This document shows, piece by piece, positions 1 to 64,000 of a DNA stretch of 64,000 nucleotides; the first letter of the stretch is position 1, and each line of letters starts with the position of its first letter. A model generated the notes under the pieces. It was not told the origin of the DNA and made no database searches. It was given only the letters and a program-made list of their open reading frames with translations. The translations under genes were made by a program, and so were the position numbers. The DNA comes from Bacteroidetes bacterium 43-16 (GTDB lineage: Bacteria; Bacteroidota; Bacteroidia; Chitinophagales; Chitinophagaceae): the NCBI GenBank assembly GCA_001897525.1, contig MKTB01000015.1, forward strand, positions 62,001-126,000, read 5' to 3'.

Positions 1-471
1 CGCATTTTCTAAATAGATGTGTTCCTCTATTATATCCTGATAATTATCCTGCCCAAATAGCAAAGCCCGGATATTAGCCCCTAACGACACGTTTAAGCCA
101 GAACTCGGGTTCAAGGGTATATTATAGTTAAATAACAATGGAATATTAAGATAATAAATGTCGATAGCAAGCGTTTCCCGATTAAAATTGAATTGCGAAC
201 GGAACGTACTCATACCTACCCCTGTTTCTAATGATATATTTTTCCACAGGGGCTTAGCGGCAAGGACATGAGCACTAAAACCCAAGCGGTCATTTTGCTT
301 AAATCCGGGAGCTGAATATCCTTTGTACGTAAAATTTTCCCTGTCTACATGATTCAGCTTAGTTTGAAAAAGTCCAAGCCCTATTCCATAAACTATTTTA
401 TTTTGAGCCCACAAAGGTTTTGTATAAAGGCCTGTTAGTAATGCCAGCAGGTATAATAGCTTATTTTTCAT
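1..471 (-). CDS. PorT-like outer-membrane beta-barrel protein, 3' end cut by window
   Basis: An open frame of 157 codons runs without a stop from an ATG at 471 down to base 1, so only the N-terminal part is present. Residues 1-22 form a signal peptide (Lys-rich start, Leu-rich core, ending near WAQ). The rest alternates polar and aromatic residues in strands (GIGLGLFQT, LETGVGMSTF, LNIPLLFNYN), the pattern of small outer-membrane barrels of the PorT/OMP_b-brl type common in Bacteroidota. The specific function is unknown. It is divergent from the HD hydrolase gene. Confidence 0.7.
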   Translation of the reverse strand, partial: MKNKLLYLLALLTGLYTKPLWAQNKIVYGIGLGLFQTKLNHVDRENFTYKGYSAPGFKQNDRLGFSAHVLAAKPLWKNISLETGVGMSTFRSQFNFNRETLAIDIYYLNIPLLFNYNIPLNPSSGLNVSLGANIRALLFGQDNYQDIIEEHIYLENA

Positions 472-608
472 TTTGATCTATTTATGTTATGATGTAATAC
501 ACTATTAACCTAAATCATTCGTCAAATAGTATACTTTAGCCTAAAAATCATTAGCTTATATAAGAAAATCACGCAAAAAATCAAACATGGATTGTTTTTA
601 CCAACATT

Positions 609-616
609 TATATTTG
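609..616 (+). promoter_or_regulatory. Bacteroidota -7 element (TATATTTG)
   Basis: TATATTTG matches the TAnnTTTG consensus and lies 28 bases ahead of the ATG at 645. No convincing -33 box is seen. Confidence 0.5.
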
Positions 617-644
617 CAATACATTTCTATAAAAATATAAGGTC

Positions 645-1292
645 ATGGAGCAAATCATAAAACATACTATTGCATTCGTTAAACAACAATTATCTGATGC
701 CGAAGGTGGCCATGACTGGTTCCATATAGAAAGGGTATGGCAAAATACCTTACTCATCCTGGAGCAGGAACAGGCAGACCGGCTGATCTGTGAACTCGCA
801 GCTTTATTACATGATGTGGCAGACAGTAAATTTCATGGCGGTGATGAAGAACTTGGCCCTGCTATTGCCGAAAAGTTTCTCCGGGAGCAACAAGTAGCAA
901 AGCATATCATCAATGAAGTAAAACTGATCATCAAAAACATGTCGTACAAAGCCTCCCTGGGCAAGCTGGACTACCATTCCAAAGAAATGGACATCGTGCA
1001 GGATGCAGACCGTTTAGATGCCATTGGTGCGATTGGTATCGCCCGGGCCTTCAACTACGGTGGGTTTAAAAACAGGGCTATCCATAATCCGGACATCAAA
1101 CCGGAGCTGAATATGAGCAAAGAAGCTTATAAAAACACACAGGCACCTACCATCAATCATTTCTACGAAAAACTGCTTTTGCTGAAAGATAAAATGAATA
1201 CAGGTACAGCCAAGGCCATAGCAGCGCAAAGACACCGGTTTATGGAAGACTTCCTTGAACAGTTCTATGCTGAATGGGAAGGAAAAAGATAA
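645..1292 (+). CDS. HD-domain phosphohydrolase
   Basis: The 215-residue protein carries the metal-binding signature of HD hydrolases: His27 in HIER, His56-Asp57 in LLHDVAD, and a later Asp in DADRLDAIGAIG (about 120-123). The layout matches the short stand-alone YedJ-like HD proteins, which act on nucleotides or other phosphoesters; the substrate here cannot be told. There is no signal peptide, so it is cytoplasmic. It is monocistronic, and its stop codon directly abuts the stop of the convergent VanW gene, leaving no room for a terminator. Confidence 0.85.
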   Translation: MEQIIKHTIAFVKQQLSDAEGGHDWFHIERVWQNTLLILEQEQADRLICELAALLHDVADSKFHGGDEELGPAIAEKFLREQQVAKHIINEVKLIIKNMSYKASLGKLDYHSKEMDIVQDADRLDAIGAIGIARAFNYGGFKNRAIHNPDIKPELNMSKEAYKNTQAPTINHFYEKLLLLKDKMNTGTAKAIAAQRHRFMEDFLEQFYAEWEGKR

Positions 1293-2135
1293 TTAAGCAT
1301 CGGATGCTTCGATGATATATTGCCCGGGAACATAGCTTACCCGGGCATTGTTTTTGGCCAGGCAGTCTTCGGAGATCATATTACCCGTTCTTTTATCAAT
1401 GATCCTTCTCCATATCTCATTCCTCCGGTAAAACACCTCCCCGGTTTTGACAAACTGGTGTTCTTTTTCAAAAATGTGATAAGCCTGGGGCAGTTCCGAT
1501 TGTACCAGCAGCTCCCCCTCAATGGTCTTTTCTGTAAGCCAGATATGCAACTGGAAGGTATGATCCGTAGTATTGGTAAACTGGTAATCGATATAGTTAT
1601 AAAAGATCGCTGCACCGCTCCCGAAAGGCAATACACGCCCCTCGTCCGGGAAAGGATCAAAGGAATGTTGTGCCCTTTGCACCACAGTCAGGGGGCTATG
1701 CAGGACCAGCCAATGGATCATATTGGAGATCTGGCAAATGCCGCCGCCTATGCCCGGCCGGGCCTTCCCGAAGGACAATTCCATACCCATCAGGTATCCT
1801 TCAGCCTTTGTCGGCAACCCTACGAGTTTACAAAAAGAAAAAGTCTCTCCCGGCCGGATGATGATCCCGTCAATATGCTTCAGTGCCAGGCTCAGGTTCG
1901 TCACTTTATTCACCTGCAACTGCATATCCGCATCGCCCAGCTTGCGCAGCAAGGTAGACTGGTGCTTTTTAACCCGGAAGGGCAACAGTTGCTCCTCACG
2001 TTGTGCCGCATACTTTTTACCATCCGTCAGCCAGATGAGCCTGCGCTGCAGTCTTCTTAATCCTACCGCTAACTGGTAGAGTAGGGGATGCCGCTGGCTC
2101 AGCAGCTTCCTGGGGGCTTTTCGAGGGCTTGCCAT
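1293..2135 (-). CDS. VanW family protein
   Basis: The 280-residue protein has the VanW core at about 80-215, including FSFCKLVG, the Gly-rich GIGGGICQISN and HSFDPFPD. VanW was first met as an accessory gene in vancomycin-resistance clusters, but the family is widespread and its biochemical role is unsettled; nothing here suggests a van cluster. There is no clear signal peptide: the N-terminus is strongly basic (PRKAPRKLLSQRH). It is tail-to-tail with the HD hydrolase and downstream of the DUF4198 gene, separated from it by a terminator hairpin. Confidence 0.9.
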   Translation of the reverse strand: MASPRKAPRKLLSQRHPLLYQLAVGLRRLQRRLIWLTDGKKYAAQREEQLLPFRVKKHQSTLLRKLGDADMQLQVNKVTNLSLALKHIDGIIIRPGETFSFCKLVGLPTKAEGYLMGMELSFGKARPGIGGGICQISNMIHWLVLHSPLTVVQRAQHSFDPFPDEGRVLPFGSGAAIFYNYIDYQFTNTTDHTFQLHIWLTEKTIEGELLVQSELPQAYHIFEKEHQFVKTGEVFYRRNEIWRRIIDKRTGNMISEDCLAKNNARVSYVPGQYIIEASDA

Positions 2136-2163
2136 AGAATGAAAAATAAAATTAAAGATAAAG

Positions 2164-2194
2164 AAAAGCCCCTTTCCAAATGGAAAGAGGCTTT
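2164..2194 (-). terminator. Rho-independent terminator of the DUF4198 gene
   Basis: Read on the minus strand, an AAAGCCTCTTTCCA / TGGAAAGGGGCTTTT hairpin with a 2-base loop runs into a T-rich tail (TTTTCTTT). It lies just past the stop of the 2214-2927 gene. Confidence 0.75.
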
Positions 2195-2213
2195 AACTAC
2201 TTTAAATATTCAT

Positions 2214-2927
2214 TTAGAGGCTTAACTGGTAAGTGAATTCTTTATAATCGTACTCATATTCTTTACCGTTAAATGCTGTTTTATTTACCTTTTCAGAATC
2301 TGTAAGCTCCAGCAGGTAATTTCCTTTCCATTCTTTCGGGAAGATCAGTTGTCCTTTGCTGTCCGTTTTCACCGCATAAGTCTGCTCTTTCTCTCCTTCT
2401 TTTACCAGGGATAAGCTCACATCCGCTTTAGGCTGGCCATTTTCCATGTAAACTACCTGCGTTTTCTTTGCCGCATCTTTCCATACCAGGCTGAATTTAC
2501 CTTCGGTCAAGGTAGCCGTCTTAGCTTTCGCTTTACCCACCAGCACAAATGCAGCAGCGGCATAGGTCAGTTTTTTATCCTTATACACATCTTTTACCGG
2601 ATGACTGAAAGACACTTTATAAACTCCGGCCTGCGTTGGCACAAAGCTGGAAGCGTAAAAAGAAGCATCTTTAGCACGATCTGCAAGTTCAGTAGTAGTA
2701 CCGTCAGGAGCGGTCAGTACCAGCGAATACTCAGCGATATCAGAATACCATTTCGCTGTTTTGGTAGGATTGCCCCAACTATAGTCTCCGAAAAACACCT
2801 GTACATTCTGGGATTCCCCGATCTTGCCGTTGCCCTTCACTTCAATCCACATCGTATGTGCACCTGCGGCTACGCTCAACATCACAAGCATCACACTTAA
2901 TGCCAAAAAAGATAGTTTTGATTTCAT
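2214..2927 (-). CDS. DUF4198 domain periplasmic protein
   Basis: This secreted protein has a signal peptide (MKSKLSF... ending at VAAGA) followed by a mature N-terminus beginning His-Thr-Met-Trp-Ile, as is usual in DUF4198 (NikM-like) proteins, which have been linked to metal uptake. The rest is Ig/carboxypeptidase-regulatory-like strand-rich sequence. I start it at 2927 rather than the in-frame ATG at 2960, because a TATTTTTG -7 element (2958-2965) covers the upstream ATG and the shorter form begins directly with a signal peptide. A free mature N-terminal His could bind metal; this is inference. No transporter gene is adjacent. Confidence 0.8.
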   Translation of the reverse strand: MKSKLSFLALSVMLVMLSVAAGAHTMWIEVKGNGKIGESQNVQVFFGDYSWGNPTKTAKWYSDIAEYSLVLTAPDGTTTELADRAKDASFYASSFVPTQAGVYKVSFSHPVKDVYKDKKLTYAAAAFVLVGKAKAKTATLTEGKFSLVWKDAAKKTQVVYMENGQPKADVSLSLVKEGEKEQTYAVKTDSKGQLIFPKEWKGNYLLELTDSEKVNKTAFNGKEYEYDYKEFTYQLSL

Positions 2928-2957
2928 TGTTAATTTTTTTAATTGATGGTTTCCCCG

Positions 2958-2965
2958 CAAAAATA
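2958..2965 (-). promoter_or_regulatory. -7 element of the DUF4198 gene (TATTTTTG)
   Basis: On the minus strand TATTTTTG fits TAnnTTTG and lies about 30 bases before the chosen start. It overlaps the alternative upstream ATG, which argues against that start. Confidence 0.5.
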
Positions 2966-3143
2966 AAAGCTAATTTCAATTTCCACTTATGAAACAGGGA
3001 ATTTATCAATGATAAAATTACAGGATGTTCCAATAAGCGAAAGTTTTGCGCAAAAATCATATGACTATATTCGAATTATGAAAAAAATATGATTAATATT
3101 GTAATAGATAAAATTTGTTACTGTAAACTATTTAATAAAAGCA

Positions 3144-4745
3144 ATGGAAAACCAGAACCCTCAAGAGCTTCCGAAAGAGCCGGTGCAATTATTCTCAGCA
3201 GATTTTTGGGAACAATTATCCTTCGAAGGCAAATCGTTTTGCAAACTGGACCAGCAAGGCAACCTGATACTGATAGCGGACCAACACTATCCGGAAAGAG
3301 TATTGTCACACATCAACGAGCAGAGTGCCCCAACGGTCATTCAGGCCTTATGTGATAAGTTCAAAGAAGTACAGCAGAAAACAGATGAGCTGAAGCAGGA
3401 ACTGGAACAGTCTGCTGAACCGATCAGGTTACAGGGCAAGTTGCAACGCTTAAAAGCGTACTTATTAAATGCCAATGCTATAGGGGATTATCCCCCTTTA
3501 TTTGCCTTTGTCACAGAAAAACAAAATCTGATCCAGGAGCAATTAAAAGCCAATGAGCAGGTAAGGAAAACACTTGTGGAAAAAGCGCAGCTCTTAAAAG
3601 ACTCCGAGGAATTTAAAAACACCACAGAAGCATTCAGAGAACTGGTAGAAGAATGGAAAAAAGCTCCTTATATTGAAAAAGAGGCCAGCGATAAACTTTG
3701 GGAACAGATAGAGAGCGCCCGTAATCATTTTTATGAGCGTAAACGTCATTTCCAGGAATCTTTAGACATAGAGATGATGCAAAACCTGGACCTGAAACTT
3801 GAGCTATGTGAAAAGGCAGAATCCATGATCCAGTCGGAGAACTGGAAAGAAACTTCTGAAGCCTATAAGCAACTCATGGAAACCTGGAAAAGCATAGGAC
3901 GGGTAGCTTCCGCAGAAAAAAATGATGACCTCTGGAACCGCTTCGTGTCGGCAAAGAACCAGTTCTTTGACCGCAAGTCCGGGCACCAGAACCAGATCAT
4001 GGAAGAGCAGGAAGCAAATTATATTGCGAAATTAAACCTGGTAGAACAGGCCGAACAGATCAAGGAAAGCACCAACTGGAAAGATACGGCTGCCGTATAT
4101 GCCCGGATACTGGAAGACTGGAAAGCAATAGGCAAAGTGCCTTTTGAAAAAGCGGAGGAATTGTGGAACAGGATGCAGGCCGCCAAAGATCATTTCTTTA
4201 ATGCAAAACGCCAGCAGGCGGAGACCTATAAAGTAGGGCTGGAAGACAACTATGCCCAGAAAAAAGCGCTCCTGGAGCGTATAGAAACCATCAAGAATGC
4301 TACAGACTGGCGTGATGCTACCCAGGAGATCAATGAGCTTCTAGCTACCTGGAAAACCATAGGCCCCATTCCCCGCGAATACGGAGACAGTTTATGGGAA
4401 GAATTTATTGCGGCACGCCAGCATTTTTTTAAACGCAAGGATGAAGACCGCGAGGCCCGCAAAGGAAAGTTCATACAACAGGTAAGCAGCCGTCTGCAGC
4501 AAAGTAAAAATTTCCTCGCCACCATTGATGAGGAATTGGCAGAAGATGAAAGCAAACTGGCCGAATTTAAAGAGATTCTCGCCGGTACCGGGGATGAAGA
4601 TGCCAAGGATAAAGAAATTAAAGCCAACCTGGTCAAACTGGTAGAACAAATCGAAAAAAGAATCCCTAACCGGATCGCGAAAAGAGGAGATGTGCTGGCC
4701 CAGATCGAGGAGCTTGAGCAAAAACTTTCAGAAAAAGAAAAATAG
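3144..4745 (+). CDS. DUF349 repeat protein
   Basis: This 533-residue, highly charged cytoplasmic protein has no signal or membrane segment. Four tandem DUF349 units follow an N-terminal coiled-coil region; each has a W-K-x-(I/A)-G-x-(I/V/P) core and an A-(R/K)-x-x-F-(F/Y)-x-(R/A)-K ending (roughly residues 155-200, 230-275, 305-350, 380-430). A Glu/Lys coiled coil closes the protein. DUF349 proteins are largely uncharacterised. The gene stands alone between the divergent DUF4198 gene and the response regulator. Confidence 0.9.
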   Translation: MENQNPQELPKEPVQLFSADFWEQLSFEGKSFCKLDQQGNLILIADQHYPERVLSHINEQSAPTVIQALCDKFKEVQQKTDELKQELEQSAEPIRLQGKLQRLKAYLLNANAIGDYPPLFAFVTEKQNLIQEQLKANEQVRKTLVEKAQLLKDSEEFKNTTEAFRELVEEWKKAPYIEKEASDKLWEQIESARNHFYERKRHFQESLDIEMMQNLDLKLELCEKAESMIQSENWKETSEAYKQLMETWKSIGRVASAEKNDDLWNRFVSAKNQFFDRKSGHQNQIMEEQEANYIAKLNLVEQAEQIKESTNWKDTAAVYARILEDWKAIGKVPFEKAEELWNRMQAAKDHFFNAKRQQAETYKVGLEDNYAQKKALLERIETIKNATDWRDATQEINELLATWKTIGPIPREYGDSLWEEFIAARQHFFKRKDEDREARKGKFIQQVSSRLQQSKNFLATIDEELAEDESKLAEFKEILAGTGDEDAKDKEIKANLVKLVEQIEKRIPNRIAKRGDVLAQIEELEQKLSEKEK

Positions 4746-4826
4746 CCCGATAAGGGCTGTGAAAGCAGATCCGCAGGCCTGTAGCAGTTTACAATAAGAT
4801 AATATGAATTATTTGTTAAGTAGACT

Positions 4827-4834
4827 TACATTTG
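4827..4834 (+). promoter_or_regulatory. -7 element of the response-regulator gene (TACATTTG)
   Basis: TACATTTG matches TAnnTTTG. It lies 27 bases before the chosen ATG at 4862 and overlaps the alternative in-frame ATG at 4832, which it therefore disfavours. Confidence 0.5.
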
Positions 4835-4861
4835 CCGCATAAACTAAAAGGAGTATTACTC

Positions 4862-5548
4862 ATGCTTTCAAAAGGAAAAATACTTGTAGTAGATGACGAA
4901 CAGTCAATTGTTGAATTTATCTGCTATAATCTTGAAAAAGCAGGTTATGAAGTAGCCGCTTCAAGCAATGGTAACGATGCCATCAGGGTTGCCAAGCATT
5001 TCAATCCGGACCTGATCTTACTGGATGTAATGATGCCCGGGAAAGATGGCTTCCAAACCATCAAAGAACTAAGGCAAATGCCCAGCCTGGATGCTACGAT
5101 CGTTATCTTCTTAACCGCGATGACGGATGAAAAGTCTGAGATAATGGGCCTTGAACTGGGCGCTGATGATTATATTACCAAACCCATCAAACCGGATTTA
5201 CTGATGACCCGCCTGGACACTGCCCTGCGCAGAGTACGCCGCGAGAAAGACGAAGAATCTGTCCTGGACTTTGGTGACCTCATCATCAACAAAACGAAAT
5301 TCACGGTAAGCTATAAAGACAGCGAAATTGTGCTGGCTAAAAAAGAATTTGAACTGCTGAACCTGCTGGCCTCTAAACCGGGCCGCGTTTTCTTAAGAAA
5401 CGAGATCCTGCAGAAAGTATGGGGAACAGACGTGATCGTAGGCGACAGGACCATTGACGTACACGTACGCAAAATCCGCCAGAAAATGGGCATTGACCTC
5501 ATTACTACCGTAAAAGGAGTAGGCTACAAATTCGAAATGGCAGATTAA
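4862..5548 (+). CDS. OmpR/PhoB-family response regulator, orphan
   Basis: A receiver domain (about 5-120) is followed by an OmpR-type winged helix (about 130-228). Numbered from MLSKGK, the acidic pair is Asp11-Asp12, the phospho-acceptor Asp55 (LLDVMMPG), the switch Thr85 (FLTAMT) and the conserved Lys107 (ITKPIK). The C-terminal domain shows the EFELLNLLAS helix and the recognition-helix region TIDVHVRKIRQKMG. I chose 4862 because it begins the receiver directly and is preceded by AGGAG at 4850-4854, one of the few clear Shine-Dalgarno-like sites in the window. No histidine kinase is adjacent, so its partner must be encoded elsewhere. Confidence 0.93.
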   Translation: MLSKGKILVVDDEQSIVEFICYNLEKAGYEVAASSNGNDAIRVAKHFNPDLILLDVMMPGKDGFQTIKELRQMPSLDATIVIFLTAMTDEKSEIMGLELGADDYITKPIKPDLLMTRLDTALRRVRREKDEESVLDFGDLIINKTKFTVSYKDSEIVLAKKEFELLNLLASKPGRVFLRNEILQKVWGTDVIVGDRTIDVHVRKIRQKMGIDLITTVKGVGYKFEMAD

Positions 5549-5556
5549 CAAAAGGC

Positions 5557-5587
5557 TTTGAATTTATAAATTATGTTTATATATTTG
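5557..5587 (+). promoter_or_regulatory. Bacteroidota promoter, near-perfect (TTTG-N19-TATATTTG)
   Basis: The -33 box TTTG (5557-5560) and the -7 box TATATTTG (5580-5587) are separated by exactly 19 bases, the best match to the Bacteroidota sigma-A consensus in the window. It drives the small secreted protein at 5612. Confidence 0.8.
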
Positions 5588-5611
5588 TAAACAAAGAAAA
5601 TTCAATCAATC

Positions 5612-5980
5612 ATGAAAAAGTTATTTATCAGTTGTGCTATCATTGTCGCCTCTGCCCTGAGCGTACAGTCTTTTGCACAACAAACACCAACAAGTGGCGA
5701 TAAAACATACAATATTTTTTATGCCCAGGATATACCTTATACTGCTGTAAAAGAGCAGGATCAAAAACTGATCGCTTTAGATAAACAATTTAAGGCGTAT
5801 GAAACAGCGATCAACAAGAACGATACAAAGAAAGCTGCTGCCCTTAAACAAAGCATAGCTACCTGGCAAACACAAAACATTGCCTGGGTGAACAAACTTG
5901 AACCACACCTGGTTGAAGCGTTCAATAACTGGATCAGCGCTTCCTACAAATCTTTACGCTTAAACGATCCTATTAAATAA
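5612..5980 (+). CDS. Small secreted protein of unknown function
   Basis: The 122-residue product has a clean signal peptide (MKKLF... cleavage after QSFA, about residue 22). The mature part is Lys/Ala-rich and helix-prone. No family is recognised. It is monocistronic, with a near-consensus promoter and a strong terminator, so it is probably expressed well. Confidence 0.75.
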   Translation: MKKLFISCAIIVASALSVQSFAQQTPTSGDKTYNIFYAQDIPYTAVKEQDQKLIALDKQFKAYETAINKNDTKKAAALKQSIATWQTQNIAWVNKLEPHLVEAFNNWISASYKSLRLNDPIK

Positions 5981-5995
5981 TTCATTTTTTATAAG

Positions 5996-6026
5996 AAAAG
6001 CCCAGGTAAACTTACCTGGGCTTTTT
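5996..6026 (+). terminator. Rho-independent terminator
   Basis: AAAAGCCCAGGTAA and TTACCTGGGCTTTTT form a long GC-rich stem with a 2-base loop, followed by five Ts. Confidence 0.85.
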
Positions 6027-6054
6027 CATGACCACAATTTCTTAACCTAGGTTA

Positions 6055-6085
6055 TTTTTAAGCATTAGCCACCGCTGTATCTTTG
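6055..6085 (+). promoter_or_regulatory. Promoter of the YceI gene (TTTT-N19-TATCTTTG)
   Basis: TATCTTTG at 6078-6085 fits the -7 consensus. TTTT at 6055-6058 is a near -33 box at the canonical 19-base spacing. Confidence 0.6.
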
Positions 6086-6136
6086 TAAAAAGAAACCATC
6101 AAAAAAACAATTTAAAAGAAATAAAAATCAACAAAC

Positions 6137-6673
6137 ATGAGCACAATCAAATGGGCATTAGACCCCACCCACAGCGAAATATTCTTTAAGGTAAAACACC
6201 TTATGATCACTAACGTTAAAGGTACTTTCGGCACCTTTGATGCCAGCATCGACGGTGAAGACTTCAGCAAGTCTCCCATCAAAGTAAACATAGATGTAAA
6301 CTCTATTTCTACGAACAATGCAGACAGAGATGCACACCTTAAAAGCGGGGATTTCTTCGAAACAGAACAATATCCAGAAATGACCTTTGTCAGCAAATCA
6401 TTCGATAACAAAGGTGATAACGAATACAAATTATCCGGTGATCTTACCATCAAAGGCATTACCAAACCCATCACCTTAGATGTGGAATTTGGCGGTACCA
6501 ATAAAGATCCGTGGGGCAATGAAAAAGCAGGCTTCGAAGTGAAAGGTAAATTCAACAGAAGTGATTTCGGCCTGAACTGGAACTCTGCCCTGGAAACTGG
6601 TGGTGTGCTGGTGAGCGACGAAGTTAAATTAGAAGCAGCCGTTCAGTTTGTTAAACAAACGGTTGAAGCCTAA
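6137..6673 (+). CDS. YceI family protein
   Basis: This 178-residue protein spans the full YceI/LipB-lipocalin fold. The family opening is clear (WALDPTHSEIFFKVKHLMI), followed by the conserved F-x-x-F-D-A-S-I, DVNSISTNNADRDAHLKS and TFVSKSF segments. YceI proteins are beta-barrel carriers of long isoprenoid or lipid ligands such as polyprenyl compounds. Unlike periplasmic YceI this one has no signal peptide, so it is probably cytoplasmic. It is monocistronic and followed by the DODA gene after 33 bases. Confidence 0.9.
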   Translation: MSTIKWALDPTHSEIFFKVKHLMITNVKGTFGTFDASIDGEDFSKSPIKVNIDVNSISTNNADRDAHLKSGDFFETEQYPEMTFVSKSFDNKGDNEYKLSGDLTIKGITKPITLDVEFGGTNKDPWGNEKAGFEVKGKFNRSDFGLNWNSALETGGVLVSDEVKLEAAVQFVKQTVEA

Positions 6674-6706
6674 CCCGATCACATTATATCAAGCCTTTCA
6701 GCAGGG

Positions 6707-7609
6707 TTGATTGAATACTTTATTAAGTTGAACAGAAAAGAGTTTTTAAAGATCATGAGTGTATTACCTTTTGCAGGAGCGGTAGGTTTGAGCGCACTGG
6801 GCCGTGCTTCGGAAACATTTCCGGACACGCAGAAAATGCCGGTACTATTTTTAGGACACGGCAGTCCTATGAATGCCATCGAGGAAAATGAATTTGTAAG
6901 CGGCTTCCGCACGGTTGCCCAAACGATTCCCAAGCCTCATGCCATCCTTTGCGTATCGGCACACTGGGAGACCCGCGGCACCTACGTTACCGCGATGCAG
7001 ATGCCACAGACCATTCATGATTTCGGGGGATTCCCGAAAGCACTCTTCGATGTTCAATACCCGGCTCCCGGCAGTCCTGAGCTGGCCAAAATGACCCAGG
7101 CACTCATCACCTCTACGGAAGTAGGGCTGGATGACAAATGGGGACTGGACCATGGCGCGTGGTCGGTGATCAAGCACCTGTACCCGGATGCAGACATACC
7201 GGTGATCCAGATGAGCATTGATGTGAATGCCAGCCCAGAAGCACATTATAATATTGCCCGGCAACTGTCTAAGCTCAGGAGAAAAGGCGTACTCATTATA
7301 GGAAGCGGCAATATGGTGCATAACCTGCGTGCCGTAGACTGGCAAAACCTGAACAAAGTAGATTATGGCTATGACTGGGCGCTGGAAGCCGATGAGCAAA
7401 TGAGAAAGTTCATCCTGGAAGAGGACCACAAAAGCCTGATCGCTTTCCGCTCACAGGGCAAAGCTTTTGATATGGCCATTCCTACCCCGGAACACTACCT
7501 GCCATTGATCTATACACTGGCCTTACAGGAGAAAGGAGATGAAGTATCCATATTCAATAATAAAGCAGTCGCTGGTTCCTTAACCATGACTTCTGTCAAG
7601 ATAGCATAA
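6707..7609 (+). CDS. DODA-type extradiol aromatic ring-opening dioxygenase
   Basis: This 300-residue protein of the YgiD/4,5-DOPA dioxygenase family shows GHGSPMNA (His51), SAHWET (His86), HDFGGFP, a YPAPGSPELA segment, DHGAWSV and GNMVHNL, which supply the metal-binding and catalytic histidines. An N-terminal segment (NRKEFLKIM... followed by a Gly/Ala/Leu-rich stretch to about 34) looks like an export signal, with an imperfect Tat-like NRKEF rather than RR. Start codons at 6707 or 6755 are both possible; I keep the longer because it includes the charged region before the hydrophobic segment. The substrate in vivo is unknown. Confidence 0.88.
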   Translation: MIEYFIKLNRKEFLKIMSVLPFAGAVGLSALGRASETFPDTQKMPVLFLGHGSPMNAIEENEFVSGFRTVAQTIPKPHAILCVSAHWETRGTYVTAMQMPQTIHDFGGFPKALFDVQYPAPGSPELAKMTQALITSTEVGLDDKWGLDHGAWSVIKHLYPDADIPVIQMSIDVNASPEAHYNIARQLSKLRRKGVLIIGSGNMVHNLRAVDWQNLNKVDYGYDWALEADEQMRKFILEEDHKSLIAFRSQGKAFDMAIPTPEHYLPLIYTLALQEKGDEVSIFNNKAVAGSLTMTSVKIA

Positions 7610-7633
7610 TATAGGGTTTATGTGTTTACAACA

Positions 7634-7664
7634 AAAGCGGATGCCTCCGGGCATTCGCTTTTTT
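7634..7664 (+). terminator. Rho-independent terminator after the DODA gene
   Basis: AAAGCGGATGCC and GGCATTCGCTTT form a stem with one G-T pair and a 4-base loop, followed by a T run. Confidence 0.8.
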
Positions 7665-7728
7665 ATGTCCATTATCCAAAGAAAATTCGTAGCATTGATG
7701 CTGAAATCAGTTTAGCCCTGCGCTACCC

Positions 7729-8688
7729 ATGGATATAGATAAAAGATTTGAACGCATACTCGCCATATTCATACAACTACAGTCCAAACCTGTTGTGAAA
7801 GCGCAGGATCTTGCAGACCGGTTCCAGGTGAGCATCCGCACCATTTACAGGGACATCAGGTCTTTGGAAAAAGCAGGTGTACCTATCTACAGCGAGGCCG
7901 GCTATGGATATTCATTAGCCGGAGGCTACCGCCTGCCACCCACGCTTTTTTCAAAAGAAGAAGCACTGAGCTTCGCGGTTGCAGAAAAACTCATGCACCA
8001 ATACCTGGACAAAGAATTAAGCAAGCAGTTTTCCAATGCTTTAAGCAAAATGAAATCGGTCTTAAGAACAAGCGATAAAGAAAATATCCAGACCGTAGAA
8101 GAGCAGGTATTACTCAAGTCCAACAAAAAACTGTTTAACCAGGAAGTACCCACAGCCTTGTCTACCCTCTTCAGCAGCATCGCTCAAAAGTTGCAGATCA
8201 GGATAAAATATCAAAAAGCAGATAGCTCTAAGGCAGAAGAACGTACCGTAGAGCCGGTAGGCGTATTCCAGGAGAATGGTTTCTGGTACTTTATGGCCTA
8301 TTGCCATCTCCGGCAAGAAGTGCGCCAGTTCAGGCTGGACCGCATTAAAGATATCTGGATGAGTACCGAGCCTTTTAACCAGCAACTCAAGAGCCTGGCC
8401 TATTACCTGGACCAGAAAGTGACCAAAAAAGAAGAGCACCCTACCGCCACCATCTGGGCCTCCAGGCAAATGCAGGGCTTCATGTGCTGGGAACGCCAAT
8501 TGTATGGCTTTATCAAAGAAACAGAAACGGAAGATGGCTTTGTAATGACCTTTGAACACAACCTCAAACACCAGTATCTCCAGCGCTGGCTGCTGGCCTT
8601 CGGCGATGGCATCAAAATAATAGAACCACTGTCTTTAAAGCAGGAAATGCTGCAATTGATTGATGCCATCAAAAAACAAATCAAATAA
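7729..8688 (+). CDS. YafY-type WYL-domain transcriptional regulator
   Basis: An N-terminal DeoR-like helix-turn-helix (about 6-60; LADRFQVSIRTIYRDIRSLEKAGVPI) is followed by GYSLAGGYRLPP, the WYL domain (about 145-230, with VEPVGVFQENGFWYFMAYC and QFRLDRIKDI), and a C-terminal WCX extension. Such proteins are ligand-responsive repressors or activators. The convergent neighbour is a DinB-family protein, a pairing seen elsewhere for YafY-type regulators, but regulation of that gene is inference. Confidence 0.92.
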   Translation: MDIDKRFERILAIFIQLQSKPVVKAQDLADRFQVSIRTIYRDIRSLEKAGVPIYSEAGYGYSLAGGYRLPPTLFSKEEALSFAVAEKLMHQYLDKELSKQFSNALSKMKSVLRTSDKENIQTVEEQVLLKSNKKLFNQEVPTALSTLFSSIAQKLQIRIKYQKADSSKAEERTVEPVGVFQENGFWYFMAYCHLRQEVRQFRLDRIKDIWMSTEPFNQQLKSLAYYLDQKVTKKEEHPTATIWASRQMQGFMCWERQLYGFIKETETEDGFVMTFEHNLKHQYLQRWLLAFGDGIKIIEPLSLKQEMLQLIDAIKKQIK

Positions 8689-8703
8689 GCCATGCATATT
8701 ACT

Positions 8704-8764
8704 AAAAGGCGGTATTTATGTCACATTGAGCTCAGTCGAAATGTAACATAAATACCGCCTTAAA
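8704..8764. repeat. Long REP-like hairpin between convergent genes, probably a bidirectional terminator
   Basis: A perfect 16-bp stem (AAGGCGGTATTTATGT at 8706-8721 with its complement at 8746-8761) is extended after one mismatch by ACATT/AATGT (8723-8727, 8740-8744). The 12-base loop contains the palindrome GAGCTC. A-rich and T-rich flanks allow termination both ways. Confidence 0.8.
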
Positions 8765-8807
8765 TTTCATGAAGGTTCAGGCCCTGACTGCTTATAGCAG
8801 CGGGTGA

Positions 8808-9314
8808 TTAAGCCCAGTTGCCGTCCATCTTCATGCCTTCTACCGTCCTGTCCCAGAAGAAAGGAGGCTCGATACCTAAAGCTCTCAGGTACACAAATCC
8901 CTGCCCCCTGTGGTGGATCTGGTTGTCGATGAAATATTGAATGTTTTCAATGATCGGAGATTCATACTGTCCGAATAAATTAAACGTTTCCGGAAAACGC
9001 TCCTCGGGGATCTGGCGCAACAATGTGTCGATCTGAGGTGTAGCCTCATCCCATCCTGCCAGCAAAGCCTCTTTTGTATGATAAGGCAATTCATGATTGT
9101 AAGGCTCTACAGTGCTGTTGACAATACCTTTCAGGCCATCAACGTCCACATTGATCATCTCTTTGACCATGTCGGCAAAAGGACGCATACCACCTATATT
9201 AAATTCAAACAGTTCTTTTTCCGGGAAAGCCTCTATCACCCTGCGGGTAAGGTTTCTGTGGCCTTGCCAGTTTTTCAGTAATAATGCTGCATCAATAACA
9301 TGTACCTTTTTCAT
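8808..9314 (-). CDS. DinB family protein
   Basis: This 168-residue four-helix-bundle protein has the DinB signature: a His in the first helix (NWQGHRNLT), a central HELPYHT segment, and the closing HHRGQGFVYLRALGIEPP, which gives the metal-binding His residues. DinB/YfiT-type proteins are putative metal-dependent hydrolases or thiol transferases; the reaction is unknown here. The gene is convergent with the WYL regulator, and a TACCTTTG -7 element lies upstream at 9352-9359. Confidence 0.88.
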   Translation of the reverse strand: MKKVHVIDAALLLKNWQGHRNLTRRVIEAFPEKELFEFNIGGMRPFADMVKEMINVDVDGLKGIVNSTVEPYNHELPYHTKEALLAGWDEATPQIDTLLRQIPEERFPETFNLFGQYESPIIENIQYFIDNQIHHRGQGFVYLRALGIEPPFFWDRTVEGMKMDGNWA

Positions 9315-9351
9315 TGTTTTTTAATTTTAAGATGATTAATTTTCTATACCA

Positions 9352-9359
9352 CAAAGGTA
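9352..9359 (-). promoter_or_regulatory. -7 element of the DinB gene (TACCTTTG)
   Basis: On the minus strand TACCTTTG matches TAnnTTTG, 38 bases before the ATG. Confidence 0.5.
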
Positions 9360-9460
9360 TTTAGCCCTACTGCCAACAGTATGTCAGCAGCAAAATCGGA
9401 CCACAAATTTTCCAATCCACACTTTTAACATTAATTAAAGCTTATCCTTTAAATAATCAT

Positions 9461-9468
9461 TAAATTTG
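9461..9468 (+). promoter_or_regulatory. -7 element (TAAATTTG)
   Basis: TAAATTTG lies 23 bases before the ATG at 9492. No clear -33 box is seen. Confidence 0.5.
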
Positions 9469-9491
9469 TCTACAAACAAAACAAAAAAGAT

Positions 9492-10187
9492 ATGAAAAAA
9501 GTGGTTTACCCGGCCCTGCTGCTTGCAGGAGCCCTGGCATTGACATCGTCGTGCAACAAGAAAAACAATACACCTGCCAAAGTCTGTAAGATCCAGAGAG
9601 TGACCAGCGGTACAGAGTCTTACCTTTTCAGCTATGATGACCAGTTCAGGATCTCCAAAATGGAAAGCCAGAACCGTATCGCCAATTTCAGCTACAATGG
9701 CAATCAGCAAACCATCCTGACTACTTCATCGGGAAGCTTCAGCAACAAACGTATCATCACGACCAATGATGCCGGGCTGACCTTAAACGTCCGTTCAGAA
9801 AGCAATACAGCCGGAACCGTATGGACCAATGAAGCCTATAACTACAATGGCAACCAGGTTTCCACCATTGTAGCGACCAATTCTACCGGTTTATCGACCA
9901 GTACGACCAATTACATCTGGTCTTCTGATGGCAATTTAAGCTCCATCGTCAACCCATCCGGCACGATAACAGAGCTCAGCTACTATACCGACAAGGAATA
10001 CCGCGAAGGAGATTATTTAAATGTGTTGAACCTGGTCCAGAACGGGCATAATTTCATCCGGAACAAAAACCTGGTGAAAACGCTTTCCGCTTCCAACACG
10101 ATCAGCTATGAATTTGACACCGAAAATAAAGTCAATTCCATCAATGTAAACAGCTCCAGTGTACAATTAGAATATACCTGCAGGTAA
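9492..10187 (+). CDS. Lipoprotein with YD-like repeats
   Basis: The 231-residue protein has a lipoprotein signal (lipobox TSSC, Cys21). The mature part is built of short strand motifs such as FSYDDQFRISKME, NFSYNGNQ, AYNYNGNQVS and YEFDTENKVNSI, resembling YD/RHS-type or DUF4595 repeats. It is probably anchored in the outer membrane or periplasm. The function is unknown. It is monocistronic and ends in a strong bidirectional terminator. Confidence 0.75.
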   Translation: MKKVVYPALLLAGALALTSSCNKKNNTPAKVCKIQRVTSGTESYLFSYDDQFRISKMESQNRIANFSYNGNQQTILTTSSGSFSNKRIITTNDAGLTLNVRSESNTAGTVWTNEAYNYNGNQVSTIVATNSTGLSTSTTNYIWSSDGNLSSIVNPSGTITELSYYTDKEYREGDYLNVLNLVQNGHNFIRNKNLVKTLSASNTISYEFDTENKVNSINVNSSSVQLEYTCR

Positions 10188-10206
10188 TAGCAGGTACAGG
10201 TAAATA

Positions 10207-10240
10207 AAAAATGCAGCCGGGATTCACCGGCTGCATTTTT
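10207..10240. terminator. Bidirectional terminator
   Basis: AAAAATGCAGCCGG, a GATTCA loop, and CCGGCTGCATTTTT form a perfect 14-bp stem with A and T runs on both sides, serving the convergent lipoprotein and MMPL genes. Confidence 0.9.
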
Positions 10241-10257
10241 ACCATAACAATAGGCTG

Positions 10258-12624
10258 CTATGCTTCTTTTGATTCATTTTTAGTCCCTTTCTTCTTATCC
10301 CAGGCCAGCAATAAAGCCGGTTGCAAGGTAAGGTTAAAGATCATGGCCAGGAACAAGGTCAATGCGGTGAGGTAACCCAATGCCTGCGTACCGCCAAAGT
10401 CGGACACGGCAAACACTCCGAAGCCTACTACCAGGATGATACTGGTAAAAATAATGCTCATACCCGTATCCCGGATCGTATGCTTCACCGTTTCTGCTAT
10501 CGTATCATGCTTATGCGCTTCCTGCTTATAGTTAACCAGGAAACGAATGGTCACATCCACGGTGATCCCCAAAGCAACACTAAATACCAGCACGGTAGAA
10601 GGTTTAAGCGGGATATTGAGTAAGCCCATAATACCGGCAGTGATCAATAAAGGAACGATATTAGTAATCAATGCCACGATCACTACTTTGGTAGAGCGGA
10701 ACAGGATAATGATACACACCAGGATCATACCAAAAGCCCAGGCCAGGCTCTCCTTCAGGCTATCTATAATGAAGATACTCCCTTCCAGGTAAGTAATGCT
10801 ACCCCCGGTAATATTCACCTCATACTTATCTTTTTCAAACAACTGGTTCACCAAAGGCTGTATCCTGTCGTTGACCAGTTTAGGGATTTCTGCAGAACCA
10901 ATATCGGCTACATTGACACTGATCCTTAAGGTTTGCGCATTGCTATCGACAAAGCTGTACAGCAATTGGCTGAACTGGTCGGCCTGCACTGCGGTTGTAT
11001 CGGTATTTGATTTTTGCAGTTTATTGAAGGTACTTACCAGCTGGGTTCTCAGGCTCTGGAACTCTGTACTGCTGGGCAATACATAATCAGACACGGCACC
11101 ACCAAAGAAGCCCTGGCGGAAAAACTTAGCCCCTTTGGTCAAAGTGATTGCAGCACCTATCTCCGGCTGAGCTTCTAAAAAGCGGGTCAGAGAATCTACC
11201 TTCTCCCAGGTTTCCAGGCTGGTCAAAGCGCCGAATTTCTTTTTAGTATCCACGGTAATTTCTAAAGGCATGATCCCTTTAAAATTCTTTTCAAAGAACT
11301 TAAGGTCCTTCACGATTACATCCTTCGCCGGAAGATCGTCCACCATATAACCTACAGACTTCAGCTTCATCATACCTACTCCACCGAGTACACATAAAAC
11401 CACTGTTCCGATAAATATAGCTTTCTTATAGTTGAATACCCATTTGATCAGCATATCCAGGGTCTTATTCATCCATTTACTTTCCGTGTACTTGGTCTGG
11501 TTCGTTTTAGGAGCCGGCAAATAACTGAAAATAGCAGGAATTAAGAATAAAGACACAAAAAACAGGGCCATGATATTGATGCCGGAAACGATACCAAACT
11601 CTTTCAACACCTGGCTGTTGGTCAGGCCAAATACACCAAAACCAATAGCAGCGGTCAGGTTGGTAAATAAGGTAACAATCCCCATCTTACCCACCATATT
11701 CCTCAGGGCTTTGGTCTTATCGCCACATAAATTATATTCAGTATGATATTTATTGAGGAAGTAAATACAGTTGGGGATACCGATCACCACGATCAGTGGC
11801 GGGATCACCCCTGTGAGGATGGATATCTTATAGCCCAGCATGGCCAAGGTGCCCATAGACCACACAACACCGATGGATACGATCAGCATAGATACAATCA
11901 TGGCTGTAAAAGAGCGGAAGATGATCAATAAAATAATCGCCGTCAGGCAGAGAGAAAGCACCAGGAAAATATTCAATTCATGCTTGATCTTTTCCGCCAT
12001 CTGCGTCCTGATGTAAGGCAGGCCGCTGTAATGCACCTCGATATTGGTCGCAGCTTTAAACTGCTCCCCGGCCTTAACGATATCATCCACGATCCGCACC
12101 CTTTCTTTAGAATTCAGGGCTACTTTATCAATGTTGATCATCATCAGGTAGGCATCAGAAGCTTTGTTGTACAGCAAACCATCAAAGATCGGCAAGCTGT
12201 CCAGCTTTAATTTACCGGCCATAGCCGTTGCCGGCTGGTCAAAATGAAAAACCTTTTGTGTAGTCAGTTTCTTCGTACTGTCCTGGCCAAGTGCAACCGC
12301 ATCATTGATAGAAAGTACACCGGTTACATTTTTAATGGCTTTCAGGTCATTGATCAGTTTACCGTAGGCCGCAAAGTGCTCCGGAGTGAACAACTGATCA
12401 GACTGTACGCCCAGCACCATAGCGTTTCCGCCACCGCCTCCAAACTTGTCCTGGAAGTCTTTTAATGCTTTGTATTTAGGATTGTCCTTAGGTATGGCTC
12501 CTGTAGAATCATAACTCATGCGCACTTTGGTAGCCTGCACACCCATAAAAGCAGTAATGCCCAGCACGAGTACAATTAATAATACCCTGTACTTGAGCAC
12601 AAAATCAGCAATTTTTAACCACAT
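10258..12624 (-). CDS. MMPL/RND-superfamily transporter
   Basis: The 788-residue integral membrane protein has two pseudo-symmetric halves. Each has one leading membrane segment (about 10-30 and about 400-420), a large periplasmic domain, and a block of five membrane helices (about 215-365 and about 625-770). Short Gly/Asp-containing segments such as VIGIPNCIYFLNKYH and LGITVDVTIRFLVNYK match the conserved fourth-helix region that carries proton-relay residues in MMPL and SSD proteins. Members export lipids or hydrophobic molecules; the substrate is unknown. No membrane-fusion or outer-membrane partner is adjacent. Confidence 0.9.
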   Translation of the reverse strand: MWLKIADFVLKYRVLLIVLVLGITAFMGVQATKVRMSYDSTGAIPKDNPKYKALKDFQDKFGGGGGNAMVLGVQSDQLFTPEHFAAYGKLINDLKAIKNVTGVLSINDAVALGQDSTKKLTTQKVFHFDQPATAMAGKLKLDSLPIFDGLLYNKASDAYLMMINIDKVALNSKERVRIVDDIVKAGEQFKAATNIEVHYSGLPYIRTQMAEKIKHELNIFLVLSLCLTAIILLIIFRSFTAMIVSMLIVSIGVVWSMGTLAMLGYKISILTGVIPPLIVVIGIPNCIYFLNKYHTEYNLCGDKTKALRNMVGKMGIVTLFTNLTAAIGFGVFGLTNSQVLKEFGIVSGINIMALFFVSLFLIPAIFSYLPAPKTNQTKYTESKWMNKTLDMLIKWVFNYKKAIFIGTVVLCVLGGVGMMKLKSVGYMVDDLPAKDVIVKDLKFFEKNFKGIMPLEITVDTKKKFGALTSLETWEKVDSLTRFLEAQPEIGAAITLTKGAKFFRQGFFGGAVSDYVLPSSTEFQSLRTQLVSTFNKLQKSNTDTTAVQADQFSQLLYSFVDSNAQTLRISVNVADIGSAEIPKLVNDRIQPLVNQLFEKDKYEVNITGGSITYLEGSIFIIDSLKESLAWAFGMILVCIIILFRSTKVVIVALITNIVPLLITAGIMGLLNIPLKPSTVLVFSVALGITVDVTIRFLVNYKQEAHKHDTIAETVKHTIRDTGMSIIFTSIILVVGFGVFAVSDFGGTQALGYLTALTLFLAMIFNLTLQPALLLAWDKKKGTKNESKEA

Positions 12625-12661
12625 ATACCCTATATTTAATATTAAAGTTAGCCTTTTACGG

Positions 12662-12696
12662 GCAAAAAGAAAGGCTAGCTCGAGAACGAGCCAGCC
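12662..12696 (-). terminator. Terminator of infC
   Basis: On the minus strand GGCTGGCTCG-TTCT-CGAGCTAGCC (one mismatch) is followed by TTTCTTTTT, 66 bases past the infC stop. Confidence 0.8.
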
Positions 12697-12761
12697 CTAT
12701 AAACCCTATCACCATGAAAACAAATTAATGAACCGATATAAACCGGTTGTTAAATGTACAC

Positions 12762-13313
12762 CTATTTTTTCTTTTTCGGTGTAAACATAGCCAACATACG
12801 TCGGCCTTCCATTTTAGGCATGGATTCCAAAGTTCCATAGTCGGCTAGCTTCTCTGCAAATTTAAGCAATAATAGCTGCCCCCTGTCCTGGAACAAAATG
12901 GACCTACCTTTAAATTGAACAAAAGTTTTTACTTTATCTCCATCCTGAAGGAACTTGATCGCATGCTTCAGTTTGAATTCAAAATCATGATCATCTGTAT
13001 TAGGTGTGAAACGAATTTCTTTCACCTCAGATTGCTTTGCTTTTGCCTTTTGTTCTTTATCTTTTTTCTTTCTTTCGTAAAGAAATTTATTATAATCAAC
13101 TAATCTGCAAACAGGAGGTTCCGCATTTGGCGAAATCTCAACAAGATCCACCCCTAATTCATCTGCCAATTTCAAAGCCTCCGGTAATGACATTACACCA
13201 CCTTCGACATCTTCTCCTACTACACGCACCGTCTGCGCTCTAATCAAATTATTAATCTTATGTTCTGGCTCTTTAACCTTAATCGGTACTCTAGGTCTCC
13301 CTTTTTTCTGCAT
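12762..13313 (-). CDS. infC: Translation initiation factor IF-3
   Basis: The 183-residue protein has the full IF-3 layout: an N-domain starting at [18 protein letters not shown], with [23 protein letters not shown], a charged linker ([12 protein letters not shown]), and a C-domain with [14 protein letters not shown] and the 30S-binding region ending [16 protein letters not shown]-3 keeps 30S subunits free and proofreads initiation. The start is an ordinary ATG with no in-frame rare start nearby. The usual neighbours thrS, rpmI and rplT are absent: enoyl-CoA hydratase is upstream and the MMPL transporter is downstream beyond a terminator. A TATCTTTG -7 element lies at 13355-13362. Confidence 0.97.
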
Positions 13314-13354
13314 TAATTAGATTGAATTGTTAAATTTTCTTTTTGTGTTGTCGA

Positions 13355-13362
13355 CAAAGATA
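13355..13362 (-). promoter_or_regulatory. -7 element of infC (TATCTTTG)
   Basis: On the minus strand TATCTTTG fits TAnnTTTG, about 40 bases before the infC ATG. This supports independent transcription of infC. Confidence 0.5.
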
Positions 13363-13460
13363 TTGAAAAAAATAAACATACTGCATTTTTTTTAGGGAAG
13401 TAAATATTAATTAACATTTCAACCCCTTATCCGGCAGATTTTCAAGTCTTCAATACCCTC

Positions 13461-14234
13461 TTATGCCTTCGCTTTAAAAGCACTGATCGCATTTACGGCA
13501 AATTCACCCAGGATCAGGCGACCGCTGATCGCAGCCCTGTCTGTAAGTAAAGTGTCCCAATGCTCCGTACCTTCCCAGATCACCGCCTTAAGGTCTTTCA
13601 TCGCTTCAGGACTCGATTTGGCCAGTGTTTTTGCCAGGGTCATGATCGCTTCATCCATAGCTGCGGCATCGGCATGCACAGATGCGTACAGACCCTTTTG
13701 CTGCGCCCATTGGGCATCTCTCCAGGAAGCTGCATCAATAGACAGCTCTGCAAAGGCAGACAAGCCTATTTTGCGCTCTACAGCCGGCCCTACCACGAAT
13801 GGCCCTATGCCTACAGCCAGCTCACTCAATTTCACAGCAGCGCTTTCCACTGCAAACGTATAATCAGCAGCAGAAGCCAGGCCTACACCACCGCCTACAG
13901 CCTTACCCTGTACACGGGCAATCACAAATTTAGGGCATTTCCTGATGGCATTGATCACCATGGCAAAACCGCTGAAAAACTGCAAACCGTCTTCTTTATT
14001 ATCTATCGTGATCAGCTCATCAAAAGAAGCACCTGCACAGAATGCTTTCTCACCGGCACTGCGCAAAATGATCACTTTAGCGGCTTCATCATTACCCATT
14101 TCAGTAATTGTTGCTGCCAGTTTACGTAAAATAGCGCCCGGCAAACTATTGCTCATCGGGTGTTGAAATTCCACTACGGCAATACCTTGCTCATCTACCT
14201 GTGCCGATACATAGCCTTCCTTATTTTCAATCAT
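13461..14234 (-). CDS. Enoyl-CoA hydratase/isomerase family protein
   Basis: This crotonase-fold protein of 257 residues counts its start from MIENKEGYVSAQ. It has the conserved CoA/oxyanion segments EKAFCAGASFDEL, ARVQGKAVGGGVGLASAADY and the KLSELAVGIGPFVVGPAVERKIG block, followed by a C-terminal helical region. The family covers enoyl-CoA hydration and related reactions; a methylglutaconyl-CoA hydratase-like role is possible but not provable. A longer start at 14279 is unlikely, because the TATATTTG -7 element at 14257-14264 lies between the two ATGs. Confidence 0.88.
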   Translation of the reverse strand: MIENKEGYVSAQVDEQGIAVVEFQHPMSNSLPGAILRKLAATITEMGNDEAAKVIILRSAGEKAFCAGASFDELITIDNKEDGLQFFSGFAMVINAIRKCPKFVIARVQGKAVGGGVGLASAADYTFAVESAAVKLSELAVGIGPFVVGPAVERKIGLSAFAELSIDAASWRDAQWAQQKGLYASVHADAAAMDEAIMTLAKTLAKSSPEAMKDLKAVIWEGTEHWDTLLTDRAAISGRLILGEFAVNAISAFKAKA

Positions 14235-14256
14235 TGTTGTATATTTAATTAAAGGG

Positions 14257-14264
14257 CAAATATA
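14257..14264 (-). promoter_or_regulatory. -7 element of the enoyl-CoA hydratase gene (TATATTTG)
   Basis: On the minus strand TATATTTG sits 23 bases before the ATG at 14234 and fixes that start over the upstream ATG at 14279. Confidence 0.6.
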
Positions 14265-14390
14265 ATTTTTTGCAGGCAAATAGAATAATTATAAAAAATG
14301 GCCTTCCTGATTTATTCCATTCATTTTTGCAGGAAGGTAATGCCTGGTACTTGTAAAAGGCTCAGCAACAGATCTACATCAGTATTCAAT

Positions 14391-14448
14391 AAAAAGAGAC
14401 CGTCTCCTATGTTTGCATTGAGTAAATATTAGGAGACAGCCTCTTTTT
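14391..14448. terminator. Imperfect terminator hairpin
   Basis: AAAAAGAG-ACC-GTCTCCTA pairs with TAGGAGAC-AGC-CTCTTTTT across a 20-base loop with a 3x3 internal loop. It lies just downstream of the 14471-14854 gene. Confidence 0.65.
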
Positions 14449-14470
14449 CAAAACATATGAAAACACGCGA

Positions 14471-14854
14471 TTACATTTTTTGAATTTCGTATTGGTATGA
14501 CCCGAAATCCAGTAAAAGCTTAGTCTCTGACACTTTTATAATGGTCCCTTTTTCAATTTTGGCATCATGGTTTTTAATTTCGATCTTATCACCATTTACC
14601 TTATAAGTATTGGACTCTAATTCTACTTTTTCATTGTCCGATATGATCAATTTATCTTTATCGAAAGTGAAGTAAGCAGGCTTGGCCAGTACCAGGACCA
14701 TAGACATTGCCAGGTCTTCCATTTCCCCAACTTTCTGCTCATCATTCCTTACCTTCATATCGGTCACTTTCCACTTGCCGTCTAAGCCCTGAGCATAAAC
14801 CAGCAGGCTACTCAGCAATAAAACAATGGGGGTAATAAAAAAAAGCTTTTTCAT
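14471..14854 (-). CDS. Small secreted lipocalin-like protein
   Basis: The 127-residue product has a signal peptide ending near VYAQ (residue 22). The mature protein opens with GLDGKWKVTDMKV, the G-x-W start typical of lipocalin-like proteins in Bacteroidota, and is strand-rich (YFTFDKDKLIIS, TYKVNGDKIEIKN). It probably sits in the periplasm. The gene follows the 14885-15277 gene by 30 bases on the same strand, so the two may be co-transcribed. The function is unknown. Confidence 0.7.
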   Translation of the reverse strand: MKKLFFITPIVLLLSSLLVYAQGLDGKWKVTDMKVRNDEQKVGEMEDLAMSMVLVLAKPAYFTFDKDKLIISDNEKVELESNTYKVNGDKIEIKNHDAKIEKGTIIKVSETKLLLDFGSYQYEIQKM

Positions 14855-14884
14855 AATATATATATTTTTTTAACTACAAAATAA

Positions 14885-15277
14885 TTAGTTCCCCGAACCG
14901 ATACTTTCAAAAAGGAGATTGAAAATCATTTCAGGATGGATGTCCTGCTCAGCACCAGAGAGTTTAGTCCAGTCATATTCAAAATCCGACAAATTAGAGC
15001 CACCACCTGTAGCAGAGTTTTTTGATTTAAAATGCCAATTACCACCTTTATCATTAGTTACGGTTACATCCCATCCTGTCATTTTGGGAGGAAATACATC
15101 AAACTCAATCCAGCCTTTTATTCGCCATACAGTGCCATCAGTAGACTTGACCGTCATATCAATATTTTTCCGGGCAGCATCGGCCCTTGTTGCATTGATC
15201 ATTCCAATGGTAAAGATCAAACTAAAAAGAAGCAAAACACGCTTCAATAATAATGGGAATTGCAATGTGTTTGTCAT
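14885..15277 (-). CDS. Small secreted protein of unknown function
   Basis: The 130-residue protein has a long N-terminal signal (about 1-34, ending near TRADA). The mature portion contains strand-like segments (WRIKGWIEFDVFPP, GWDVTVTND) and a Gly/Ser patch (TGGGSNLSD). No family is recognised. It is probably the first gene of a two-gene unit with the lipocalin-like gene downstream. Confidence 0.6.
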   Translation of the reverse strand: MTNTLQFPLLLKRVLLLFSLIFTIGMINATRADAARKNIDMTVKSTDGTVWRIKGWIEFDVFPPKMTGWDVTVTNDKGGNWHFKSKNSATGGGSNLSDFEYDWTKLSGAEQDIHPEMIFNLLFESIGSGN

Positions 15278-15709
15278 AATAGTTGTTTTAGTTGTTCAGA
15301 TTAAAAAAAATTGATCAGAATCATTATTATTTAAAAATTGTTTTAATGGCAGGACCATATCCGAAGGAGTATTTCATAACTGTACCTTTTTAACTACAGG
15401 AAGAGTACCTTCAGCATTCTATTCCAATTTTATAATAATAACAACCTTGTCAAATATTTTATATTCTAATGTTAGTCAAAATTATAAATTTCATTAATAT
15501 CTAACAATACGGGAATTCCAGTATTTTTTCTGAACGCATTTATCCCGGCCATGAATGATTATAATAATGGCATATGGCAAAATATCTTGCTTAAAGGCTT
15601 TTGAAATATTCCAGCATTCAAAGGCCAGATAAAATTTTGTAATTAAGCATTCACAATAAGTATCAAGCTAATAATTGGTCTCACCGGCTATTTTTTTTAC
15701 ATTTGCGAA
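15278..15709. other. 432-base AT-rich intergenic region
   Basis: No credible coding frame is seen on either strand. The region holds a 20-base near-palindrome (AATAC-g-GGAATTCC-a-GTATT, 15506-15525) followed by a T run, a GTACCTT direct repeat (15383-15412) and, at its right end, the rocD promoter. It separates divergent genes. Confidence 0.6.
15675..15705 (+). promoter_or_regulatory. rocD promoter (TTGG-N19-TACATTTG)
   Basis: TACATTTG at 15698-15705 and TTGG at 15675-15678 have the canonical 19-base spacing. Only four bases separate the -7 box from the rocD ATG, so the transcript is probably leaderless or nearly so. Confidence 0.65.
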
Positions 15710-16948
15710 ATGGAAAATACGATAGCATTAAGCGAATTAACTACCAGCTATATTCAAAAAGAAGAGCAGTTTGGCGCCCACAACTATCATCCGCTTCCTG
15801 TTGTGCTCAACAAAGGAGAAGGTGTATACCTGTGGGATGTTGATGGTAAAAGATATTATGACTTTTTAAGCGGCTACTCCGCGGTAAACCAGGGCCACTG
15901 CCATCCTAAGATAGTAGCGGCATTGATAGAGCAGGCGCAAAAGCTTACCCTGACTTCCCGTGCTTTCCACAGCGATCTGCTGGGCGAATATTCCGAATAC
16001 ATCACCCGCTATTTCGGTTATGACAAGGTATTACCCATGAACTCCGGCGTTGAAGCGGTAGAAACGGCTTTAAAACTGGCACGTCGCTGGGCTTATGACG
16101 TGAAGGGCGTAGCAGAAAATGAAGCTAAGATCATTACCGTTGAAGAGAACTTCCACGGCCGCACGATCAACGTGATCTCTTTCAGCACCGACCCTACCGC
16201 GAAGAAAGGATTTGGTCCTTTCATGACCGGTTATACCACCATTCCATACAATGATTTAAAGGCTTTAGAAATAGCCTTACAAGATAAAAATGTAGCCGCA
16301 TTCCTGGTGGAACCTATACAGGGAGAAGCCGGCGTATTTGTGCCGGATGAAGGCTACCTGTCCCAGGCTTATGCTTTATGTAAAGCAGCCAATGTTTTAT
16401 TTATAGGGGATGAGATCCAGACCGGGCTTGCCCGTACGGGTAAAATGCTGGCCTGCGATCATGAAAATGTGCGCCCGGACATCCTGATCCTGGGCAAAGC
16501 CCTTTCCGGTGGTACCCTGCCCATTTCTGCAGTACTGGCAGATGATGAGGTGATGCTGAACATCAAACCCGGGGAGCATGGCTCTACCTATGGCGGTAAT
16601 CCGCTGGCCTGTAAAGTAGCTATCGCATCACTGGAAGTATTAAAAGAAGAAAAGCTGGCCGAAAAATCTGAGGAAATGGGGAACTACTTCCGTGCTCAGC
16701 TGGAAGCTTTAAACAGCCCCTTCATCAAAACGGTAAGAGGAAAAGGCTTATTGAATGCCATCATTGTAGCCCACAGCAATCCGGATGCAGCCTGGAACCT
16801 CTGCCTGGAACTGAAAGAGAACGGGCTGCTGGCGAAACCTACTCATGGCGACAAGATCAGGTTTGCCCCTCCTCTGGTCATTACAAAAGAGCAGATAGAT
16901 GAATGCATCGCCATCATCAATAAATCGCTGCAGGTATTAGCCTCGTAA
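15710..16948 (+). CDS. rocD: Ornithine--oxo-acid aminotransferase
   Basis: This 412-residue class-III PLP aminotransferase converts ornithine and 2-oxoglutarate to glutamate semialdehyde and glutamate. The opening [33 protein letters not shown] and the [21 protein letters not shown] block are characteristic of ornithine aminotransferase rather than acetylornithine aminotransferase. PLP contacts are Asp234 (GDEIQTG) and the Schiff-base Lys263 (LGKALSGG). The start is fixed by family length and by the promoter four bases upstream. Its product is the substrate of the PruA encoded at 60761, so the window holds both steps from ornithine to glutamate. Confidence 0.97.
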
Positions 16949-16967
16949 AATAAATTTTATACAAACA

Positions 16968-16996
16968 AAAAATCCGGCACTGAGTGCCGGATTTTT
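16968..16996. terminator. Bidirectional terminator after rocD
   Basis: AAAAATCCGGCAC-TGA-GTGCCGGATTTTT is a perfect 13-bp stem with A/T runs on both flanks. Confidence 0.9.
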
Positions 16997-16998
16997 TG

Positions 16999-17217
16999 TT
17001 ACAAGGAATGCGCCAAACTTAAGCCGGCAGCATCATTGCAAAGGCAACTTATCATTGCCATAAGATCTCCTACCACCTGCTCATCGGGTTGAAAACCGAC
17101 GGTATGCAACTTTGTTAATTCAGGAGCATACTCCGTATACAGATCTGCATCTGCGATCTCTATATTTTGAAAGGTATCAGGTGTTGAAAAGAATGCGTTT
17201 TGTACAGTTATTCCCAT
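16999..17217 (-). CDS. Small protein of unknown function (72 aa)
   Basis: An ATG-started frame fills the gap between the rocD terminator and the divIC-like gene. The product is acidic in its first two thirds (IADADLYTEYAPEL, FQPDEQ) and ends in a short segment with two Cys (SCLCNDAAG). There is no signal peptide, no recognised family and no clear promoter. It is kept as a gene because it neatly fills an otherwise empty stretch and terminates at a shared hairpin. Confidence 0.45.
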   Translation of the reverse strand: MGITVQNAFFSTPDTFQNIEIADADLYTEYAPELTKLHTVGFQPDEQVVGDLMAMISCLCNDAAGLSLAHSL

Positions 17218-17329
17218 TTAAAAGAATTTAGTTATACCAATTTAACGCTTAAAAAGATCCCCTAGTATATTAAACTTGCAATTTTATTTAAATAAGAGCA
17301 GATATGCCACTGCTCAAACCTGAATCTTA

Positions 17330-17611
17330 CTATTTGATGACATATACGTCTTCGCCTTCCTTCTTCTGATGATAAAGTTCGCGTGCATATTTCTCCAGCG
17401 CAGCAGTATCTGTGGTCAAAGTACTTAACTCGGTATTCATCCGGTCCGACTCTTTATTCAGAAAGGCTATCTTATCATTGATATCATCCAGTTCTGCCTG
17501 CGCTTTACGGATCGTAAAGTAATCATAAGGGCTGAAAAACAGTATCATGACAATAAATACAATACTTGCAATGATATATTTATTGGTCAGTAACCGAAGG
17601 GCAATTTTCAT
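17330..17611 (-). CDS. DivIC/FtsB-like septum formation initiator
   Basis: The 93-residue protein has one N-terminal membrane segment (about 12-28), then a coiled coil (about 33-75; AELDDINDKIAFLNKESDRMNTEL) and the C-terminal motif LEKYARELYHQKKEGEDVYVI, typical of FtsB/DivIC. Members join FtsL and FtsQ in the divisome. The topology is a short cytoplasmic tail with a periplasmic coiled coil. It is monocistronic and divergent from the transketolase gene. Confidence 0.85.
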   Translation of the reverse strand: MKIALRLLTNKYIIASIVFIVMILFFSPYDYFTIRKAQAELDDINDKIAFLNKESDRMNTELSTLTTDTAALEKYARELYHQKKEGEDVYVIK

Positions 17612-17740
17612 TTCTTAATGCTGTTAAAGGGTAATCAGCTACAAATTTCCGTAAAAAAATTCAGTTCTCACAGGAAATTGAAATTTGTGGATAAGTATCT
17701 ATAAATAAAATTTAAATGTTATCACCATGTAAATATTTAA

Positions 17741-17748
17741 TACTTTTG
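17741..17748 (+). promoter_or_regulatory. -7 element (TACTTTTG)
   Basis: TACTTTTG lies 38 bases before the transketolase ATG and matches TAnnTTTG. Confidence 0.5.
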
Positions 17749-17786
17749 CGACATCAATTCATATTAAATCAAACTTCTTAAATATC

Positions 17787-18749
17787 ATGTTGCAAGATTA
17801 TAACGCAACCAGCGAAAAAGAAACAAGAGCGGGATTTGGTGACGGCATTTATGCTTTAGGCAAAGAAAACCCTGATGTAGTAGCCTTGACTGCTGACCTG
17901 GCAGGTTCCCTTAAGCTAAACAATTTCATTAAAGATTTCCCGGAGCGTTTTGTTCAATGTGGTATTGCAGAAGCTAATATGATAGGCGTTGCCGCCGGAT
18001 TAGCAACAGCGGGAAAAATTCCTTATACGACAACGTTTGCCAACTTTTCCACTTCAAGGGTGTATGACCAGATCCGTCAATCGGTTGCCTATAGTGGCAA
18101 AAACGTAAAAATCTGCGCTTCACATGCCGGTCTTACCCTGGGAGAAGACGGGGCTACCCACCAGATCCTGGAAGATATAGGCATGATGAGAATGCTGCCG
18201 GGCATGACGGTGATCGTTCCTTGTGATTATAACCAGACTAAAGCGGCTACCATCGCGATCAGCAAAATGCAGGGTCCTGTTTATTTAAGATTTGGTCGTG
18301 TTAAATGGGCCAATTTCACCAAAGAAGACGGCACTGATTTCGAAATCGGGAAAGCACAGGTATTGAACGAAGGTACAGATGTAACCATCATCGCCTGCGG
18401 ACACCTGGTATGGACCTCACTGGAAGCGGCAAGAGCACTGGAAGCAAAAGGCCTGAGTGTTGAAGTGATCAATATGCACACGATAAAACCTTTAGATAAA
18501 GATGCGGTGATCGCTTCTTTATCTAAAACAGGATGCGTGGTAACTGCAGAAGAGCACCAGATCAATGGCGGCCTAGGCGACAGCATTGCTAATGTAGCCG
18601 CACAGCACTGCCCGGTTCCACAAGAATATGTAGCCGTTATGGACAGCTTCGGTGAGAGTGGAAAACCTACCCAGCTCCTGGAGAAATATGGCTTAGGAAA
18701 AGAAAATATTATTGCCGCGGTAGAAAAAGTAATCGCAAGAAAAAAATAA
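17787..18749 (+). CDS. Transketolase, C-terminal subunit (split form)
   Basis: The 320-residue protein corresponds to the pyrimidine-binding and C-terminal domains of transketolase only. Pyr-domain segments ALTADLAGS, RFVQCGIAEANMIGVAAGLA and HAGLTLGEDGATHQ are present; the C-terminal domain starts near IGKAQVLNEG with VTAEEHQINGGLGD. The N-terminal thiamine-diphosphate (PP) domain, with its GDG metal motif, is absent and must be a separate chain. In many Bacteroidota the two halves are adjacent genes, but the partner is not next to this one. The pair would act in the pentose phosphate pathway. Confidence 0.9.
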   Translation: MLQDYNATSEKETRAGFGDGIYALGKENPDVVALTADLAGSLKLNNFIKDFPERFVQCGIAEANMIGVAAGLATAGKIPYTTTFANFSTSRVYDQIRQSVAYSGKNVKICASHAGLTLGEDGATHQILEDIGMMRMLPGMTVIVPCDYNQTKAATIAISKMQGPVYLRFGRVKWANFTKEDGTDFEIGKAQVLNEGTDVTIIACGHLVWTSLEAARALEAKGLSVEVINMHTIKPLDKDAVIASLSKTGCVVTAEEHQINGGLGDSIANVAAQHCPVPQEYVAVMDSFGESGKPTQLLEKYGLGKENIIAAVEKVIARKK

Positions 18750-18777
18750 AATGGAATTAACTTCCGTACAAATATTC

Positions 18778-18806
18778 AAGGACGTGCTTTTCTAAAGTAC
18801 GTCCTT
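18778..18806 (+). terminator. Terminator after the transketolase gene
   Basis: AAGGACGTGCTTT and AAAGTACGTCCTT form a 13-bp stem with one G-T pair and a 3-base loop, with a weak T-rich tail. Confidence 0.65.
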
Positions 18807-18833
18807 ATACTTTTACTCTTAATATGCTACATC

Positions 18834-19745
18834 ATGAGCACTCATTCCAAAGCCTGGATCGCACTCGTATTTATATGTATCGCCTGGGGCACTACTTACC
18901 TGGGTATAAAGATCGGCCTGGAAGCCCTGCCCCCGTTTTTAATGGCCGGTAGCCGGCAGTTGCTGGCAGGATTGATCATTTTCCTCATGGCCTTTGGCAA
19001 TAAGCTTCACCGGGACCTCTCGCGAAGCAATATTGCCCGGCAGGCATTGATTGGTTTCCTCTTAATTACCCTCGGCAACGGATTGGTAAGCTGGGCAGAA
19101 GCCTTTATTCCCAGCGGAGTGGCGGCCCTGCTCTGCGCCACTATGCCCATCATGTCGGTATTGATCAATTTAACGGTCCAGAAAACGGAAAAAATAAACA
19201 GCCTGGTGGTACTGGGGATGCTGGTGGGTTTTGCCGGTGTGGCCCTCAACTTTAAAGATAGTGTCAAGGACCTTTCCAATACTGATTATATATTAGGTAT
19301 TGTGGCTACCCTTACGGCAACCACTACCTGGGCTTATGGCAGCATCATCAGCAAAAAGAACAATCCGCAGGCCAACCCGATCTTCAACAGCGCCCTGCAG
19401 GTAAGCTTCGGCGGACTGTTTTTACTCCTATTCAGCCCGGCAGTAGACAATTATGAGCACATCAACCTGCAGCATACAGAAGGTTTGCTGGCCATCGTTT
19501 ATTTAATAGTGGTCGGTTCTGTACTTGCTTATACGGCCTATATGTATGCCTTGAAGCACCTGCCGGTAGGTCTGGTGATGGTCTATGCCTACATCAATCC
19601 ACTGGTGGCGGTATTGCTGGGCTGGTGGCTGGTGAATGAACCGCTGACGATCTACACCATGCTTTCCTTTGTCTGTATTGTAAGCGGTCTTTTCCTGGTG
19701 AACAAGGGCTACAAAAGGGTAAAATCAACTGCTTTGGCAAGCTGA
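18834..19745 (+). CDS. EamA/DMT-family transporter
   Basis: The 303-residue protein has ten predicted membrane helices in two EamA repeats (about 8-140 and 150-295). Typical motifs are WGTTYLGIKIGLEALPPF near the start and an equivalent VVGSVLAYTAYMYALKHLPVG plus a Pro-containing YINPLVAVLLGWW in the second half. Members export amino acids or other metabolites; the substrate is not deducible. It is monocistronic. Confidence 0.9.
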   Translation: MSTHSKAWIALVFICIAWGTTYLGIKIGLEALPPFLMAGSRQLLAGLIIFLMAFGNKLHRDLSRSNIARQALIGFLLITLGNGLVSWAEAFIPSGVAALLCATMPIMSVLINLTVQKTEKINSLVVLGMLVGFAGVALNFKDSVKDLSNTDYILGIVATLTATTTWAYGSIISKKNNPQANPIFNSALQVSFGGLFLLLFSPAVDNYEHINLQHTEGLLAIVYLIVVGSVLAYTAYMYALKHLPVGLVMVYAYINPLVAVLLGWWLVNEPLTIYTMLSFVCIVSGLFLVNKGYKRVKSTALAS

Positions 19746-19858
19746 TATCAAGCCTGGCCCTTTAAAAGAATCCCTGAATTACGGCCTGCAACACAAGCCG
19801 GGCAAAGGCATTTTGTATCATTTCGGGTCTTCAAAATAGTGTATTTACTAAATTTAGT

Positions 19859-19866
19859 TACATTTG
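19859..19866 (+). promoter_or_regulatory. -7 element of the ECF sigma operon (TACATTTG)
   Basis: TACATTTG lies 38 bases before the ATG at 19905. It looks like the housekeeping type rather than an ECF-dependent promoter. Confidence 0.5.
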
Positions 19867-19904
19867 TAAACATTTAAAACTGAAAATATCAGTAAATCGA
19901 GACT

Positions 19905-20465
19905 ATGGCACAACAATCTTTCCAAGAAGATGACAAAGAACTTTTAGCAGCTTTCAGAGAGGAGGCCACTAGAGAGCGTGCTTTTTCTAAAATAATCAAG
20001 AAATACCAGGAACGTCTGTACTGGCATGTGAGGAGGCTGGTGATTAACCATGAAGATGCCAATGATGTCTTGCAAAATGTGTTTATTAAGGTGTGGACCT
20101 ACCTGGATAATTTCAGGGAAGAGTCTAATCTCTATACCTGGATGTATCGTATCGCGACCAATGAGACCTTAACTTATTTAGAAAAAGAGAAGAAAAGAAC
20201 GTCCATTTCCCTATCGGATCATGAGACCGGCCTCGCCAACAGGCTGCATGCGGAAAAGGGATTTGATGCCAATAAACTGGAATGGCGCTTGCAACAGGCG
20301 ATACAAAGCCTGCCAGACAAACAAAGAGTAGTGTTTACCCTGAGATATTATGATGAAATGCCCTACGAACAGATGTCGCAGGTGCTGGAAACCTCTGTAG
20401 GTGCCTTAAAGGCATCTTATCATCATGCGGTGAAGAAAGTAGAAGAGTTTTTGAAACGGGATTAA
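19905..20465 (+). CDS. ECF-type RNA polymerase sigma factor
   Basis: The 186-residue sigma-70 family protein has region 2 (about 25-95; EDANDVLQNVFIKVWTYLDNF and YTWMYRIATNE) and region 4 (about 125-180; LPDKQRVVFTLRYYDEMPYEQMSQVLETSVGALKASYHHAVKK). It has no region 1 or 3, as expected for ECF factors. It heads a three-gene unit with a membrane protein 34 bases downstream and a Spy-like periplasmic protein after that. This suggests an envelope-sensing circuit. Confidence 0.95.
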   Translation: MAQQSFQEDDKELLAAFREEATRERAFSKIIKKYQERLYWHVRRLVINHEDANDVLQNVFIKVWTYLDNFREESNLYTWMYRIATNETLTYLEKEKKRTSISLSDHETGLANRLHAEKGFDANKLEWRLQQAIQSLPDKQRVVFTLRYYDEMPYEQMSQVLETSVGALKASYHHAVKKVEEFLKRD

Positions 20466-20499
20466 ACTATTTAACCAATCATTAGTCTATAGTTTAATT

Positions 20500-21357
20500 A
20501 TGAAAAGTAATTTAGATATACAAAAAGAATGGGAATCTATTGGTGCTGGATTCAGTACTCAAATCGGGCTACCGCTATTTCGTGTTCCGGAAGACTATTT
20601 CGAGCGTTTACCAAACGAAATCATATCCGGCATACGTGCTATATCGGCTGCTGAGCCTGAACTGGCGCAGATAGATTCACCCTTCCTGGTTCCGGACAAC
20701 TATTTTCAACAGTTGGACCAGAATCTCCTGCTGGCGGTGAAGGATGCCCGCCAGGTCATAGATCACACCACAATTAAAGGTCTGTCAAAAGAAAATGTAT
20801 TTAAGACTCCTGAAGGTTATTTTGACCAGTTTCCTGATACCGTATGGGCGCTCCTGCAACAGGAAGAGCCTGTAGAAGAGGAACTTGAAGAAAGTCCCTT
20901 ACTGGCCAGCCTGAAAGGCATTAATCCTTTTGAGCAACCGGAAACCACAGAAATTGCCGTTCCCAAAATACAAAGCAGCCCGAAAGCAAAGCCGGAGATT
21001 GAAGTACCGATGACGGTGCGTAAAAGCTTAAGGTGGAGCAACTGGGCAGCTGCAGCTTCTGTAGCCTTATTTTTTGTACTGGGTGCCGGATGGCTGATCA
21101 CAGACAACAGGAATAATGGCAATAACATGGCGCAATCCACGATGAGCAAACCGGATATGGTGAGTAAAAAACTGGCAGCCCTGCCTGATGCAGCTATTGA
21201 AGCTTACCTGGACCAGAACATTGATGAGTTTAGTGAATATATGCTGGAAGATAATGTTTCCAGCGCCACTATAAACACTCAATACAGTGCAGAAAATGCG
21301 CTTAACAACATCTCTGATGCTGAACTGGAAGCCTATTTGAATAATGACCTATATTAG
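20500..21357 (+). CDS. Single-pass membrane protein with PxxYF repeats, candidate anti-sigma factor
   Basis: The 285-residue protein has no recognised domain. Its cytoplasmic part carries three copies of a short motif: FRVPEDYFERL (27-37), FLVPDNYFQQL (62-72) and FKTPEGYFDQF (101-111). An acidic and then Pro/Lys-rich linker follows, then one membrane helix (about 181-200) and a short periplasmic tail. The tail has a second duplicated motif (DAAIEAYL, about 230-237; DAELEAYL, about 273-280). Position directly after the sigma gene and one-pass topology suggest an anti-sigma factor, but no zinc-binding anti-sigma motif is present. The role is inferred from context. Confidence 0.7.
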   Translation: MKSNLDIQKEWESIGAGFSTQIGLPLFRVPEDYFERLPNEIISGIRAISAAEPELAQIDSPFLVPDNYFQQLDQNLLLAVKDARQVIDHTTIKGLSKENVFKTPEGYFDQFPDTVWALLQQEEPVEEELEESPLLASLKGINPFEQPETTEIAVPKIQSSPKAKPEIEVPMTVRKSLRWSNWAAAASVALFFVLGAGWLITDNRNNGNNMAQSTMSKPDMVSKKLAALPDAAIEAYLDQNIDEFSEYMLEDNVSSATINTQYSAENALNNISDAELEAYLNNDLY

Positions 21358-21394
21358 ACTTTGAATTATTGAAGATTAGACTAAATTTGCCTTT

Positions 21395-21808
21395 ATGAAA
21401 CGTAATTTAATATTGATAATAACTTTTGTTTCAGCTTTATTATTCCATGTATCGCTTGCGCATGCACAGAATAAAGGCGGAGAAGAAGTGAGGGCGGTTA
21501 AAATTTCTTATATCACGGATATGATGAAATTAAGCCCCAACCAAGCCTCTCAGTTCTGGCCTGTATATAACCGGTATGATGATGAAATGCGCTCTGTAAG
21601 AAAAGGAAAACATCACCTCTTAAGTGAAAAAGGGAAAACAGCGGAAGAAATTATAGATGAGCGGCAAAAACTGGACGAAAGAGAGTTAAGCATCAAGTCT
21701 AAATACAAAGATGAATTTCTTAAGATCGTAAGTGCCACCCAATTGAATCAAATGTATGCGGCAGAAGCACGGTTTAAAAAATATTTACTGGACCGGGTGA
21801 AGCAATAA
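21395..21808 (+). CDS. Spy/CpxP-like periplasmic protein of an ECF sigma operon
   Basis: The 137-residue protein has a signal peptide ending near AHAQ (about 25). The mature part is helical and highly charged: KLSPNQASQFWPVYNRYDDEM, then a Lys/Glu-rich helix and LNQMYAAEARFKKYLL. This resembles the LTxxQ arrangement of Spy/CpxP-type stress proteins and the sensor-of-ECF-sigma proteins of Bacteroidota. It probably binds misfolded protein or another envelope signal and feeds back on the upstream membrane protein; this is inference. Confidence 0.7.
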   Translation: MKRNLILIITFVSALLFHVSLAHAQNKGGEEVRAVKISYITDMMKLSPNQASQFWPVYNRYDDEMRSVRKGKHHLLSEKGKTAEEIIDERQKLDERELSIKSKYKDEFLKIVSATQLNQMYAAEARFKKYLLDRVKQ

Positions 21809-21824
21809 GCGCATAATAAGTAAT

Positions 21825-21866
21825 AAAACTAAAAGAGCAGGATAGGATCCTGCTCTTTTAGTTTTT
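21825..21866. terminator. Bidirectional terminator, 19-bp perfect stem
   Basis: AAAACTAAAAGAGCAGGAT, AGG, and its full complement run into T5. It separates the ECF operon from the convergent beta-helix gene. Confidence 0.92.
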
Positions 21867-21875
21867 AGTTATCGG

Positions 21876-23402
21876 CTAGTCCTGAGTCACTATCCACTTC
21901 AACACTTGTTGCTGTTTACCATCTGTAAGCCAGATATAATAAGCTCCTGCTGCAAAGGAATGCACAGGAAGACTATATTCCTTCACTGATTTAAGCTGCT
22001 CTTCACGCACCAGTCTGCCATTAAGGTCAAAAATGCGCAGGGCGGTCAGGGCCGTTTCCGATTGAACTACCGCATTTTGCTGAGTAGTCGGGTTAGGAAA
22101 AACAGCCGCAAATTTACCTGCAGGCAATACATTACGCACATTGGTGCCTGTATCTACGGGAGGGGTTACATAAAAAGAATCGAACATCACCCAACCCAAC
22201 GCGGTATCGTCCACATGGTGAAAAATCGTTTTTTCTATGGAATCCAGTATTTCAAAATCCCATCTGTTGCGCTGTGCCCATACGGTATCTGGCGTATTGT
22301 TATAGATCGCATAAAGGGTGTCATTAAACCCGTTGGACCAGAAATGGTTGCCCCCGGTATCTACCGGCTCTACAGGAAGAATACGGCCAAATGAAACCTG
22401 GGGAGACCCGTTATTGCCTGATTTCTGTACGGTCACACCCCAGAGATTCCTGGAGATCTGGTTATTGGCTGCAATAACATTCAGGGAAGAATCGCCCAGG
22501 ATATTGATCCCGCTCCCACCCTGCATGGGCAGGCCTTCGATATTATTGGAATCGATGACATTATCCGTGATCGTAGCATGGATACCACGGCCATTCACCG
22601 CGATACCGTACCTGTTTTTAGAGAAGGTATTGTTTCTCACTACAGCGCTATAATTGGCTGATGTCACATTTAGAAAGGCCAGGCCACCCACCTTAGGATA
22701 GGAACCATACACCTCACAATCTTCAATCAGTACGCCATTCGCATTGGTCGTACCAATGTTTATCTGCGGGTAGTTACCATTCGAGGTTCCGTTATTCCTG
22801 AAAATGGAAGACTGTAATTTCAAAGAGGAACCGGAGCTGACGGACAAGGAAACCGCACTGCGCTGGCTCTCCTGGAATCCGGAATTCTGGATCACCAGGT
22901 TGGAATTCAGTAGGCTCAAAGCACCACTCGGGTTACTACCGGTATGGCGTGTTCTGCTCAGGTTCAGGTTATCCAGGTTAGCATCACTGTTAATGAAGGA
23001 GATCCCGTTACTGTGCTTCAAGGCCAGGCCTTTGATATTAACAGACACAGCGCTGTCAAATCTGATCCTCAAAAAGGATTTCAGGGTATCTGTGGGTAAC
23101 CATATGGCTGTGCCGGTAGAATTGATCTGTACGATGCTCTTTTTAAATTCAAAGGTAGCGGCAGAATCAAAAGTTACATAGGCATCAGAATGTTCTGTAA
23201 AGGTATCTGTAGGGCTGAATACAATTTTGGCACCTACATGATAGGTAGTTCCGCTCAATTGTACAGAGGCCGGGTAATGGGCCACCAGGCTATCCATATT
23301 CCAGTTTACGCCCGTCCCGGGGGTATTGACGGTGGTTTGTGCCTGCACATAAGTACCGGCCAGCAAGAGGCCTGCAATCAGTTTTATAAATTTTGTCATC
23401 AT
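21876..23402 (-). CDS. Secreted right-handed beta-helix protein with T9SS sorting domain
   Basis: The 508-residue protein has a signal peptide (to about 21, TYVQA). Residues about 100-370 are made of short Asn/Gly/Ser-rich coils (NGISFINSDANLDNLNLS, NNGTSNGNYPQINIG, VVRNNTFSKNRYGIAVNGRG) typical of parallel beta-helix, pectate-lyase-like folds. The last about 75 residues are a T9SS domain: FPNPTTQQNAVV, LRIFDLNGRLV, FAAGAYYIWL, KWIV. It is therefore exported across the outer membrane by T9SS. Such helices bind or cut polysaccharide, but no catalytic set can be assigned. Confidence 0.88.
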   Translation of the reverse strand: MMTKFIKLIAGLLLAGTYVQAQTTVNTPGTGVNWNMDSLVAHYPASVQLSGTTYHVGAKIVFSPTDTFTEHSDAYVTFDSAATFEFKKSIVQINSTGTAIWLPTDTLKSFLRIRFDSAVSVNIKGLALKHSNGISFINSDANLDNLNLSRTRHTGSNPSGALSLLNSNLVIQNSGFQESQRSAVSLSVSSGSSLKLQSSIFRNNGTSNGNYPQINIGTTNANGVLIEDCEVYGSYPKVGGLAFLNVTSANYSAVVRNNTFSKNRYGIAVNGRGIHATITDNVIDSNNIEGLPMQGGSGINILGDSSLNVIAANNQISRNLWGVTVQKSGNNGSPQVSFGRILPVEPVDTGGNHFWSNGFNDTLYAIYNNTPDTVWAQRNRWDFEILDSIEKTIFHHVDDTALGWVMFDSFYVTPPVDTGTNVRNVLPAGKFAAVFPNPTTQQNAVVQSETALTALRIFDLNGRLVREEQLKSVKEYSLPVHSFAAGAYYIWLTDGKQQQVLKWIVTQD

Positions 23403-23412
23403 GAATTCATTT

Positions 23413-24414
23413 TTAATAAATAATGGGCTTGGTAGCCATAATAAGGTCTATCTCTTCCAGTACCTCTGGCGTAAGTTTCGGGTACACCTCCAGGGCTTTC
23501 AGGTTTTCCAGCAACTGGTTTTCTTTGGTAGCACCTATGATTGCCGTAGTCACATTGGGGTTGGCGATGCACCAGGCCAGGCTCAGTGTTGCCAGTGAGG
23601 TTTCCAGGCGGTCGGCCACTGTTTTCAATTGTTTTACATGACCCAGTTTTTCTCCTGTAAGGGTTTTATCTTTCAGCCATTCAAATCCTTCTAATGCCAG
23701 TCTTGAACCTTCAGGAATACCCTCATTATATTTACCGGTCAATAAGCCGGAGGCCAGTGGACTCCATATCGTGGTGCCCAGGCCGGTTGTTTTAAACAGG
23801 TTCAGGTAATCTGATTCCATTTTCCAACGGTTGAAGAGATTGTATTCCGGCTGTTCCATCTTAGGCCCTTCCATTCCCAACCTTTCTGCGATAGCATTGG
23901 CTTCCATAATTTCTGCCGCAGTCCATTCTGAGGTTCCCCAGTAGAAGATCTTGCCTTGCTGAATGAGCAGATTCATGCTACGGACAATCTCTTCCATAGG
24001 CACGGTCCTGTCGGGACGATGGCAAAAGTATAAGTCCAGGTAGTCTACCTGCAGTCTTTTAAGCGCCTCTTCACAGGCTTCAATAATATGTTTTCTGCCA
24101 AGACCATGCTGGTTAGGCCGGTTCTCTTTGCCACGGCTGCCGAAAAACACTTTACTCGACACCACATAGGAACTGCGCTCCCAATCTTTCGATTTCAATA
24201 CACGCCCCATCATCTTTTCAGATTCGCCCAAAGCGTACACTTCTGCGTTATCGAAAAAGTTAACGCCATGCTCATAGGCAATGGACATTAAGCGATCAGA
24301 AATACCATCATCTATCTGTTTGTGGAAAGTAACCCAGGACCCGAAAGACAATACACTCAACTCCAGGCCGGTTTTTCCCATTTTACGATACTCCATTTCC
24401 ATAATTTTAAGCAT
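23413..24414 (-). CDS. Aldo/keto reductase, Kv-beta/YghZ type
   Basis: This 333-residue TIM-barrel NADP-dependent oxidoreductase shows the family motifs FFDNAEVYALGESE (catalytic Asp and Tyr), the catalytic-Lys strand VVSSKVFFGS, CHRPD and SLAWCIANPNVTTAIIGATKENQL for cofactor binding. The arrangement is closest to the voltage-gated K+ channel beta-subunit branch. ATGs at 24414, 24402 and 24396 are all possible; the TATATTTG -7 element at 24424-24431 permits the first. The gene ends 11 bases before the start of the beta-helix gene, so they may share a transcript. Confidence 0.92.
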   Translation of the reverse strand: MLKIMEMEYRKMGKTGLELSVLSFGSWVTFHKQIDDGISDRLMSIAYEHGVNFFDNAEVYALGESEKMMGRVLKSKDWERSSYVVSSKVFFGSRGKENRPNQHGLGRKHIIEACEEALKRLQVDYLDLYFCHRPDRTVPMEEIVRSMNLLIQQGKIFYWGTSEWTAAEIMEANAIAERLGMEGPKMEQPEYNLFNRWKMESDYLNLFKTTGLGTTIWSPLASGLLTGKYNEGIPEGSRLALEGFEWLKDKTLTGEKLGHVKQLKTVADRLETSLATLSLAWCIANPNVTTAIIGATKENQLLENLKALEVYPKLTPEVLEEIDLIMATKPIIY

Positions 24415-24423
24415 TTTAAGCTA

Positions 24424-24431
24424 CAAATATA
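24424..24431 (-). promoter_or_regulatory. -7 element of the aldo/keto reductase gene (TATATTTG)
   Basis: On the minus strand TATATTTG lies nine bases before the first ATG, implying a very short leader. Confidence 0.5.
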
Positions 24432-24473
24432 AGCCTAAACAATACTAGCACTGGTACTTATAGACATACATAA

Positions 24474-24505
24474 AAAAGGTGCAGACGGTAAAGCCTGCAC
24501 CTTTT
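24474..24505 (-). terminator. Terminator of the 24523 gene
   Basis: AAAAGGTGCAG and CTGCACCTTTT form an 11-bp stem with a 10-base loop, with A/T runs on both sides, between two minus-strand genes. Confidence 0.85.
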
Positions 24506-24522
24506 AGATAAATTATAACATA

Positions 24523-25152
24523 TTAGAATTTGTAACCTAAACCTACCTGGAAGTTATGGATGGTACCATACTCAGGGCGGCTAGGCGCTCCTGTCTTATA
24601 GTAATCAGGTATGATAGCGTGGTAACGCGCTTCTACGAAAAATCCTTTGTAGATATAGTAGTTAGCACCTACCATAGCTCCAAACTGGAACATATTTACA
24701 TCATCCTTTGTATTGGTAGTGAACTCTCCACCGTTCAGACCTACTGTTTTCGCACTGGAAGACAGTTTCAGGTTAGCGGAAGGACCTGCATACAAAGAGA
24801 AGCTTGGCGTGAAGAAATACTTGGCCAGAACAGGAATAGACAGCATATGTGCCCTGCTCATATCATCAACATTTTGATTAATTACAGTGTAACGATGCTT
24901 AACCGTCATGTAGCTGTAATCTGCTTCCAGCTGTAATTTGAATTTATCAGCCTTGCTTTTAAAAGAAAATTCAACGAGACCACCGGCATAAGCGCCCGGT
25001 GTAAATGTATTTTTTAAATTGGTCAGACCAGGATTATTCCTGCTCGCAGTGGTCAACATACCACCTGCCTTAACACCAAACCTGGCGTGTTGTGCCTGTG
25101 CTGCTACGGTCAGACCCGAAAGAGCAGCGATCGTAAATAATAACTTTTTCAT
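24523..25152 (-). CDS. PorT-like outer-membrane beta-barrel protein
   Basis: The 209-residue protein has a signal peptide (to about 20, AAQAQ), then alternating strands beginning ARFGVKAGGMLTT and ending in an aromatic C-terminal strand (FQVGLGYKF), as required for outer-membrane insertion. It belongs to the OMP_b-brl_2/PorT-like group. PorT itself is a T9SS component, but this small relative cannot be assigned that role. A TAATTTTG -7 element lies at 25176-25183. Confidence 0.85.
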   Translation of the reverse strand: MKKLLFTIAALSGLTVAAQAQHARFGVKAGGMLTTASRNNPGLTNLKNTFTPGAYAGGLVEFSFKSKADKFKLQLEADYSYMTVKHRYTVINQNVDDMSRAHMLSIPVLAKYFFTPSFSLYAGPSANLKLSSSAKTVGLNGGEFTTNTKDDVNMFQFGAMVGANYYIYKGFFVEARYHAIIPDYYKTGAPSRPEYGTIHNFQVGLGYKF

Positions 25153-25175
25153 TTATAACGTTTTGTTTTCAGCCT

Positions 25176-25183
25176 CAAAATTA
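25176..25183 (-). promoter_or_regulatory. -7 element (TAATTTTG)
   Basis: On the minus strand TAATTTTG lies 23 bases before the ATG at 25152. Confidence 0.45.
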
Positions 25184-25217
25184 GTCATTAATTCAGTAAA
25201 CAGATGTGAATGAATGG

Positions 25218-25277
25218 CTAAAGCCCCTGTTTGTAAATCATATTTATATTCCTCATGTAAACAGGCTTAAGCTTTAG
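25218..25277 (-). terminator. Two-part intergenic hairpin, candidate terminator
   Basis: CTAAAGC (25218-25224) and CCTGTTT (25226-25232) pair with AAACAGG (25259-25265) and GCTTTAG (25271-25277) around an AT-rich loop. It lies past the end of the 25297 gene, but the T tail is weak. Confidence 0.45.
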
Positions 25278-25296
25278 AAGGTTTAGCTCCACCGGA

Positions 25297-25980
25297 TTAA
25301 CGAGTATTAAACAGGTACATTAATTTCAGGCTGAATACATTATTAAACTGGTCTGCCCTGCCAAAGGCCGTCAGGTCCTGGTGTTTTTTGCGGATGGACA
25401 GCATAGAATACTGGAACCTGGGGCTGATGAAAAAGCCATAACCTATATGAAAGCTGGCACTCATCAGGAAGCTCAGGTCTATTTTCCGGAAAGGAAATTG
25501 ATAGAGTTGCCCGCTATGTGTGACTATCTTTTCTTCTGAAGCGCCCAGGTATCCTATTGCAAACCCGGCTCCATAAATACTTTTCCTGGGACCACGCCAA
25601 TAATTCAGCTGCAGGGGCAATTCGGCATAGGTGAGGCGAATGTCCTGGCTCAGCATAAAGCTCCCGAAGCCCGAACCGGAGCCGGAAGCTCCTTTTCCGC
25701 TGTATAAGACTTCCATACTCCAGGCCAGGCAGCCGGTCCCGAATGCAACATCAGGAACGGGTATATAGATAATACCGCCAAGTGCCGGGCTTATTTTATT
25801 ATAGCCTTTATAGCCATCTCCGTCCACTTGAGACAAGTTGGCCCCTGCCAGCAAACCGCCTGTCCATTGCCCCTCTATAGGGTTATACTGAGCCCTGAGC
25901 AGGGGGCTGCACAGCAATAAAGAAATCAGTGCAATTGGCAGAATCTTCCTAACTTTAACCGGAATTTTGACAGATAACAT
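25297..25980 (-). CDS. PorT-like outer-membrane protein
   Basis: The 227-residue protein has an N-terminal signal (about 1-30, ending LLRAQ) and barrel-like strands: GGLLAGANLSQVDGDGYKGY, AWSMEVLYSGKG, LPLQLNYW, and a C-terminal strand VFSLKLMYLF. The early G-(A)-N-x-S-Q-x-D-G-D segment is typical of PorT-family barrels. A Gly/Ser-rich loop (GASGSGSGFGSF) is probably surface exposed. It is divergent from the 26008 gene. Confidence 0.8.
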   Translation of the reverse strand: MLSVKIPVKVRKILPIALISLLLCSPLLRAQYNPIEGQWTGGLLAGANLSQVDGDGYKGYNKISPALGGIIYIPVPDVAFGTGCLAWSMEVLYSGKGASGSGSGFGSFMLSQDIRLTYAELPLQLNYWRGPRKSIYGAGFAIGYLGASEEKIVTHSGQLYQFPFRKIDLSFLMSASFHIGYGFFISPRFQYSMLSIRKKHQDLTAFGRADQFNNVFSLKLMYLFNTR

Positions 25981-26007
25981 CGTAGCAGTAAATATCTTAA
26001 AACAATT

Positions 26008-26409
26008 ATGAGTTTCAAATATACACCAACTGCACTAAAGAAGATTGAACAGATATACGACGAAGCCAAATACCTGGTACGCTATGAAAAAGGTAATTTT
26101 GCCTCGGGATATTGTGTGCTGGAACATAAAAAGGTAGTGGTGGTCAATAAATTTTTAAACGTTGAGGGGCGCATTAATGCCCTGATAGAAATATTACCCT
26201 CTATCCTGGTTGATCCGGACATCTTCAGCGGAGAAACCTTAAAACTACTGGACCAACTGGATATACAATTCCAGGCCCCTCCGGAACCGCCACCTGCAAC
26301 CGAAGGGCAGGAGGAAGCGCCTGCCGGAGCAATCTCTGAAGAGGCAGATACCTCCGAAAGCCCGGACCAGGCAACGGAGGACACTAATGAACCGGATCAT
26401 ATTGTCTAA
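26008..26409 (+). CDS. Conserved protein with acidic low-complexity tail
   Basis: The 133-residue cytoplasmic protein has a compact N-terminal domain (1-90: IYDEAKYLVRYEKGNFASGYC, KKVVVVNKFLNVEGRINALIEIL) and a disordered Pro/Glu/Ala-rich tail (about 91-133). No function is known to me. It lies 20 bases upstream of the metallo-hydrolase gene and is probably translated from the same message. Confidence 0.75.
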   Translation: MSFKYTPTALKKIEQIYDEAKYLVRYEKGNFASGYCVLEHKKVVVVNKFLNVEGRINALIEILPSILVDPDIFSGETLKLLDQLDIQFQAPPEPPPATEGQEEAPAGAISEEADTSESPDQATEDTNEPDHIV

Positions 26410-26429
26410 ACACCTTAAGCAAACATACA

Positions 26430-27191
26430 TTGAAAGTCACTTTTTTAGGAACAGGAACTTCACAGGGCGTCCCGATGATCGGTTGCGACTGTAAAGTATG
26501 TACCTCAGCCAATCCTAAAGACAACAGGTTACGCAGTTCTATCTGGATACAAAATGAAGATACCAGCGTGGTGATCGACTCGGGGCCTGACTTCAGGTAC
26601 CAGATGCTGCGCGCAAAAGTAAAAACACTGGATGGCATTGTATTTACCCATGAGCATAAAGATCATGTAGCAGGGCTGGACGATGTGCGCGCCTACAATT
26701 ACTGGACCCAAAAGGATGTGGACTTATTTGCCAATGCAAATACCGAAAAAATAATCCGGTCCGAGTTTCATTATGCTTTCTCGGGCATCAATTACCCGGG
26801 CATTCCGCAGCTTAAGATCCACTCCCTGCACGGGCAGGATATACACATAGGCTCTTTAACCTTTAAGACGATAAAAGTCCTGCATTATAAACTCGAAGTG
26901 TATGGCTACCGCATTGGCGATTTCACCTACATTACAGATGCCAATTATATCTCTGAAGAGGAATTAGATAAAGTAAGAGGCTCGAAGGTACTTGTTTTAA
27001 ATGCCTTAAGGTATGAAGACCATATTTCCCACTTTACCGTGGCACAGGCAGTAGCCCTGGCGCAGGAAATAGGTGCGGAAGCTACTTATTTCACCCATAT
27101 GAGCCACCAGATAGGCTTGCATGATGAGGTCAACCAGACACTGCCCCAGGGCATACAACTGGCCTATGATCAACTCTGCCTGGATATCTAA
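26430..27191 (+). CDS. MBL-fold metallo-hydrolase (PhnP-like) with TTG start
   Basis: This 253-residue metallo-beta-lactamase-fold protein shows TFLGTGTSQGVP at the start, the zinc motif THEHKDHVAGLDD (about 74-86), ITDANYI and YFTHMSHQIG. It matches the PhnP/phosphodiesterase branch of the fold. The only start that keeps the conserved first strand is TTG at 26430 (TTG-AAA-GTC-ACT); no in-frame ATG lies upstream before the previous stop. It is the second gene of a three-gene run ending with waaA, 9 bases apart. Confidence 0.9.
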   Translation: MKVTFLGTGTSQGVPMIGCDCKVCTSANPKDNRLRSSIWIQNEDTSVVIDSGPDFRYQMLRAKVKTLDGIVFTHEHKDHVAGLDDVRAYNYWTQKDVDLFANANTEKIIRSEFHYAFSGINYPGIPQLKIHSLHGQDIHIGSLTFKTIKVLHYKLEVYGYRIGDFTYITDANYISEEELDKVRGSKVLVLNALRYEDHISHFTVAQAVALAQEIGAEATYFTHMSHQIGLHDEVNQTLPQGIQLAYDQLCLDI

Positions 27192-27200
27192 ATCATACGC

Positions 27201-28451
27201 ATGTACCTGCTGCTCTATAATATATTGATCCGTGTTTACCGGGGCCTGGCTACCCTGGCTGCTCCGTTTAACCCTAAGATAAAATTATTTGTCCGTGGGC
27301 GCAAAAACCTGCCGGACCGGATTGCAGCAGATTTCCGGGAGGAGCAGCAAAGGCCGGTATGGTTTCACTGTGCGAGCCTCGGAGAATTTGAACAGGGAAG
27401 GCCTTTAATGGAAGCATGGAAAGCAGCGCATCCGGGAGGCAAGATCCTGCTGACTTTCTTTTCTCCTTCAGGATATGAAGTAAGGAAAAACTATCCCGGT
27501 GCAGATTACATCTATTATCTTCCTTTTGATACGGCAAAAAATGCAGCGCGCTTCCTGGCTATCACAAGGCCGCAATTAGCCATTTTTGTCAAATATGAAT
27601 TCTGGTATCATTTCCTGCATACCCTGCAACAAAAGGGCATCCCGGCCTTAGTGGTCTCTGCCATCTTCCAGGAACGCCAGGCCTTTTTCAAATGGTATGG
27701 CGGTCTGCAAAGAAAGATGCTGCATATGCTCACTTATCTTTTTGTACAAAATGCCTCATCCCTCCATCTTTTGAAAAGCATCGGCATAAACCATGCCGAA
27801 ATAGCCGGAGACACACGGATAGACCGTGCCCTGGCCATTGCGCAGACCGGGAAAGATTATCCATTGCTGGATGCGTTTAAAGACGGGCATGAACTGATCG
27901 TAGCCGGGAGCACCTGGAAGGAGGACGAAGTATTGCTGCAGGAAAGCTTATTGCTTTTAGCCACCACAAACATAAAATTATTGATCGCGCCTCATGAGAT
28001 CCACGAAGCGCACATAAGGCAGGTACAGGAACTATTCAGCGCTTATAGACCGGCATTATGGTCGGAACAGAAGGTGGATAAGGACTCCCGGGTGTTGATC
28101 CTGAACAATATAGGTCACCTGGCTTATCTCTATCGCTATGCAGATTATATCTGGATAGGGGGCGGCTTTAACAAGACGGGCATTCATAATAGTATAGAGG
28201 CTGCGGTCTATGGTAAAGCATTATGCTGGGGGCCTATATATAACCGCTACCAGGAGGCGCTTGACCTGATCGGCAAGGGGGCTGCTTATAGCTTTGGCGA
28301 TGCGGCTGCTTTTACCGCTCAACTCAACGAGTGGCTGCTCCATCCTGATCAAAAAGAAAAAGCCGGGCAGGAAGCCCGGCAATACATTCAACTTAATAAA
28401 GGTGCTACAGGTAAGATCTTAGATTATCTTAAGCAGCAAAATATTTCCTGA
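27201..28451 (+). CDS. waaA: 3-deoxy-D-manno-octulosonic acid (Kdo) transferase
   Basis: This 416-residue GT30 glycosyltransferase adds Kdo from CMP-Kdo to the lipid A precursor at the inner membrane. An N-terminal hydrophobic segment (about 1-22) is followed by the family signature HCASLGEFEQGRPLMEAW with its catalytic Glu, LTFFSPSGYEVRKNYPGADYIYYLPFD, KYEFWYHFL and the C-terminal donor site (LIVAGSTWKEDE, IAPHEIHE, GGGFNKTGIHNSIEAAVYGK). Length is normal. Its 3' end overlaps the convergent 28429 gene by 23 bases. Confidence 0.95.
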   Translation: MYLLLYNILIRVYRGLATLAAPFNPKIKLFVRGRKNLPDRIAADFREEQQRPVWFHCASLGEFEQGRPLMEAWKAAHPGGKILLTFFSPSGYEVRKNYPGADYIYYLPFDTAKNAARFLAITRPQLAIFVKYEFWYHFLHTLQQKGIPALVVSAIFQERQAFFKWYGGLQRKMLHMLTYLFVQNASSLHLLKSIGINHAEIAGDTRIDRALAIAQTGKDYPLLDAFKDGHELIVAGSTWKEDEVLLQESLLLLATTNIKLLIAPHEIHEAHIRQVQELFSAYRPALWSEQKVDKDSRVLILNNIGHLAYLYRYADYIWIGGGFNKTGIHNSIEAAVYGKALCWGPIYNRYQEALDLIGKGAAYSFGDAAAFTAQLNEWLLHPDQKEKAGQEARQYIQLNKGATGKILDYLKQQNIS

Positions 28452-29346
28452 CCGTTTCGATCAGCGATAAATAAGTTTCATCATCTTTCTGCCAGCCGTA
28501 ACGCTCCGCTGCAGTAGTGGCCAGCCAGGTTTCTGCCTCTTTGAGGTCGTTACAAAAGGCTATTTTATCCAGACTTTCTTCATAAGCTGTTTTATTATTG
28601 GCAAACAGCTCATTCATATACTGGTATTTATCATTAATACCGATAAAGGAACGGATATCTTTTAGTTTATGCTGGAATACATAGCCCTGTTTAGGACTTT
28701 CACTCGCATTGTCTTTTACCTCCGGTAACTCGAAATGTATTTCAGAAAACACGGGTTCTTCTTTAAGTGGCTCGATGTCAGAATCCAGGCGCGGATAGTC
28801 ATCATCATTGATCACGTGCTGCTCCTTGTCCTCATCTGCTTCCTCCGGCACTTCTTCTGATGTTTCATTGCTTTCAACTTCTGGTGTCTCATTGCTTTCA
28901 AGCCCGGTTGCTGCTGGCTCTTCTGCAACAGGTGCTGCCGCTAAGCTGGCTTCCTCGGCTACTTCTTTATCTTCTGTTCCTTCTTTATTTTCGGCTTGTG
29001 GTACTGCTTCAGGTACCGTAGCAGGCTCTTCCTGCTCTGCTACAACATCAGTTTCCTCCGGTGCAGGTGTCGCAAGTGCAGGCTCCTCAGCAATCATTGC
29101 TGCAGGCGCTACTCCTGTTTTACTTTCGGGCTCATCTTCAGGAATAGGGGCCGGTACTACAACAGGCTCTTGTTTCAGATGCAAACCCATTCCCTGCTTG
29201 GCCAGCAAATCTGTTCTCGTATCTAAAAGATCTGCGTATAAGACACGGGTATAGTCCAGCATCAGATCTATATCAATCACTTGCTTTTCTTCTTGCTTAT
29301 AATAAATGTCCTGTAGTTTCCTGAGCAAATTATGAATGCGTTCCAT
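28429..29346 (-). CDS. Conserved protein with long acidic Pro/Ala/Glu linker
   Basis: The 305-residue cytoplasmic protein has three parts. A conserved N-terminal helix (1-55; KLQDIYYKQEEKQVIDIDLMLDYTRVLY) comes first. A disordered Glu/Ala/Pro/Val-rich stretch (about 60-205) contains near-repeats such as ESNETPE and ESNETSE. A conserved C-terminal domain (about 215-305; FIGINDKYQYMNELFANN, then YGWQKDDETYLSLI) closes it. No function is assigned. The acidic linker has drifted freely, whereas both ends look constrained. Confidence 0.75.
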   Translation of the reverse strand: MERIHNLLRKLQDIYYKQEEKQVIDIDLMLDYTRVLYADLLDTRTDLLAKQGMGLHLKQEPVVVPAPIPEDEPESKTGVAPAAMIAEEPALATPAPEETDVVAEQEEPATVPEAVPQAENKEGTEDKEVAEEASLAAAPVAEEPAATGLESNETPEVESNETSEEVPEEADEDKEQHVINDDDYPRLDSDIEPLKEEPVFSEIHFELPEVKDNASESPKQGYVFQHKLKDIRSFIGINDKYQYMNELFANNKTAYEESLDKIAFCNDLKEAETWLATTAAERYGWQKDDETYLSLIETVRKYFAA

Positions 29347-29424
29347 GTTTAAAGATGTTCGTGCAAATATAACAAATAGGGACCATTTGGTTCAACACAA
29401 GATTTTCCCAAAATGATACCAGTA

Positions 29425-30441
29425 TTATTGTTCTACATCATAAAATATTTTATAATATTTCCGACCTTCCTCGTCTATGCCCTGCTCGATCATGCTGCGG
29501 TCGCCATGGATATAAATATGGAAATTCTTATCCAGCTTGATCACGCTTTTGTAGGCCCTGGTTTGCTTTTTCAAAGCGGCATCGGAGATATCAAACTGGT
29601 TTTCCAATTGTACCTCGTACTGGTTTTCATAATTGCCTTTGTATTGGGCAAAACGGTCTATGATCTCCGGTTGGGCCAGCACTTCCTGTTCGAACTCGTG
29701 AATATCAAAGCTTTCTTTTTCTTTAAAATAACTCATCGACCTGTTCAGCAGGTCTACCTGGTCGGCCTTGCTCACTTCAAAGTTCTGGGGCAGGTCCTGC
29801 AGCACAAATTCTTTATACATCGACATGGTCTGGTTGGTATGAAAGAATTCATTTTGCATCTGCTGCACTTTCAGGTAATCATCCAGCCAGTATTGTGCCT
29901 CGCTGCTCTTGTTGCTGTTGTCCACCACAGCCACCTGCAGTTTTCCTTCCTCGTCCAGCAATACAATAGCGCCTTTATCCAGTTTGGCCAGGTTAACGCC
30001 TTCGTGCTGATCGATCTCAAAATTATTATCGAATGGTTTTACTTTCAGGAAAATATCTTTCTGTTCCGACTTGAAGATCCCTACTGCCGGATATTGCCCG
30101 CCTTTAAAATCGAAGGCCTCGTAATAGACCACATACAATTCCCCGGCTTTTATTTTAGGGTGATCGCTGCATTCATACAAGTATTTTGCCAGTGAACGGG
30201 ATTGCTCAAAAAGCGTGCCCGGATCTTCTAAAATCGTGGAGGTATAGGTATAGACCTCGTTCAGGTCCAGGTTTGACTCATGAAAAAACTCATAAATGGT
30301 ATCAAACTTGAAAGAGGATATGAAATAACCGTTCAGCAGGTCTGAAAGGTTATCGTCCAGGCTCAGCAAGGCATCAGACAAAAAATATCCTTCGGCATTT
30401 GCCTTATTGCCTACTTTATGTAATGCTATGGGAAAACTCAT
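29425..30441 (-). CDS. Nucleoid-associated protein (YejK/NdpA-like)
   Basis: The 338-residue length is close to that of E. coli YejK. It has the domain's early HKVGNKANAEGYFLSD, the middle YVVYYEAFDFKGGQYPAVGIFKSEQKDIFLKV and the acidic KLDKGAIVLLDEEGKLQVAVVDNSN. The family binds DNA and is found on the nucleoid. It is separated by 35 bases from the MFS transporter upstream on the same strand and may be co-transcribed with it. Confidence 0.85.
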   Translation of the reverse strand: MSFPIALHKVGNKANAEGYFLSDALLSLDDNLSDLLNGYFISSFKFDTIYEFFHESNLDLNEVYTYTSTILEDPGTLFEQSRSLAKYLYECSDHPKIKAGELYVVYYEAFDFKGGQYPAVGIFKSEQKDIFLKVKPFDNNFEIDQHEGVNLAKLDKGAIVLLDEEGKLQVAVVDNSNKSSEAQYWLDDYLKVQQMQNEFFHTNQTMSMYKEFVLQDLPQNFEVSKADQVDLLNRSMSYFKEKESFDIHEFEQEVLAQPEIIDRFAQYKGNYENQYEVQLENQFDISDAALKKQTRAYKSVIKLDKNFHIYIHGDRSMIEQGIDEEGRKYYKIFYDVEQ

Positions 30442-30476
30442 GTTTAAGTTAAAATATAATTATAAAATACAGTGCA

Positions 30477-31703
30477 TCATTTGCCGTTCATCCGGCCCCG
30501 TGTAAACGTATAATAGGCCAGGAAGGCCGCTAATCCCATAAACAGGCTGCCTAAAAGGAAGGAAGCTCCCGGGAAATGAAACACGGCTTTATCTCCTGAA
30601 AAGTAAGAGAAGGTACGGGTCATCAGCAATGGACCGATGATGGCAGTACCGCTCATGAGGCTGGCCAGGATTCCCTGTAGCTCTCCCTGTTCATTGGAAG
30701 GCACCTTAGAGCTAATCACGGCCTGCAAGGCAGGACCTGCAATGCCACCCAGGCAATAGGGAATTAAAAAGACAAACATCATCCATTCCTGTGCGGCAAA
30801 GGCAAACAATATTAACCCTAATGCATACAGGCTCAAGCCCAGGTAAATACTCTTCTGATTGCCCAGCTTAGGGTTCAGCCAGCGGATGAGCACGCCTTGC
30901 ACCAGGCCGGTCAATACACCCACCACGCCCAAGGAAATACCGATCATGCGTTCATTCCAGTCAAACAGGTATTTGGTAAAGAAACTCCAGTTACTGTTTA
31001 CGGCATGAGAAGCCATATACATCAGGATCATGGCAATGATCAGCCACTTTAATTCCGGGTATTTTTTAATTTTGATTATTGTACCCAGCGGATTGGCCCG
31101 CTTCCATTCAAAGGCGCGTCGGTTTTCCGGTGTCAGCGATTCCGGCAGGGCAAAATAGCCATAGATAAAGTTGAGCAGGCAGAGCAATGCCGCAGCCAGA
31201 AAAGGAATGCGGATACCGAAGCTGCCCAGGAAACCACCGATCACCGGCCCGATCACGAAACCCATACCAAAGGCTACGCCGATGAGCCCGAAGTTTTTGG
31301 CCCGGTCCTTATGGGTACTCACATCGGCAATAAATGCACTGGCCGGCGTGATGCTGGCACCCGTAATACCGGCTATGATCCTTCCGATAAACAACATACC
31401 GATGCTTGAAGCGAAATACAGGAATACATAATCCAGCGCGAAGCCAACCAGGGAGATCAGGATAATGGGCCTGCGGCCAAATTTATCACTAAGGTTGCCC
31501 ACGAGCGGTGCAAACAAAAACTGGGTAAAGGCATAGGCCGCCAGTAATGAGCCGCCATACTCTGCAGCTTCATTTGCACCCACATGCATGATCTCCCCGA
31601 TCAGGTCGGGCATCACCGGTATAATGATCCCCCAACCTACAAAATCGATCAGGAGGGTGATAAAAATAAAAGTAAGCGCATTGCGCTTTTGTCCTGTTTC
31701 CAT
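30477..31703 (-). CDS. TetA-like MFS transporter
   Basis: The 408-residue protein has 12 predicted membrane helices. Motif A of the DHA1 group is clear between helices 2 and 3 (GNLSDKFGRRPIILISL), with D-x-x-G-W-G-I-I-x-P in helix 1 and the helix-5 antiporter motif GVAFGMGFVIGPVIGG. This is the TCR/Tet-like branch of drug-proton antiporters. Chromosomal relatives are common in environmental Bacteroidota, so drug resistance should not be assumed. No TetR-type regulator is adjacent. Confidence 0.9.
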   Translation of the reverse strand: METGQKRNALTFIFITLLIDFVGWGIIIPVMPDLIGEIMHVGANEAAEYGGSLLAAYAFTQFLFAPLVGNLSDKFGRRPIILISLVGFALDYVFLYFASSIGMLFIGRIIAGITGASITPASAFIADVSTHKDRAKNFGLIGVAFGMGFVIGPVIGGFLGSFGIRIPFLAAALLCLLNFIYGYFALPESLTPENRRAFEWKRANPLGTIIKIKKYPELKWLIIAMILMYMASHAVNSNWSFFTKYLFDWNERMIGISLGVVGVLTGLVQGVLIRWLNPKLGNQKSIYLGLSLYALGLILFAFAAQEWMMFVFLIPYCLGGIAGPALQAVISSKVPSNEQGELQGILASLMSGTAIIGPLLMTRTFSYFSGDKAVFHFPGASFLLGSLFMGLAAFLAYYTFTRGRMNGK

Positions 31704-31950
31704 GATATATTAAAACTATTTGCTTTTTTTCAGCAGCACAAAATTCAACTAATTAACAGGGAATTACAAAAAAGATTTAAGCAATAAGATCAATTCAGGC
31801 TCATGTTTTTAAGGACGATCGCAAAAGCCTGACCGAACAAACAGGATGCCCCGGGCTTTTCTTGCAACAATAATCCACAGAAAAACGCATTTATTATACT
31901 ATTTGTATAAAAAAATACGATATATAAAGAATAACCTTAATGATAATTTT

Positions 31951-32826
31951 ATGAAAAAAGGCATCTTGCTGGGCCTCTTGCTGCTGTTTACCTCAGCTTA
32001 TATACTGGCAGAAAATAAAAGAATGTATTTGCTGGAAGCCGTGGAAAAGAAAATGGTCCAGTATACGGTAACACGCACCCAGGAGCCTTTTAATAATAAG
32101 GGACTCAAAATCGCTATAACCAATACTGGAAAAGAAGCCCTGGTCATAAAAATAGACCCGGCCATGGTATTTGAGCCGGAGGACACCGCATACCAGGACC
32201 TTATGCTCCCGGGCAATGATATGCTTTATGTAGGGCCGGGTCGCACCAATAGTATGGAATTGCAGAGCTATTGTGCGAAAAGCGCAGCCATGTCCCCGGG
32301 CCATGAATTACTGTTCCGCTTTAAAAAGCAGGGCGACAGCAGTATGATCAAAACCCTCGATTATCTGCGCCAAATCGGTGCCGGCACAGAGCTCGCGCAA
32401 AAAACAGTCTGGTTCCTGACCGACCGGAACAAAGACCTGAGCAGTATTTATGAGGATGGCCAGCAAGAGCAATCTTTAAAAATGATACAGTTCTTAAGTA
32501 AACTATATGCCATCGAGATACCGGGATACCGAACCGAAAGGGGCATCAACACCACACCAGGGGCTATTGCGCAGAGCGAAGAGGTACTCAAACTGCATGT
32601 AAGGCTGGAATGGGTCCAGCACAGTCCGGAGCTATTGAGTCTTTCTATATTTAATGAAAACAATCAGCGGATCGCTTCTTATTTTGAAGATAAGGCCGTG
32701 CGCAAAGGCAGGGCCGAGATAACGGCATCTTTTGAGACCACGAGTTATCCCAAAGGTAATTATTATGTACGGGTATATAATGACATGGGCAATATCATCA
32801 AAGAGGTAAAAGTGCCCCTGCAATAG
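31951..32826 (+). CDS. Secreted protein of unknown function
   Basis: Starting from the ATG at 31951 the protein has 291 residues, with a signal peptide MKKGILLGLLLLF... ending near YILA. An upstream in-frame ATG at 31846 would bury this signal behind 35 residues and is rejected. The mature protein starts with a strand-rich domain (KGLKIAITNTGKEALVIKI), has a helical middle (SSIYEDGQQEQSLKMIQFLSKLY) and ends in an Ig-like segment (YPKGNYYVRVYNDMGNIIKEVKVPL) resembling a T9SS-type strand pattern but lacking the NPxxx box. The function is unknown. Confidence 0.7.
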   Translation: MKKGILLGLLLLFTSAYILAENKRMYLLEAVEKKMVQYTVTRTQEPFNNKGLKIAITNTGKEALVIKIDPAMVFEPEDTAYQDLMLPGNDMLYVGPGRTNSMELQSYCAKSAAMSPGHELLFRFKKQGDSSMIKTLDYLRQIGAGTELAQKTVWFLTDRNKDLSSIYEDGQQEQSLKMIQFLSKLYAIEIPGYRTERGINTTPGAIAQSEEVLKLHVRLEWVQHSPELLSLSIFNENNQRIASYFEDKAVRKGRAEITASFETTSYPKGNYYVRVYNDMGNIIKEVKVPLQ

Positions 32827-32853
32827 TACAAACGGTTATTAATACCGGCATAC

Positions 32854-33963
32854 CTACTCTTTCCATTTATCCAGCCACTTTTGCTCGGCCTGCTCCAGCT
32901 TACCGATATCGGCTTTATAGGCCGGGTCCGGCATATACCAGTCGGTCATAATCGTAAAATAGTCCTGTAGTTCTTTATCCTTAAATACATAGCCTCTACG
33001 GGCAAAAGGCAGGTTGCGCAGTATCTTCCGGTTGATGGCAGACCCGGCGGAAGGTTGCGGGATAAGGCCCTGCTGGTATATGGAATAAGGGAGGCTGCCG
33101 TTATGATAATCAAAATGATCGCTTCCGGGCAGAAAGCGCCAGCTGTACACAAAAAGCTCGCCACGGGGATGGAAGTTCTTCCGGTGAAAAACGATGTTTC
33201 CCTCCCTGATATGAAAACGGGCAACATCACCCTGTTCATAATTCCGGGTGCGCCCCTGCTCCTCTGTAGCCTTACCGACACCCTTTATTTGCCAGTCGCT
33301 AGCCTGATCAAAAAAGGCTTTGGCGATATTAAAAGACTCAAAATTGCCCATATCCAGGATAAGGGTAAAATCGTCAATCTGCTTATTGGCCCAGCGGTTG
33401 GCCGCTGTAAGGATGTAATCAAAGTCATAATCAAAATCTACAGAGCCGGATGCATCATACTGGTAGGTATGCTTAATAATGTTCAGGCCTTTTTTAAAAT
33501 GGGCTTTAAAATGATAGACATAGAAAAAGTCTACGGAATTGCCTCCTTTATTGCCTTCAAAAGTCTTCCAGTCGATCGTTTTTATCTTTCCCTGCTGGTT
33601 GTATAAGGTATCTGCCACCAGGGCGGTCGTAAACTTTAAAGGAGCATTGTTCATGATCACTTTAAAGTTGCGCATGTAGGGGTGTTGCCCCTTAACAGGC
33701 GTTCCATCTACATCTCCTGAAGGAGAGAAGGCCTCAAACCCTACCGTGAGTTCTTTGGCTTTACCGGGATTGTAAAATTCATAATAAACAGCAACCTCTA
33801 TCCGTTCATTCTTTACTTTCCGGATATGCAGGATCTCTTTTTGTACACTGATATCTGTTTCCATGATCGGTATCAGTTGATTGCCCGATGCATAATAAGC
33901 ACCGTCATTGGCATAGGCAGCAGCGGCGAAGGCCAGCATGATACAGAAAAACAGATACTTCAT
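32854..33963 (-). CDS. DUF4424/YARHG-like secreted protein
   Basis: The 369-residue protein has a signal peptide (about 1-18, AAAYA). The N-terminal half resembles DUF4424: NDGAYYASGNQLIPIMETDISVQKEIL and the aromatic YYEFYNPGKAKELTVGFEAF. The C-terminal about 70 residues look like a YARHG domain (LRNLPFARRGYVFKDKELQDYF, then WYMPDPAY). It is probably extracytoplasmic, and its role is unknown. It is convergent with the 31951 gene, with 27 bases between stops. Confidence 0.75.
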   Translation of the reverse strand: MKYLFFCIMLAFAAAAYANDGAYYASGNQLIPIMETDISVQKEILHIRKVKNERIEVAVYYEFYNPGKAKELTVGFEAFSPSGDVDGTPVKGQHPYMRNFKVIMNNAPLKFTTALVADTLYNQQGKIKTIDWKTFEGNKGGNSVDFFYVYHFKAHFKKGLNIIKHTYQYDASGSVDFDYDFDYILTAANRWANKQIDDFTLILDMGNFESFNIAKAFFDQASDWQIKGVGKATEEQGRTRNYEQGDVARFHIREGNIVFHRKNFHPRGELFVYSWRFLPGSDHFDYHNGSLPYSIYQQGLIPQPSAGSAINRKILRNLPFARRGYVFKDKELQDYFTIMTDWYMPDPAYKADIGKLEQAEQKWLDKWKE

Positions 33964-34151
33964 AACCCGGTTTTATTGCTAAGATAATGATTCAAAAATT
34001 AGTGGTCAGCAATAATTGAGCTACTACGCGCCGCTCAAATCATATGCCCGAAAAATCTTATTAAAAGCTTTTAAAATACATCGGGAACAAATACCAGCCC
34101 GGTAGCCTGCTCAGGCAAAACTGAGCGACGTGCAACAATTCGTATTTTATA

Positions 34152-34181
34152 CTTGTTTACCCACAAATTAGCTTAAATTTG
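34152..34181 (+). promoter_or_regulatory. alaS promoter (CTTG-N18-TAAATTTG)
   Basis: TAAATTTG at 34174-34181 fits the -7 box, and TTG within CTTG at 34152-34155 is 18 bases upstream. The ATG follows at 34209. Confidence 0.55.
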
Positions 34182-34208
34182 CCCCAAATTTCAAAAATAA
34201 ATTGATCA

Positions 34209-36821
34209 ATGACTGCTGCTGAAATACGCCAACATTTTTTAGATTTTTTCAAGTCTAAAGGACATACCATTGTACCGTCTGCCCCTATCGTGGTAAAGGA
34301 CGATCCGACACTTATGTTTATCAACTCGGGAATGGCCCCTTTCAAAGACTATTTCCTGGGCAATAAACAAGCGCCTTATAAGCGTGTGGCCGATACCCAA
34401 AAATGTTTGCGCGTGAGCGGTAAGCACAATGACCTGGAAGAAGTGGGCGTAGATACCTACCACCACACCATGTTTGAAATGCTGGGTAACTGGAGCTTTG
34501 GCGACTATTTCAAAAAAGATGCCATTGCCTGGAGCTGGGAGTTATTGACCGATGTATTTAAATTAGACAAAGACCGTTTATATGTTACCGTATTTGAAGG
34601 TGATGCAGGCGACGGACTACCTTTAGACCAGGAAGCGCATGATGAATGGAAAAAATGGATCGCTGAAGACCGCATCTTAAAAGGGAATAAGAAAGATAAT
34701 TTCTGGGAAATGGGCGACACGGGTCCTTGCGGCCCCTGCTCCGAAATCCACGTAGATTGCCGTTCTGCAGAAGAGCGCAAGGCTGTGGACGGTAGTACCC
34801 TCGTGAATGCAGACCACCCGCAGGTGATCGAGATCTGGAATAATGTATTCATGGAGTTCAGCCGCCTTAAAGACGGTTCCCTGGAAAAGCTTCCGGCGCA
34901 ACACGTAGATACCGGTATGGGCTTTGAGCGACTGGTAAGGGTATTACAAGGCAAACAAAGCAATTATGATACCGATGTATTTACGGGTACGATCGCTGCT
35001 ATAGAAAAGATCACGGGTAAACAATATGATGCCTCTGACAGCAAAGAAGCGATTGCCTTCCGCGTTTTATCAGATCATATCAGGGCTATTTCCTTTACCA
35101 CTGCAGATGGTCAGTTGCCGTCCAATACAGGTGCCGGTTATGTGATCCGCCGTATTTTACGTCGTGCAGTACGTTATTATTACTCTGCCCTGGATTATAA
35201 GCAACCTTTACTATTCCAGCTGGTAGCAGTTTTAGCTACACAGTTTGAAAACGTATTCCCGGAACTGAAGCAGCAGGAAGATTTCGTGACCAAAGTGATC
35301 AGGGAAGAAGAGGAGAGCTTCTTAAGAACTTTAGAAAAAGGATTAAAGAAAATAGATGATATTATCCGCAACAGCAAAGGCCAGACCATTAATGGTAAAG
35401 AGGCTTTTGAACTGCTGGATACTTATGGTTTCCCGATTGACCTGACCCGGTTGATCGCTTCTGAAAATAAGCTGAGTGTGGATGAAGCGGCTTTTGAGGC
35501 AGAGATGAAGCAACAAAAAGACCGTTCGCGTATCGCAACCACCATTGATGCGGAAGACTGGGTAACGGTGAATGAGATCGATCGCAACATCTTTGTGGGT
35601 TATGATGACCTGAACATACAGACCAAAGTAGCCCGCTACCGCAAAGTAAAAGCGAAAAATAAAGAACAATACCAGCTCGTTTTGGAAACGACTCCTTTCT
35701 ATGCCGAAAGTGGCGGCCAGGTGGGCGACAGAGGGGTATTGATCTTCGGTGAAGAGGTGATTGAAGTGGTGGATACTAAAAAGGACAATGATCTCATCAT
35801 CCACTTTACAGAAAAACTACCGGCTGATATTGCTGCGGAAGTAACCGCAAAAGTGGATTGGGAGAAGCGCATCAATACCATGTATAACCATACGGCTACG
35901 CACTTGTTGCATGCCGCTTTAAAAGAAGTTTTGGGGGCACACGTGAACCAGAAAGGTTCTTTAGTAAGCGATGAGGTATTACGTTTTGACATTTCTCACT
36001 TTGCTAAAGTGACGGATGAAGAACTGCGCCAGATCAACTATATCGTGAATGAAAAGATCAGGGCTAATATTCCTGTTGTCATTAAAGAATTACCGAAAGA
36101 AGAAGCGCTGAAACTGGGTGCTATGGCCCTGTTCGGTGAGAAGTATGGTGATGTGGTGCGTGTAGTAACCATAGATCCTGAATTCTCTGTAGAGCTTTGC
36201 GGGGGTACACACGTTGGCAGTACGGGCATGATCGGCTCCTTTATGATCACGGCAGAGTCTGCTGTGGCAGCCGGTGTGCGCCGTATAGAAGCATTGACCG
36301 GTGGTGCGGCAACCCGCTTCCTGGTAGAAAAGTTACAGGAAAGTAAAGCTTTGGTTGAACTACTGAAGACCAAAGACCCGGTAAAGACCATTGAAAAATT
36401 AATTGAAGATAAAGCAGCCCTGGAGAAAAAGATCGAAGCTTATGAAGCGAAAGAAATCGCCGCTTTAGCAAAATCTTTAGCTGCAAATGCGGAAACGATC
36501 AACGGCATTTCCTTTGTAGGTGCAAAAGTAGCTGCTGGCAATGCTGATGCTTTAAAGAAAGCAGCATTAGACCAGAAAGTGTACCTGGATAAGTTTGTAG
36601 CTGTTTTGGTAGCCGAGATCGGCGGCAAAGCTTCTGTAGCGATTGCTATGGATGAAGCAACTGCCAATGAAAAAGGGCTGGATGCCGGTAAAATGATCAA
36701 GCAACATATCGCTCCTTTGATCAAAGGTGGCGGTGGCGGCCAGAAACTACTGGCCAATGCCGGTGGACAAGATGTGTCGCAGCTGGAGCAGGTGATTGCA
36801 GTAGTAAAAGGATTACTTTAA
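34209..36821 (+). CDS. alaS: Alanyl-tRNA synthetase
   Basis: The 870 residues compare with 876 in E. coli. The class II catalytic domain (1-about 460) shows EIRQHFLDFFKSKGHTIVPSAP, FINSGMAPFKDYFLG and HHTMFEMLGNWSFGDYFKKD. The editing domain has its zinc set in HTATHLLHAAL and CGGTHV, and the C-terminal DHHA1 domain ends with KGGGGGQKLLANAGG. The start ATG gives the usual MTAAEIRQ opening. It charges tRNA-Ala. It is monocistronic, with its own promoter and a strong terminator. Confidence 0.98.
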   Translation: MTAAEIRQHFLDFFKSKGHTIVPSAPIVVKDDPTLMFINSGMAPFKDYFLGNKQAPYKRVADTQKCLRVSGKHNDLEEVGVDTYHHTMFEMLGNWSFGDYFKKDAIAWSWELLTDVFKLDKDRLYVTVFEGDAGDGLPLDQEAHDEWKKWIAEDRILKGNKKDNFWEMGDTGPCGPCSEIHVDCRSAEERKAVDGSTLVNADHPQVIEIWNNVFMEFSRLKDGSLEKLPAQHVDTGMGFERLVRVLQGKQSNYDTDVFTGTIAAIEKITGKQYDASDSKEAIAFRVLSDHIRAISFTTADGQLPSNTGAGYVIRRILRRAVRYYYSALDYKQPLLFQLVAVLATQFENVFPELKQQEDFVTKVIREEEESFLRTLEKGLKKIDDIIRNSKGQTINGKEAFELLDTYGFPIDLTRLIASENKLSVDEAAFEAEMKQQKDRSRIATTIDAEDWVTVNEIDRNIFVGYDDLNIQTKVARYRKVKAKNKEQYQLVLETTPFYAESGGQVGDRGVLIFGEEVIEVVDTKKDNDLIIHFTEKLPADIAAEVTAKVDWEKRINTMYNHTATHLLHAALKEVLGAHVNQKGSLVSDEVLRFDISHFAKVTDEELRQINYIVNEKIRANIPVVIKELPKEEALKLGAMALFGEKYGDVVRVVTIDPEFSVELCGGTHVGSTGMIGSFMITAESAVAAGVRRIEALTGGAATRFLVEKLQESKALVELLKTKDPVKTIEKLIEDKAALEKKIEAYEAKEIAALAKSLAANAETINGISFVGAKVAAGNADALKKAALDQKVYLDKFVAVLVAEIGGKASVAIAMDEATANEKGLDAGKMIKQHIAPLIKGGGGGQKLLANAGGQDVSQLEQVIAVVKGLL

Positions 36822-36824
36822 AAT

Positions 36825-36869
36825 AAAAGAACAATGCCCTTATCCTGGAGACAAGGGCATTGTTCTTTT
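36825..36869. terminator. Bidirectional terminator after alaS, 17-bp stem
   Basis: AAAAGAACAATGCCCTT and its exact complement flank an 11-base loop, with A/T runs on both sides between convergent genes. Confidence 0.9.
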
Positions 36870-36890
36870 AATACTATTAAGTTCTGCCTT

Positions 36891-37916
36891 TTATTGCTTC
36901 GCCCTTACTGCAACAGCATACACATCTGCTTTAAACCTGCCGTCTGTAAGATTTACAGGAATGCCATTTTTCCATATCTTGGCTTTACCTTCATCACGAG
37001 CCGCAACATAAACATCCTGGCCCCACACCGCTAATCCGATATGAAAGGGTAAATAGTTTGCATTGAAATTATTGGCGATACTGATCTCCCTTCCATTCTT
37101 CCAAACTTTAATAGGACCTCCATAATTATTACTATCTAAAAGGCAACCGGCAACATATATATCATTACCGGAAACAACTACTGAAGAAGCCATTGAATTA
37201 TATAAAGGATCATAGCTTAACCTTTCTGCAACCCCATTCCGCCACAACGTAGCACAATACTTATCACCAAAAGTTTGGGAACCCACCGTGTACACATCAT
37301 CGTTTGAAACGGCAATACCTCTGCCCTGGGAAACATTCCCCCTTGAGATATCGGTCCTTGTACCATTCTTCCATACATAAGCCAGATTATTAATACTCCC
37401 TGTTATATATACATCATCACCTGCCAGGGCCATATAGCTGGCGGCATAAGGCGTATCGCTGCCATGTGTCAACTCATTAATCATACCATTCTGCCATAGC
37501 AGGAATACAGGTACTCTATATGCCCCCTGGCTGGCCAGGATACAGAGATTACTCCCGGAAACAGTAATACAGTGAGCAGAGATAGAATTTGTATTATAAA
37601 CACCGAAAGGATCCCGAGCCACTCCATTTTTCCAAAGCTTAGCCTTTCTGTTGCCCGAACTCTTATCCATCTCGTAACCTACAATATATACATCAGTTCC
37701 GGTAAGAGCTATTTCTATCGCGACCGCATCAGCCTTGCCATCACTAAGCGCTGTCGCCACCCCGTTCTTCCATAGTTTAGCCACCATTATATTCTGCTGG
37801 TTCATTTCATAACCGACTGCATAGACATCAACATTTTTATCCTCATCTGAAGACTTCTTTTTACAGCCATTAAATAATAATCCAATTGACAAAAGGGTAA
37901 ATAGCAGTTTTTTCAT
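36891..37916 (-). CDS. Lipoprotein made of seven W-x-N-G repeats, probable beta-propeller
   Basis: The 341-residue protein has a lipobox (NGC, Cys18) and then seven repeats of 41-47 residues. Each carries a W(K/Q/R)NG motif, with Trp at 49, 95, 141, 182, 225, 272 and 315, and a DVY-(I/V/T)-x-G strand. Sevenfold repetition and matching DVYAV strands at the first and last repeats suggest a seven-bladed propeller closed by its termini. It is probably tethered to the outer membrane. No catalytic motif is visible. A TATAGTTG -7-like element lies at 37935-37942. Confidence 0.8.
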   Translation of the reverse strand: MKKLLFTLLSIGLLFNGCKKKSSDEDKNVDVYAVGYEMNQQNIMVAKLWKNGVATALSDGKADAVAIEIALTGTDVYIVGYEMDKSSGNRKAKLWKNGVARDPFGVYNTNSISAHCITVSGSNLCILASQGAYRVPVFLLWQNGMINELTHGSDTPYAASYMALAGDDVYITGSINNLAYVWKNGTRTDISRGNVSQGRGIAVSNDDVYTVGSQTFGDKYCATLWRNGVAERLSYDPLYNSMASSVVVSGNDIYVAGCLLDSNNYGGPIKVWKNGREISIANNFNANYLPFHIGLAVWGQDVYVAARDEGKAKIWKNGIPVNLTDGRFKADVYAVAVRAKQ

Positions 37917-38091
37917 ATTTCATATTAAAGACCGCAACTATACGATTATTTCTGTATAAACTATTCAATTTTGCGAAATATATTCAATAGAAGACCAGTA
38001 AGATACAGCGCTATAGTAAAAACCGATCAATACTAAAATAAAATCAATTGTGAAACCTTCGTTTAATCGTTTATGCTCCGGTTTAATTCAT

Positions 38092-38099
38092 TAATTTTG
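38092..38099 (+). promoter_or_regulatory. -7 element of mqnE (TAATTTTG)
   Basis: TAATTTTG fits TAnnTTTG. The leader to the ATG at 38193 is about 90 bases and includes the palindrome GCGTACGC (38115-38122). Confidence 0.45.
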
Positions 38100-38192
38100 C
38101 ACTAAATTATTTAAGCGTACGCATAAATAATCCATTATATTATATAGATGAACCCTGAGTGCCCCATGCAGCCAGGCTGAATAAAAATAATT

Positions 38193-39344
38193 ATGAATAA
38201 TAATGCTGTTTTCCCGGAAGCTATTTTAGCTACAGTAGCCCATGATGCTGTACTCAGTTCCGTGGCTAATAAAGTAAAACATGAAGAGCGTATCACCACC
38301 GAAGAGTGTGAGTACCTTTTCCAACATGCCGATCTCAACTTCGTAGGGGCATTGGCCAATTATATCAATCTTAAAAAGAACGGTAAGAAAGTTTATTTCA
38401 ACAAGAATTTCCATATTGAGCCAACGAATGTCTGCATTTTCAAATGTGACTTCTGCTCTTATTCCCGTACCTATAAGAATCGTGAAAAGGGTTGGGAACT
38501 GGGCATCGACCAGATGCTGGACATCGTGAAGAAATATGATGATCAACCGGTGACGGAAGTGCACATTGTAGGAGGGGTACACCCGAAAATGAACCTGGAT
38601 TTCTTCTGCGAATTACTGGAGAAAATCCATGCGCATCGCCCGGATTTACATCTTAAAGGCTTTACATCTGTAGAGCTGGACTATATGTTCAACAAAGCGA
38701 AGCTTACTTACAGGGAAGGCCTCGAGCGTATGCATAAAGCAGGTCTGCAGTCCCTCCCTGGTGGTGGTGCAGAGATCTTCGACCGTGGCGTTCGCGATGA
38801 GATCTGTAAAGATAAGATCAGCGGTGAAGGCTGGATCGAAATGCATGAAACGGCACATGAAATAGGGATGCCTTCTAATGCGACCATGCTATATGGCCAT
38901 ATCGAGACCTTTGCACACCGTGTAGATCATATGAACCGCTTGCGTGAATCTCAAGACCGCGTAGGTGGCTTCAACTGCTTCATTCCTTTGAAATTCAGGA
39001 ATGGCGATAATGATATGTCTCACTTAGGAGAAGTAAGCATTATCGAGGACATGAAAGTATATGCCATCGCGCGTATCTTCCTGGACAATTTCAATAACAT
39101 AAAAGCCTACTGGCCTATGCTGGGCCGCGAAAGTGCTCAATTGACCCTGGAATACGGCGTTAATGACCTGGACGGAACGATTGATGATACCACCAAGATC
39201 TATTCTATGGCGGGCAGCGAAGAGCAAAACCCTTCCATGAGCACAGAGCAATTATGCGAACTCATCACCCATGTAGGCAAGGTGCCTGTAGAGCGCGATT
39301 CAATCTATAACGAGATCCAGGTTTTTGAAACCACGGAAGCTTAA
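38193..39344 (+). CDS. mqnE: Aminofutalosine synthase MqnE (radical SAM)
   Basis: This 383-residue radical SAM enzyme has the CxxxCxxC cluster motif CIFKCDFC (Cys81, Cys85, Cys88), followed by SYSRTYKN. Family blocks include VTEVHIVGGVHPKMNLDFF, GLQSLPGGGAEIFDRGVRDEICKDK and GFNCFIPLKFRNGDN. MqnE joins 1-carboxyvinyloxybenzoate with SAM to make aminofutalosine, the second step of the futalosine menaquinone pathway. The closely related MqnC differs in these blocks. Other mqn genes are not in the window. It is monocistronic with its own terminator. Confidence 0.95.
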   Translation: MNNNAVFPEAILATVAHDAVLSSVANKVKHEERITTEECEYLFQHADLNFVGALANYINLKKNGKKVYFNKNFHIEPTNVCIFKCDFCSYSRTYKNREKGWELGIDQMLDIVKKYDDQPVTEVHIVGGVHPKMNLDFFCELLEKIHAHRPDLHLKGFTSVELDYMFNKAKLTYREGLERMHKAGLQSLPGGGAEIFDRGVRDEICKDKISGEGWIEMHETAHEIGMPSNATMLYGHIETFAHRVDHMNRLRESQDRVGGFNCFIPLKFRNGDNDMSHLGEVSIIEDMKVYAIARIFLDNFNNIKAYWPMLGRESAQLTLEYGVNDLDGTIDDTTKIYSMAGSEEQNPSMSTEQLCELITHVGKVPVERDSIYNEIQVFETTEA

Positions 39345-39366
39345 GCACTCCTTTAAAATAATATTG

Positions 39367-39410
39367 AGCCTAAATGAACATAGTCCAGCTATCAACATTT
39401 AGGCTTTTTT
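39367..39410 (+). terminator. Terminator after mqnE
   Basis: AGCCTAAATG and CATTTAGGCT form a 10-bp stem with a 19-base loop, followed by T6. Confidence 0.75.
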
Positions 39411-39479
39411 ATAAAATTATTCACAACAGCGGATATGGATTGCTGCACTCCGGCACATCTTTTCTACAAATATTAAAAC

Positions 39480-40250
39480 ATGAAGCAAGTACTTTTAGTA
39501 ATGACGATGGCATTCCTGGGACAATCGCTCCAGGCACAGGTACCTAAGCCCCTGATCGGGAAAACATTTTACAATGCCGACAAATGGAATATGGACCCAC
39601 GGTTTGGTGGTGTACCTACCGTTAAATTCACCGGTGCGCATACAGCCGCTGTTAAGAAAGGCGATATTATGGAAAATGCCAAAGTACGTCTTTATAAAAA
39701 AGGATTTATCACCACTACTGATCATAGAAAAATATCAGACACCTTTCAATTTGATGTAATGCCCACTAAAGCCTCAAAAGCTGATGGCTATGAAATGAAA
39801 GACCAGTATGGACAAATATGGACCACGCGCTTCTCTGCATCTGTAGATGGTACAGGTCTGAAAGCCTATCCTGCAGCTAAATCCGGCTATGTACGCAATG
39901 TGATTACATTGCCCAAAAGAACCAATGAAGAACTGTATAAAGTGGAACTATATGCCGGGGTGTTCAAGGAAGTGGATTGCAACAGCTACTCCATGCTGGG
40001 CGTTATCGAAGAAAAAGTGCTGGATGGCTATGGCTATACCTACTATAATGTAAAAACAGAAGAAAAATTGATGGGTACTATGCGCGGCTGCCTGGATGGG
40101 GTAAAGACCACAAAATTCATTCCGGCACAACCGATCATCATCCGGTACAACAGTAATGCCCCCATCGTGATCTATTCACCCAAAGATGTACAGATCAGGT
40201 ATAAGGTGTATAGCACCAATGACCAATGGGAGATCGGGAGACCACAATAA
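39480..40250 (+). CDS. Ecotin-type serine protease inhibitor with N-terminal extension
   Basis: The 256-residue protein has a signal peptide (to about 20, QAQ), about 105 residues of unrecognised sequence, then an ecotin domain (about 128-250). Matches to ecotin include LKAYPAAKSGYVRNVI, YKVELYAGVFKEVDCN, DGYGYTYYNV, IIRYNSNAPIVIYSPKDV and IRYKVY. The two ecotin cysteines align with Cys167 and Cys204, and the reactive loop T-M-R-G-C places Met201 at P1, as in E. coli ecotin, with Arg202 at P1-prime. It should inhibit trypsin-fold proteases in the periplasm. The extension is unusual; E. coli ecotin starts almost directly with this domain. It is monocistronic. Confidence 0.85.
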   Translation: MKQVLLVMTMAFLGQSLQAQVPKPLIGKTFYNADKWNMDPRFGGVPTVKFTGAHTAAVKKGDIMENAKVRLYKKGFITTTDHRKISDTFQFDVMPTKASKADGYEMKDQYGQIWTTRFSASVDGTGLKAYPAAKSGYVRNVITLPKRTNEELYKVELYAGVFKEVDCNSYSMLGVIEEKVLDGYGYTYYNVKTEEKLMGTMRGCLDGVKTTKFIPAQPIIIRYNSNAPIVIYSPKDVQIRYKVYSTNDQWEIGRPQ

Positions 40251-40281
40251 TTAACTGACATAAATAAGCTAAAGAATCAGG

Positions 40282-40311
40282 CAGGGAACGCATTTCGTTC
40301 CCTGTTTTTTT
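40282..40311 (+). terminator. Terminator after the ecotin gene
   Basis: CAGGGAACG-CATTT-CGTTCCCTG followed by T7. It isolates the ecotin gene from the operon downstream. Confidence 0.9.
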
Positions 40312-40346
40312 CATCCTTACTGTTCCAAAAACAGTGCCCAACCAGA

Positions 40347-40406
40347 TTGTCATACCGCGGTAAAAGTATTGTCATAAATTCAATCATGACATAAAATGAC
40401 AATACT
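40347..40406. promoter_or_regulatory. Candidate operator array: four TTGTCAT-like motifs
   Basis: TTGTCAT occurs at 40347-40353 and 40369-40375 (22 bases apart). Its inverse occurs as ATGACAT at 40386-40392 and ATGACAA at 40396-40402 (10 bases apart). The second and fourth copies lie in an 11-bp perfect inverted repeat, AGTATTGTCAT (40365-40375) with ATGACAATACT (40396-40406). The array ends seven bases before a TACATTCG -7-like element at 40413-40420, so a bound protein would cover the promoter. No known regulator family is recognised. Confidence 0.6.
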
Positions 40407-40412
40407 CTTAAA

Positions 40413-40420
40413 TACATTCG
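40413..40420 (+). promoter_or_regulatory. Possible -7 element of the CotH/ApbE operon (TACATTCG)
   Basis: TACATTCG differs from TAnnTTTG at one base and lies just downstream of the inverted-repeat array. An alternative is TGAATTTG at 40451-40458, nearer the start codon. Confidence 0.4.
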
Positions 40421-40475
40421 CAGCCAATTTATAACATTAATTTAATCTGCTGAATTTGTAATGGTACCGCATTGT

Positions 40476-42008
40476 ATGCTGCGCAAGCTCTCCCTGTTGC
40501 TCACAGGATTTTTCTTATTCCTCAATAGTTTCAATACCCATGCCCAGGATATTTTCGACAGCAGCCGGCTGCACGAGATCCGTATCACTTTCGCCCGGGA
40601 TAACTGGTTCGATATACTGAGTCAATACTACGAGGAAAGTAATTTTACGGATGATAAGAAAACACTGAAAGCGAAAATGCAGGTAGATGCCGTCAGCCTT
40701 CCCGAAGACATCAGCATCCGCTTCAAAGGAGTCTACTCTTACCAGGGCTTCCCCGGGAAAAAGAAACCCTTCCGCCTGAATGTGGGCAAATATGATAAAG
40801 CACAAACCCTGAACGGCACTAAAAAATTCAACCTGCACAACCTTGCAGGAGACCCCTCTTTTTTAAGAGAATTTATTGCTTACGATTTCCTGCGTTTCCA
40901 GGGCATTCCTGCCTCCAGAACGGCTTTCACTAAATTGTACATTAACGACAGCTATTGGGGTTGTTATCTCATCGTTGAAGAACCCGAAGACGATTTCTTT
41001 TTACAACAAAATTTCAATACCGACAAGGGCAACCTGTTTGAAGCAGACACCACCACGCAACTGGCCTGGAATGGCAAGCAGGCAAAAGATTATCCCGAAA
41101 TAAAACTTCAAACCAAAGAGCAGGCTGATTCCTGGAAAGCACTGATCCATTGGCTCGACCTGATCAACAACAACTATCAATACAATTTTCAACAGGAACT
41201 TAATACCCGTTTCGATATCCCGGGATTTCTGAAGGCCCTATCAACCGATATTTTCATCGACAACTGGGACTCCTACGCAGCCAATGGCAGGAACTTCTTC
41301 ATTTACGAAAACCCTTTAACACAAAAGCTGAGCTGGATCCCCTGGGACTATAACCTGTCCTTCTGGGAGAAAAACCTGCCGCCCTTCCCACAGAACGAAA
41401 ATCATAAAATGCGCCCGCTGATCTGGAGATTTTATGAAAACAGTTACCTCAAAAGCCAATACCTTAAAAGTATATGTGCCCTGATCAGCGAAGCTGCCGT
41501 TCATTATCCACTGGCGCAGAACATAGAGAAGGCGCAAAACCTTATCAAAGAAGCCGTAGCCGCAGACCCTAATAAATTCTACACTTACGAGGAGTTCCTG
41601 GATAATGCTTATAAAGCCGTTACCGTGAAAATGCTGCGTGGAGGCGCTTTAAAAGACATTTACCTGCCGGGCATTACAGAGCATTGGAAAAAACGGAAGA
41701 ATAATCTCCGGAAAGAAGCCATGAGCCTGGGTTGTGACTGCGATGCAATAAATACCAACAAGGAAACGCTCATCCTGGATATCTTCCCCAACCCGGTGGC
41801 AGACAGGCTTGGCATTTATATAGAAAACGATATTCATCAACTGGATTACCGCATTTTGAGCACAAATGCGCAAACAGTAAAATCGGCTACGATCAGCTTG
41901 AGCAATGGATTAGCCCATATTGATTGTACCGGGCTTCCGGCCGGCTATTACCTGATCCGGTTTTCAGCTACTACACTTCAAAAAACAATCCCTTTTATTA
42001 AACTATAA
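40476..42008 (+). CDS. CotH kinase-like protein with T9SS sorting domain
   Basis: The protein is 510 residues counted from the ATG at 40476, which gives a clean signal peptide (MLRKLSLLLTGFFLF..., cleavage near THAQ); the ATG at 40461 adds five residues. The CotH domain (about 20-400) includes RFKGVYSYQGFPGKKKPFRLN, KFNLHNLAGDPSFLREFIAYD, YLIVEEPEDDFF, the DNWDSYAANGRNFFIY block and IPWDYNLSFW, which carry the atypical-kinase residues known from spore-coat CotH. The last about 75 residues are a T9SS domain (DIFPNPVADRL, GYYLIRF). First gene of a six-gene unit; the next starts five bases after its stop. Confidence 0.9.
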   Translation: MLRKLSLLLTGFFLFLNSFNTHAQDIFDSSRLHEIRITFARDNWFDILSQYYEESNFTDDKKTLKAKMQVDAVSLPEDISIRFKGVYSYQGFPGKKKPFRLNVGKYDKAQTLNGTKKFNLHNLAGDPSFLREFIAYDFLRFQGIPASRTAFTKLYINDSYWGCYLIVEEPEDDFFLQQNFNTDKGNLFEADTTTQLAWNGKQAKDYPEIKLQTKEQADSWKALIHWLDLINNNYQYNFQQELNTRFDIPGFLKALSTDIFIDNWDSYAANGRNFFIYENPLTQKLSWIPWDYNLSFWEKNLPPFPQNENHKMRPLIWRFYENSYLKSQYLKSICALISEAAVHYPLAQNIEKAQNLIKEAVAADPNKFYTYEEFLDNAYKAVTVKMLRGGALKDIYLPGITEHWKKRKNNLRKEAMSLGCDCDAINTNKETLILDIFPNPVADRLGIYIENDIHQLDYRILSTNAQTVKSATISLSNGLAHIDCTGLPAGYYLIRFSATTLQKTIPFIKL

Positions 42009-42013
42009 TTTTT

Positions 42014-43237
42014 ATGCAACTCAAACAGCTACTCTTCCTGGGCGCATTCAGTCTGCCTCATTTACTTTTTGCACAATGGTCTAAATTATCAACGGGAACG
42101 ACCAAAGACCTTAAAACAATTCATTTCATCAACAATGACCTGGGATTTGCAGCCGGCAAAGATGGAGTACTCATCAAGACCAGTAATGGAGGCAGCAACT
42201 GGACGGCCATCAATACGGCTACCACAAAAGAGATCAAATCGGTCTTTTTCATAGATGCCAATAACGGATGGCTGGTAGGTAAAGATGGCCTCATCAGGAA
42301 AACAACCGATGGAGGTACTACCTGGGCCACACAGACCAGCACGGTACATGAAGACTTCAATGATGTTCATTTTATAAATGCTACACAAGGTGTGATCGTA
42401 GGAAAGAAAGGCAGTGTGCTTATCACCGGCAATGGCGGCAGTACCTGGACCAATAAATCAATAGTTACAGGCGGCGGAAGCGGCAGTGATGATGAAGGTG
42501 CAGATATCTACAAAGTACAAATGCTAAGTACCACAAAAGTATTTGCAGCAGGTAAAGAAGGTTTTTTTGCCGTGAGCAACAATGGCGGTAGCACCTGGAC
42601 GGCCCAGGTATCCGGTACCAGTGCAGACCTGGATGGCATGCACTTTACTTCTGAAAGCAATGGCTATGTATGTTACAAAGCCGGTGGAGTAAGAAAAACA
42701 AATGGCAGCGGTACGTTCACACCGGTTACCGCATCAACCTCCAAAGACCTGGGTAGTATATTCTTCATTTCAGACAGTAAAGGCTGGACAGTAGGTGAAG
42801 AGGGCCGGATCCAGTACACGGAGAACAGTGGCAATACCTGGTCGGCACAAAACCTGAGCACCGTAACGGCAGACCTTAATGATGTTTACTTCCCAAGCGA
42901 GGACAGGGGCTATATTGCAGCAGAAGACGGGATTATTTTAAAATATATCAAAGGCACTACGAACCCTACAGCAATCCGTACAACAGATCTATTAAGCGGA
43001 GTCAACCTTTACCCTAATCCTGCGGTTACAACATTCCAGGTCAAAATGGAGGCGGTATCCGCAAATGAGCCGGTGCATATTGTTGCCTATGATATTACGG
43101 GTAAAATCATTGCTGCATATACCTTCCAGGGTGGATCGGCATTTGAAGTTCCATGCGCCTCCTGGGCAAATGGCACTTACAGTATCCATATCAGCGTAGC
43201 AGACAAAACGGCTCAGCTTAAAGTGCTGAAACAATAA
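42014..43237 (+). CDS. Ycf48/BNR-like seven-bladed propeller with T9SS sorting domain
   Basis: The 407-residue protein has a signal peptide (to about 21, LLFAQ). Residues about 22-320 form about seven repeats of the Ycf48 type: each has a (L/I)xxxxF strand, a G-(F/W)-x-(A/V)-G-(K/E)-x-G turn (GFAAGKDG, GWLVGKDG, GVIVGKKG, GWTVGEEG) and an N-G-G-(S/T)-x-W Asp-box-like end. A T9SS domain closes it (NLYPNPAVTTF, YDITGKIIAAY, GTYSIHI). It is predicted to be a secreted surface propeller. Ycf48 relatives act in assembly of redox complexes in phototrophs; a similar role here is speculation. Confidence 0.88.
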   Translation: MQLKQLLFLGAFSLPHLLFAQWSKLSTGTTKDLKTIHFINNDLGFAAGKDGVLIKTSNGGSNWTAINTATTKEIKSVFFIDANNGWLVGKDGLIRKTTDGGTTWATQTSTVHEDFNDVHFINATQGVIVGKKGSVLITGNGGSTWTNKSIVTGGGSGSDDEGADIYKVQMLSTTKVFAAGKEGFFAVSNNGGSTWTAQVSGTSADLDGMHFTSESNGYVCYKAGGVRKTNGSGTFTPVTASTSKDLGSIFFISDSKGWTVGEEGRIQYTENSGNTWSAQNLSTVTADLNDVYFPSEDRGYIAAEDGIILKYIKGTTNPTAIRTTDLLSGVNLYPNPAVTTFQVKMEAVSANEPVHIVAYDITGKIIAAYTFQGGSAFEVPCASWANGTYSIHISVADKTAQLKVLKQ

Positions 43238-43262
43238 ACTGAATTTTAAAAATTTCCAATCA

Positions 43263-43691
43263 ATGAAGTACTTCATATTACTACTTGCATTCTTTGCCCT
43301 CACGGCATTTAATACGATACCAGACCACAATGCAGAAGCGCTGAGCAAGGATGCCCGTACCGCCAATAAAAATATAGCCGTCTATTTTTCCGGATCAGAC
43401 TGGTGTGTCAACTGTTACGGGTTCAAAAAGAAATACCTCGAGCAGGAATCGATCAAGACGATGCTGGAAAGCGAATTTATCTTTTACAATGCAGACTTTC
43501 CGCAAAGAAAAAAACTGGATAAGGAAGTAGTACTCGTCAATGAAGCCCTGGCTGAAAAGTTAAACCCGGAAGGCATCTTCCCCTTACTGGTGATTGCAGA
43601 TGCTGAACTTAATGTATTAAGCGCTATCGCTCCGGGCGAACAGGCTGATGTGGTGTATAAAAAAATTGAAAGCCAAAAAACAAAGCATTAA
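43263..43691 (+). CDS. Thioredoxin-fold protein, exported
   Basis: The 142-residue protein has a hydrophobic N-terminus (about 1-17) that is probably a signal peptide. The thioredoxin motif WCVNC (Cys48, Cys51) sits after the IAVYFSGSD strand, and the likely cis-Pro is in GIFPLLVIA. It resembles the single-domain thioredoxins found beside ApbE, DUF4266 and DUF3570 genes. It may keep the Cys residues of the DUF4266 protein reduced; this is inference. Its stop is one base from the apbE ATG. Confidence 0.85.
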   Translation: MKYFILLLAFFALTAFNTIPDHNAEALSKDARTANKNIAVYFSGSDWCVNCYGFKKKYLEQESIKTMLESEFIFYNADFPQRKKLDKEVVLVNEALAEKLNPEGIFPLLVIADAELNVLSAIAPGEQADVVYKKIESQKTKH

Positions 43692-43692
43692 G

Positions 43693-44640
43693 ATGAGCCT
43701 TAAAGCCTACCAGGAAAGCAGGCCATCTATGACCTCTTACTTAGAAGTCACTATCGTAGATGGGCTCAATGAAGACACTAAGATCGCTGCACTGATGCAG
43801 GAAGTGTATGCCCTTGCAGATCACTGGATCGGCATCATCTCGGCATGGCAGGAAGGCACAGATCTGTACCAGGTCAATCAACAGGCCGGTATCGCCCCGG
43901 TGCGCGTGCATCCTTCCCTGTTTGAATTGATCCGGCGCAGTATAAAGATATCGGAGTGGACCGATGGTCTTTTTGATGTCACTTTTGCCTCCATAGATAA
44001 AGTGTGGTTTTTTGACAAACCCATGCTTCATTTACCTACTGCCGAATCCATAGCACACTCTGTACGCAATATCAATTACCGGCACATACAGCTCAATGAA
44101 AACGACCAAAGTGTTTTCATTCAAAACAAAGACACTAAAATAGAATTGGGCGCTATAGGTAAAGGTTTTATTGCGAACCAAATGAAGGCTTTCTTAATCG
44201 GGAAAGGCGTACACAGCGGCATTGTAAATGCAGGCGGCGACCTGTGCCTCTGGGGGAAAAATGAAAAGAGCGAAACCTGGAACATTGCCATAGCAGATCC
44301 CGAGAAAAAAGAAAACCTGATCGCCTGGATGCCTGTAGCCTCCGGTGCTGTAGCGACCTCAGGCAGCTATGAACGCTATGCGCTGATCGATGGCAAAAAG
44401 TATGCACACATCATTAATCCCAAAACCGGCTACCCGGTTGAAGGTTTAAAAAGTGTAACCATTTTGTCGCCCGATGTAGAGCTATGTGATGCTATAGCCA
44501 CCTCTGTTTTTCTTTTGGGCAGGGAGCAAGGACTGGACTTCGTGAACCGGCACCAGGAGCTCAAATGCTTTATTGTAGATGAGGCAGGTGTCTTTCATTA
44601 TTCTGACAACCTCAAAAAGCACGACTACACTTATTCTTAA
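43693..44640 (+). CDS. apbE: FAD:protein FMN transferase (ApbE family)
   Basis: The 315 residues are counted from ATG 43693. Family motifs are present: ISAWQEGTDLYQVN near the N-terminus, ELGAIGKGFIANQM, GIVNAGGDLCLWG, VASGAVATSGSYERY, AHIINPKTGYPVEG and the metal-binding CDAIATSVFLLG. ApbE moves FMN from FAD onto a Ser or Thr of a target protein. Most bacterial ApbEs are exported, but no signal peptide or lipobox is visible here even with the longer start at 43648, so it may act inside the cell. Neighbours suggest its target belongs to this operon. Confidence 0.93.
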   Translation: MSLKAYQESRPSMTSYLEVTIVDGLNEDTKIAALMQEVYALADHWIGIISAWQEGTDLYQVNQQAGIAPVRVHPSLFELIRRSIKISEWTDGLFDVTFASIDKVWFFDKPMLHLPTAESIAHSVRNINYRHIQLNENDQSVFIQNKDTKIELGAIGKGFIANQMKAFLIGKGVHSGIVNAGGDLCLWGKNEKSETWNIAIADPEKKENLIAWMPVASGAVATSGSYERYALIDGKKYAHIINPKTGYPVEGLKSVTILSPDVELCDAIATSVFLLGREQGLDFVNRHQELKCFIVDEAGVFHYSDNLKKHDYTYS

Positions 44641-44655
44641 ACCAATTTAAACGCA

Positions 44656-44877
44656 ATGAAAATAAAATACTTCCTGATTAGCGGTATAGGACTTATCGCT
44701 TTAGGCATCAGCTCCTGCAGTACGGTGAAGCCTTACCAGAAGCAATACCTGAATGATCATTATATGCAGACCAATTCATTGCCCAATGAAAAGCTCGAGT
44801 CTGAAACGGAAAGCTACAGAGAGGGCATGATGGGCGGCACCGACGGGAAAGCCGGGGGCGGTTGCGGCTGTAACTAA
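44656..44877 (+). CDS. DUF4266 lipoprotein
   Basis: The 73-residue protein has a lipobox ISSC (Cys21), the family opening VKPYQKQYLND, the YREGMMGGTDG segment and the characteristic Gly-rich end GGGCGCN with Cys70 and Cys72. DUF4266 proteins are almost always next to DUF3570 barrels; their role is unknown. The paired Cys at the very C-terminus could bind metal or exchange thiols with the thioredoxin encoded two genes upstream. Confidence 0.92.
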   Translation: MKIKYFLISGIGLIALGISSCSTVKPYQKQYLNDHYMQTNSLPNEKLESETESYREGMMGGTDGKAGGGCGCN

Positions 44878-44909
44878 TTTAAATTACTGAATCCTGTAAA
44901 CAATATAAA

Positions 44910-46427
44910 ATGGGCATCATTATCACCCTTCTACTCATGTTATCGCTGGTACTGTTTTCCTTCGGGAAAACGGCTACAGCACAGACTGCGCCTCCTGAAG
45001 AAAAGCGACCCACAACCATCAGCCTGCTGACGAATTATTACGAGCAGGATGGTGAGCATGGCGCGGTCAATGGCGGCATCGGCTCCCAGGAGCTGGAAAG
45101 CACGACACAAGAAGCACATATCTATATCCCCAAACATGAACTATCGGGCATAAAAGTCAACCTGGGTATTGACCACTTTACTTCGGAGTCTTTAAGATTT
45201 ATCGACAAGTACAAAACTTCTGCATCAGCAGCACAAGGTAATGTGTCCGGCGATGAAACCCGTTACTACACCAGCTTTGGCTATGATTTCGGCAACAAGA
45301 AAAAGAAAACGATCACTTCATTGGGTCTGGGCTACTCCCAGGAGTATGATGTAAAATCTTACAGTGCCAATTTCGGATGGCTCAAAGACATTCCTAAAAC
45401 CAACCTGCAATACCAGCTCGGGCTGAGCTTTGTTGCAGACCGCTGGTTGCTGATCTACCCGGGAGAGTTCCGTACACAGATCATGGCTGCCGAGCAAGAG
45501 GGTAACAGTGGCGGTAACTCCGGTGGTAATTCGGGAGGAAACAGCGGTGGGGGCCATTCAGGCGGAGGCACATCTGGTGGGGGCACTTCCGGTGGTGGAA
45601 ACAGTGGCGGTTCTTCCGGAGATAAACCCGGCGCTTACTATGGCGACGACATCCTCCTGAGCGGCAGTACGGGTGCGAGTGGCTATGACAGCACCTACAA
45701 CCAGGTCCCGGCAGGCTATGCAAGCCCTATACCTGTTGAAGGTAAGACGGTGACCAAAGATGGTAAAACTTATCCTGTAGACTGGCGCTACTCTGTAAAC
45801 CTGAGCAATAAATTGAACTATGTGATCAACCAGAAAATGAATGGTGCAACAGGACTGGATCTCACTTATCAATCGGGCTTATTATCCACGCCTTTTTACC
45901 GCGTTTACTTTAATGATGGTGTAACGAACGAGCTGGACAAAGAAGTAAGGATAGAAAAACTACCGCGGCAAAGATGGCGTGCAGCGCTTTATGGGCGTTA
46001 CAACTATCATTTCCATACCAACATAGTGTTAAGGACCATGGCAAGGGTATATGCAGACAACTGGGGTGTAAGCGGCCTTACCGCATCTGTAGAGCTGCCG
46101 GTCAAGTTGAACAATGCGATCTCTTTAATACCTTTCTACCGCGTAGCGGTACAGCAGGGTTCTAAATATTTTGCGCCTTATGCAGAACACCTGTTTAGCC
46201 CGGGAAGCTTTTACACCAGCGACTATGACCTTTCCAGCTTTACCAGTCATAAGGCAGGCGGAGCTATCAGGCTCTCCCCTTTCCGCCCTATAGCAGGTAT
46301 AAAGGACGAAGAGAATACGGGCTATGTCTTTAGCTTGGCATCAGCCTCTTTCCGCTATGCCTATTATACCCGCACTGATGGCTTCCAGGCACATTCATTC
46401 AGCCTCGAACTAAATTTCAACTTTTAA
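44910..46427 (+). CDS. DUF3570 outer-membrane barrel with Gly/Ser-rich insertion
   Basis: The 505-residue protein has a signal peptide (to about 25, TATAQ) and a DUF3570 barrel that starts TISLLTNYYEQDGEHGAV and ends in an aromatic strand (AHSFSLELNFNF). A low-complexity GGNS/GGGTS segment at residues about 198-238 lies between barrel strands. Just after it comes S-T-G-A-S (253-257), which fits the loose (S/T)GA(S/T) core of ApbE flavinylation sites; whether it is modified is unknown. Last gene of the operon, followed by a terminator. Confidence 0.9.
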   Translation: MGIIITLLLMLSLVLFSFGKTATAQTAPPEEKRPTTISLLTNYYEQDGEHGAVNGGIGSQELESTTQEAHIYIPKHELSGIKVNLGIDHFTSESLRFIDKYKTSASAAQGNVSGDETRYYTSFGYDFGNKKKKTITSLGLGYSQEYDVKSYSANFGWLKDIPKTNLQYQLGLSFVADRWLLIYPGEFRTQIMAAEQEGNSGGNSGGNSGGNSGGGHSGGGTSGGGTSGGGNSGGSSGDKPGAYYGDDILLSGSTGASGYDSTYNQVPAGYASPIPVEGKTVTKDGKTYPVDWRYSVNLSNKLNYVINQKMNGATGLDLTYQSGLLSTPFYRVYFNDGVTNELDKEVRIEKLPRQRWRAALYGRYNYHFHTNIVLRTMARVYADNWGVSGLTASVELPVKLNNAISLIPFYRVAVQQGSKYFAPYAEHLFSPGSFYTSDYDLSSFTSHKAGGAIRLSPFRPIAGIKDEENTGYVFSLASASFRYAYYTRTDGFQAHSFSLELNFNF

Positions 46428-46434
46428 TGAATCA

Positions 46435-46463
46435 AAAAATGCAGCTCCCTGAGCTGCATTTTT
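46435..46463. terminator. Bidirectional terminator closing the CotH/ApbE operon
   Basis: AAAAATGCAGCTC... pairs as ATGCAGCTC-CCT-GAGCTGCAT with A6 and T5 flanks, between convergent genes. Confidence 0.88.
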
Positions 46464-46465
46464 CA

Positions 46466-48103
46466 TTATAGATTATTGATGACCCTGCCTTTGGGGTACT
46501 TCACCGAATAAGAGAATTTCACTTTCCTGATCTCGCCCGGCTTAAGGTTCAGTCGCCAGGTCACTACACCATTCTCTGTATTCAGGCTGGCATTGTCTGC
46601 ACTGATGAGCTCAATCTCTACTGCATTATCAGTAGAAGTAGGGATCTGGTCCTTTAACAGCAATTCTATTTTCTCTGACTTGCCGTTCTTCACCGTAAGT
46701 TCATAGACAAAGGTTTGTTTCTTCGCAGCGCCCAGGTTTTTGATCCCGCTTTGTTCCGACAGTTTTTCTCTTTTAACCGTGATCCGCTTATCTCTTCCTA
46801 TGCTCACATTGATCGTATCTTCTGTGGAGTAAGGATTCAGGAATGTTTTCCCCACAAATTTATTTTCAAACAAGATATTGGCAGGTCCGGGAATCAGGTT
46901 CAGGCTTTCTATATCGGTCAACTCTGCCAGTAAGAACACATCAGGATCTAAGCGCGGTACCGCATAATGTTTGTAAACCGTATTCAATTGATGGGTTTGT
47001 AAAGCGACCGCATGCACTTTATAGTTGGACGCAATCGTGTAAGGAAGGTCAATATTAAAGGTGGTGGCTACAGGGCTTTCCTGTGTGCTCACATAGTCGT
47101 CCAGGCTCTTTGCAGGTTTGGCCTTCATCCTGTAGTCCGACTCTGAGGCTTGTATGGTATTGACCGTAGCCTGTTCTTTTTCCATACTTACCTGGCTTCT
47201 TTGTAAAGCCGGCTGACCGAATCTCAGGAACCAGGTGGATAAAACAGGGGCTATATTCCCTATCGTAGGATTACCTGTAGACAGCGATAGCTTCACCTTA
47301 TTCCAGTCCAGCCCTGTATTCTGCTGTACATTGGCCTTATACACCAGGTTGATCGGCTGGTTCAGGTTATCAGCTTTGATATCATAAGCTGCAGACCAGG
47401 TAGCGGCAGTGCTCAGGTAAGAGATCTGTATAGCACCATTAACCGCAGTATTGGCCATCAACTGGATTTTAAGCTGCCCGCGTGTTGCAGCAATCTGCGG
47501 CTGCGATTTACCGCTCAGCGCTGCAAAGGCTGCATTCAGCTGCCTTATCTTATCATTAATATCCCGCTCCGCCTGTCTTTGCTCGGAAAGTTTATCTCTT
47601 AATTCGATTTGCTTCACCAGGTACATTTCTGAGAGCTTAGCCAGTTCGGCCGCATTCACCCCATTCTGCGGGCTGCTGATCACCTGGTTTTGCTCCAGCA
47701 ATGCTAAGGACTTATCATAAGCAGCAATCCTGTTCATGACTTTTTGCAGGTTGGCCTGCGCTTCTTTTAATTCACTGCTGATCTTCTTTTGTTCGGGATT
47801 GTTCAGTGCCGTATCCTGCTGCCTGGTCTCCACTTCCTGGTCCCTGTTTACCAGTACCGACAAAACGGTCATATTGGAAGGTGTGCTTACCTGTATGGTA
47901 TTTTCATCGATCGTAGCCGCTACATTATCTATAATGATCTCTGTAGTGCCGGCAGGTATAGTAACTTTCGCCGTATGACTTAATGAAGCCCCGGCCTTAT
48001 ACACCATCACTTCTTCCAGCTGCGCGTCAAATCGTGGTAGCTGCTGGGCACTTACATTATATACTGCCAGGGTGCAATAAAGTGCCAATAGGATCTTTCT
48101 CAT
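46466..48103 (-). CDS. DUF4139 (MuiA-like) secreted protein
   Basis: The protein is 545 residues from the ATG at 48103, which gives a signal peptide (MRKILLALYC..., NVSAQ). The in-frame ATG at 48139 is rejected, since the -7 box at 48124-48131 lies between the two. DUF4140 sequence (FDAQLEEVMVYKAGASLSHTAKVTIPAGTTEIII) is followed by a coiled coil (about 95-195) and DUF4139 (about 205-545; LSTAATWSAAYDIKAD, VKLSLSTGNP). The family is called mucoidy-inhibitor A; the mechanism is unknown. Confidence 0.9.
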   Translation of the reverse strand: MRKILLALYCTLAVYNVSAQQLPRFDAQLEEVMVYKAGASLSHTAKVTIPAGTTEIIIDNVAATIDENTIQVSTPSNMTVLSVLVNRDQEVETRQQDTALNNPEQKKISSELKEAQANLQKVMNRIAAYDKSLALLEQNQVISSPQNGVNAAELAKLSEMYLVKQIELRDKLSEQRQAERDINDKIRQLNAAFAALSGKSQPQIAATRGQLKIQLMANTAVNGAIQISYLSTAATWSAAYDIKADNLNQPINLVYKANVQQNTGLDWNKVKLSLSTGNPTIGNIAPVLSTWFLRFGQPALQRSQVSMEKEQATVNTIQASESDYRMKAKPAKSLDDYVSTQESPVATTFNIDLPYTIASNYKVHAVALQTHQLNTVYKHYAVPRLDPDVFLLAELTDIESLNLIPGPANILFENKFVGKTFLNPYSTEDTINVSIGRDKRITVKREKLSEQSGIKNLGAAKKQTFVYELTVKNGKSEKIELLLKDQIPTSTDNAVEIELISADNASLNTENGVVTWRLNLKPGEIRKVKFSYSVKYPKGRVINNL

Positions 48104-48123
48104 AAATCTGTTTTTGCTTTTTA

Positions 48124-48153
48124 CAAATGTAAATCGCAAAAAAGAGGGGCAAA
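48124..48153 (-). promoter_or_regulatory. Promoter of the DUF4139 gene (TTTG-N18-TACATTTG)
   Basis: On the minus strand TTTG (48150-48153) and TACATTTG (48124-48131) are 18 bases apart. Confidence 0.65.
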
Positions 48154-48212
48154 GACCTACTTGGTCAAAGCTGGACTTGACTAGGTGAAATCCCGGAAAT
48201 TCAAATTACTAA

Positions 48213-48524
48213 TTAATATTCATTATTTGTTTTGTACTTCTTCAGGCGATTCCTCGAGCGGTCCAGCTTCCCACGGATGCCTTTAGCTTCCTTTGCATCT
48301 ATATACCCGTCGCGCTGAGCTTTGACAATAGCATTCCGGATGGCCTGCTGTTCTTTAATCAATTTTTCATACTCCTTTGGCGTGACCACTCCCCTGCTAC
48401 GGGCGAGTTCTATACGGTTGCTTTGCTTCCTCAATTCACCTTCAAAACTATTTTTTGGCTGGGCGAATGCATGACCAGTCCAGCCAGATAGTACAAGTAT
48501 GCTGCTCATAAGTATATTTTTCAT
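48213..48524 (-). CDS. Small basic secreted protein
   Basis: From the ATG at 48524 the product is 103 residues with a signal peptide (MKNILMSSILVLSG..., HAFAQ). A TAAATTTG -7 element at 48545-48552 rules out the upstream ATG at 48569. The mature protein is a strongly basic helix pair (RIELARSRGVVTPKEYEKLIKEQQ, then DAKEAKGIRGKLDRSRNRLKKYK), the DAKEAKGI part resembling an EF-hand-like or SHOCT-like turn. The function is unknown. Confidence 0.7.
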   Translation of the reverse strand: MKNILMSSILVLSGWTGHAFAQPKNSFEGELRKQSNRIELARSRGVVTPKEYEKLIKEQQAIRNAIVKAQRDGYIDAKEAKGIRGKLDRSRNRLKKYKTNNEY

Positions 48525-48544
48525 AACCTGTATTTTGTGTTCTT

Positions 48545-48552
48545 CAAATTTA
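48545..48552 (-). promoter_or_regulatory. -7 element (TAAATTTG)
   Basis: On the minus strand TAAATTTG lies 20 bases before the ATG at 48524 and supports that start. Confidence 0.55.
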
Positions 48553-48686
48553 AATAAATGATAGAGCATTACCTACCTCATGCAACATTTATAACAGATT
48601 GACAACAGTAAAAAAAACAAAATATGAAGGATAACTAATTTCCCTGCTTTGTCTTACGTCTTACAGATATACAAAATTACAGAAGC

Positions 48687-50237
48687 ATGAAAAAAATTCT
48701 ATTTGCCGGCCTTGCCCTGTCACTCAGCATCTTTGCGCAGGCCCAAACTTTGGAACTGGACCCTACATTTGGAACAGGTGGCTTTACCCTTGCTGCCCTT
48801 CCCGGTGATTTCACCCAGTTCAGTGCGATAAAAAAGACAGCCAATGAGGCTTTCATCTGTTTAGGTTCAGAAGAAGATGGCGACGGTGCTTCCAAATCCT
48901 TCCTGGCTAAATACAACAATGCAGGAACACTGGACAACACTTTTGGCACCAATGGTATCGTAAAATTTAATGATGGTGCCTCCATAGACAATAGCTATTT
49001 CGCCCTTAGCCTGCAAAGTGATGGAAAAATACTGGTAGGCGGAGAGAATATGGACAATGTAACCAATGAGAGTACTTTTTGGGTCAGAAGATATAATGCA
49101 AATGGTACGGTAGACAATACATTTGGCACTAACGGATCTGCTGCGGTCTTCAACGCTTTAGGTAATTACGGGTACATCCCGAACATCAGTGTACAAGCGG
49201 ACGGAAAAATTTTAGTGAGTTTTGAAACAGATTCAGGAGATCCCGGCATTACAAGATTGAATGCTGATGGCAGCCTGGATAATGCTTTTGGCACTAATGG
49301 CCTCGCCAACCCCGGCAGCGGCATTACCGGCCTTTTCTATAACTATGTAAAAGCACTGGATAATGGTAAGATCCTGGTAGCGGCCTATATCAATGATATC
49401 AACGGAAGCGGCAACACCAGCGAGATCCTGGTGTACGGCTTGAACAGCAATGGTATGACTGACCTTGCATTTGGTGTAAACGGTAAGTTCAACTATACCC
49501 TTCCCGGGCAGGAAATGAGTATCCAGAATCTAAACCTGCAAAGCAATGGCAAAATCATCGTGGGCGGATATACCTATGACCCTAACAGCGCTTCGGCAGA
49601 TGTAAAACTCATGCTGATCCGTTTAAACACCAATGGCTCACCGGACAATACCTTTGGTACACAAGGCATAGCCACAATGATCCCTGAATCTGGAGACATA
49701 GAAGGCACCAGCGTACACGTGCTGAGCGATGATAAACTGATTTTCAACTACGGCAACTATGATTCTTTGTATTCCGGCCTGGTAAAATTCACCGCCAACG
49801 GTACTCCGGATCTTACTTTCAATAACAATACAGCGATAAAGATCATCAAAGATTTTGACCAGGGCAGTTTCATCGGGGACATCGCCATACAGGCAGATCA
49901 GAAGATCGTTTTCACAGGCGCTTCAATGACAAACCTGGCAGATTTTGAATATAACACCGTAATCGGGAGGCTTAAATCTACAGGAACGGGCATCAATACC
50001 CCATTCAGGGATCTGGCGAGCATTTATCCCAATCCTGCAAAAGATAAATTATACATCAACCTGACAGGAAATGAAGCTACCGCGACCGTATTTGACCTCT
50101 TAGGCAAAAAAGTACTAGAACAAAAGATATACAGGAACGGCACTTTAGCGCTGGACCAACTCAATTCCGGCGCTTACCTATTGAACCTGCATTCAGGATC
50201 CGCAAGCGCTACACAACAATTCAGCATCATCAAATAA
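48687..50237 (+). CDS. Delta-60 repeat propeller with T9SS sorting domain
   Basis: The 516-residue protein has a signal peptide (to about 20, AQAQ) and then seven delta-60 repeats. Each ends in a (L/V/P)-D-x-(T/A)-F-(G) motif: LDPTFGTGG, LDNTFGTNG, VDNTFGTNG, LDNAFGTNG, TDLAFGVNG, PDNTFGTQG and the degenerate PDLTFNNNT. These alternate with Q-x-(D/N)-G-K-I-(L/I)-V-G-G strands. The C-terminal about 75 residues are a T9SS domain (SIYPNPAKDKL, GAYLLNL). A secreted or surface propeller of unknown ligand. Confidence 0.9.
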   Translation: MKKILFAGLALSLSIFAQAQTLELDPTFGTGGFTLAALPGDFTQFSAIKKTANEAFICLGSEEDGDGASKSFLAKYNNAGTLDNTFGTNGIVKFNDGASIDNSYFALSLQSDGKILVGGENMDNVTNESTFWVRRYNANGTVDNTFGTNGSAAVFNALGNYGYIPNISVQADGKILVSFETDSGDPGITRLNADGSLDNAFGTNGLANPGSGITGLFYNYVKALDNGKILVAAYINDINGSGNTSEILVYGLNSNGMTDLAFGVNGKFNYTLPGQEMSIQNLNLQSNGKIIVGGYTYDPNSASADVKLMLIRLNTNGSPDNTFGTQGIATMIPESGDIEGTSVHVLSDDKLIFNYGNYDSLYSGLVKFTANGTPDLTFNNNTAIKIIKDFDQGSFIGDIAIQADQKIVFTGASMTNLADFEYNTVIGRLKSTGTGINTPFRDLASIYPNPAKDKLYINLTGNEATATVFDLLGKKVLEQKIYRNGTLALDQLNSGAYLLNLHSGSASATQQFSIIK

Positions 50238-50271
50238 TCCCTGTTTTTTTTAGGACAAAGATGAAAAAGAA

Positions 50272-50304
50272 TAAGCCCGGCAGATGGTATCTGCCGGGCT
50301 TATC
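50272..50304. terminator. Terminator hairpin between convergent T9SS genes
   Basis: ATAAGCCCGGCAGAT-GGT-ATCTGCCGGGCTTAT is a perfect 15-bp stem; the T-rich tail is on the minus-strand side. Confidence 0.85.
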
Positions 50305-50321
50305 TTACCTGGTTATTTACG

Positions 50322-52211
50322 CTATTGTTTTACAAATTTTGCTTTTAATATACCTGTTCCGGATTGCACCTGCATCCAGTAAGCACCGGCCGGTAAATTA
50401 CTTACATCTATTTGCTGGCCGGCAGTTTTTGCGCCTTTTGCTTTAAAGACCTCCTGGCCCGTAACATTATAGATCTTCACCCATTCAATAGTGGCATCAG
50501 CAGCCACGTTCACCTGCAACATACCCTCTGTAGGATTAGGGAACAGGCGCAAAGCAGCTTGCTTCACCGCAACATCTTTAGTAGATACCGGAGAACTGGT
50601 AACCGCGATATCATCCAGGTAGATATAGCCACCCAATGCAGAAATATAACTGAACTTAAAGGCTACATTTTCCTGCCCGGCAAACTGGCTTACATCTACC
50701 GTAAAGCCCCTGTACTTACTTTCATCTTTTGCTACAGCGATTGCATCCAGGTTCAAGGGATTCAGCAATGGCTCATCATGCCCGCTTAAGTCGGCACCTG
50801 CTTTTTTAAACAAAGAAGTATAAGTCGCTCCGCAATCGGTAGATACCAGAACCTCCAGCGTATCTGCAAAAACGGTATCTGCAAAAACATTGGCCGTGTA
50901 CTGCACATAATTATAGTCTACATTGAAATGAAGATATGCCGCACTTTGATTCCTGAAGTCCAGTTTCGGGCTGATCACTTCTTCGCGCGTATTGGAGTTA
51001 TCAAAAATAAAAATAGAATTAAAGGTGAATAAAGCTTCATCTTCTTCATAATATCCAAAAGGTATAATATAATCCCCGGATTGATTGAAACCCCATTTAG
51101 ACAAAGCAGCTTCTGTGGCAAATCTTTCGTAGAAAGGAAGGCTCAATACCTCTGACATTACATGAACCGGTTGTTCCATCGTATTAAAGTCAGTAAAAGT
51201 ATCCGCAGCATGTTGATTGATGCCTGTAATGCTCACTTTAAAATCATAAGCATCAGTGCTTATATTTCCTGCATTATATGCAGGGAGATTCACCAGCGCA
51301 GATTGATGCACGGCCAGGCTGCCCTGCCAGTTCACCGTATCCAGGTTATTACCGATACCATACACTAATTGTACACTATCTATTGCTGCATTTCCGGTAT
51401 TCTGTAAAAGTACAGCAGTTTCAATCATACCATTGCAACTACGCTCCGGCACGTTCAGCCTGTAGATACCTGCATCTGCTCCATTACTAAACGGTTGATT
51501 GAAAAAAGCGCTATAAGGGTAGTTTTGAAAATTAGGTACCGTATGAGCGCCTGCAAAGATCTTGTAAGCTACCTTACCATTATTGGCCACCAACTGGGCG
51601 ACAGTCCTGTTCACCGGTTCATTATACAAGGGATCATTGTTTCCTATCGTCACATAAACAGGCAGCTCACTTGCAGCAGCAAAGTTGTAGGAAAACGGGT
51701 TAGCATTAGCCGCTTCTTTCACCCCCTGCACTGCAGGTGTATTCAATAATAAAGCTTTAAATTTTGAGGCATTGTCGAGGCCATATCTCAGGGCACTTCT
51801 GCCACCCAGGGAGAAGCCCTGCAGGATAATTTCTGTAGTATCAATATTATAATTGGCGCGGGCAAAGTTTATAGCCTCTTCAATGATCAATTCATCCCCG
51901 GCAGGTTGGTAAAAATCACGTCCCTGGTCATTGCCGCCATCCGGGCAGATAAGAATCGTATTAGGAAAGGCAGCCTGGAAAGCCAGCGCACTCACTAAAG
52001 CATCTCTGTAATTGCTGGAATTATCTCCCATACCATGCAGACCGATCACCAGCTTATGTGCCTGTGTCGCTGTATAAGTCGCAGGAACAAAATTGGATAA
52101 AGTACGGGAAGCCCCGTTAAAGGTAACCGTGCTGTTAAAACTACCCGTTTGCTGTGCCAGGGCTTGCTGTCCCAGGCATGCAGCAAAAATCAAAATCAAA
52201 TACTTCTTCAT
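50322..52211 (-). CDS. PHB-depolymerase/esterase-like alpha/beta hydrolase with T9SS sorting domain
   Basis: The 629-residue protein has a signal peptide (to about 20, ALAQ). The alpha/beta-hydrolase domain (about 25-245) has the oxyanion segment VIGLHGMGD, the nucleophile Ser134 in GFSLGG, a likely acid in IGNNDPLYN and a His in AGAHTVPNF. A CARDB-like and a discoidin/MAM-like strand region follow (about 255-550; the latter has FYERFATEAALSKWGF). It ends with a T9SS domain (LRLFPNPTEGML, GAYWMQV). A secreted esterase or depolymerase is likely; the substrate is unknown. Confidence 0.88.
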   Translation of the reverse strand: MKKYLILIFAACLGQQALAQQTGSFNSTVTFNGASRTLSNFVPATYTATQAHKLVIGLHGMGDNSSNYRDALVSALAFQAAFPNTILICPDGGNDQGRDFYQPAGDELIIEEAINFARANYNIDTTEIILQGFSLGGRSALRYGLDNASKFKALLLNTPAVQGVKEAANANPFSYNFAAASELPVYVTIGNNDPLYNEPVNRTVAQLVANNGKVAYKIFAGAHTVPNFQNYPYSAFFNQPFSNGADAGIYRLNVPERSCNGMIETAVLLQNTGNAAIDSVQLVYGIGNNLDTVNWQGSLAVHQSALVNLPAYNAGNISTDAYDFKVSITGINQHAADTFTDFNTMEQPVHVMSEVLSLPFYERFATEAALSKWGFNQSGDYIIPFGYYEEDEALFTFNSIFIFDNSNTREEVISPKLDFRNQSAAYLHFNVDYNYVQYTANVFADTVFADTLEVLVSTDCGATYTSLFKKAGADLSGHDEPLLNPLNLDAIAVAKDESKYRGFTVDVSQFAGQENVAFKFSYISALGGYIYLDDIAVTSSPVSTKDVAVKQAALRLFPNPTEGMLQVNVAADATIEWVKIYNVTGQEVFKAKGAKTAGQQIDVSNLPAGAYWMQVQSGTGILKAKFVKQ

Positions 52212-52230
52212 AACATGACTAATTTGTGCA

Positions 52231-52238
52231 CAAAACTA
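52231..52238 (-). promoter_or_regulatory. -7 element (TAGTTTTG)
   Basis: On the minus strand TAGTTTTG lies 19 bases before the hydrolase ATG at 52211. Confidence 0.45.
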
Positions 52239-52279
52239 GCCTTGTTATTCCTGGAAAAATGGTATAATTCAGACAGATT

Positions 52280-53119
52280 TTACTGCCGCTCAAAAACCAT
52301 TTTCTGGTTACAGTAAGTATCTACATTCTTAAAAAATGCCTTGGGCGATTTACTCGTCAGTGATTTATAGATCTTATTAAAATAAGAGGCATCATAATAA
52401 TTGCTGTTATAAGCAAGGTCCGTCAGGTTTTTAAAATTTGCAGCTACCAGTTTTGTTTCCAGGGAATGCCGGAACTGTGCTATTTTCCTGAAGTTATGGG
52501 GAGAAATGCCATTATATTTATAAATAAGCCGGTACAGGGTACGCTCTGCAATAAACAATTGCTGCGCCACTGCCGAAATTTTCAGTTGATCATCCATATC
52601 CTTCAGCAAGGCACTTGCCTGCCGGTACAGCGGCCAGTCTGCCCTTATCTCAAGTATCGAGAGCAGGAATGCTTCCAGCAATGCCAGTTGCGTAATATGG
52701 TCTTCAGCCCTGAAAAACTCATCCATAAAAGTATCGTAACCCGGGTGCTCTTGCCAGGCATCGAAAACCTGGGTATGGCTGCTACCTATATCCGAGAAAT
52801 CGTCTTGGATAAAATTGTTTAAAGCCCCGTCTTTAAAGATAATGGTCACCTTAGCGATGCTACCACTGAACCGCACCAGGATAGGCGCTGTATATACCCC
52901 TTGAAGCAATATTTGCGGCCGGTAAGTTTGCAGGCCCTTTACACTGATTTCTTTTTCTGTGATCTCGTGCTCGAAACCCCGGTGAATATTCAGCGGTTTA
53001 TTAAAATGCGGGAAGGCATAAAACTGAACCGGTTCCTCGTAATCAGTGGTCAAAAAATAAAAAAAATCAATAAACTCCTTTAATACTTCAGACCTGGGTT
53101 GATAATGCAAAAAATTCAT
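52280..53119 (-). CDS. AraC-family transcriptional regulator
   Basis: The 279 residues are counted from ATG 53119 (MNFLHYQPRSEVL); an upstream in-frame ATG at 53215 adds 32 unlikely Cys-rich residues. The N-terminal DUF6597-like sensing domain contains FIDFFYFLTTDYEEPVQFYAFP. The C-terminal double helix-turn-helix (about 190-270) has ISAVAQQLFIAERTLYRLIYKYNGISPHNFRKI and NLTDLAYNSNYYDASYFNKIYKSLTSKSPKAFFK. No target is evident; the adjacent hydrolase gene is the same strand downstream. Confidence 0.9.
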   Translation of the reverse strand: MNFLHYQPRSEVLKEFIDFFYFLTTDYEEPVQFYAFPHFNKPLNIHRGFEHEITEKEISVKGLQTYRPQILLQGVYTAPILVRFSGSIAKVTIIFKDGALNNFIQDDFSDIGSSHTQVFDAWQEHPGYDTFMDEFFRAEDHITQLALLEAFLLSILEIRADWPLYRQASALLKDMDDQLKISAVAQQLFIAERTLYRLIYKYNGISPHNFRKIAQFRHSLETKLVAANFKNLTDLAYNSNYYDASYFNKIYKSLTSKSPKAFFKNVDTYCNQKMVFERQ

Positions 53120-53217
53120 GGACACAATGACGTTTACGGCTCTTTGTAAAGATAAGCATTCATAGAATGTTAAACAATAATTTAAGCCCTGGAAACCCTG
53201 ATAACTACAGCACAATA

Positions 53218-53251
53218 AAAGAGGGGCGACACTTGCGTATCGTCCCTCTTT
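53218..53251 (-). terminator. Terminator of dnaK
   Basis: AAAGAGGG(A/G)CGA stem of 12 bp with one mismatch and a 10-base loop; T-rich on the minus-strand exit. Confidence 0.8.
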
Positions 53252-53269
53252 CTATGATTAAATAGTTGC

Positions 53270-55168
53270 TTATTTCACTTCTTCAAAATCTGCATCGGCA
53301 ACATCATCACCACCTGCATTTGCGTTAGCACCTTGCTGCGCACCTGCATTAGGATCTTGTTGTGCACCCTGAGCGTAGATATCCTCACTTGCAGCATTCC
53401 AGGCAGCATTCAGCTTTTCCATAGCGCCATCAAGTGCTTCGATATTTTCAGATTTATGTGCCTCTTTCAATTCAGTCAAAGCAGACTCAATTGCAGCTTT
53501 TTTATCCGCAGGGATCTTATCAGCATGCTCTTTCAATTGCTTTTCAGTATTGAAGATCAGGCCATCCGCCATATTCAGTTTTTCCACTCTTTCACGTACC
53601 GATTTATCCGCTTCTTCATTTGCTTTAGCATCGTTCTTCATTCTTTCGATTTCTTCTTTGCTTAAGCCAGAACCCGCTTCGATACGGATATTTTGTTGCT
53701 TACCGGTTCCTTTATCCTTCGCAGTTACGTTCAGGATACCGTTCGCATCGATATCGAAAATAACTTCGATCTGAGGAACGCCTCTCGGAGCAGGAGGGAT
53801 ATCGTTCAATACAAACTTACCTAAAGACTTATTCTGGTTGGCCATCGGGCGCTCACCCTGTACCACATTGATCTCAACACTTGGCTGGTTATCACTTGCA
53901 GTAGAGAAAGTCTCCGATTTTTTGGTAGGAATAGTTGTGTTAGACTCAATCAATTTAGTCATCACACCACCATAAGTTTCGATACCTAAAGAAAGCGGTG
54001 TTACATCCAGTAACAATACATCTTTAACATCACCGGTCAATACTCCACCCTGGATCGCAGCACCAATAGCCACAACTTCATCAGGGTTTACAGATTTGTT
54101 TGGTTTTTTACCGAAGAATGCTTCTACTACTTCCTGGATCTTAGGAATACGGGTAGAACCACCTACTAAGATCACTTCATCAATTTCACCTTTATCCATA
54201 CCCGCATCTTTCAACGCTTTACGGCATGGTTCCAGCGTACGCTCGATCAGGCTATCTGCGATCTGCTCAAACTTGGCACGGCTTAATTTACGTACCAGGT
54301 GCTGAGGCACACCGTCAATAGCAGTGATATAAGGTAAGTTGATCTCTGTTTCCTGGGAAGAAGACAATTCAATTTTAGCTTTCTCAGCCGCTTCTTTCAG
54401 GCGCTGCCAGGCCATAGGGTCTTTGTGCAGGTCTACAGTCGGATGATCTACTTTAAATTCATCAGCCAGCCAGTCCATGATCACTTTATCAAAATCATCA
54501 CCACCTAAATGTGTATCACCATTAGTTGATTTTACTTCAAAAACGCCATCTCCCAATTCCAGGATAGATACGTCAAAAGTACCACCACCAAGGTCAAATA
54601 CTACGATCTTGCTGTCTTGTCCTTTTTTATCTAAACCATAAGCCAGGGCTGCTGCCGTAGGCTCATTGATAATTCTTCTTACATTCAGACCGGCAATTTC
54701 TCCGGCTTCTTTAGTAGCCTGGCGTTGTGCATCATTAAAATATGCAGGCACGGTAATTACCGCTTCGCTGATATCCTGGCCCAGGAAGTCTTCTGCAGTT
54801 TTCTTCATTTTCTGAAGGATCATTGCTGAAATTTCCTGTGGTGTATATAATCTGCCGTCAATATCCACACGTGGTGTGTTATTATCGCCTTTTACTACTT
54901 TATAAGCACTATGCGCCGTTTCTCCGGTTACCTCGTCAAAACGTGCACCCATAAAACGCTTAATAGAGCTGATGGTGTTCACCGGGTTAGTGATCGCCTG
55001 GCGTTTTGCCGGGTCACCTACCTTACGTTCTCCATTTTTCAAAAATGCAACAACAGATGGGGTTGTTCTGCGCCCTTCATCGTTTGCAATTACAACCGGC
55101 TCATTACCTTCCATTACTGCAACACAAGAGTTGGTTGTACCTAAGTCAATTCCTATGATTTTTCCCAT
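53270..55168 (-). CDS. dnaK: Chaperone protein DnaK (Hsp70)
   Basis: The 632-residue protein is full length. Signatures include [14 protein letters not shown] at the start, [14 protein letters not shown] and [14 protein letters not shown] in the ATPase domain, the linker [15 protein letters not shown], and a helical lid ending in an Ala/Gln/Gly-rich tail and DADFEEVK. It drives ATP-dependent folding with DnaJ and GrpE, neither of which is adjacent. No CIRCE repeat was seen upstream. A weak AAGGAAA Shine-Dalgarno-like site precedes the ATG. Confidence 0.98.
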
Positions 55169-55384
55169 AATTATTTATTTCCTTTTTATTTGCTTTTTGT
55201 GTTTTACTGTTTAAACTCAATTACTTTGCCAAATGCTATGAAAATGCAAAAATGGCAGGAAATATGCCAGATTATTCAATAGATACTTTACAAGCTGATT
55301 TTTTTACTACTCCATCTGTAATTATGCCAAAACCAGGCCCCATCAAATGACAAAAGTTTACTATAACTCGCCTGAAAATGACAA

Positions 55385-55414
55385 AAGGATGTAATCTTTG
55401 CAGAAAACATCCTT
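55385..55414 (-). terminator. Weak terminator of the ompH-like gene
   Basis: On the minus strand AAGGATGT and ACATCCTT form an 8-bp stem followed by TT-rich sequence, 22 bases past the stop. Confidence 0.5.
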
Positions 55415-55435
55415 CATCAATAATTATTTACCGGT

Positions 55436-55978
55436 TTATTTTGCTTTTAATGCAGCAATCACCTGGCTGGTAAAGTTCTTCTTTTCATTAAAATAAGCCA
55501 TTGAGGTATTCACATCTTCAATAAAGTAAACCACATCTAAATTTGCACCCTGTGCCACTTTTTTTATTGCTTCGTCTATGCTCTTCAATACCGGCTCTAC
55601 TTTTTCTTTTTGCAGTCGCTCTAAGCGGGTGTCATAACCTTTTTTCCTTTTTTCCAAAGCCAGGTCCTCATCAAAAGCCACTTTCAGGGCCAGGGTATCT
55701 TTAGGCGACATCCTTTTTTTGATTGCCTCCATGGATTCGTCATCTTTAGGATTATAGGCAGTTAACAGCGTACGTACCCTGTCCTGCAGCCTCAGGTTCT
55801 CCTTTTGTATCTCCATACTGAAGGTAGACTGTAAGCTATCGATCATTTTCAAATCCTTGATAAAAGTGGGCATACTCTGGTAAATAGCCGTTCTGCTCAC
55901 TACCCCGATACCTTGTGCATGCATTGCCCCGCTGAACAGCAGTATTCCAAAAATTGCAAATATTATTCGTTTTTTCAT
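55436..55978 (-). CDS. OmpH/Skp-family periplasmic chaperone
   Basis: The 180-residue protein has a signal peptide (to about 21, AMHAQ). GIGVVSRTAIYQSMP matches the start of the Skp fold, and two long charged helices (about 45-155) form the tentacle-like coiled coil. It would carry unfolded outer-membrane proteins through the periplasm. The usual bamA neighbour is absent. The -7 box TACATTTG (55983-55990) is only four bases before the ATG, so a leaderless message is likely. Confidence 0.88.
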   Translation of the reverse strand: MKKRIIFAIFGILLFSGAMHAQGIGVVSRTAIYQSMPTFIKDLKMIDSLQSTFSMEIQKENLRLQDRVRTLLTAYNPKDDESMEAIKKRMSPKDTLALKVAFDEDLALEKRKKGYDTRLERLQKEKVEPVLKSIDEAIKKVAQGANLDVVYFIEDVNTSMAYFNEKKNFTSQVIAALKAK

Positions 55979-55982
55979 AGCG

Positions 55983-55990
55983 CAAATGTA
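55983..55990 (-). promoter_or_regulatory. -7 element of the ompH-like gene (TACATTTG)
   Basis: TACATTTG on the minus strand is followed by CGCT and then ATG, the same close arrangement as at rocD. Confidence 0.6.
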
Positions 55991-56033
55991 AGAAAATTTG
56001 ATGTTTTAAAAAATGAGTTCCCTTACCGGCTTT

Positions 56034-56696
56034 TTAAATAGCGAGCAGCCTGTAATAATCCTCCAATGTAAAGCTTTCGAGGCTTTCCAGGCTCATATCT
56101 GCCAGGCCAAAGCGCGGATCTTTATCATGCGCTGCTTCCGGCACCACCACTACCTGCATCCTTGCCGCCTTAGCCGCGACCATCCCATTCACAGAGTCTT
56201 CAAAAGCCACACAGCGCCAGGGCAATACCGACATGGCTGCGGCACAGTTCAGGTAAACTTCGGGATGCGGCTTCCCCATACCACAATTATCTGCCGTACT
56301 GATACAATCAAAATAATGTTTTAAGCCAAACACATCGAGCAAACTATCTACAAGTCTCCGGGGAGAAGAAGTAGCCAGACCGATCGCAATTTTTTCAGTT
56401 TTGAATTGCTCCAGTAAGTCTATCACGCCCGGGAGCACCTTTCCTTTCTGATGAGCAAGCGAGATCACGGTATCTAAAATATCCTCGGCCATCTGCCGGG
56501 CCTTATCTGCATCATTCCAGCCAAAATGATCATTCCAGAACCCTGTCACCTCATAGATCCGGAGTCCCTTTGTGTGTTGCAATAAATCTGTCGTTACCTC
56601 AACCTGCCTGTCAGAGGCCACCTGGTGCATACTCTCCAGCCAGATAAGCGGATCAGTATCCAAAAGCAGTCCATCCATGTCAAAAATCGCAGCCAT
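56034..56696 (-). CDS. HAD-superfamily sugar-phosphate phosphatase (HxpB/YniC-like)
   Basis: This 220-residue HAD subfamily IA protein has motif I DMDGLLLDTD (nucleophile Asp6, acid Asp8), motif II LATSS, motif III Lys in GKPHPEVY and motif IV FEDSVNG. A helical cap occupies about 15-85. The pattern is that of 2-deoxyglucose-6-phosphate/hexitol phosphatases such as YniC. It is a cytoplasmic single gene. Confidence 0.88.
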   Translation of the reverse strand: MAAIFDMDGLLLDTDPLIWLESMHQVASDRQVEVTTDLLQHTKGLRIYEVTGFWNDHFGWNDADKARQMAEDILDTVISLAHQKGKVLPGVIDLLEQFKTEKIAIGLATSSPRRLVDSLLDVFGLKHYFDCISTADNCGMGKPHPEVYLNCAAAMSVLPWRCVAFEDSVNGMVAAKAARMQVVVVPEAAHDKDPRFGLADMSLESLESFTLEDYYRLLAI

Positions 56697-56726
56697 ATGT
56701 AATTATATCTATTTTTATAAGTAGAA

Positions 56727-56748
56727 AACGCGCCTTGGCGGGCGCGTT
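56727..56748 (-). terminator. Terminator of the DUF6089 gene
   Basis: On the minus strand AACGCGCC and GGCGCGTT form an 8-bp GC-rich stem with TTTT after it, just past the stop at 56760. Confidence 0.7.
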
Positions 56749-56759
56749 CAAATATTTTT

Positions 56760-57620
56760 TTATTGGTTCCAGAGCGGATGATCAGACGGGCACCGGTAGG
56801 TCTTCAATTGAAACGAAAGCGTGATCTGTCCCACAAAATACTGGTCTATCGTCGCCTTGTCCCCTCTTTGCCTGCCAGCTATCCCCAGCTTTGCACCATC
56901 TGCAAGGATCGAAGGGTCCTGGAGTTGCGAAGAAGTGGTCGGGCTTCCGTTAGGATTCAGGAAACGGCTTTCTCCCACATAATTAGTGCTCACATCATCT
57001 AAATAATCGGTCAGTGCAAAGCGATGTACAAATTCAATGCCCAGGTTGATGCCCGGGGCTACCCAGTATTTGATGCCCGCACCAAAGGGGATCACCGCAT
57101 TGACCTTGTTATATTTCCGGTCAGCATACTCCGCAAAATTTTGCCCTTCTGTACCCAGGCCTTTTAAACTTACTTTCTTTCCGCCATACATCACATAAGG
57201 ACTGGAATAGAGCGCTCCTATCCCTAAAACCATATAAGGCGTAAAGCGACGTTCCTCATCCCCGGTCATAAAGTAAAAAAAGTTGAACTCCCCCATAGCC
57301 ATCAGTTCAATAATGTCGTTATTGAAGCTCAGGTTACGTGCCTGCTGGTAAGGATTGCCGGAATAGCTGTCTTTATAGGATAAATGTGTATAGTTCAATC
57401 CCATCCTCAGGGAGACATAAGGATTGAAATAATAACGGTAAAAAGCACCTCCTGCAGGATTAATGCTTTTAAAATCATATTCCGGGTTCAGGTCTCCGAA
57501 ATACTGGGAAGCACCTCCCATGATGCCATATTCATTACGTTCATAAAACTTCTGCGCATAGCTCTTTCCTGTAAACAACAATGTTGCAGCAGTCAATAAT
57601 AACGGAATGAAATACTTCAT
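56760..57620 (-). CDS. DUF6089 outer-membrane barrel protein
   Basis: The 286 residues are counted from ATG 57620, giving a signal peptide (MKYFIPLLLTAATLL..., KSYAQ). The mature start FYERNEYGIMGGASQYFGDLNPEYDF is characteristic of DUF6089. Barrel strands follow (SLRMGLNYTHLSY, YMVLGIGALYSS, GINLGIEFVHRFALTDYLDDVSTNYV). The latter half also resembles OmpA-type barrels. An upstream in-frame ATG at 57656 is disfavoured, because it would precede the signal by 12 charged residues. A TAAATTTG -7 box lies at 57661-57668. Confidence 0.85.
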   Translation of the reverse strand: MKYFIPLLLTAATLLFTGKSYAQKFYERNEYGIMGGASQYFGDLNPEYDFKSINPAGGAFYRYYFNPYVSLRMGLNYTHLSYKDSYSGNPYQQARNLSFNNDIIELMAMGEFNFFYFMTGDEERRFTPYMVLGIGALYSSPYVMYGGKKVSLKGLGTEGQNFAEYADRKYNKVNAVIPFGAGIKYWVAPGINLGIEFVHRFALTDYLDDVSTNYVGESRFLNPNGSPTTSSQLQDPSILADGAKLGIAGRQRGDKATIDQYFVGQITLSFQLKTYRCPSDHPLWNQ

Positions 57621-57660
57621 ACTCAATATAAATTTTAGATGATCCTCTTCTAGCAAAACG

Positions 57661-57668
57661 CAAATTTA
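57661..57668 (-). promoter_or_regulatory. -7 element of the DUF6089 gene (TAAATTTG)
   Basis: On the minus strand TAAATTTG lies about 40 bases before the ATG at 57620 and just upstream of the alternative ATG at 57656. Confidence 0.45.
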
Positions 57669-57774
57669 CGAACTAATTATATAAAAGAATGCTTCTATCC
57701 GAAACCTTATAAGCGTTAAATATGCAAATTCCTTTGTAATTTCACGCTTTACCCATAATTATATACAATATTTT

Positions 57775-58434
57775 ATGAATATCGGTTCAAATCTCACTTT
57801 TTTACAGGCATTAACAGCCAATAACCATAAAGCCTGGATGGATAGCAATAAAAAGTGGTATGAAGAGGAGCGTAAAAAACTAAGCAGCTTAGTGCAGGAG
57901 CTTATCAATGGGCTTGCGGTCGATCAACCGGAGTTTGCCACCATTAATCCTAAAGATTGCCTGTTCCGCATCAACAGGGACATCCGCTTCTCCAAAGATA
58001 AAAGCCCTTATAAAACCAATTTCGGGGTGCACTTAAACCCCGAAGGTAAAAAAAGCCCTAAAGGCGGCTACTATATTCATATCGGGGACAATAGTTCCTT
58101 TGCCGGTGGAGGCATCTGGATGCCGGAAGCGGAGCATATGAAAAATATCCGCCAGGAAATTGACTACAACTGGGACGAGTTTAAAGGCATTATTGAAAAC
58201 AAAAATTTTGTAAAAACCTTTGGCCGCTTAAATGAGGATGAGAAATTATCCCGTCCGCCCAAAGGCTACGAGGCCGATAACCCGGCCATAGAATACCTGA
58301 AACTGAAAAGTTTTACCGTCTTTAAGCCCCTGAGCAACAAAGACCTGGAATCCGGCAAACTGGTACAGAATTGCCTGGATACCTTTGCCACCATGCGTCC
58401 ACTGCTCAATTTTTTCAACAGAACTTTTGATTAA
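57775..58434 (+). CDS. DUF2461 family protein
   Basis: The 219-residue cytoplasmic protein spans the DUF2461 (TIGR02453) family: FLQALTANNHKAWMDSNKKWYEEERKKL, the conserved CLFRINRDIRFSKDKSPYKTNFG, GYYIHIGDNSSFAGGGIWMP and a C-terminal FTVFKPLSNKDL. The biochemical role is unknown. The next gene, a GlmU-like transferase, starts 55 bases downstream on the same strand. Confidence 0.9.
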   Translation: MNIGSNLTFLQALTANNHKAWMDSNKKWYEEERKKLSSLVQELINGLAVDQPEFATINPKDCLFRINRDIRFSKDKSPYKTNFGVHLNPEGKKSPKGGYYIHIGDNSSFAGGGIWMPEAEHMKNIRQEIDYNWDEFKGIIENKNFVKTFGRLNEDEKLSRPPKGYEADNPAIEYLKLKSFTVFKPLSNKDLESGKLVQNCLDTFATMRPLLNFFNRTFD

Positions 58435-58489
58435 ACAGCTACCGGCATGGCCCGGGACCTGTTTCTGAATGTTTAATTTACTCATACAA

Positions 58490-59680
58490 ATGCACATCAA
58501 CTTATTTGACACCCATACTGCTGCCTACCTGCTACCTTTTACCCATACCCGTCCTGCAGCAGATATCCGCTGCGGTATCCTCACCATGCGCGAGCGCTGG
58601 GAGCAATACCTGCAGGCAAGCAATACAGGCAGCATCACCCAAGACCCTTTAAATAAAGTATTCCCGGCCACATATACAGCAGACAACCTGTATATAAACG
58701 GTAACATCTTTGCCAATGTACCTTTAGGCATCGTGATCAGCAACCTTAAAAATGACCAGGCCCTCATCCAGGGAGAAACAGTGATCGCCATACGCACAAC
58801 CCGGCAGCTGGACTATGATACCATTAATAAAGGCAGTCTTAAAGACTTTGAACCGGTACTCTATAAAGAAGCATTTGTTGCTTTAAAAAATGTATGGGAT
58901 ATCTTCAGCCTGAACGATTATGCCTTAAGGGCAGATTTTGAATTCCTGACCCACAACAAGACCTCTGAAGCCATCCCCGAAGGCATCAGGGTGATCGGCG
59001 ACCGGGATAAACTATTCCTGGCAGAAGGCACTAAGATTTATGATGGGGTATTCAATACCAGCACCGGCCCGATCTTTATCGATGAAGATGCGGAGGTAAT
59101 GGAAGGCGTGATGCTGCGCGGTCCCTTATACTTAGGAAAGCATGGCGCGATCAAGATGGGCGCTAAAATTTATGGTGCTACCACTATAGGTCATGGTTCC
59201 AAGGTAGGTGGCGAGATCAGCAATACCGTTTTCTTTGACCATTCCAATAAAGGCCATGACGGCTTCCTGGGCAATGCCGTGATCGGTGAATGGTGTAACC
59301 TGGGCGCGGATACCAATTCCAGCAACCTGAAAAACAATTATGATGAAGTCAGCATCTGGAGCGAGCATGAGAACAGGATGGTCAAAACAGGTTTGCAATT
59401 TTGCGGATTACTGATGGGTGATCACTCTAAATGCGGCATCAATACCATGTTCAATACCGGCACCGTTGTCGGCGTAAGCTGTAATATATATGGCGGCGAT
59501 TTCCCGGACAAGTTCATTCCCTCCTTTAGCTGGGGCGGCAAAAATGACCGTACCTCCTACCAGTTTGACAAAGCCATTGATACCGCGAAGCGCATGATGG
59601 CCAGAAGAGGGATGGAACCAAGCACTGAAGAAATCGAACTTTTAAAATACATTTGCAAAAACAGTCAGCAGTATCTGTAA
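58490..59680 (+). CDS. GlmU-like sugar nucleotidyltransferase/acyltransferase
   Basis: The 396 residues are counted from ATG 58490 (MHINLFDTH), the natural start of the family. The N-terminal half (FTHTRPAADIRCGILTMRERWEQYL) is an atypical nucleotidyltransferase. The C-terminal half is a left-handed beta-helix of hexapeptide repeats (GPIFIDEDAEVMEGVMLRGPLYLGKHGAIKMGAKIYGATTIG). This matches the alternative GlmU-type proteins of Bacteroidota, thought to help make UDP-GlcNAc or a related sugar nucleotide. tpiA follows after 54 bases. Confidence 0.85.
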   Translation: MHINLFDTHTAAYLLPFTHTRPAADIRCGILTMRERWEQYLQASNTGSITQDPLNKVFPATYTADNLYINGNIFANVPLGIVISNLKNDQALIQGETVIAIRTTRQLDYDTINKGSLKDFEPVLYKEAFVALKNVWDIFSLNDYALRADFEFLTHNKTSEAIPEGIRVIGDRDKLFLAEGTKIYDGVFNTSTGPIFIDEDAEVMEGVMLRGPLYLGKHGAIKMGAKIYGATTIGHGSKVGGEISNTVFFDHSNKGHDGFLGNAVIGEWCNLGADTNSSNLKNNYDEVSIWSEHENRMVKTGLQFCGLLMGDHSKCGINTMFNTGTVVGVSCNIYGGDFPDKFIPSFSWGGKNDRTSYQFDKAIDTAKRMMARRGMEPSTEEIELLKYICKNSQQYL

Positions 59681-59734
59681 ACGATCGCTGTACTTTTTAA
59701 TGAATATTCAATCTAATCCTAATTATTTATAATA

Positions 59735-60496
59735 ATGGCAAGAAAAAAAATAGTAGCCGGCAACTGGAAAATGAACAAAAACCTTTTTGAAGGTAAACAG
59801 TTGGTAGAAGACATCCTGCATTCGGGAATAGAACTGCGCGATGATGTTGAAGTAGTAATTGCCCCCCCTTTCATCAGCCTGGAGATGACGGCCAGCCTGA
59901 TCAAAGACCGGAAAGGCTTTTTCTTAGCGGCACAAAACTGTCACCAGGAAAAATCCGGTGCTTATACCGGTGAAATTTCTGCAGAGATGCTGAAAAGCGT
60001 AGGGGTTGATTATGTGATCCTGGGGCACTCTGAGCGCCGTGAATACTTTGGAGAGACCGATGCGGTACTGGCCAAAAAAGTGGATACGGTACTGGCACAG
60101 GAAATGAAAGTGATCTATTGCTGCGGAGAGGCTTTACAGATCCGCGAAGCCGGAACGCAGAATGCACACATACAGACGCAGATCGAAAACGGATTATTCC
60201 ACCTTTCAGAAGCAGCTTTTAAAAATATTGTGATCGCTTATGAACCCATCTGGGCGATTGGTACCGGCTTAACGGCCAGCGACGAACAGGCGCAGGATAT
60301 GCATGCCTTTATTCGCAGCCTGCTTGCTCAAAAATATGGTGATGCTGTAGCCCAATCCACTTCTATATTATATGGCGGCAGCGCCAAACCTTCCAATGCG
60401 GCCGGTTTATTTGCCCAGCCTGATGTGGATGGCGGCCTGATCGGTGGCGCTTCTTTAGTAGCTGCAGATTTCGCCGGAGTGATCAAAGCAAGATAG
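59735..60496 (+). CDS. tpiA: Triosephosphate isomerase
   Basis: The 253-residue TIM barrel interconverts dihydroxyacetone phosphate and glyceraldehyde 3-phosphate. Catalytic residues are evident: Lys12 in VAGNWKMNKN, the His in ILGHSERREYFGETD, the catalytic Glu in AYEPIWAIGTG and loop 6 (AIGTGLTAS). The phosphate-binding ILYGGSAKPSNA and the GGLIGGASL end are present. It is probably co-transcribed with the GlmU-like gene and has its own terminator. Confidence 0.98.
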   Translation: MARKKIVAGNWKMNKNLFEGKQLVEDILHSGIELRDDVEVVIAPPFISLEMTASLIKDRKGFFLAAQNCHQEKSGAYTGEISAEMLKSVGVDYVILGHSERREYFGETDAVLAKKVDTVLAQEMKVIYCCGEALQIREAGTQNAHIQTQIENGLFHLSEAAFKNIVIAYEPIWAIGTGLTASDEQAQDMHAFIRSLLAQKYGDAVAQSTSILYGGSAKPSNAAGLFAQPDVDGGLIGGASLVAADFAGVIKAR

Positions 60497-60524
60497 TTTT
60501 TGACGTGCTGATGAATTTATTTGG

Positions 60525-60557
60525 AGATGTGCTGATGAAAATCGGCACATCTTTTTT
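60525..60557 (+). terminator. Terminator after tpiA
   Basis: AGATGTGC and GCACATCT form an 8-bp stem with a 12-base loop, followed by T6. Confidence 0.7.
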
Positions 60558-60697
60558 AATAATAAACCATCCGTGTTCATACAGCCCGGATATAGATCCT
60601 GTAAACCACGAAACCTGGGCCACTTAGAGCAATATAAATGGAGTTTATGTCAAGACTCCAATTAATTAGCATAATTTTCTACATCAGCAGATTGGCC

Positions 60698-60719
60698 AAA
60701 TTAGCTAATCAGCTAATTT
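60698..60719. promoter_or_regulatory. Candidate pruA operator: 9-bp inverted repeat
   Basis: AAATTAGCT (60698-60706), AATC, AGCTAATTT (60711-60719) form a perfect inverted repeat five bases upstream of the pruA -7 box, where a -33 element would be. Confidence 0.5.
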
Positions 60720-60724
60720 TGAAA

Positions 60725-60732
60725 TAACTTTG
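60725..60732 (+). promoter_or_regulatory. -7 element of pruA (TAACTTTG)
   Basis: TAACTTTG fits TAnnTTTG, 28 bases before the ATG. No good -33 box is present; the inverted repeat occupies that place. Confidence 0.6.
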
Positions 60733-60760
60733 CACAAATTTTAAATCTAATTTTTATTTT

Positions 60761-62392
60761 ATGAATAACGCTTATTTTTCTTTCCCCATGCCGCCAAACG
60801 AGCCGGTACGTGCCTACGCTCCCGGTAGCGAAGATGCTTTACAATTACAGGCAGCTATTAAGGAGCTGAAAGGAAAGAAACGTGATATACCTATGTATAT
60901 CGCAGGTAAAGAAGTTCGTACAGACAAAAAAGTGGACATCTACCCGCCACATGAAAGAGCACACCTCCTGGGCCAGTTCTCTATGGGTGATGAAACGCAT
61001 ATCAATAAAGCGATCGATGCGGCATTGAAAGCTAAAGAATCCTGGGCCAATACCAGCTGGGAACACAGAGCCTCTATCTTCCTGAAAGCTGCGGACCTGC
61101 TGGCCAACAAATACCGTTTCAGAATGAATGCGGCTACTATGCTGGGACAAAGCAAAAATGCTTACCAGGCCGAGATCGACAGCGCCTGTGAACTGATCGA
61201 CTTTTTAAGATTCAATGTACACTTCCTGAGCGAAATTTATAAAACACAACCTATTTCCGGTCCGGGTATGCAAAACCGAACAGAATACCGTCCTTTGGAA
61301 GGTTTTGTACTGGCGATCACTCCGTTTAACTTTACAGCGATCGGTGGTAACCTGCCTACAGCACCAGCTATGTGTGGCAATACCGTAGTATGGAAACCGG
61401 CCAACACACAGGTATATTCTGCCAGCATCTTCATGGAGATCCTGAAAGAAGCAGGCTTACCGGATGGCGTGATCAACCTGGTTTATGCCAGCGGTCCGTC
61501 TATCGGCGATATCTGTTTCAAGCATAAAGACTTTGCCGGTGTTCACTTTACCGGTTCTACAGGTGTCTTCAACCAGATGTGGGAAACCATTGGTAAAAAC
61601 ACGCCTAACTACCGCTCTTATCCGCGTATCGTAGGCGAAACCGGTGGTAAAGACTTCGTATATGTGCACCCTAGTGCAGATGTAGATGCTGTGGTTGCCA
61701 ACCTGTTAAGAGGAGCTTTCGAATACCAGGGACAAAAATGTTCTGCGGCTTCACGTGCTTACCTGCCTTCCAACCTCGCAGAAAAGATCAAAACTAAACT
61801 GATCGCAGAGATCAAAACCCTGAAAATGGGCCCTGTTGATGATTTCAGCAATTTCGTAAATGCGGTTATCGATGAAAAATCATTTGATAAATTAGCAACA
61901 GCTATTGATGCAGCTAAGAAAAGCAGGACAGCTAAAATTATCGTGGGCGGTAAATATGACAAAACAGAAGGCTTCTTTATCGAACCTACGATCATAGAAG
62001 CATCCAAACCCGATTATGTTACCATGTGTGAAGAATTGTTTGGTCCTGTACTGACGATCTATGTATATGACAAAAAAGACTGGGACAAAACCCTGGATGT
62101 AGTAGATGCTACTTCACCTTACGCTTTGACCGGAGCGATCTTCGCACAAGACAGGTTAACCATTGAATACCTGACTAAACGCCTGACTAATGCAGCGGGT
62201 AACTTCTATATCAATGACAAACCAACCGGGGCAGTAGTAGGCCAGCAACCATTTGGCGGTGCCCGTGCTTCCGGTACCAATGACAAAGCGGGTTCTGCCC
62301 TGAACCTGTACCGTTGGTTGAGTGCCCGTACGATTAAAGAAACTTTTGTACCGGTAACCAATTACCGTTATTCTTTCCACCAGGAAGGATAA
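60761..62392 (+). CDS. pruA: L-glutamate gamma-semialdehyde (1-pyrroline-5-carboxylate) dehydrogenase
   Basis: This 543-residue single-domain aldehyde dehydrogenase has the length of stand-alone PruA enzymes rather than bifunctional PutA. It shows TPFNFTAIGGNLPTAPAMCGN (catalytic Asn), FTGSTGVFNQMW (NAD binding), GETGGKDFVYVHP (catalytic Glu) and YQGQKCSAASRAY (catalytic Cys), with EELFGPVLTIYVY and QQPFGGARASGTNDK near the end. It oxidises glutamate semialdehyde to glutamate, the step after RocD. No proline dehydrogenase gene is in the window. Confidence 0.97.
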   Translation: MNNAYFSFPMPPNEPVRAYAPGSEDALQLQAAIKELKGKKRDIPMYIAGKEVRTDKKVDIYPPHERAHLLGQFSMGDETHINKAIDAALKAKESWANTSWEHRASIFLKAADLLANKYRFRMNAATMLGQSKNAYQAEIDSACELIDFLRFNVHFLSEIYKTQPISGPGMQNRTEYRPLEGFVLAITPFNFTAIGGNLPTAPAMCGNTVVWKPANTQVYSASIFMEILKEAGLPDGVINLVYASGPSIGDICFKHKDFAGVHFTGSTGVFNQMWETIGKNTPNYRSYPRIVGETGGKDFVYVHPSADVDAVVANLLRGAFEYQGQKCSAASRAYLPSNLAEKIKTKLIAEIKTLKMGPVDDFSNFVNAVIDEKSFDKLATAIDAAKKSRTAKIIVGGKYDKTEGFFIEPTIIEASKPDYVTMCEELFGPVLTIYVYDKKDWDKTLDVVDATSPYALTGAIFAQDRLTIEYLTKRLTNAAGNFYINDKPTGAVVGQQPFGGARASGTNDKAGSALNLYRWLSARTIKETFVPVTNYRYSFHQEG

Positions 62393-62437
62393 GATGATAA
62401 AATGGCCTTTAAAGTGATTGGCCTGTATAAAAAAATT

Positions 62438-62476
62438 AAGCGCCACCTCCGGAAACATTTCCGGGTGGCGCTTTTT
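62438..62476 (+). terminator. Terminator after pruA
   Basis: AAGCGCCACCTCCGG and CCGGGTGGCGCTT pair with a small bulge around an 8-base loop, followed by T5. Confidence 0.85.
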
Positions 62477-62567
62477 CAAGGACAACATTTGGCAGCGATA
62501 ACTCGAGGCCTTAATGTTGTCCTTGTTCTTTATATTTAAAAAACCACTATTTTCATGGCTAAAAAAG

Positions 62568-63200
62568 ATGACTACAATAACCGAAACGTATAGAAAGCCC
62601 TTATCAAGCAATAGATTTGCTCAACTGACCTTGAGCATTTTCCTGCTGTTCTGGCTATACTGCTATGTAAACAATACGGATGAACTCAACTGGTGGATTG
62701 AAAATTTACTGGTCCTTATATTCATACCGGTATTGGTCTTTACTCAAAAGCATTTTAAATTCTCGGACTGGAGCATACTGAGTATTTTTTTGTTTTTAGC
62801 CCTCCATACTTTCGGTGCTAAAAACGCCTATACCTATAACACCTTTGGTGAATGGTTGCAAAATACCTACCACTTAGCACGCAATCCTTACGACAGGATC
62901 GTGCATACCGGCTTTGGTGTATTTATGATCTATCCGGTGATGGACTTACTGTACAATAAATATAAAGTCCCCATGCGCTGGCTTTTACTGCTTAGCTGCT
63001 CTTTTATTTTGTGCCTGGCCACTATTTTTGAACTGATAGAATGGACCGTAGCCGAATTTACAGACTCCGAAACAGGTGAAACCTATGTAGCCACTCAGGG
63101 AGATATCTGGGATGCCCACAAAGACATTGTCCTGGCATGGATAGGGGCCGGTGTAACCGGTTATTTTTTCAAGAAACGACACTTTGATTATGGGGAATAG
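62568..63200 (+). CDS. DUF2238 membrane protein (YjdF-like)
   Basis: The 210 residues are counted from ATG 62568. Six predicted membrane helices span about 17-205. Family-conserved segments include FLALHTFGAKNAYTYNTFGEWL, YDRIVHTGFGVFMIYPV, ATIFELIEWTV and the GDIWDAHKDIVLAWIGA loop, which concentrates His, Asp, Glu and Trp at one face. The function of DUF2238 is unknown. The upstream ATG at 62514 is disfavoured, because it reads through the post-pruA region. Confidence 0.85.
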   Translation: MTTITETYRKPLSSNRFAQLTLSIFLLFWLYCYVNNTDELNWWIENLLVLIFIPVLVFTQKHFKFSDWSILSIFLFLALHTFGAKNAYTYNTFGEWLQNTYHLARNPYDRIVHTGFGVFMIYPVMDLLYNKYKVPMRWLLLLSCSFILCLATIFELIEWTVAEFTDSETGETYVATQGDIWDAHKDIVLAWIGAGVTGYFFKKRHFDYGE

Positions 63201-63322
63201 TGAATGATGGGTGGTGGGTGGTGAATAGTGAAAAGTGAGTAGTGAATAGTGAATAGTGAATAGTGAGTAGTGAATAGTGAATAGTGAGTAGTGAAAAAGT
63301 GAAAAAGTGAAAAAGTGAAAAG
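63194..63322. repeat. Degenerate heptamer tandem repeat (TAGTGAA/TAGTGAG)
   Basis: About 129 bases contain mostly TAGTGAA and TAGTGAG units, with a GGTGGGTGGTG stretch at the left and AAAAAGTG (GTGAAAAA) units at the right. A frame on the minus strand (SLLTIHYSLFT-like) is only the repeat read as protein. It begins at the 3' end of the DUF2238 gene. Confidence 0.85.
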
Positions 63323-63392
63323 AAACAGAACCGGATGGGCTTATTCATCATTTTATCGTATTTTCAAAAAAACTAAACACAAAACAATTGCA

Positions 63393-64000
63393 ATGATGAG
63401 ATCTCTCCCGATAATCACGCTACTACTTTTGACTACAGGCATAGCTTATTCCCAAACGATCAATCCACAGACAAAGCCTTTATACATACCCTTTGAGGTA
63501 GATGGTGAACATGGATTGACGGACACCTTTGGTAAGGAATTTGTACCACCGGGCACTTATGATTTCATCTCCAATGTGGGCAATTTCAACTATTATATCA
63601 TCGGGAAGCAGAAGAAGGGTGTAAAAGAACGGAGCTTTACTTACTGGATCATGAATCCGCAAAACGGCAAAAAAATTGATTTAGGCGAATTAAAGGATAA
63701 TGATCCGGCCTTTTTTAAAGGAGATACGGCATTTTATCATTTTCATAAAGCGGGAAAAAGTATATTGGCCTCGCCTATGGCCGCAAGCACCTATACTTTT
63801 GACAGGACTTATGATGATGTGAAGGGAGTAAAGTTGTATGACACGGCAGGAAATCATTTCAAGCAGGTATTTATGGCCACCCTGCCGGGCTATGATAAGG
63901 AGATCTGGCTGCTCAATGAACAGCAACTGGCGAAAGCAGCTCAAATAAAACCGGAATATAAAATAGAGGCGATACGTTCTTTTTCGGAAAATGGATATAC
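63393..64000 (+). CDS. Secreted WG-repeat-like protein, 3' end cut by window
   Basis: An open frame of 202 codons runs to the window edge. A signal peptide (about 1-20, ending GIAYSQ) precedes PFEVDGEHGLTDTFGKEFVPPGTYDFI, which resembles one WG-repeat unit (G-L-x-D-x-x-G-K-x-x-x-P-x-x-Y-D). Further Tyr/Phe-rich strands follow. The rest is out of view, so a firm family call is not possible. Confidence 0.65.
   Translation, partial: MMRSLPIITLLLLTTGIAYSQTINPQTKPLYIPFEVDGEHGLTDTFGKEFVPPGTYDFISNVGNFNYYIIGKQKKGVKERSFTYWIMNPQNGKKIDLGELKDNDPAFFKGDTAFYHFHKAGKSILASPMAASTYTFDRTYDDVKGVKLYDTAGNHFKQVFMATLPGYDKEIWLLNEQQLAKAAQIKPEYKIEAIRSFSENGY

Follow-up and report, generated by a model that had tools for sequence, protein, structure and literature searches.

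The operon at 40461-46427 (+) of the 64,000-nucleotide window, the whole stretch of DNA analysed here, raises the question of why a CotH kinase-like protein and a Ycf48-like propeller, both with T9SS sorting tails, are encoded beside a thioredoxin-like protein, ApbE, a DUF4266 lipoprotein and a DUF3570 barrel. The six genes lie on one strand with gaps of 5, 25, 1, 15 and 32 nt, and the domains that an earlier note on this DNA had assigned to them were all found in place, with every Pfam call above its curated cut-off (Table 1). The operator-like repeat and the terminator that it had proposed on either side of the genes are present as well: the former includes a 15-nt inverted repeat with 93% complementarity between its arms (40361-40375 / 40396-40410), and the latter is a strong one, with a folding energy of -18.9 kcal/mol for the hairpin region (z -5.0) that 0 of 200 shuffles equalled. 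The hairpin is possibly common to the converging gene on the - strand at 46466-48139. Pfam revealed no metal gene or DsbD among the six proteins, none of the six genes is a photosynthesis gene, and a defence role was rejected, as PADLOC gave no match for the six proteins. We propose that the block probably builds a flavin-carrying outer-membrane pore that passes electrons outward.

Table 1. Features of the six-gene operon in the window
Feature	Position	Strand	Evidence
Conserved operator/promoter-like element	40346..40425	+	repeats and conservation in three operons
CotH kinase-like protein, 515 aa	40461..42008	+	Pfam PF08757 178 bits, PF18962 tail
Ycf48-like seven-bladed beta-propeller, 407 aa	42014..43237	+	Pfam PF14870 97 bits, PF18962 tail
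Thioredoxin-like protein, 142 aa, WCVNC	43263..43691	+	Pfam PF13899 34 bits
ApbE FAD:protein FMN transferase, 315 aa	43693..44640	+	Pfam PF02424 252 bits, 6.7e-75
DUF4266 lipoprotein, 73 aa	44656..44877	+	Pfam PF14086 60 bits
DUF3570 outer-membrane barrel, 505 aa	44910..46427	+	Pfam PF12094 69 bits, 5.4e-19
Gly/Ser-rich stretch of DUF3570 loop, residues 198-237	45501..45620	+	Gly/Ser scan
Terminator hairpin, 13-nt perfect stem	46435-46447 / 46451-46463	+	fold energy

The four-gene core had been described in the earlier note as functionally unexplained, which was incorrect. Clusters of thioredoxin, ApbE, DUF4266 and DUF3570, termed 'DsbD systems', were described by Meheust et al. in 2021 (PMC8238504), and the accessible text of that paper already reports both flavinylation and the DsbD/thioredoxin link. 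It also reports covalent flavin on the DUF3570 of Chlorobium luteolum, shown experimentally, which bears out the suggestion that ApbE flavinylates a member of the set and identifies DUF3570 as the carrier. The window operon encodes ApbE and DUF3570 together, as the published system requires. According to the accessible text, 316 clusters are without DsbD, so an in-cluster DsbD is optional; in the window genome a single over-cut-off copy is located on another contig, and one over-cut-off copy each of DsbD and SprA was detected in 5/5 genus genomes. The window DUF4266, with a lipobox judged by eye, ends in GGGCGCN and is indeed a Cys-tailed lipoprotein, the CxC tail being present in 122/122 profile matches, where the tail itself lies within the profile. 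The thioredoxin-like protein is of the Thioredoxin_7 / DsbH-like type and has its CxxC motif, as well as a signal peptide by eye.

The window operon thus shares with the published DsbD systems the four core genes, the DUF4266 CxC tail and flavinylation-type motifs in DUF3570, whereas it adds the T9SS propeller and T9SS CotH, has no DsbD, and encodes a DUF3570 of a separate clade with a Gly/Ser-rich loop adjoining the strict motif. CotH, Ycf48, T9SS, barrel, propeller and kinase are not mentioned in the main text of PMC8238504, the only open-access paper found to name DUF3570, and nothing relevant linking Ycf48 with Bacteroid- terms or CotH with T9SS was found in the accessible part of the open-access literature.

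Modeling agreed with the assignment of DUF3570 as an outer-membrane barrel, giving 16 strands at a mean pLDDT of 80, with residues 206-264 below 50. Among the matches listed, which may leave out other families, the model aligns from first to last strand with the barrels of BamA (9a2o, an integrative model; Z 21.2), 4y25 (Z 21.1) and BcsC (9b8a, Z 17.8). Two candidate flavinylation motifs were identified, a relaxed T103-S-A-S106 and a strict T254-G-A-S257; both loops that bear them follow odd-numbered strands in the model and would therefore lie outside the cell if the termini are periplasmic. The single strict motif compares with two [S/T]GA[S/T] motifs reported for ApbE-associated DUF3570s in the accessible text of PMC8238504. 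Across 129 DUF3570 proteins, the strict form [ST]GA[ST] occurs 33 times against 7.5 expected from shuffled proteins (a control made for the strict form only), and all 33 occurrences fall between residues 100 and 275; it is found in the first loop region of 26/129 proteins and in the second region of 5/129. The relaxed form [ST][GSTA]A[ST] is present in the first region of 127/129 and in the second of 33/129. A strict motif as a general rule was rejected, most relatives carrying relaxed forms only. The Gly/Ser-rich stretch is restricted to 3/129 proteins, exactly those encoded beside a T9SS CotH; the Gly/Ser scan took in all 129, while loop parsing covered 116/129 and missed two of the three six-gene members.

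The same six-gene order recurs in Edaphocola aurantiacus and Taibaiella sp. KBW10, so that CotH and Ycf48-like genes adjoin the set in three species with the window, not in one strain only. Identity between the three operons is down to 44-76% for CotH, Ycf48-like, ApbE and DUF3570 with the order kept, and the flanking ORFs of at least 90 aa have no homologues between the three loci (blastp E 1e-8). Since the order is retained amid unrelated flanks in two other genomes, the six-gene set is more than a chance assembly, although the three members belong to one genus and may represent one evolutionary event.

A 75-nt upstream element is common to the three operons, with pairwise ungapped identities of 56, 51 and 46; the best of 300 block-of-two shuffles per pair reached 42, 41 and 42. 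It is composed of direct ATTGTCA repeats (22 nt spacing), followed by inverted ATGACA / ATGACAAT and a TACATTCG box, which we take to resemble the Bacteroidota -7 element. No second operator site was found at up to one mismatch, with either pattern, in the window genome, E. aurantiacus or KBW10, and a wider regulon was rejected on that ground. At three mismatches the scan was at chance level (18 matches vs 22 expected), the operon site being the sole exact one. The uniqueness of the operator is nevertheless weakened, because a backward control pattern is similarly rare (0 to 2 matches per genome in one scan, 1 to 5 per strand in another) and because a congeneric genome in which no operon was found, G001, has one exact outer-repeat match with a different core (C1:303878).

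To place these operons among their relatives, 127 DUF3570 loci were collected from DUF4266 matches in 147 relatives, DUF3570 matches in 396 genomes of the order, and one genome of another order (G532); L055, a copy of L003, was left out, as were G411, G384, G356, G160, G273, the second contig of G344, the G155 match and weak matches. The genomes are samples of the order, class and phylum rather than a census, the set in many cases lies close to a contig end, and our own thioredoxin, Ycf48 and CotH profiles were built partly from the loci later scanned; the counts below are to be read accordingly. All four core genes are present at 111/127 loci. In a quick-method tree of 129 DUF3570 proteins over 340 aa, the window type forms a separate clade (SH-aLRT 100) that includes the member from G532. 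A second DUF4266 place in the window genome (G000:C2) was rejected as an own second copy of the core set: the stretch compared, 19,501 nt, matches a contig from a genome of another genus at 100% identity, and the DUF3570 coded at this place is set apart in the tree from the G001, G002 and G003 paralogues, which makes a foreign contig in one or other assembly the likely explanation.

The propeller is present in the operon in 4/4 members of the window clade vs 1/123 other loci (L152, where it adjoins a canonical set). G532 carries two propellers, both lipoproteins with a lipobox recognised by eye, and a DsbD gene comes next in its operon; Pfam detected PF14870 in the propellers of G532 and L152 independently of our profile (99.6, 88.4 and 45.8 bits). 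The propeller is therefore a true, recurrent partner of the window DUF3570 clade, across two orders. In the window protein, the model agrees with the seven blades expected, with residues 33 to 312 forming seven strand groups and a seven-bladed designed protein as the top fold match (Z 33.2, rmsd 2.1 over 279). Its best PDB sequence match is Ycf48 (8am5, 2.5e-22); since it scores 105.7 bits against the Ycf48 equivalog NF010237, below the cut-off of 326, it is classed as a Ycf48-like propeller and not as Ycf48. The likeness to the photosystem II assembly factor Ycf48 / HCF136 lies in the PF14870 domain and the seven blades, whereas the window-genus propeller is predicted to leave by T9SS instead of being held by a lipid anchor.

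Export of both proteins is suggested by their PF18962 tails (32.1 bits for the propeller and 31.9 for CotH, cut-off 27), a signal peptide of CotH seen by eye, and one full-length SprA in the window genome, which fits the surface location proposed earlier; against the NCBI T9SS model TIGR04183, CotH scores 22.5 bits, just under the cut-off of 23. CotH does not recur as the propeller does: it is found in the same-strand run at 4/127 loci, and those with a T9SS CotH are confined to the three congeneric genomes. The earlier coupling of two T9SS proteins to the set thus stands for the propeller and narrows for CotH to one genus. In 20 CotH neighbourhoods outside the genus, picked from the best CotH matches and several of them on short contigs, no ApbE, DUF4266 or DUF3570 match was found, and a general association of T9SS CotH with the flavin set was rejected; at two of them, L127 and L137, a distant Ycf48-like gene lies on the strand opposite to CotH. 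The window CotH resembles the spore-coat kinase in its CotH domain and Asp pair: D270 and D296, kept in the three species, align to two Asp of solved CotH 5jd9, whose spacing of 23 residues equals that of D228-D251 in B. subtilis CotH, a link made through 5jd9 and the spacing, B. subtilis CotH itself standing outside the alignment. It differs in being a predicted T9SS surface protein of a Bacteroidota-type genome, in an operon without CotB or CotG.

We consider it somewhat better than an even bet that the operon encodes a version, exposed at the cell surface, of the known electron-transfer system made up of DsbD, thioredoxin, DUF4266 and flavinylated DUF3570. The secreted thioredoxin-like protein, with its WCVNC motif, would receive reducing equivalents from a DsbD coded elsewhere and pass them to the CxC tail of DUF4266 and on to FMN held covalently on the DUF3570 barrel loops, attached there by the operon's own ApbE; from the flavin, electrons would leave for an extracellular acceptor, for which an oxidised metal such as Fe(III) is the most plausible candidate. 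The exported propeller may be an outer-face subunit that serves in assembly or docking, and CotH would be a further partner at the surface, one that may modify the barrel's outer Gly/Ser-rich loop. The direction of flow, the acceptor and the roles of propeller and CotH are what we infer from this arrangement. Of the joint function proposed earlier, the barrel, the lipoprotein, flavinylation by ApbE and predicted T9SS export are supported. MtrCAB-type outer-membrane conduits likewise pass electrons across the outer membrane through a barrel; the likeness is one of idea, for the window system would use flavin and thiols where those conduits have multihaem cytochromes, and its barrel has 16 strands in the model. 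New here are the six-gene cassette in three species, the separate DUF3570 clade with propellers, the motif loops predicted to lie outside, and the Gly/Ser stretch. If the reading is right, the flavins of an outer-membrane barrel face the outside, and a published yet poorly understood flavin system gains a recurrent propeller partner common to two orders.

It could be argued that CotH and the propeller are bystanders, T9SS genes joined upstream of a complete four-gene system and merely co-regulated with it. The same-strand run is without a propeller at 122/127 loci and without CotH at 123/127, and the CotH neighbourhoods outside the genus point the same way; yet the kept order despite divergence and unrelated flanks, and the propellers beside the same clade in another order (as lipoproteins) and beside the canonical set of L152, make this explanation rather improbable. 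Slightly less remote, though still unlikely, is a system in which electrons end on protein thiols or in surface and periplasmic protein repair instead of on metals, the DUF3570 flavin being a relay. In its favour, both the DsbH-like protein and the lipoprotein with its CxC tail are of the thiol type, 5 loci encode Trx fused to ApbE, and DsbD stands in the G532 operon. However, outside loops would be an odd place for the flavin of a thiol relay, and metal-transport neighbours recur in some relatives: VIT1-cluster genes are found in the same-strand run at 7/127 loci, and at least one of the ECF sigma, FecR and TonB-receptor clusters at 8/127, one representative of each cluster being confirmed in Pfam.

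The role of CotH divides the readings further. Known CotH substrates are Ser-rich repeats, as given in the accessible text of PMC7821199. A fuller form of the conduit, in which FMN sits on the Gly/Ser loop, the propeller assembles or caps the complex, and CotH modifies the loop by phosphoryl or nucleotidyl transfer, is speculative and improbable as a whole; if true, it would be the first kinase-fold enzyme/substrate pair acting on an outer-membrane flavin conduit. There is a considerably greater, if less than even, chance that CotH contributes no enzymatic activity to the flavin complex, being either a dead kinase or a protein that binds at the surface. An adhesin-like role belongs to CotH of Mucorales; we know of no nucleotide donor or ATP source to be expected outside the cell, and the window protein resembles solved CotH only distantly (62.8 bits). 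At L192 (family f12), an 858-aa lamin-tail/CotH protein directly follows a DUF3570 whose barrel is without the Gly/Ser stretch, which argues against a simple CotH-to-loop rule. On the other side, the Asp pair at the kinase positions is kept in three species, and the Gly/Ser-rich loop is found only in barrels that are operon partners of T9SS CotH. Should the conduit reading be right, a T9SS-exported CotH gets a concrete candidate substrate.

The cell-surface electron-transfer reading also raises a question of topology. By eye, the window ApbE has no signal peptide, nor does it gain one from a longer start at 43648, and the signal is absent in all three six-gene species; how an exported outer-membrane barrel becomes flavinylated is therefore a puzzle. 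By a crude hydrophobicity cut, 94 of 120 surveyed ApbE proteins are without a signal peptide and 19 have one (a few of which look false), the remaining 7 being over 420 aa and left unjudged.

In the window, six genes encoding a CotH-type protein, a Ycf48-like propeller, a thioredoxin-like protein, ApbE, DUF4266, and DUF3570 lie on the same strand with intergenic gaps of 5, 25, 1, 15, and 32 nt. A 13-nt perfect hairpin stands 3' of the last gene, and the one-strand layout with a terminator described in the earlier note is confirmed. CotH and the propeller carry T9SS C-terminal tails, and the genome encodes the T9SS machinery protein SprA. A terminator-like hairpin also follows the upstream ecotin-domain gene; on the other side, just 2 nt separate the end of the convergent DUF4139/DUF4140 gene from the hairpin behind the operon, so that hairpin may serve both genes. 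The earlier note regarded the core set as functionally unexplained, but systems of this kind had already been described by Meheust et al. 2021 (PMC8238504). What is new is a surface variant in which a propeller recurs as partner and CotH was seen beside the set in one genus only.

Features of the operon, its flanks, and related loci (L, loci read around DUF3570, DUF4266, or CotH matches; L141, operon locus of G532, a genome of another order; G000, the window's own assembly; G033, a genome of another genus)
Feature	Location	Strand	Remark
Six-gene operon	window 40461-46427	+	
Ecotin-domain protein (protease inhibitor domain, C-terminal, after 126 N-terminal residues)	window 39480-40250	+	directly upstream of operon
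DUF4139/DUF4140 (MuiA-family) gene	window 46466-48139	-	converges on operon
Lamin-tail/chitobiase-C/CotH protein, 858 aa	L192:5480-8053	-	directly after DUF3570; another family of the order
LuxR-type response regulator	L141:11683-12327	-	
Thioredoxin–ApbE fusions, 449-476 aa, signal peptides by eye	L056, L077, L158, L209, L217		DUF3570 loci
Stretch of 19,501 nt	G000:C2:180000-199500 (L003)		identical to G033:C66 (L055)

A search for DUF4266 in 147 relatives gave matches in 41; thioredoxin–ApbE–DUF4266–DUF3570 was the usual arrangement among the neighbourhoods read. The six-gene form was found in three genomes, all of the window's genus (five genus genomes examined), the other two being Edaphocola aurantiacus H2 and Taibaiella sp. 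KBW10. Their CotH, Ycf48-like, ApbE, and DUF3570 proteins, the four that were aligned, share 44–76% identity with those of the window, and no homologues were detected between the three 20-kb loci among flanking ORFs of at least 90 aa. The six-gene set is a cassette, not a chance row. The joining of both T9SS proteins to the core thus extends beyond one strain, as three species share the six-gene form; Ycf48-like propellers also occur beside the set in another order, and the T9SS CotH was seen beside it in one genus only.

A profile of the three six-gene DUF3570 proteins scored 940–1028 bits on its own members and at most 176 at the other places listed across 396 genomes of the order. In a class sample of 395 genomes, G532 stood out at 264 bits; nine other genomes of its order contained no such clade member. 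A four-member profile applied to a phylum sample (395 genomes) returned ten matches past E 1e-50, namely the window and nine scoring no higher than 189 bits; these nine, left out of the tree, had no propeller or CotH match in roughly 1.5 kb of flanking sequence. A quick tree of 129 DUF3570 proteins (>340 aa) groups the three six-gene members with G532 (SH-aLRT 100, branch 0.86); the genomes G001 (of the window's genus), G002, and G003 also have a canonical DUF3570 paralogue, placed elsewhere in it. The G532 operon reads thioredoxin-like > ApbE > DUF4266 > DUF3570 > Ycf48-like > Ycf48-like > DsbD, so that all four known clade members have propellers. Outside the clade, a propeller shares the same-strand run at one of 123 loci (L152, in the gene before the thioredoxin-like protein), and a CotH-type protein likewise at one (L192).

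The propeller model has seven blades, and its top structural match is a seven-bladed protein. Ycf48 is the closest solved sequence, but the window protein falls far below the Ycf48 equivalog cut-off. Export is by T9SS in the window's genus, whereas inspection by eye points to lipid anchors in L152 and, through a lipobox, on both G532 propellers. From the likeness to Ycf48 and the constant company with the clade, we infer that the propeller may be an assembly or docking subunit.

A single ungapped element precedes all three six-gene operons; in pairwise comparison its best 75-nt windows share 56, 51, and 46 identities, whereas 300 shuffles per pair reached at most 42, 41, and 42. It contains direct repeats of the ATTGTCA type (AATGTCA in KBW10) at a spacing of 22 nt, followed by inverted ATGACA-type half-sites, and no second such site was found at up to one mismatch in any of the three genomes. 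Against uniqueness, a backward control pattern likewise gave few hits, and the congeneric genome G001 has an exact match to the outer repeat, with a different core. We read the element as a putative operator and promoter, conserved together with the cassette of the surface variant. Directly upstream of the G532 operon lies a LuxR-type response regulator gene, which may hint at the class of the regulator.

By strand count, the DUF3570 model (49 sequences, mean pLDDT 80.3) forms a barrel of 16 strands. From strand 1 to strand 16 it aligns with BamA (9a2o, integrative model; Z 21.2, rmsd 3.7, 290 residues), 4y25, which we take to be PgaA (Z 21.1, rmsd 3.3, 257 residues), and BcsC (9b8a; Z 17.8, rmsd 4.3, 309 residues). 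Both ends of these three barrels are periplasmic; with the same orientation, residues about 91–115 and 180–286 of the modelled DUF3570 would form outside loops, and its flavinylation-type motifs fall in these regions. Model confidence is low at residues 206–264, and the loop path there is therefore not fixed by the model. The 129 proteins contain 33 strict [ST]GA[ST] motifs, where 7.5 would be expected, all at residues 100–275; the relaxed form is found in the first region in 127 and in the second in 33, and the window protein has TSAS at 103–106 and TGAS at 254–257. Experiments described in PMC8238504 had Chlorobium luteolum DUF3570 flavinylated by its own ApbE at two such motifs. According to the review PMC12052999, the motif is Dxx[S/T]GA[S/T]; its Asp has little effect, and a Gly-to-Ala change leaves about half of the activity. 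The DUF3570 proteins of L035 and L207 carry Asp runs beside Gly/Ser/His within the outer loop, possibly metal-binding.

Among solved structures, the window ApbE has close matches in FMN transferases (7esa, 3e-51). ApbE lacks a signal peptide in all three six-gene species, as do, by a crude test, 94 of 120 ApbEs in the surveyed loci; cytosolic ApbEs are described in PMC12052999. Five surveyed ApbEs are fused behind a thioredoxin domain in proteins with signal peptides by eye, which suggests an ApbE active outside the cytosol there, unlike the signal-less form. Cysteine motifs are present in the thioredoxin-like protein (WCVNC) and DUF4266 (CxC). An electron donor is available, since each of five genus genomes has one over-cut-off DsbD; the direction of electron flow and the acceptor are matters of inference. 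Of 127 DUF3570 loci, seven have a VIT1-cluster gene within the same-strand run, and in eight the run includes genes from one or more of the ECF sigma, FecR, and TonB-receptor clusters (representatives checked). In L157, L165, L177, L184, and L194, genes of the latter three clusters precede the four-gene set within its run, with all three kinds in the first four (representatives checked in L165), which suggests surface-signalled control in other families. The VIT1 and ECF sigma/FecR/TonB-receptor neighbours agree with the iron link suggested in PMC8238504, where 25 clusters with VIT1 are reported.

In the solved CotH 5jd9, the two Asp aligned with D270 and D296 of the window CotH lie 23 residues apart. 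D228 and D251 of B. subtilis CotH, which PMC7821199 reports as both required for activity, have this same spacing, so catalysis is possible. A Gly/Ser-rich stretch (at least 22 of 30 residues G/S/T/N) occurs in three of the 129 DUF3570 proteins, only those beside this T9SS CotH, and is absent from that of G532, which has propellers and no CotH. Ser-rich repeats are known CotH substrates (PMC7821199). Since a single evolutionary event may account for the co-occurrence, we treat it as a lead and not as proof; L192, with a CotH-type gene after DUF3570, goes against a general CotH-to-loop rule, and a nucleotide donor outside the cell is a real difficulty for extracellular catalysis.

Finally, the identical 19,501-nt stretch in G000 and G033 probably means that a foreign contig (280 kb in G000) has entered one of these assemblies.
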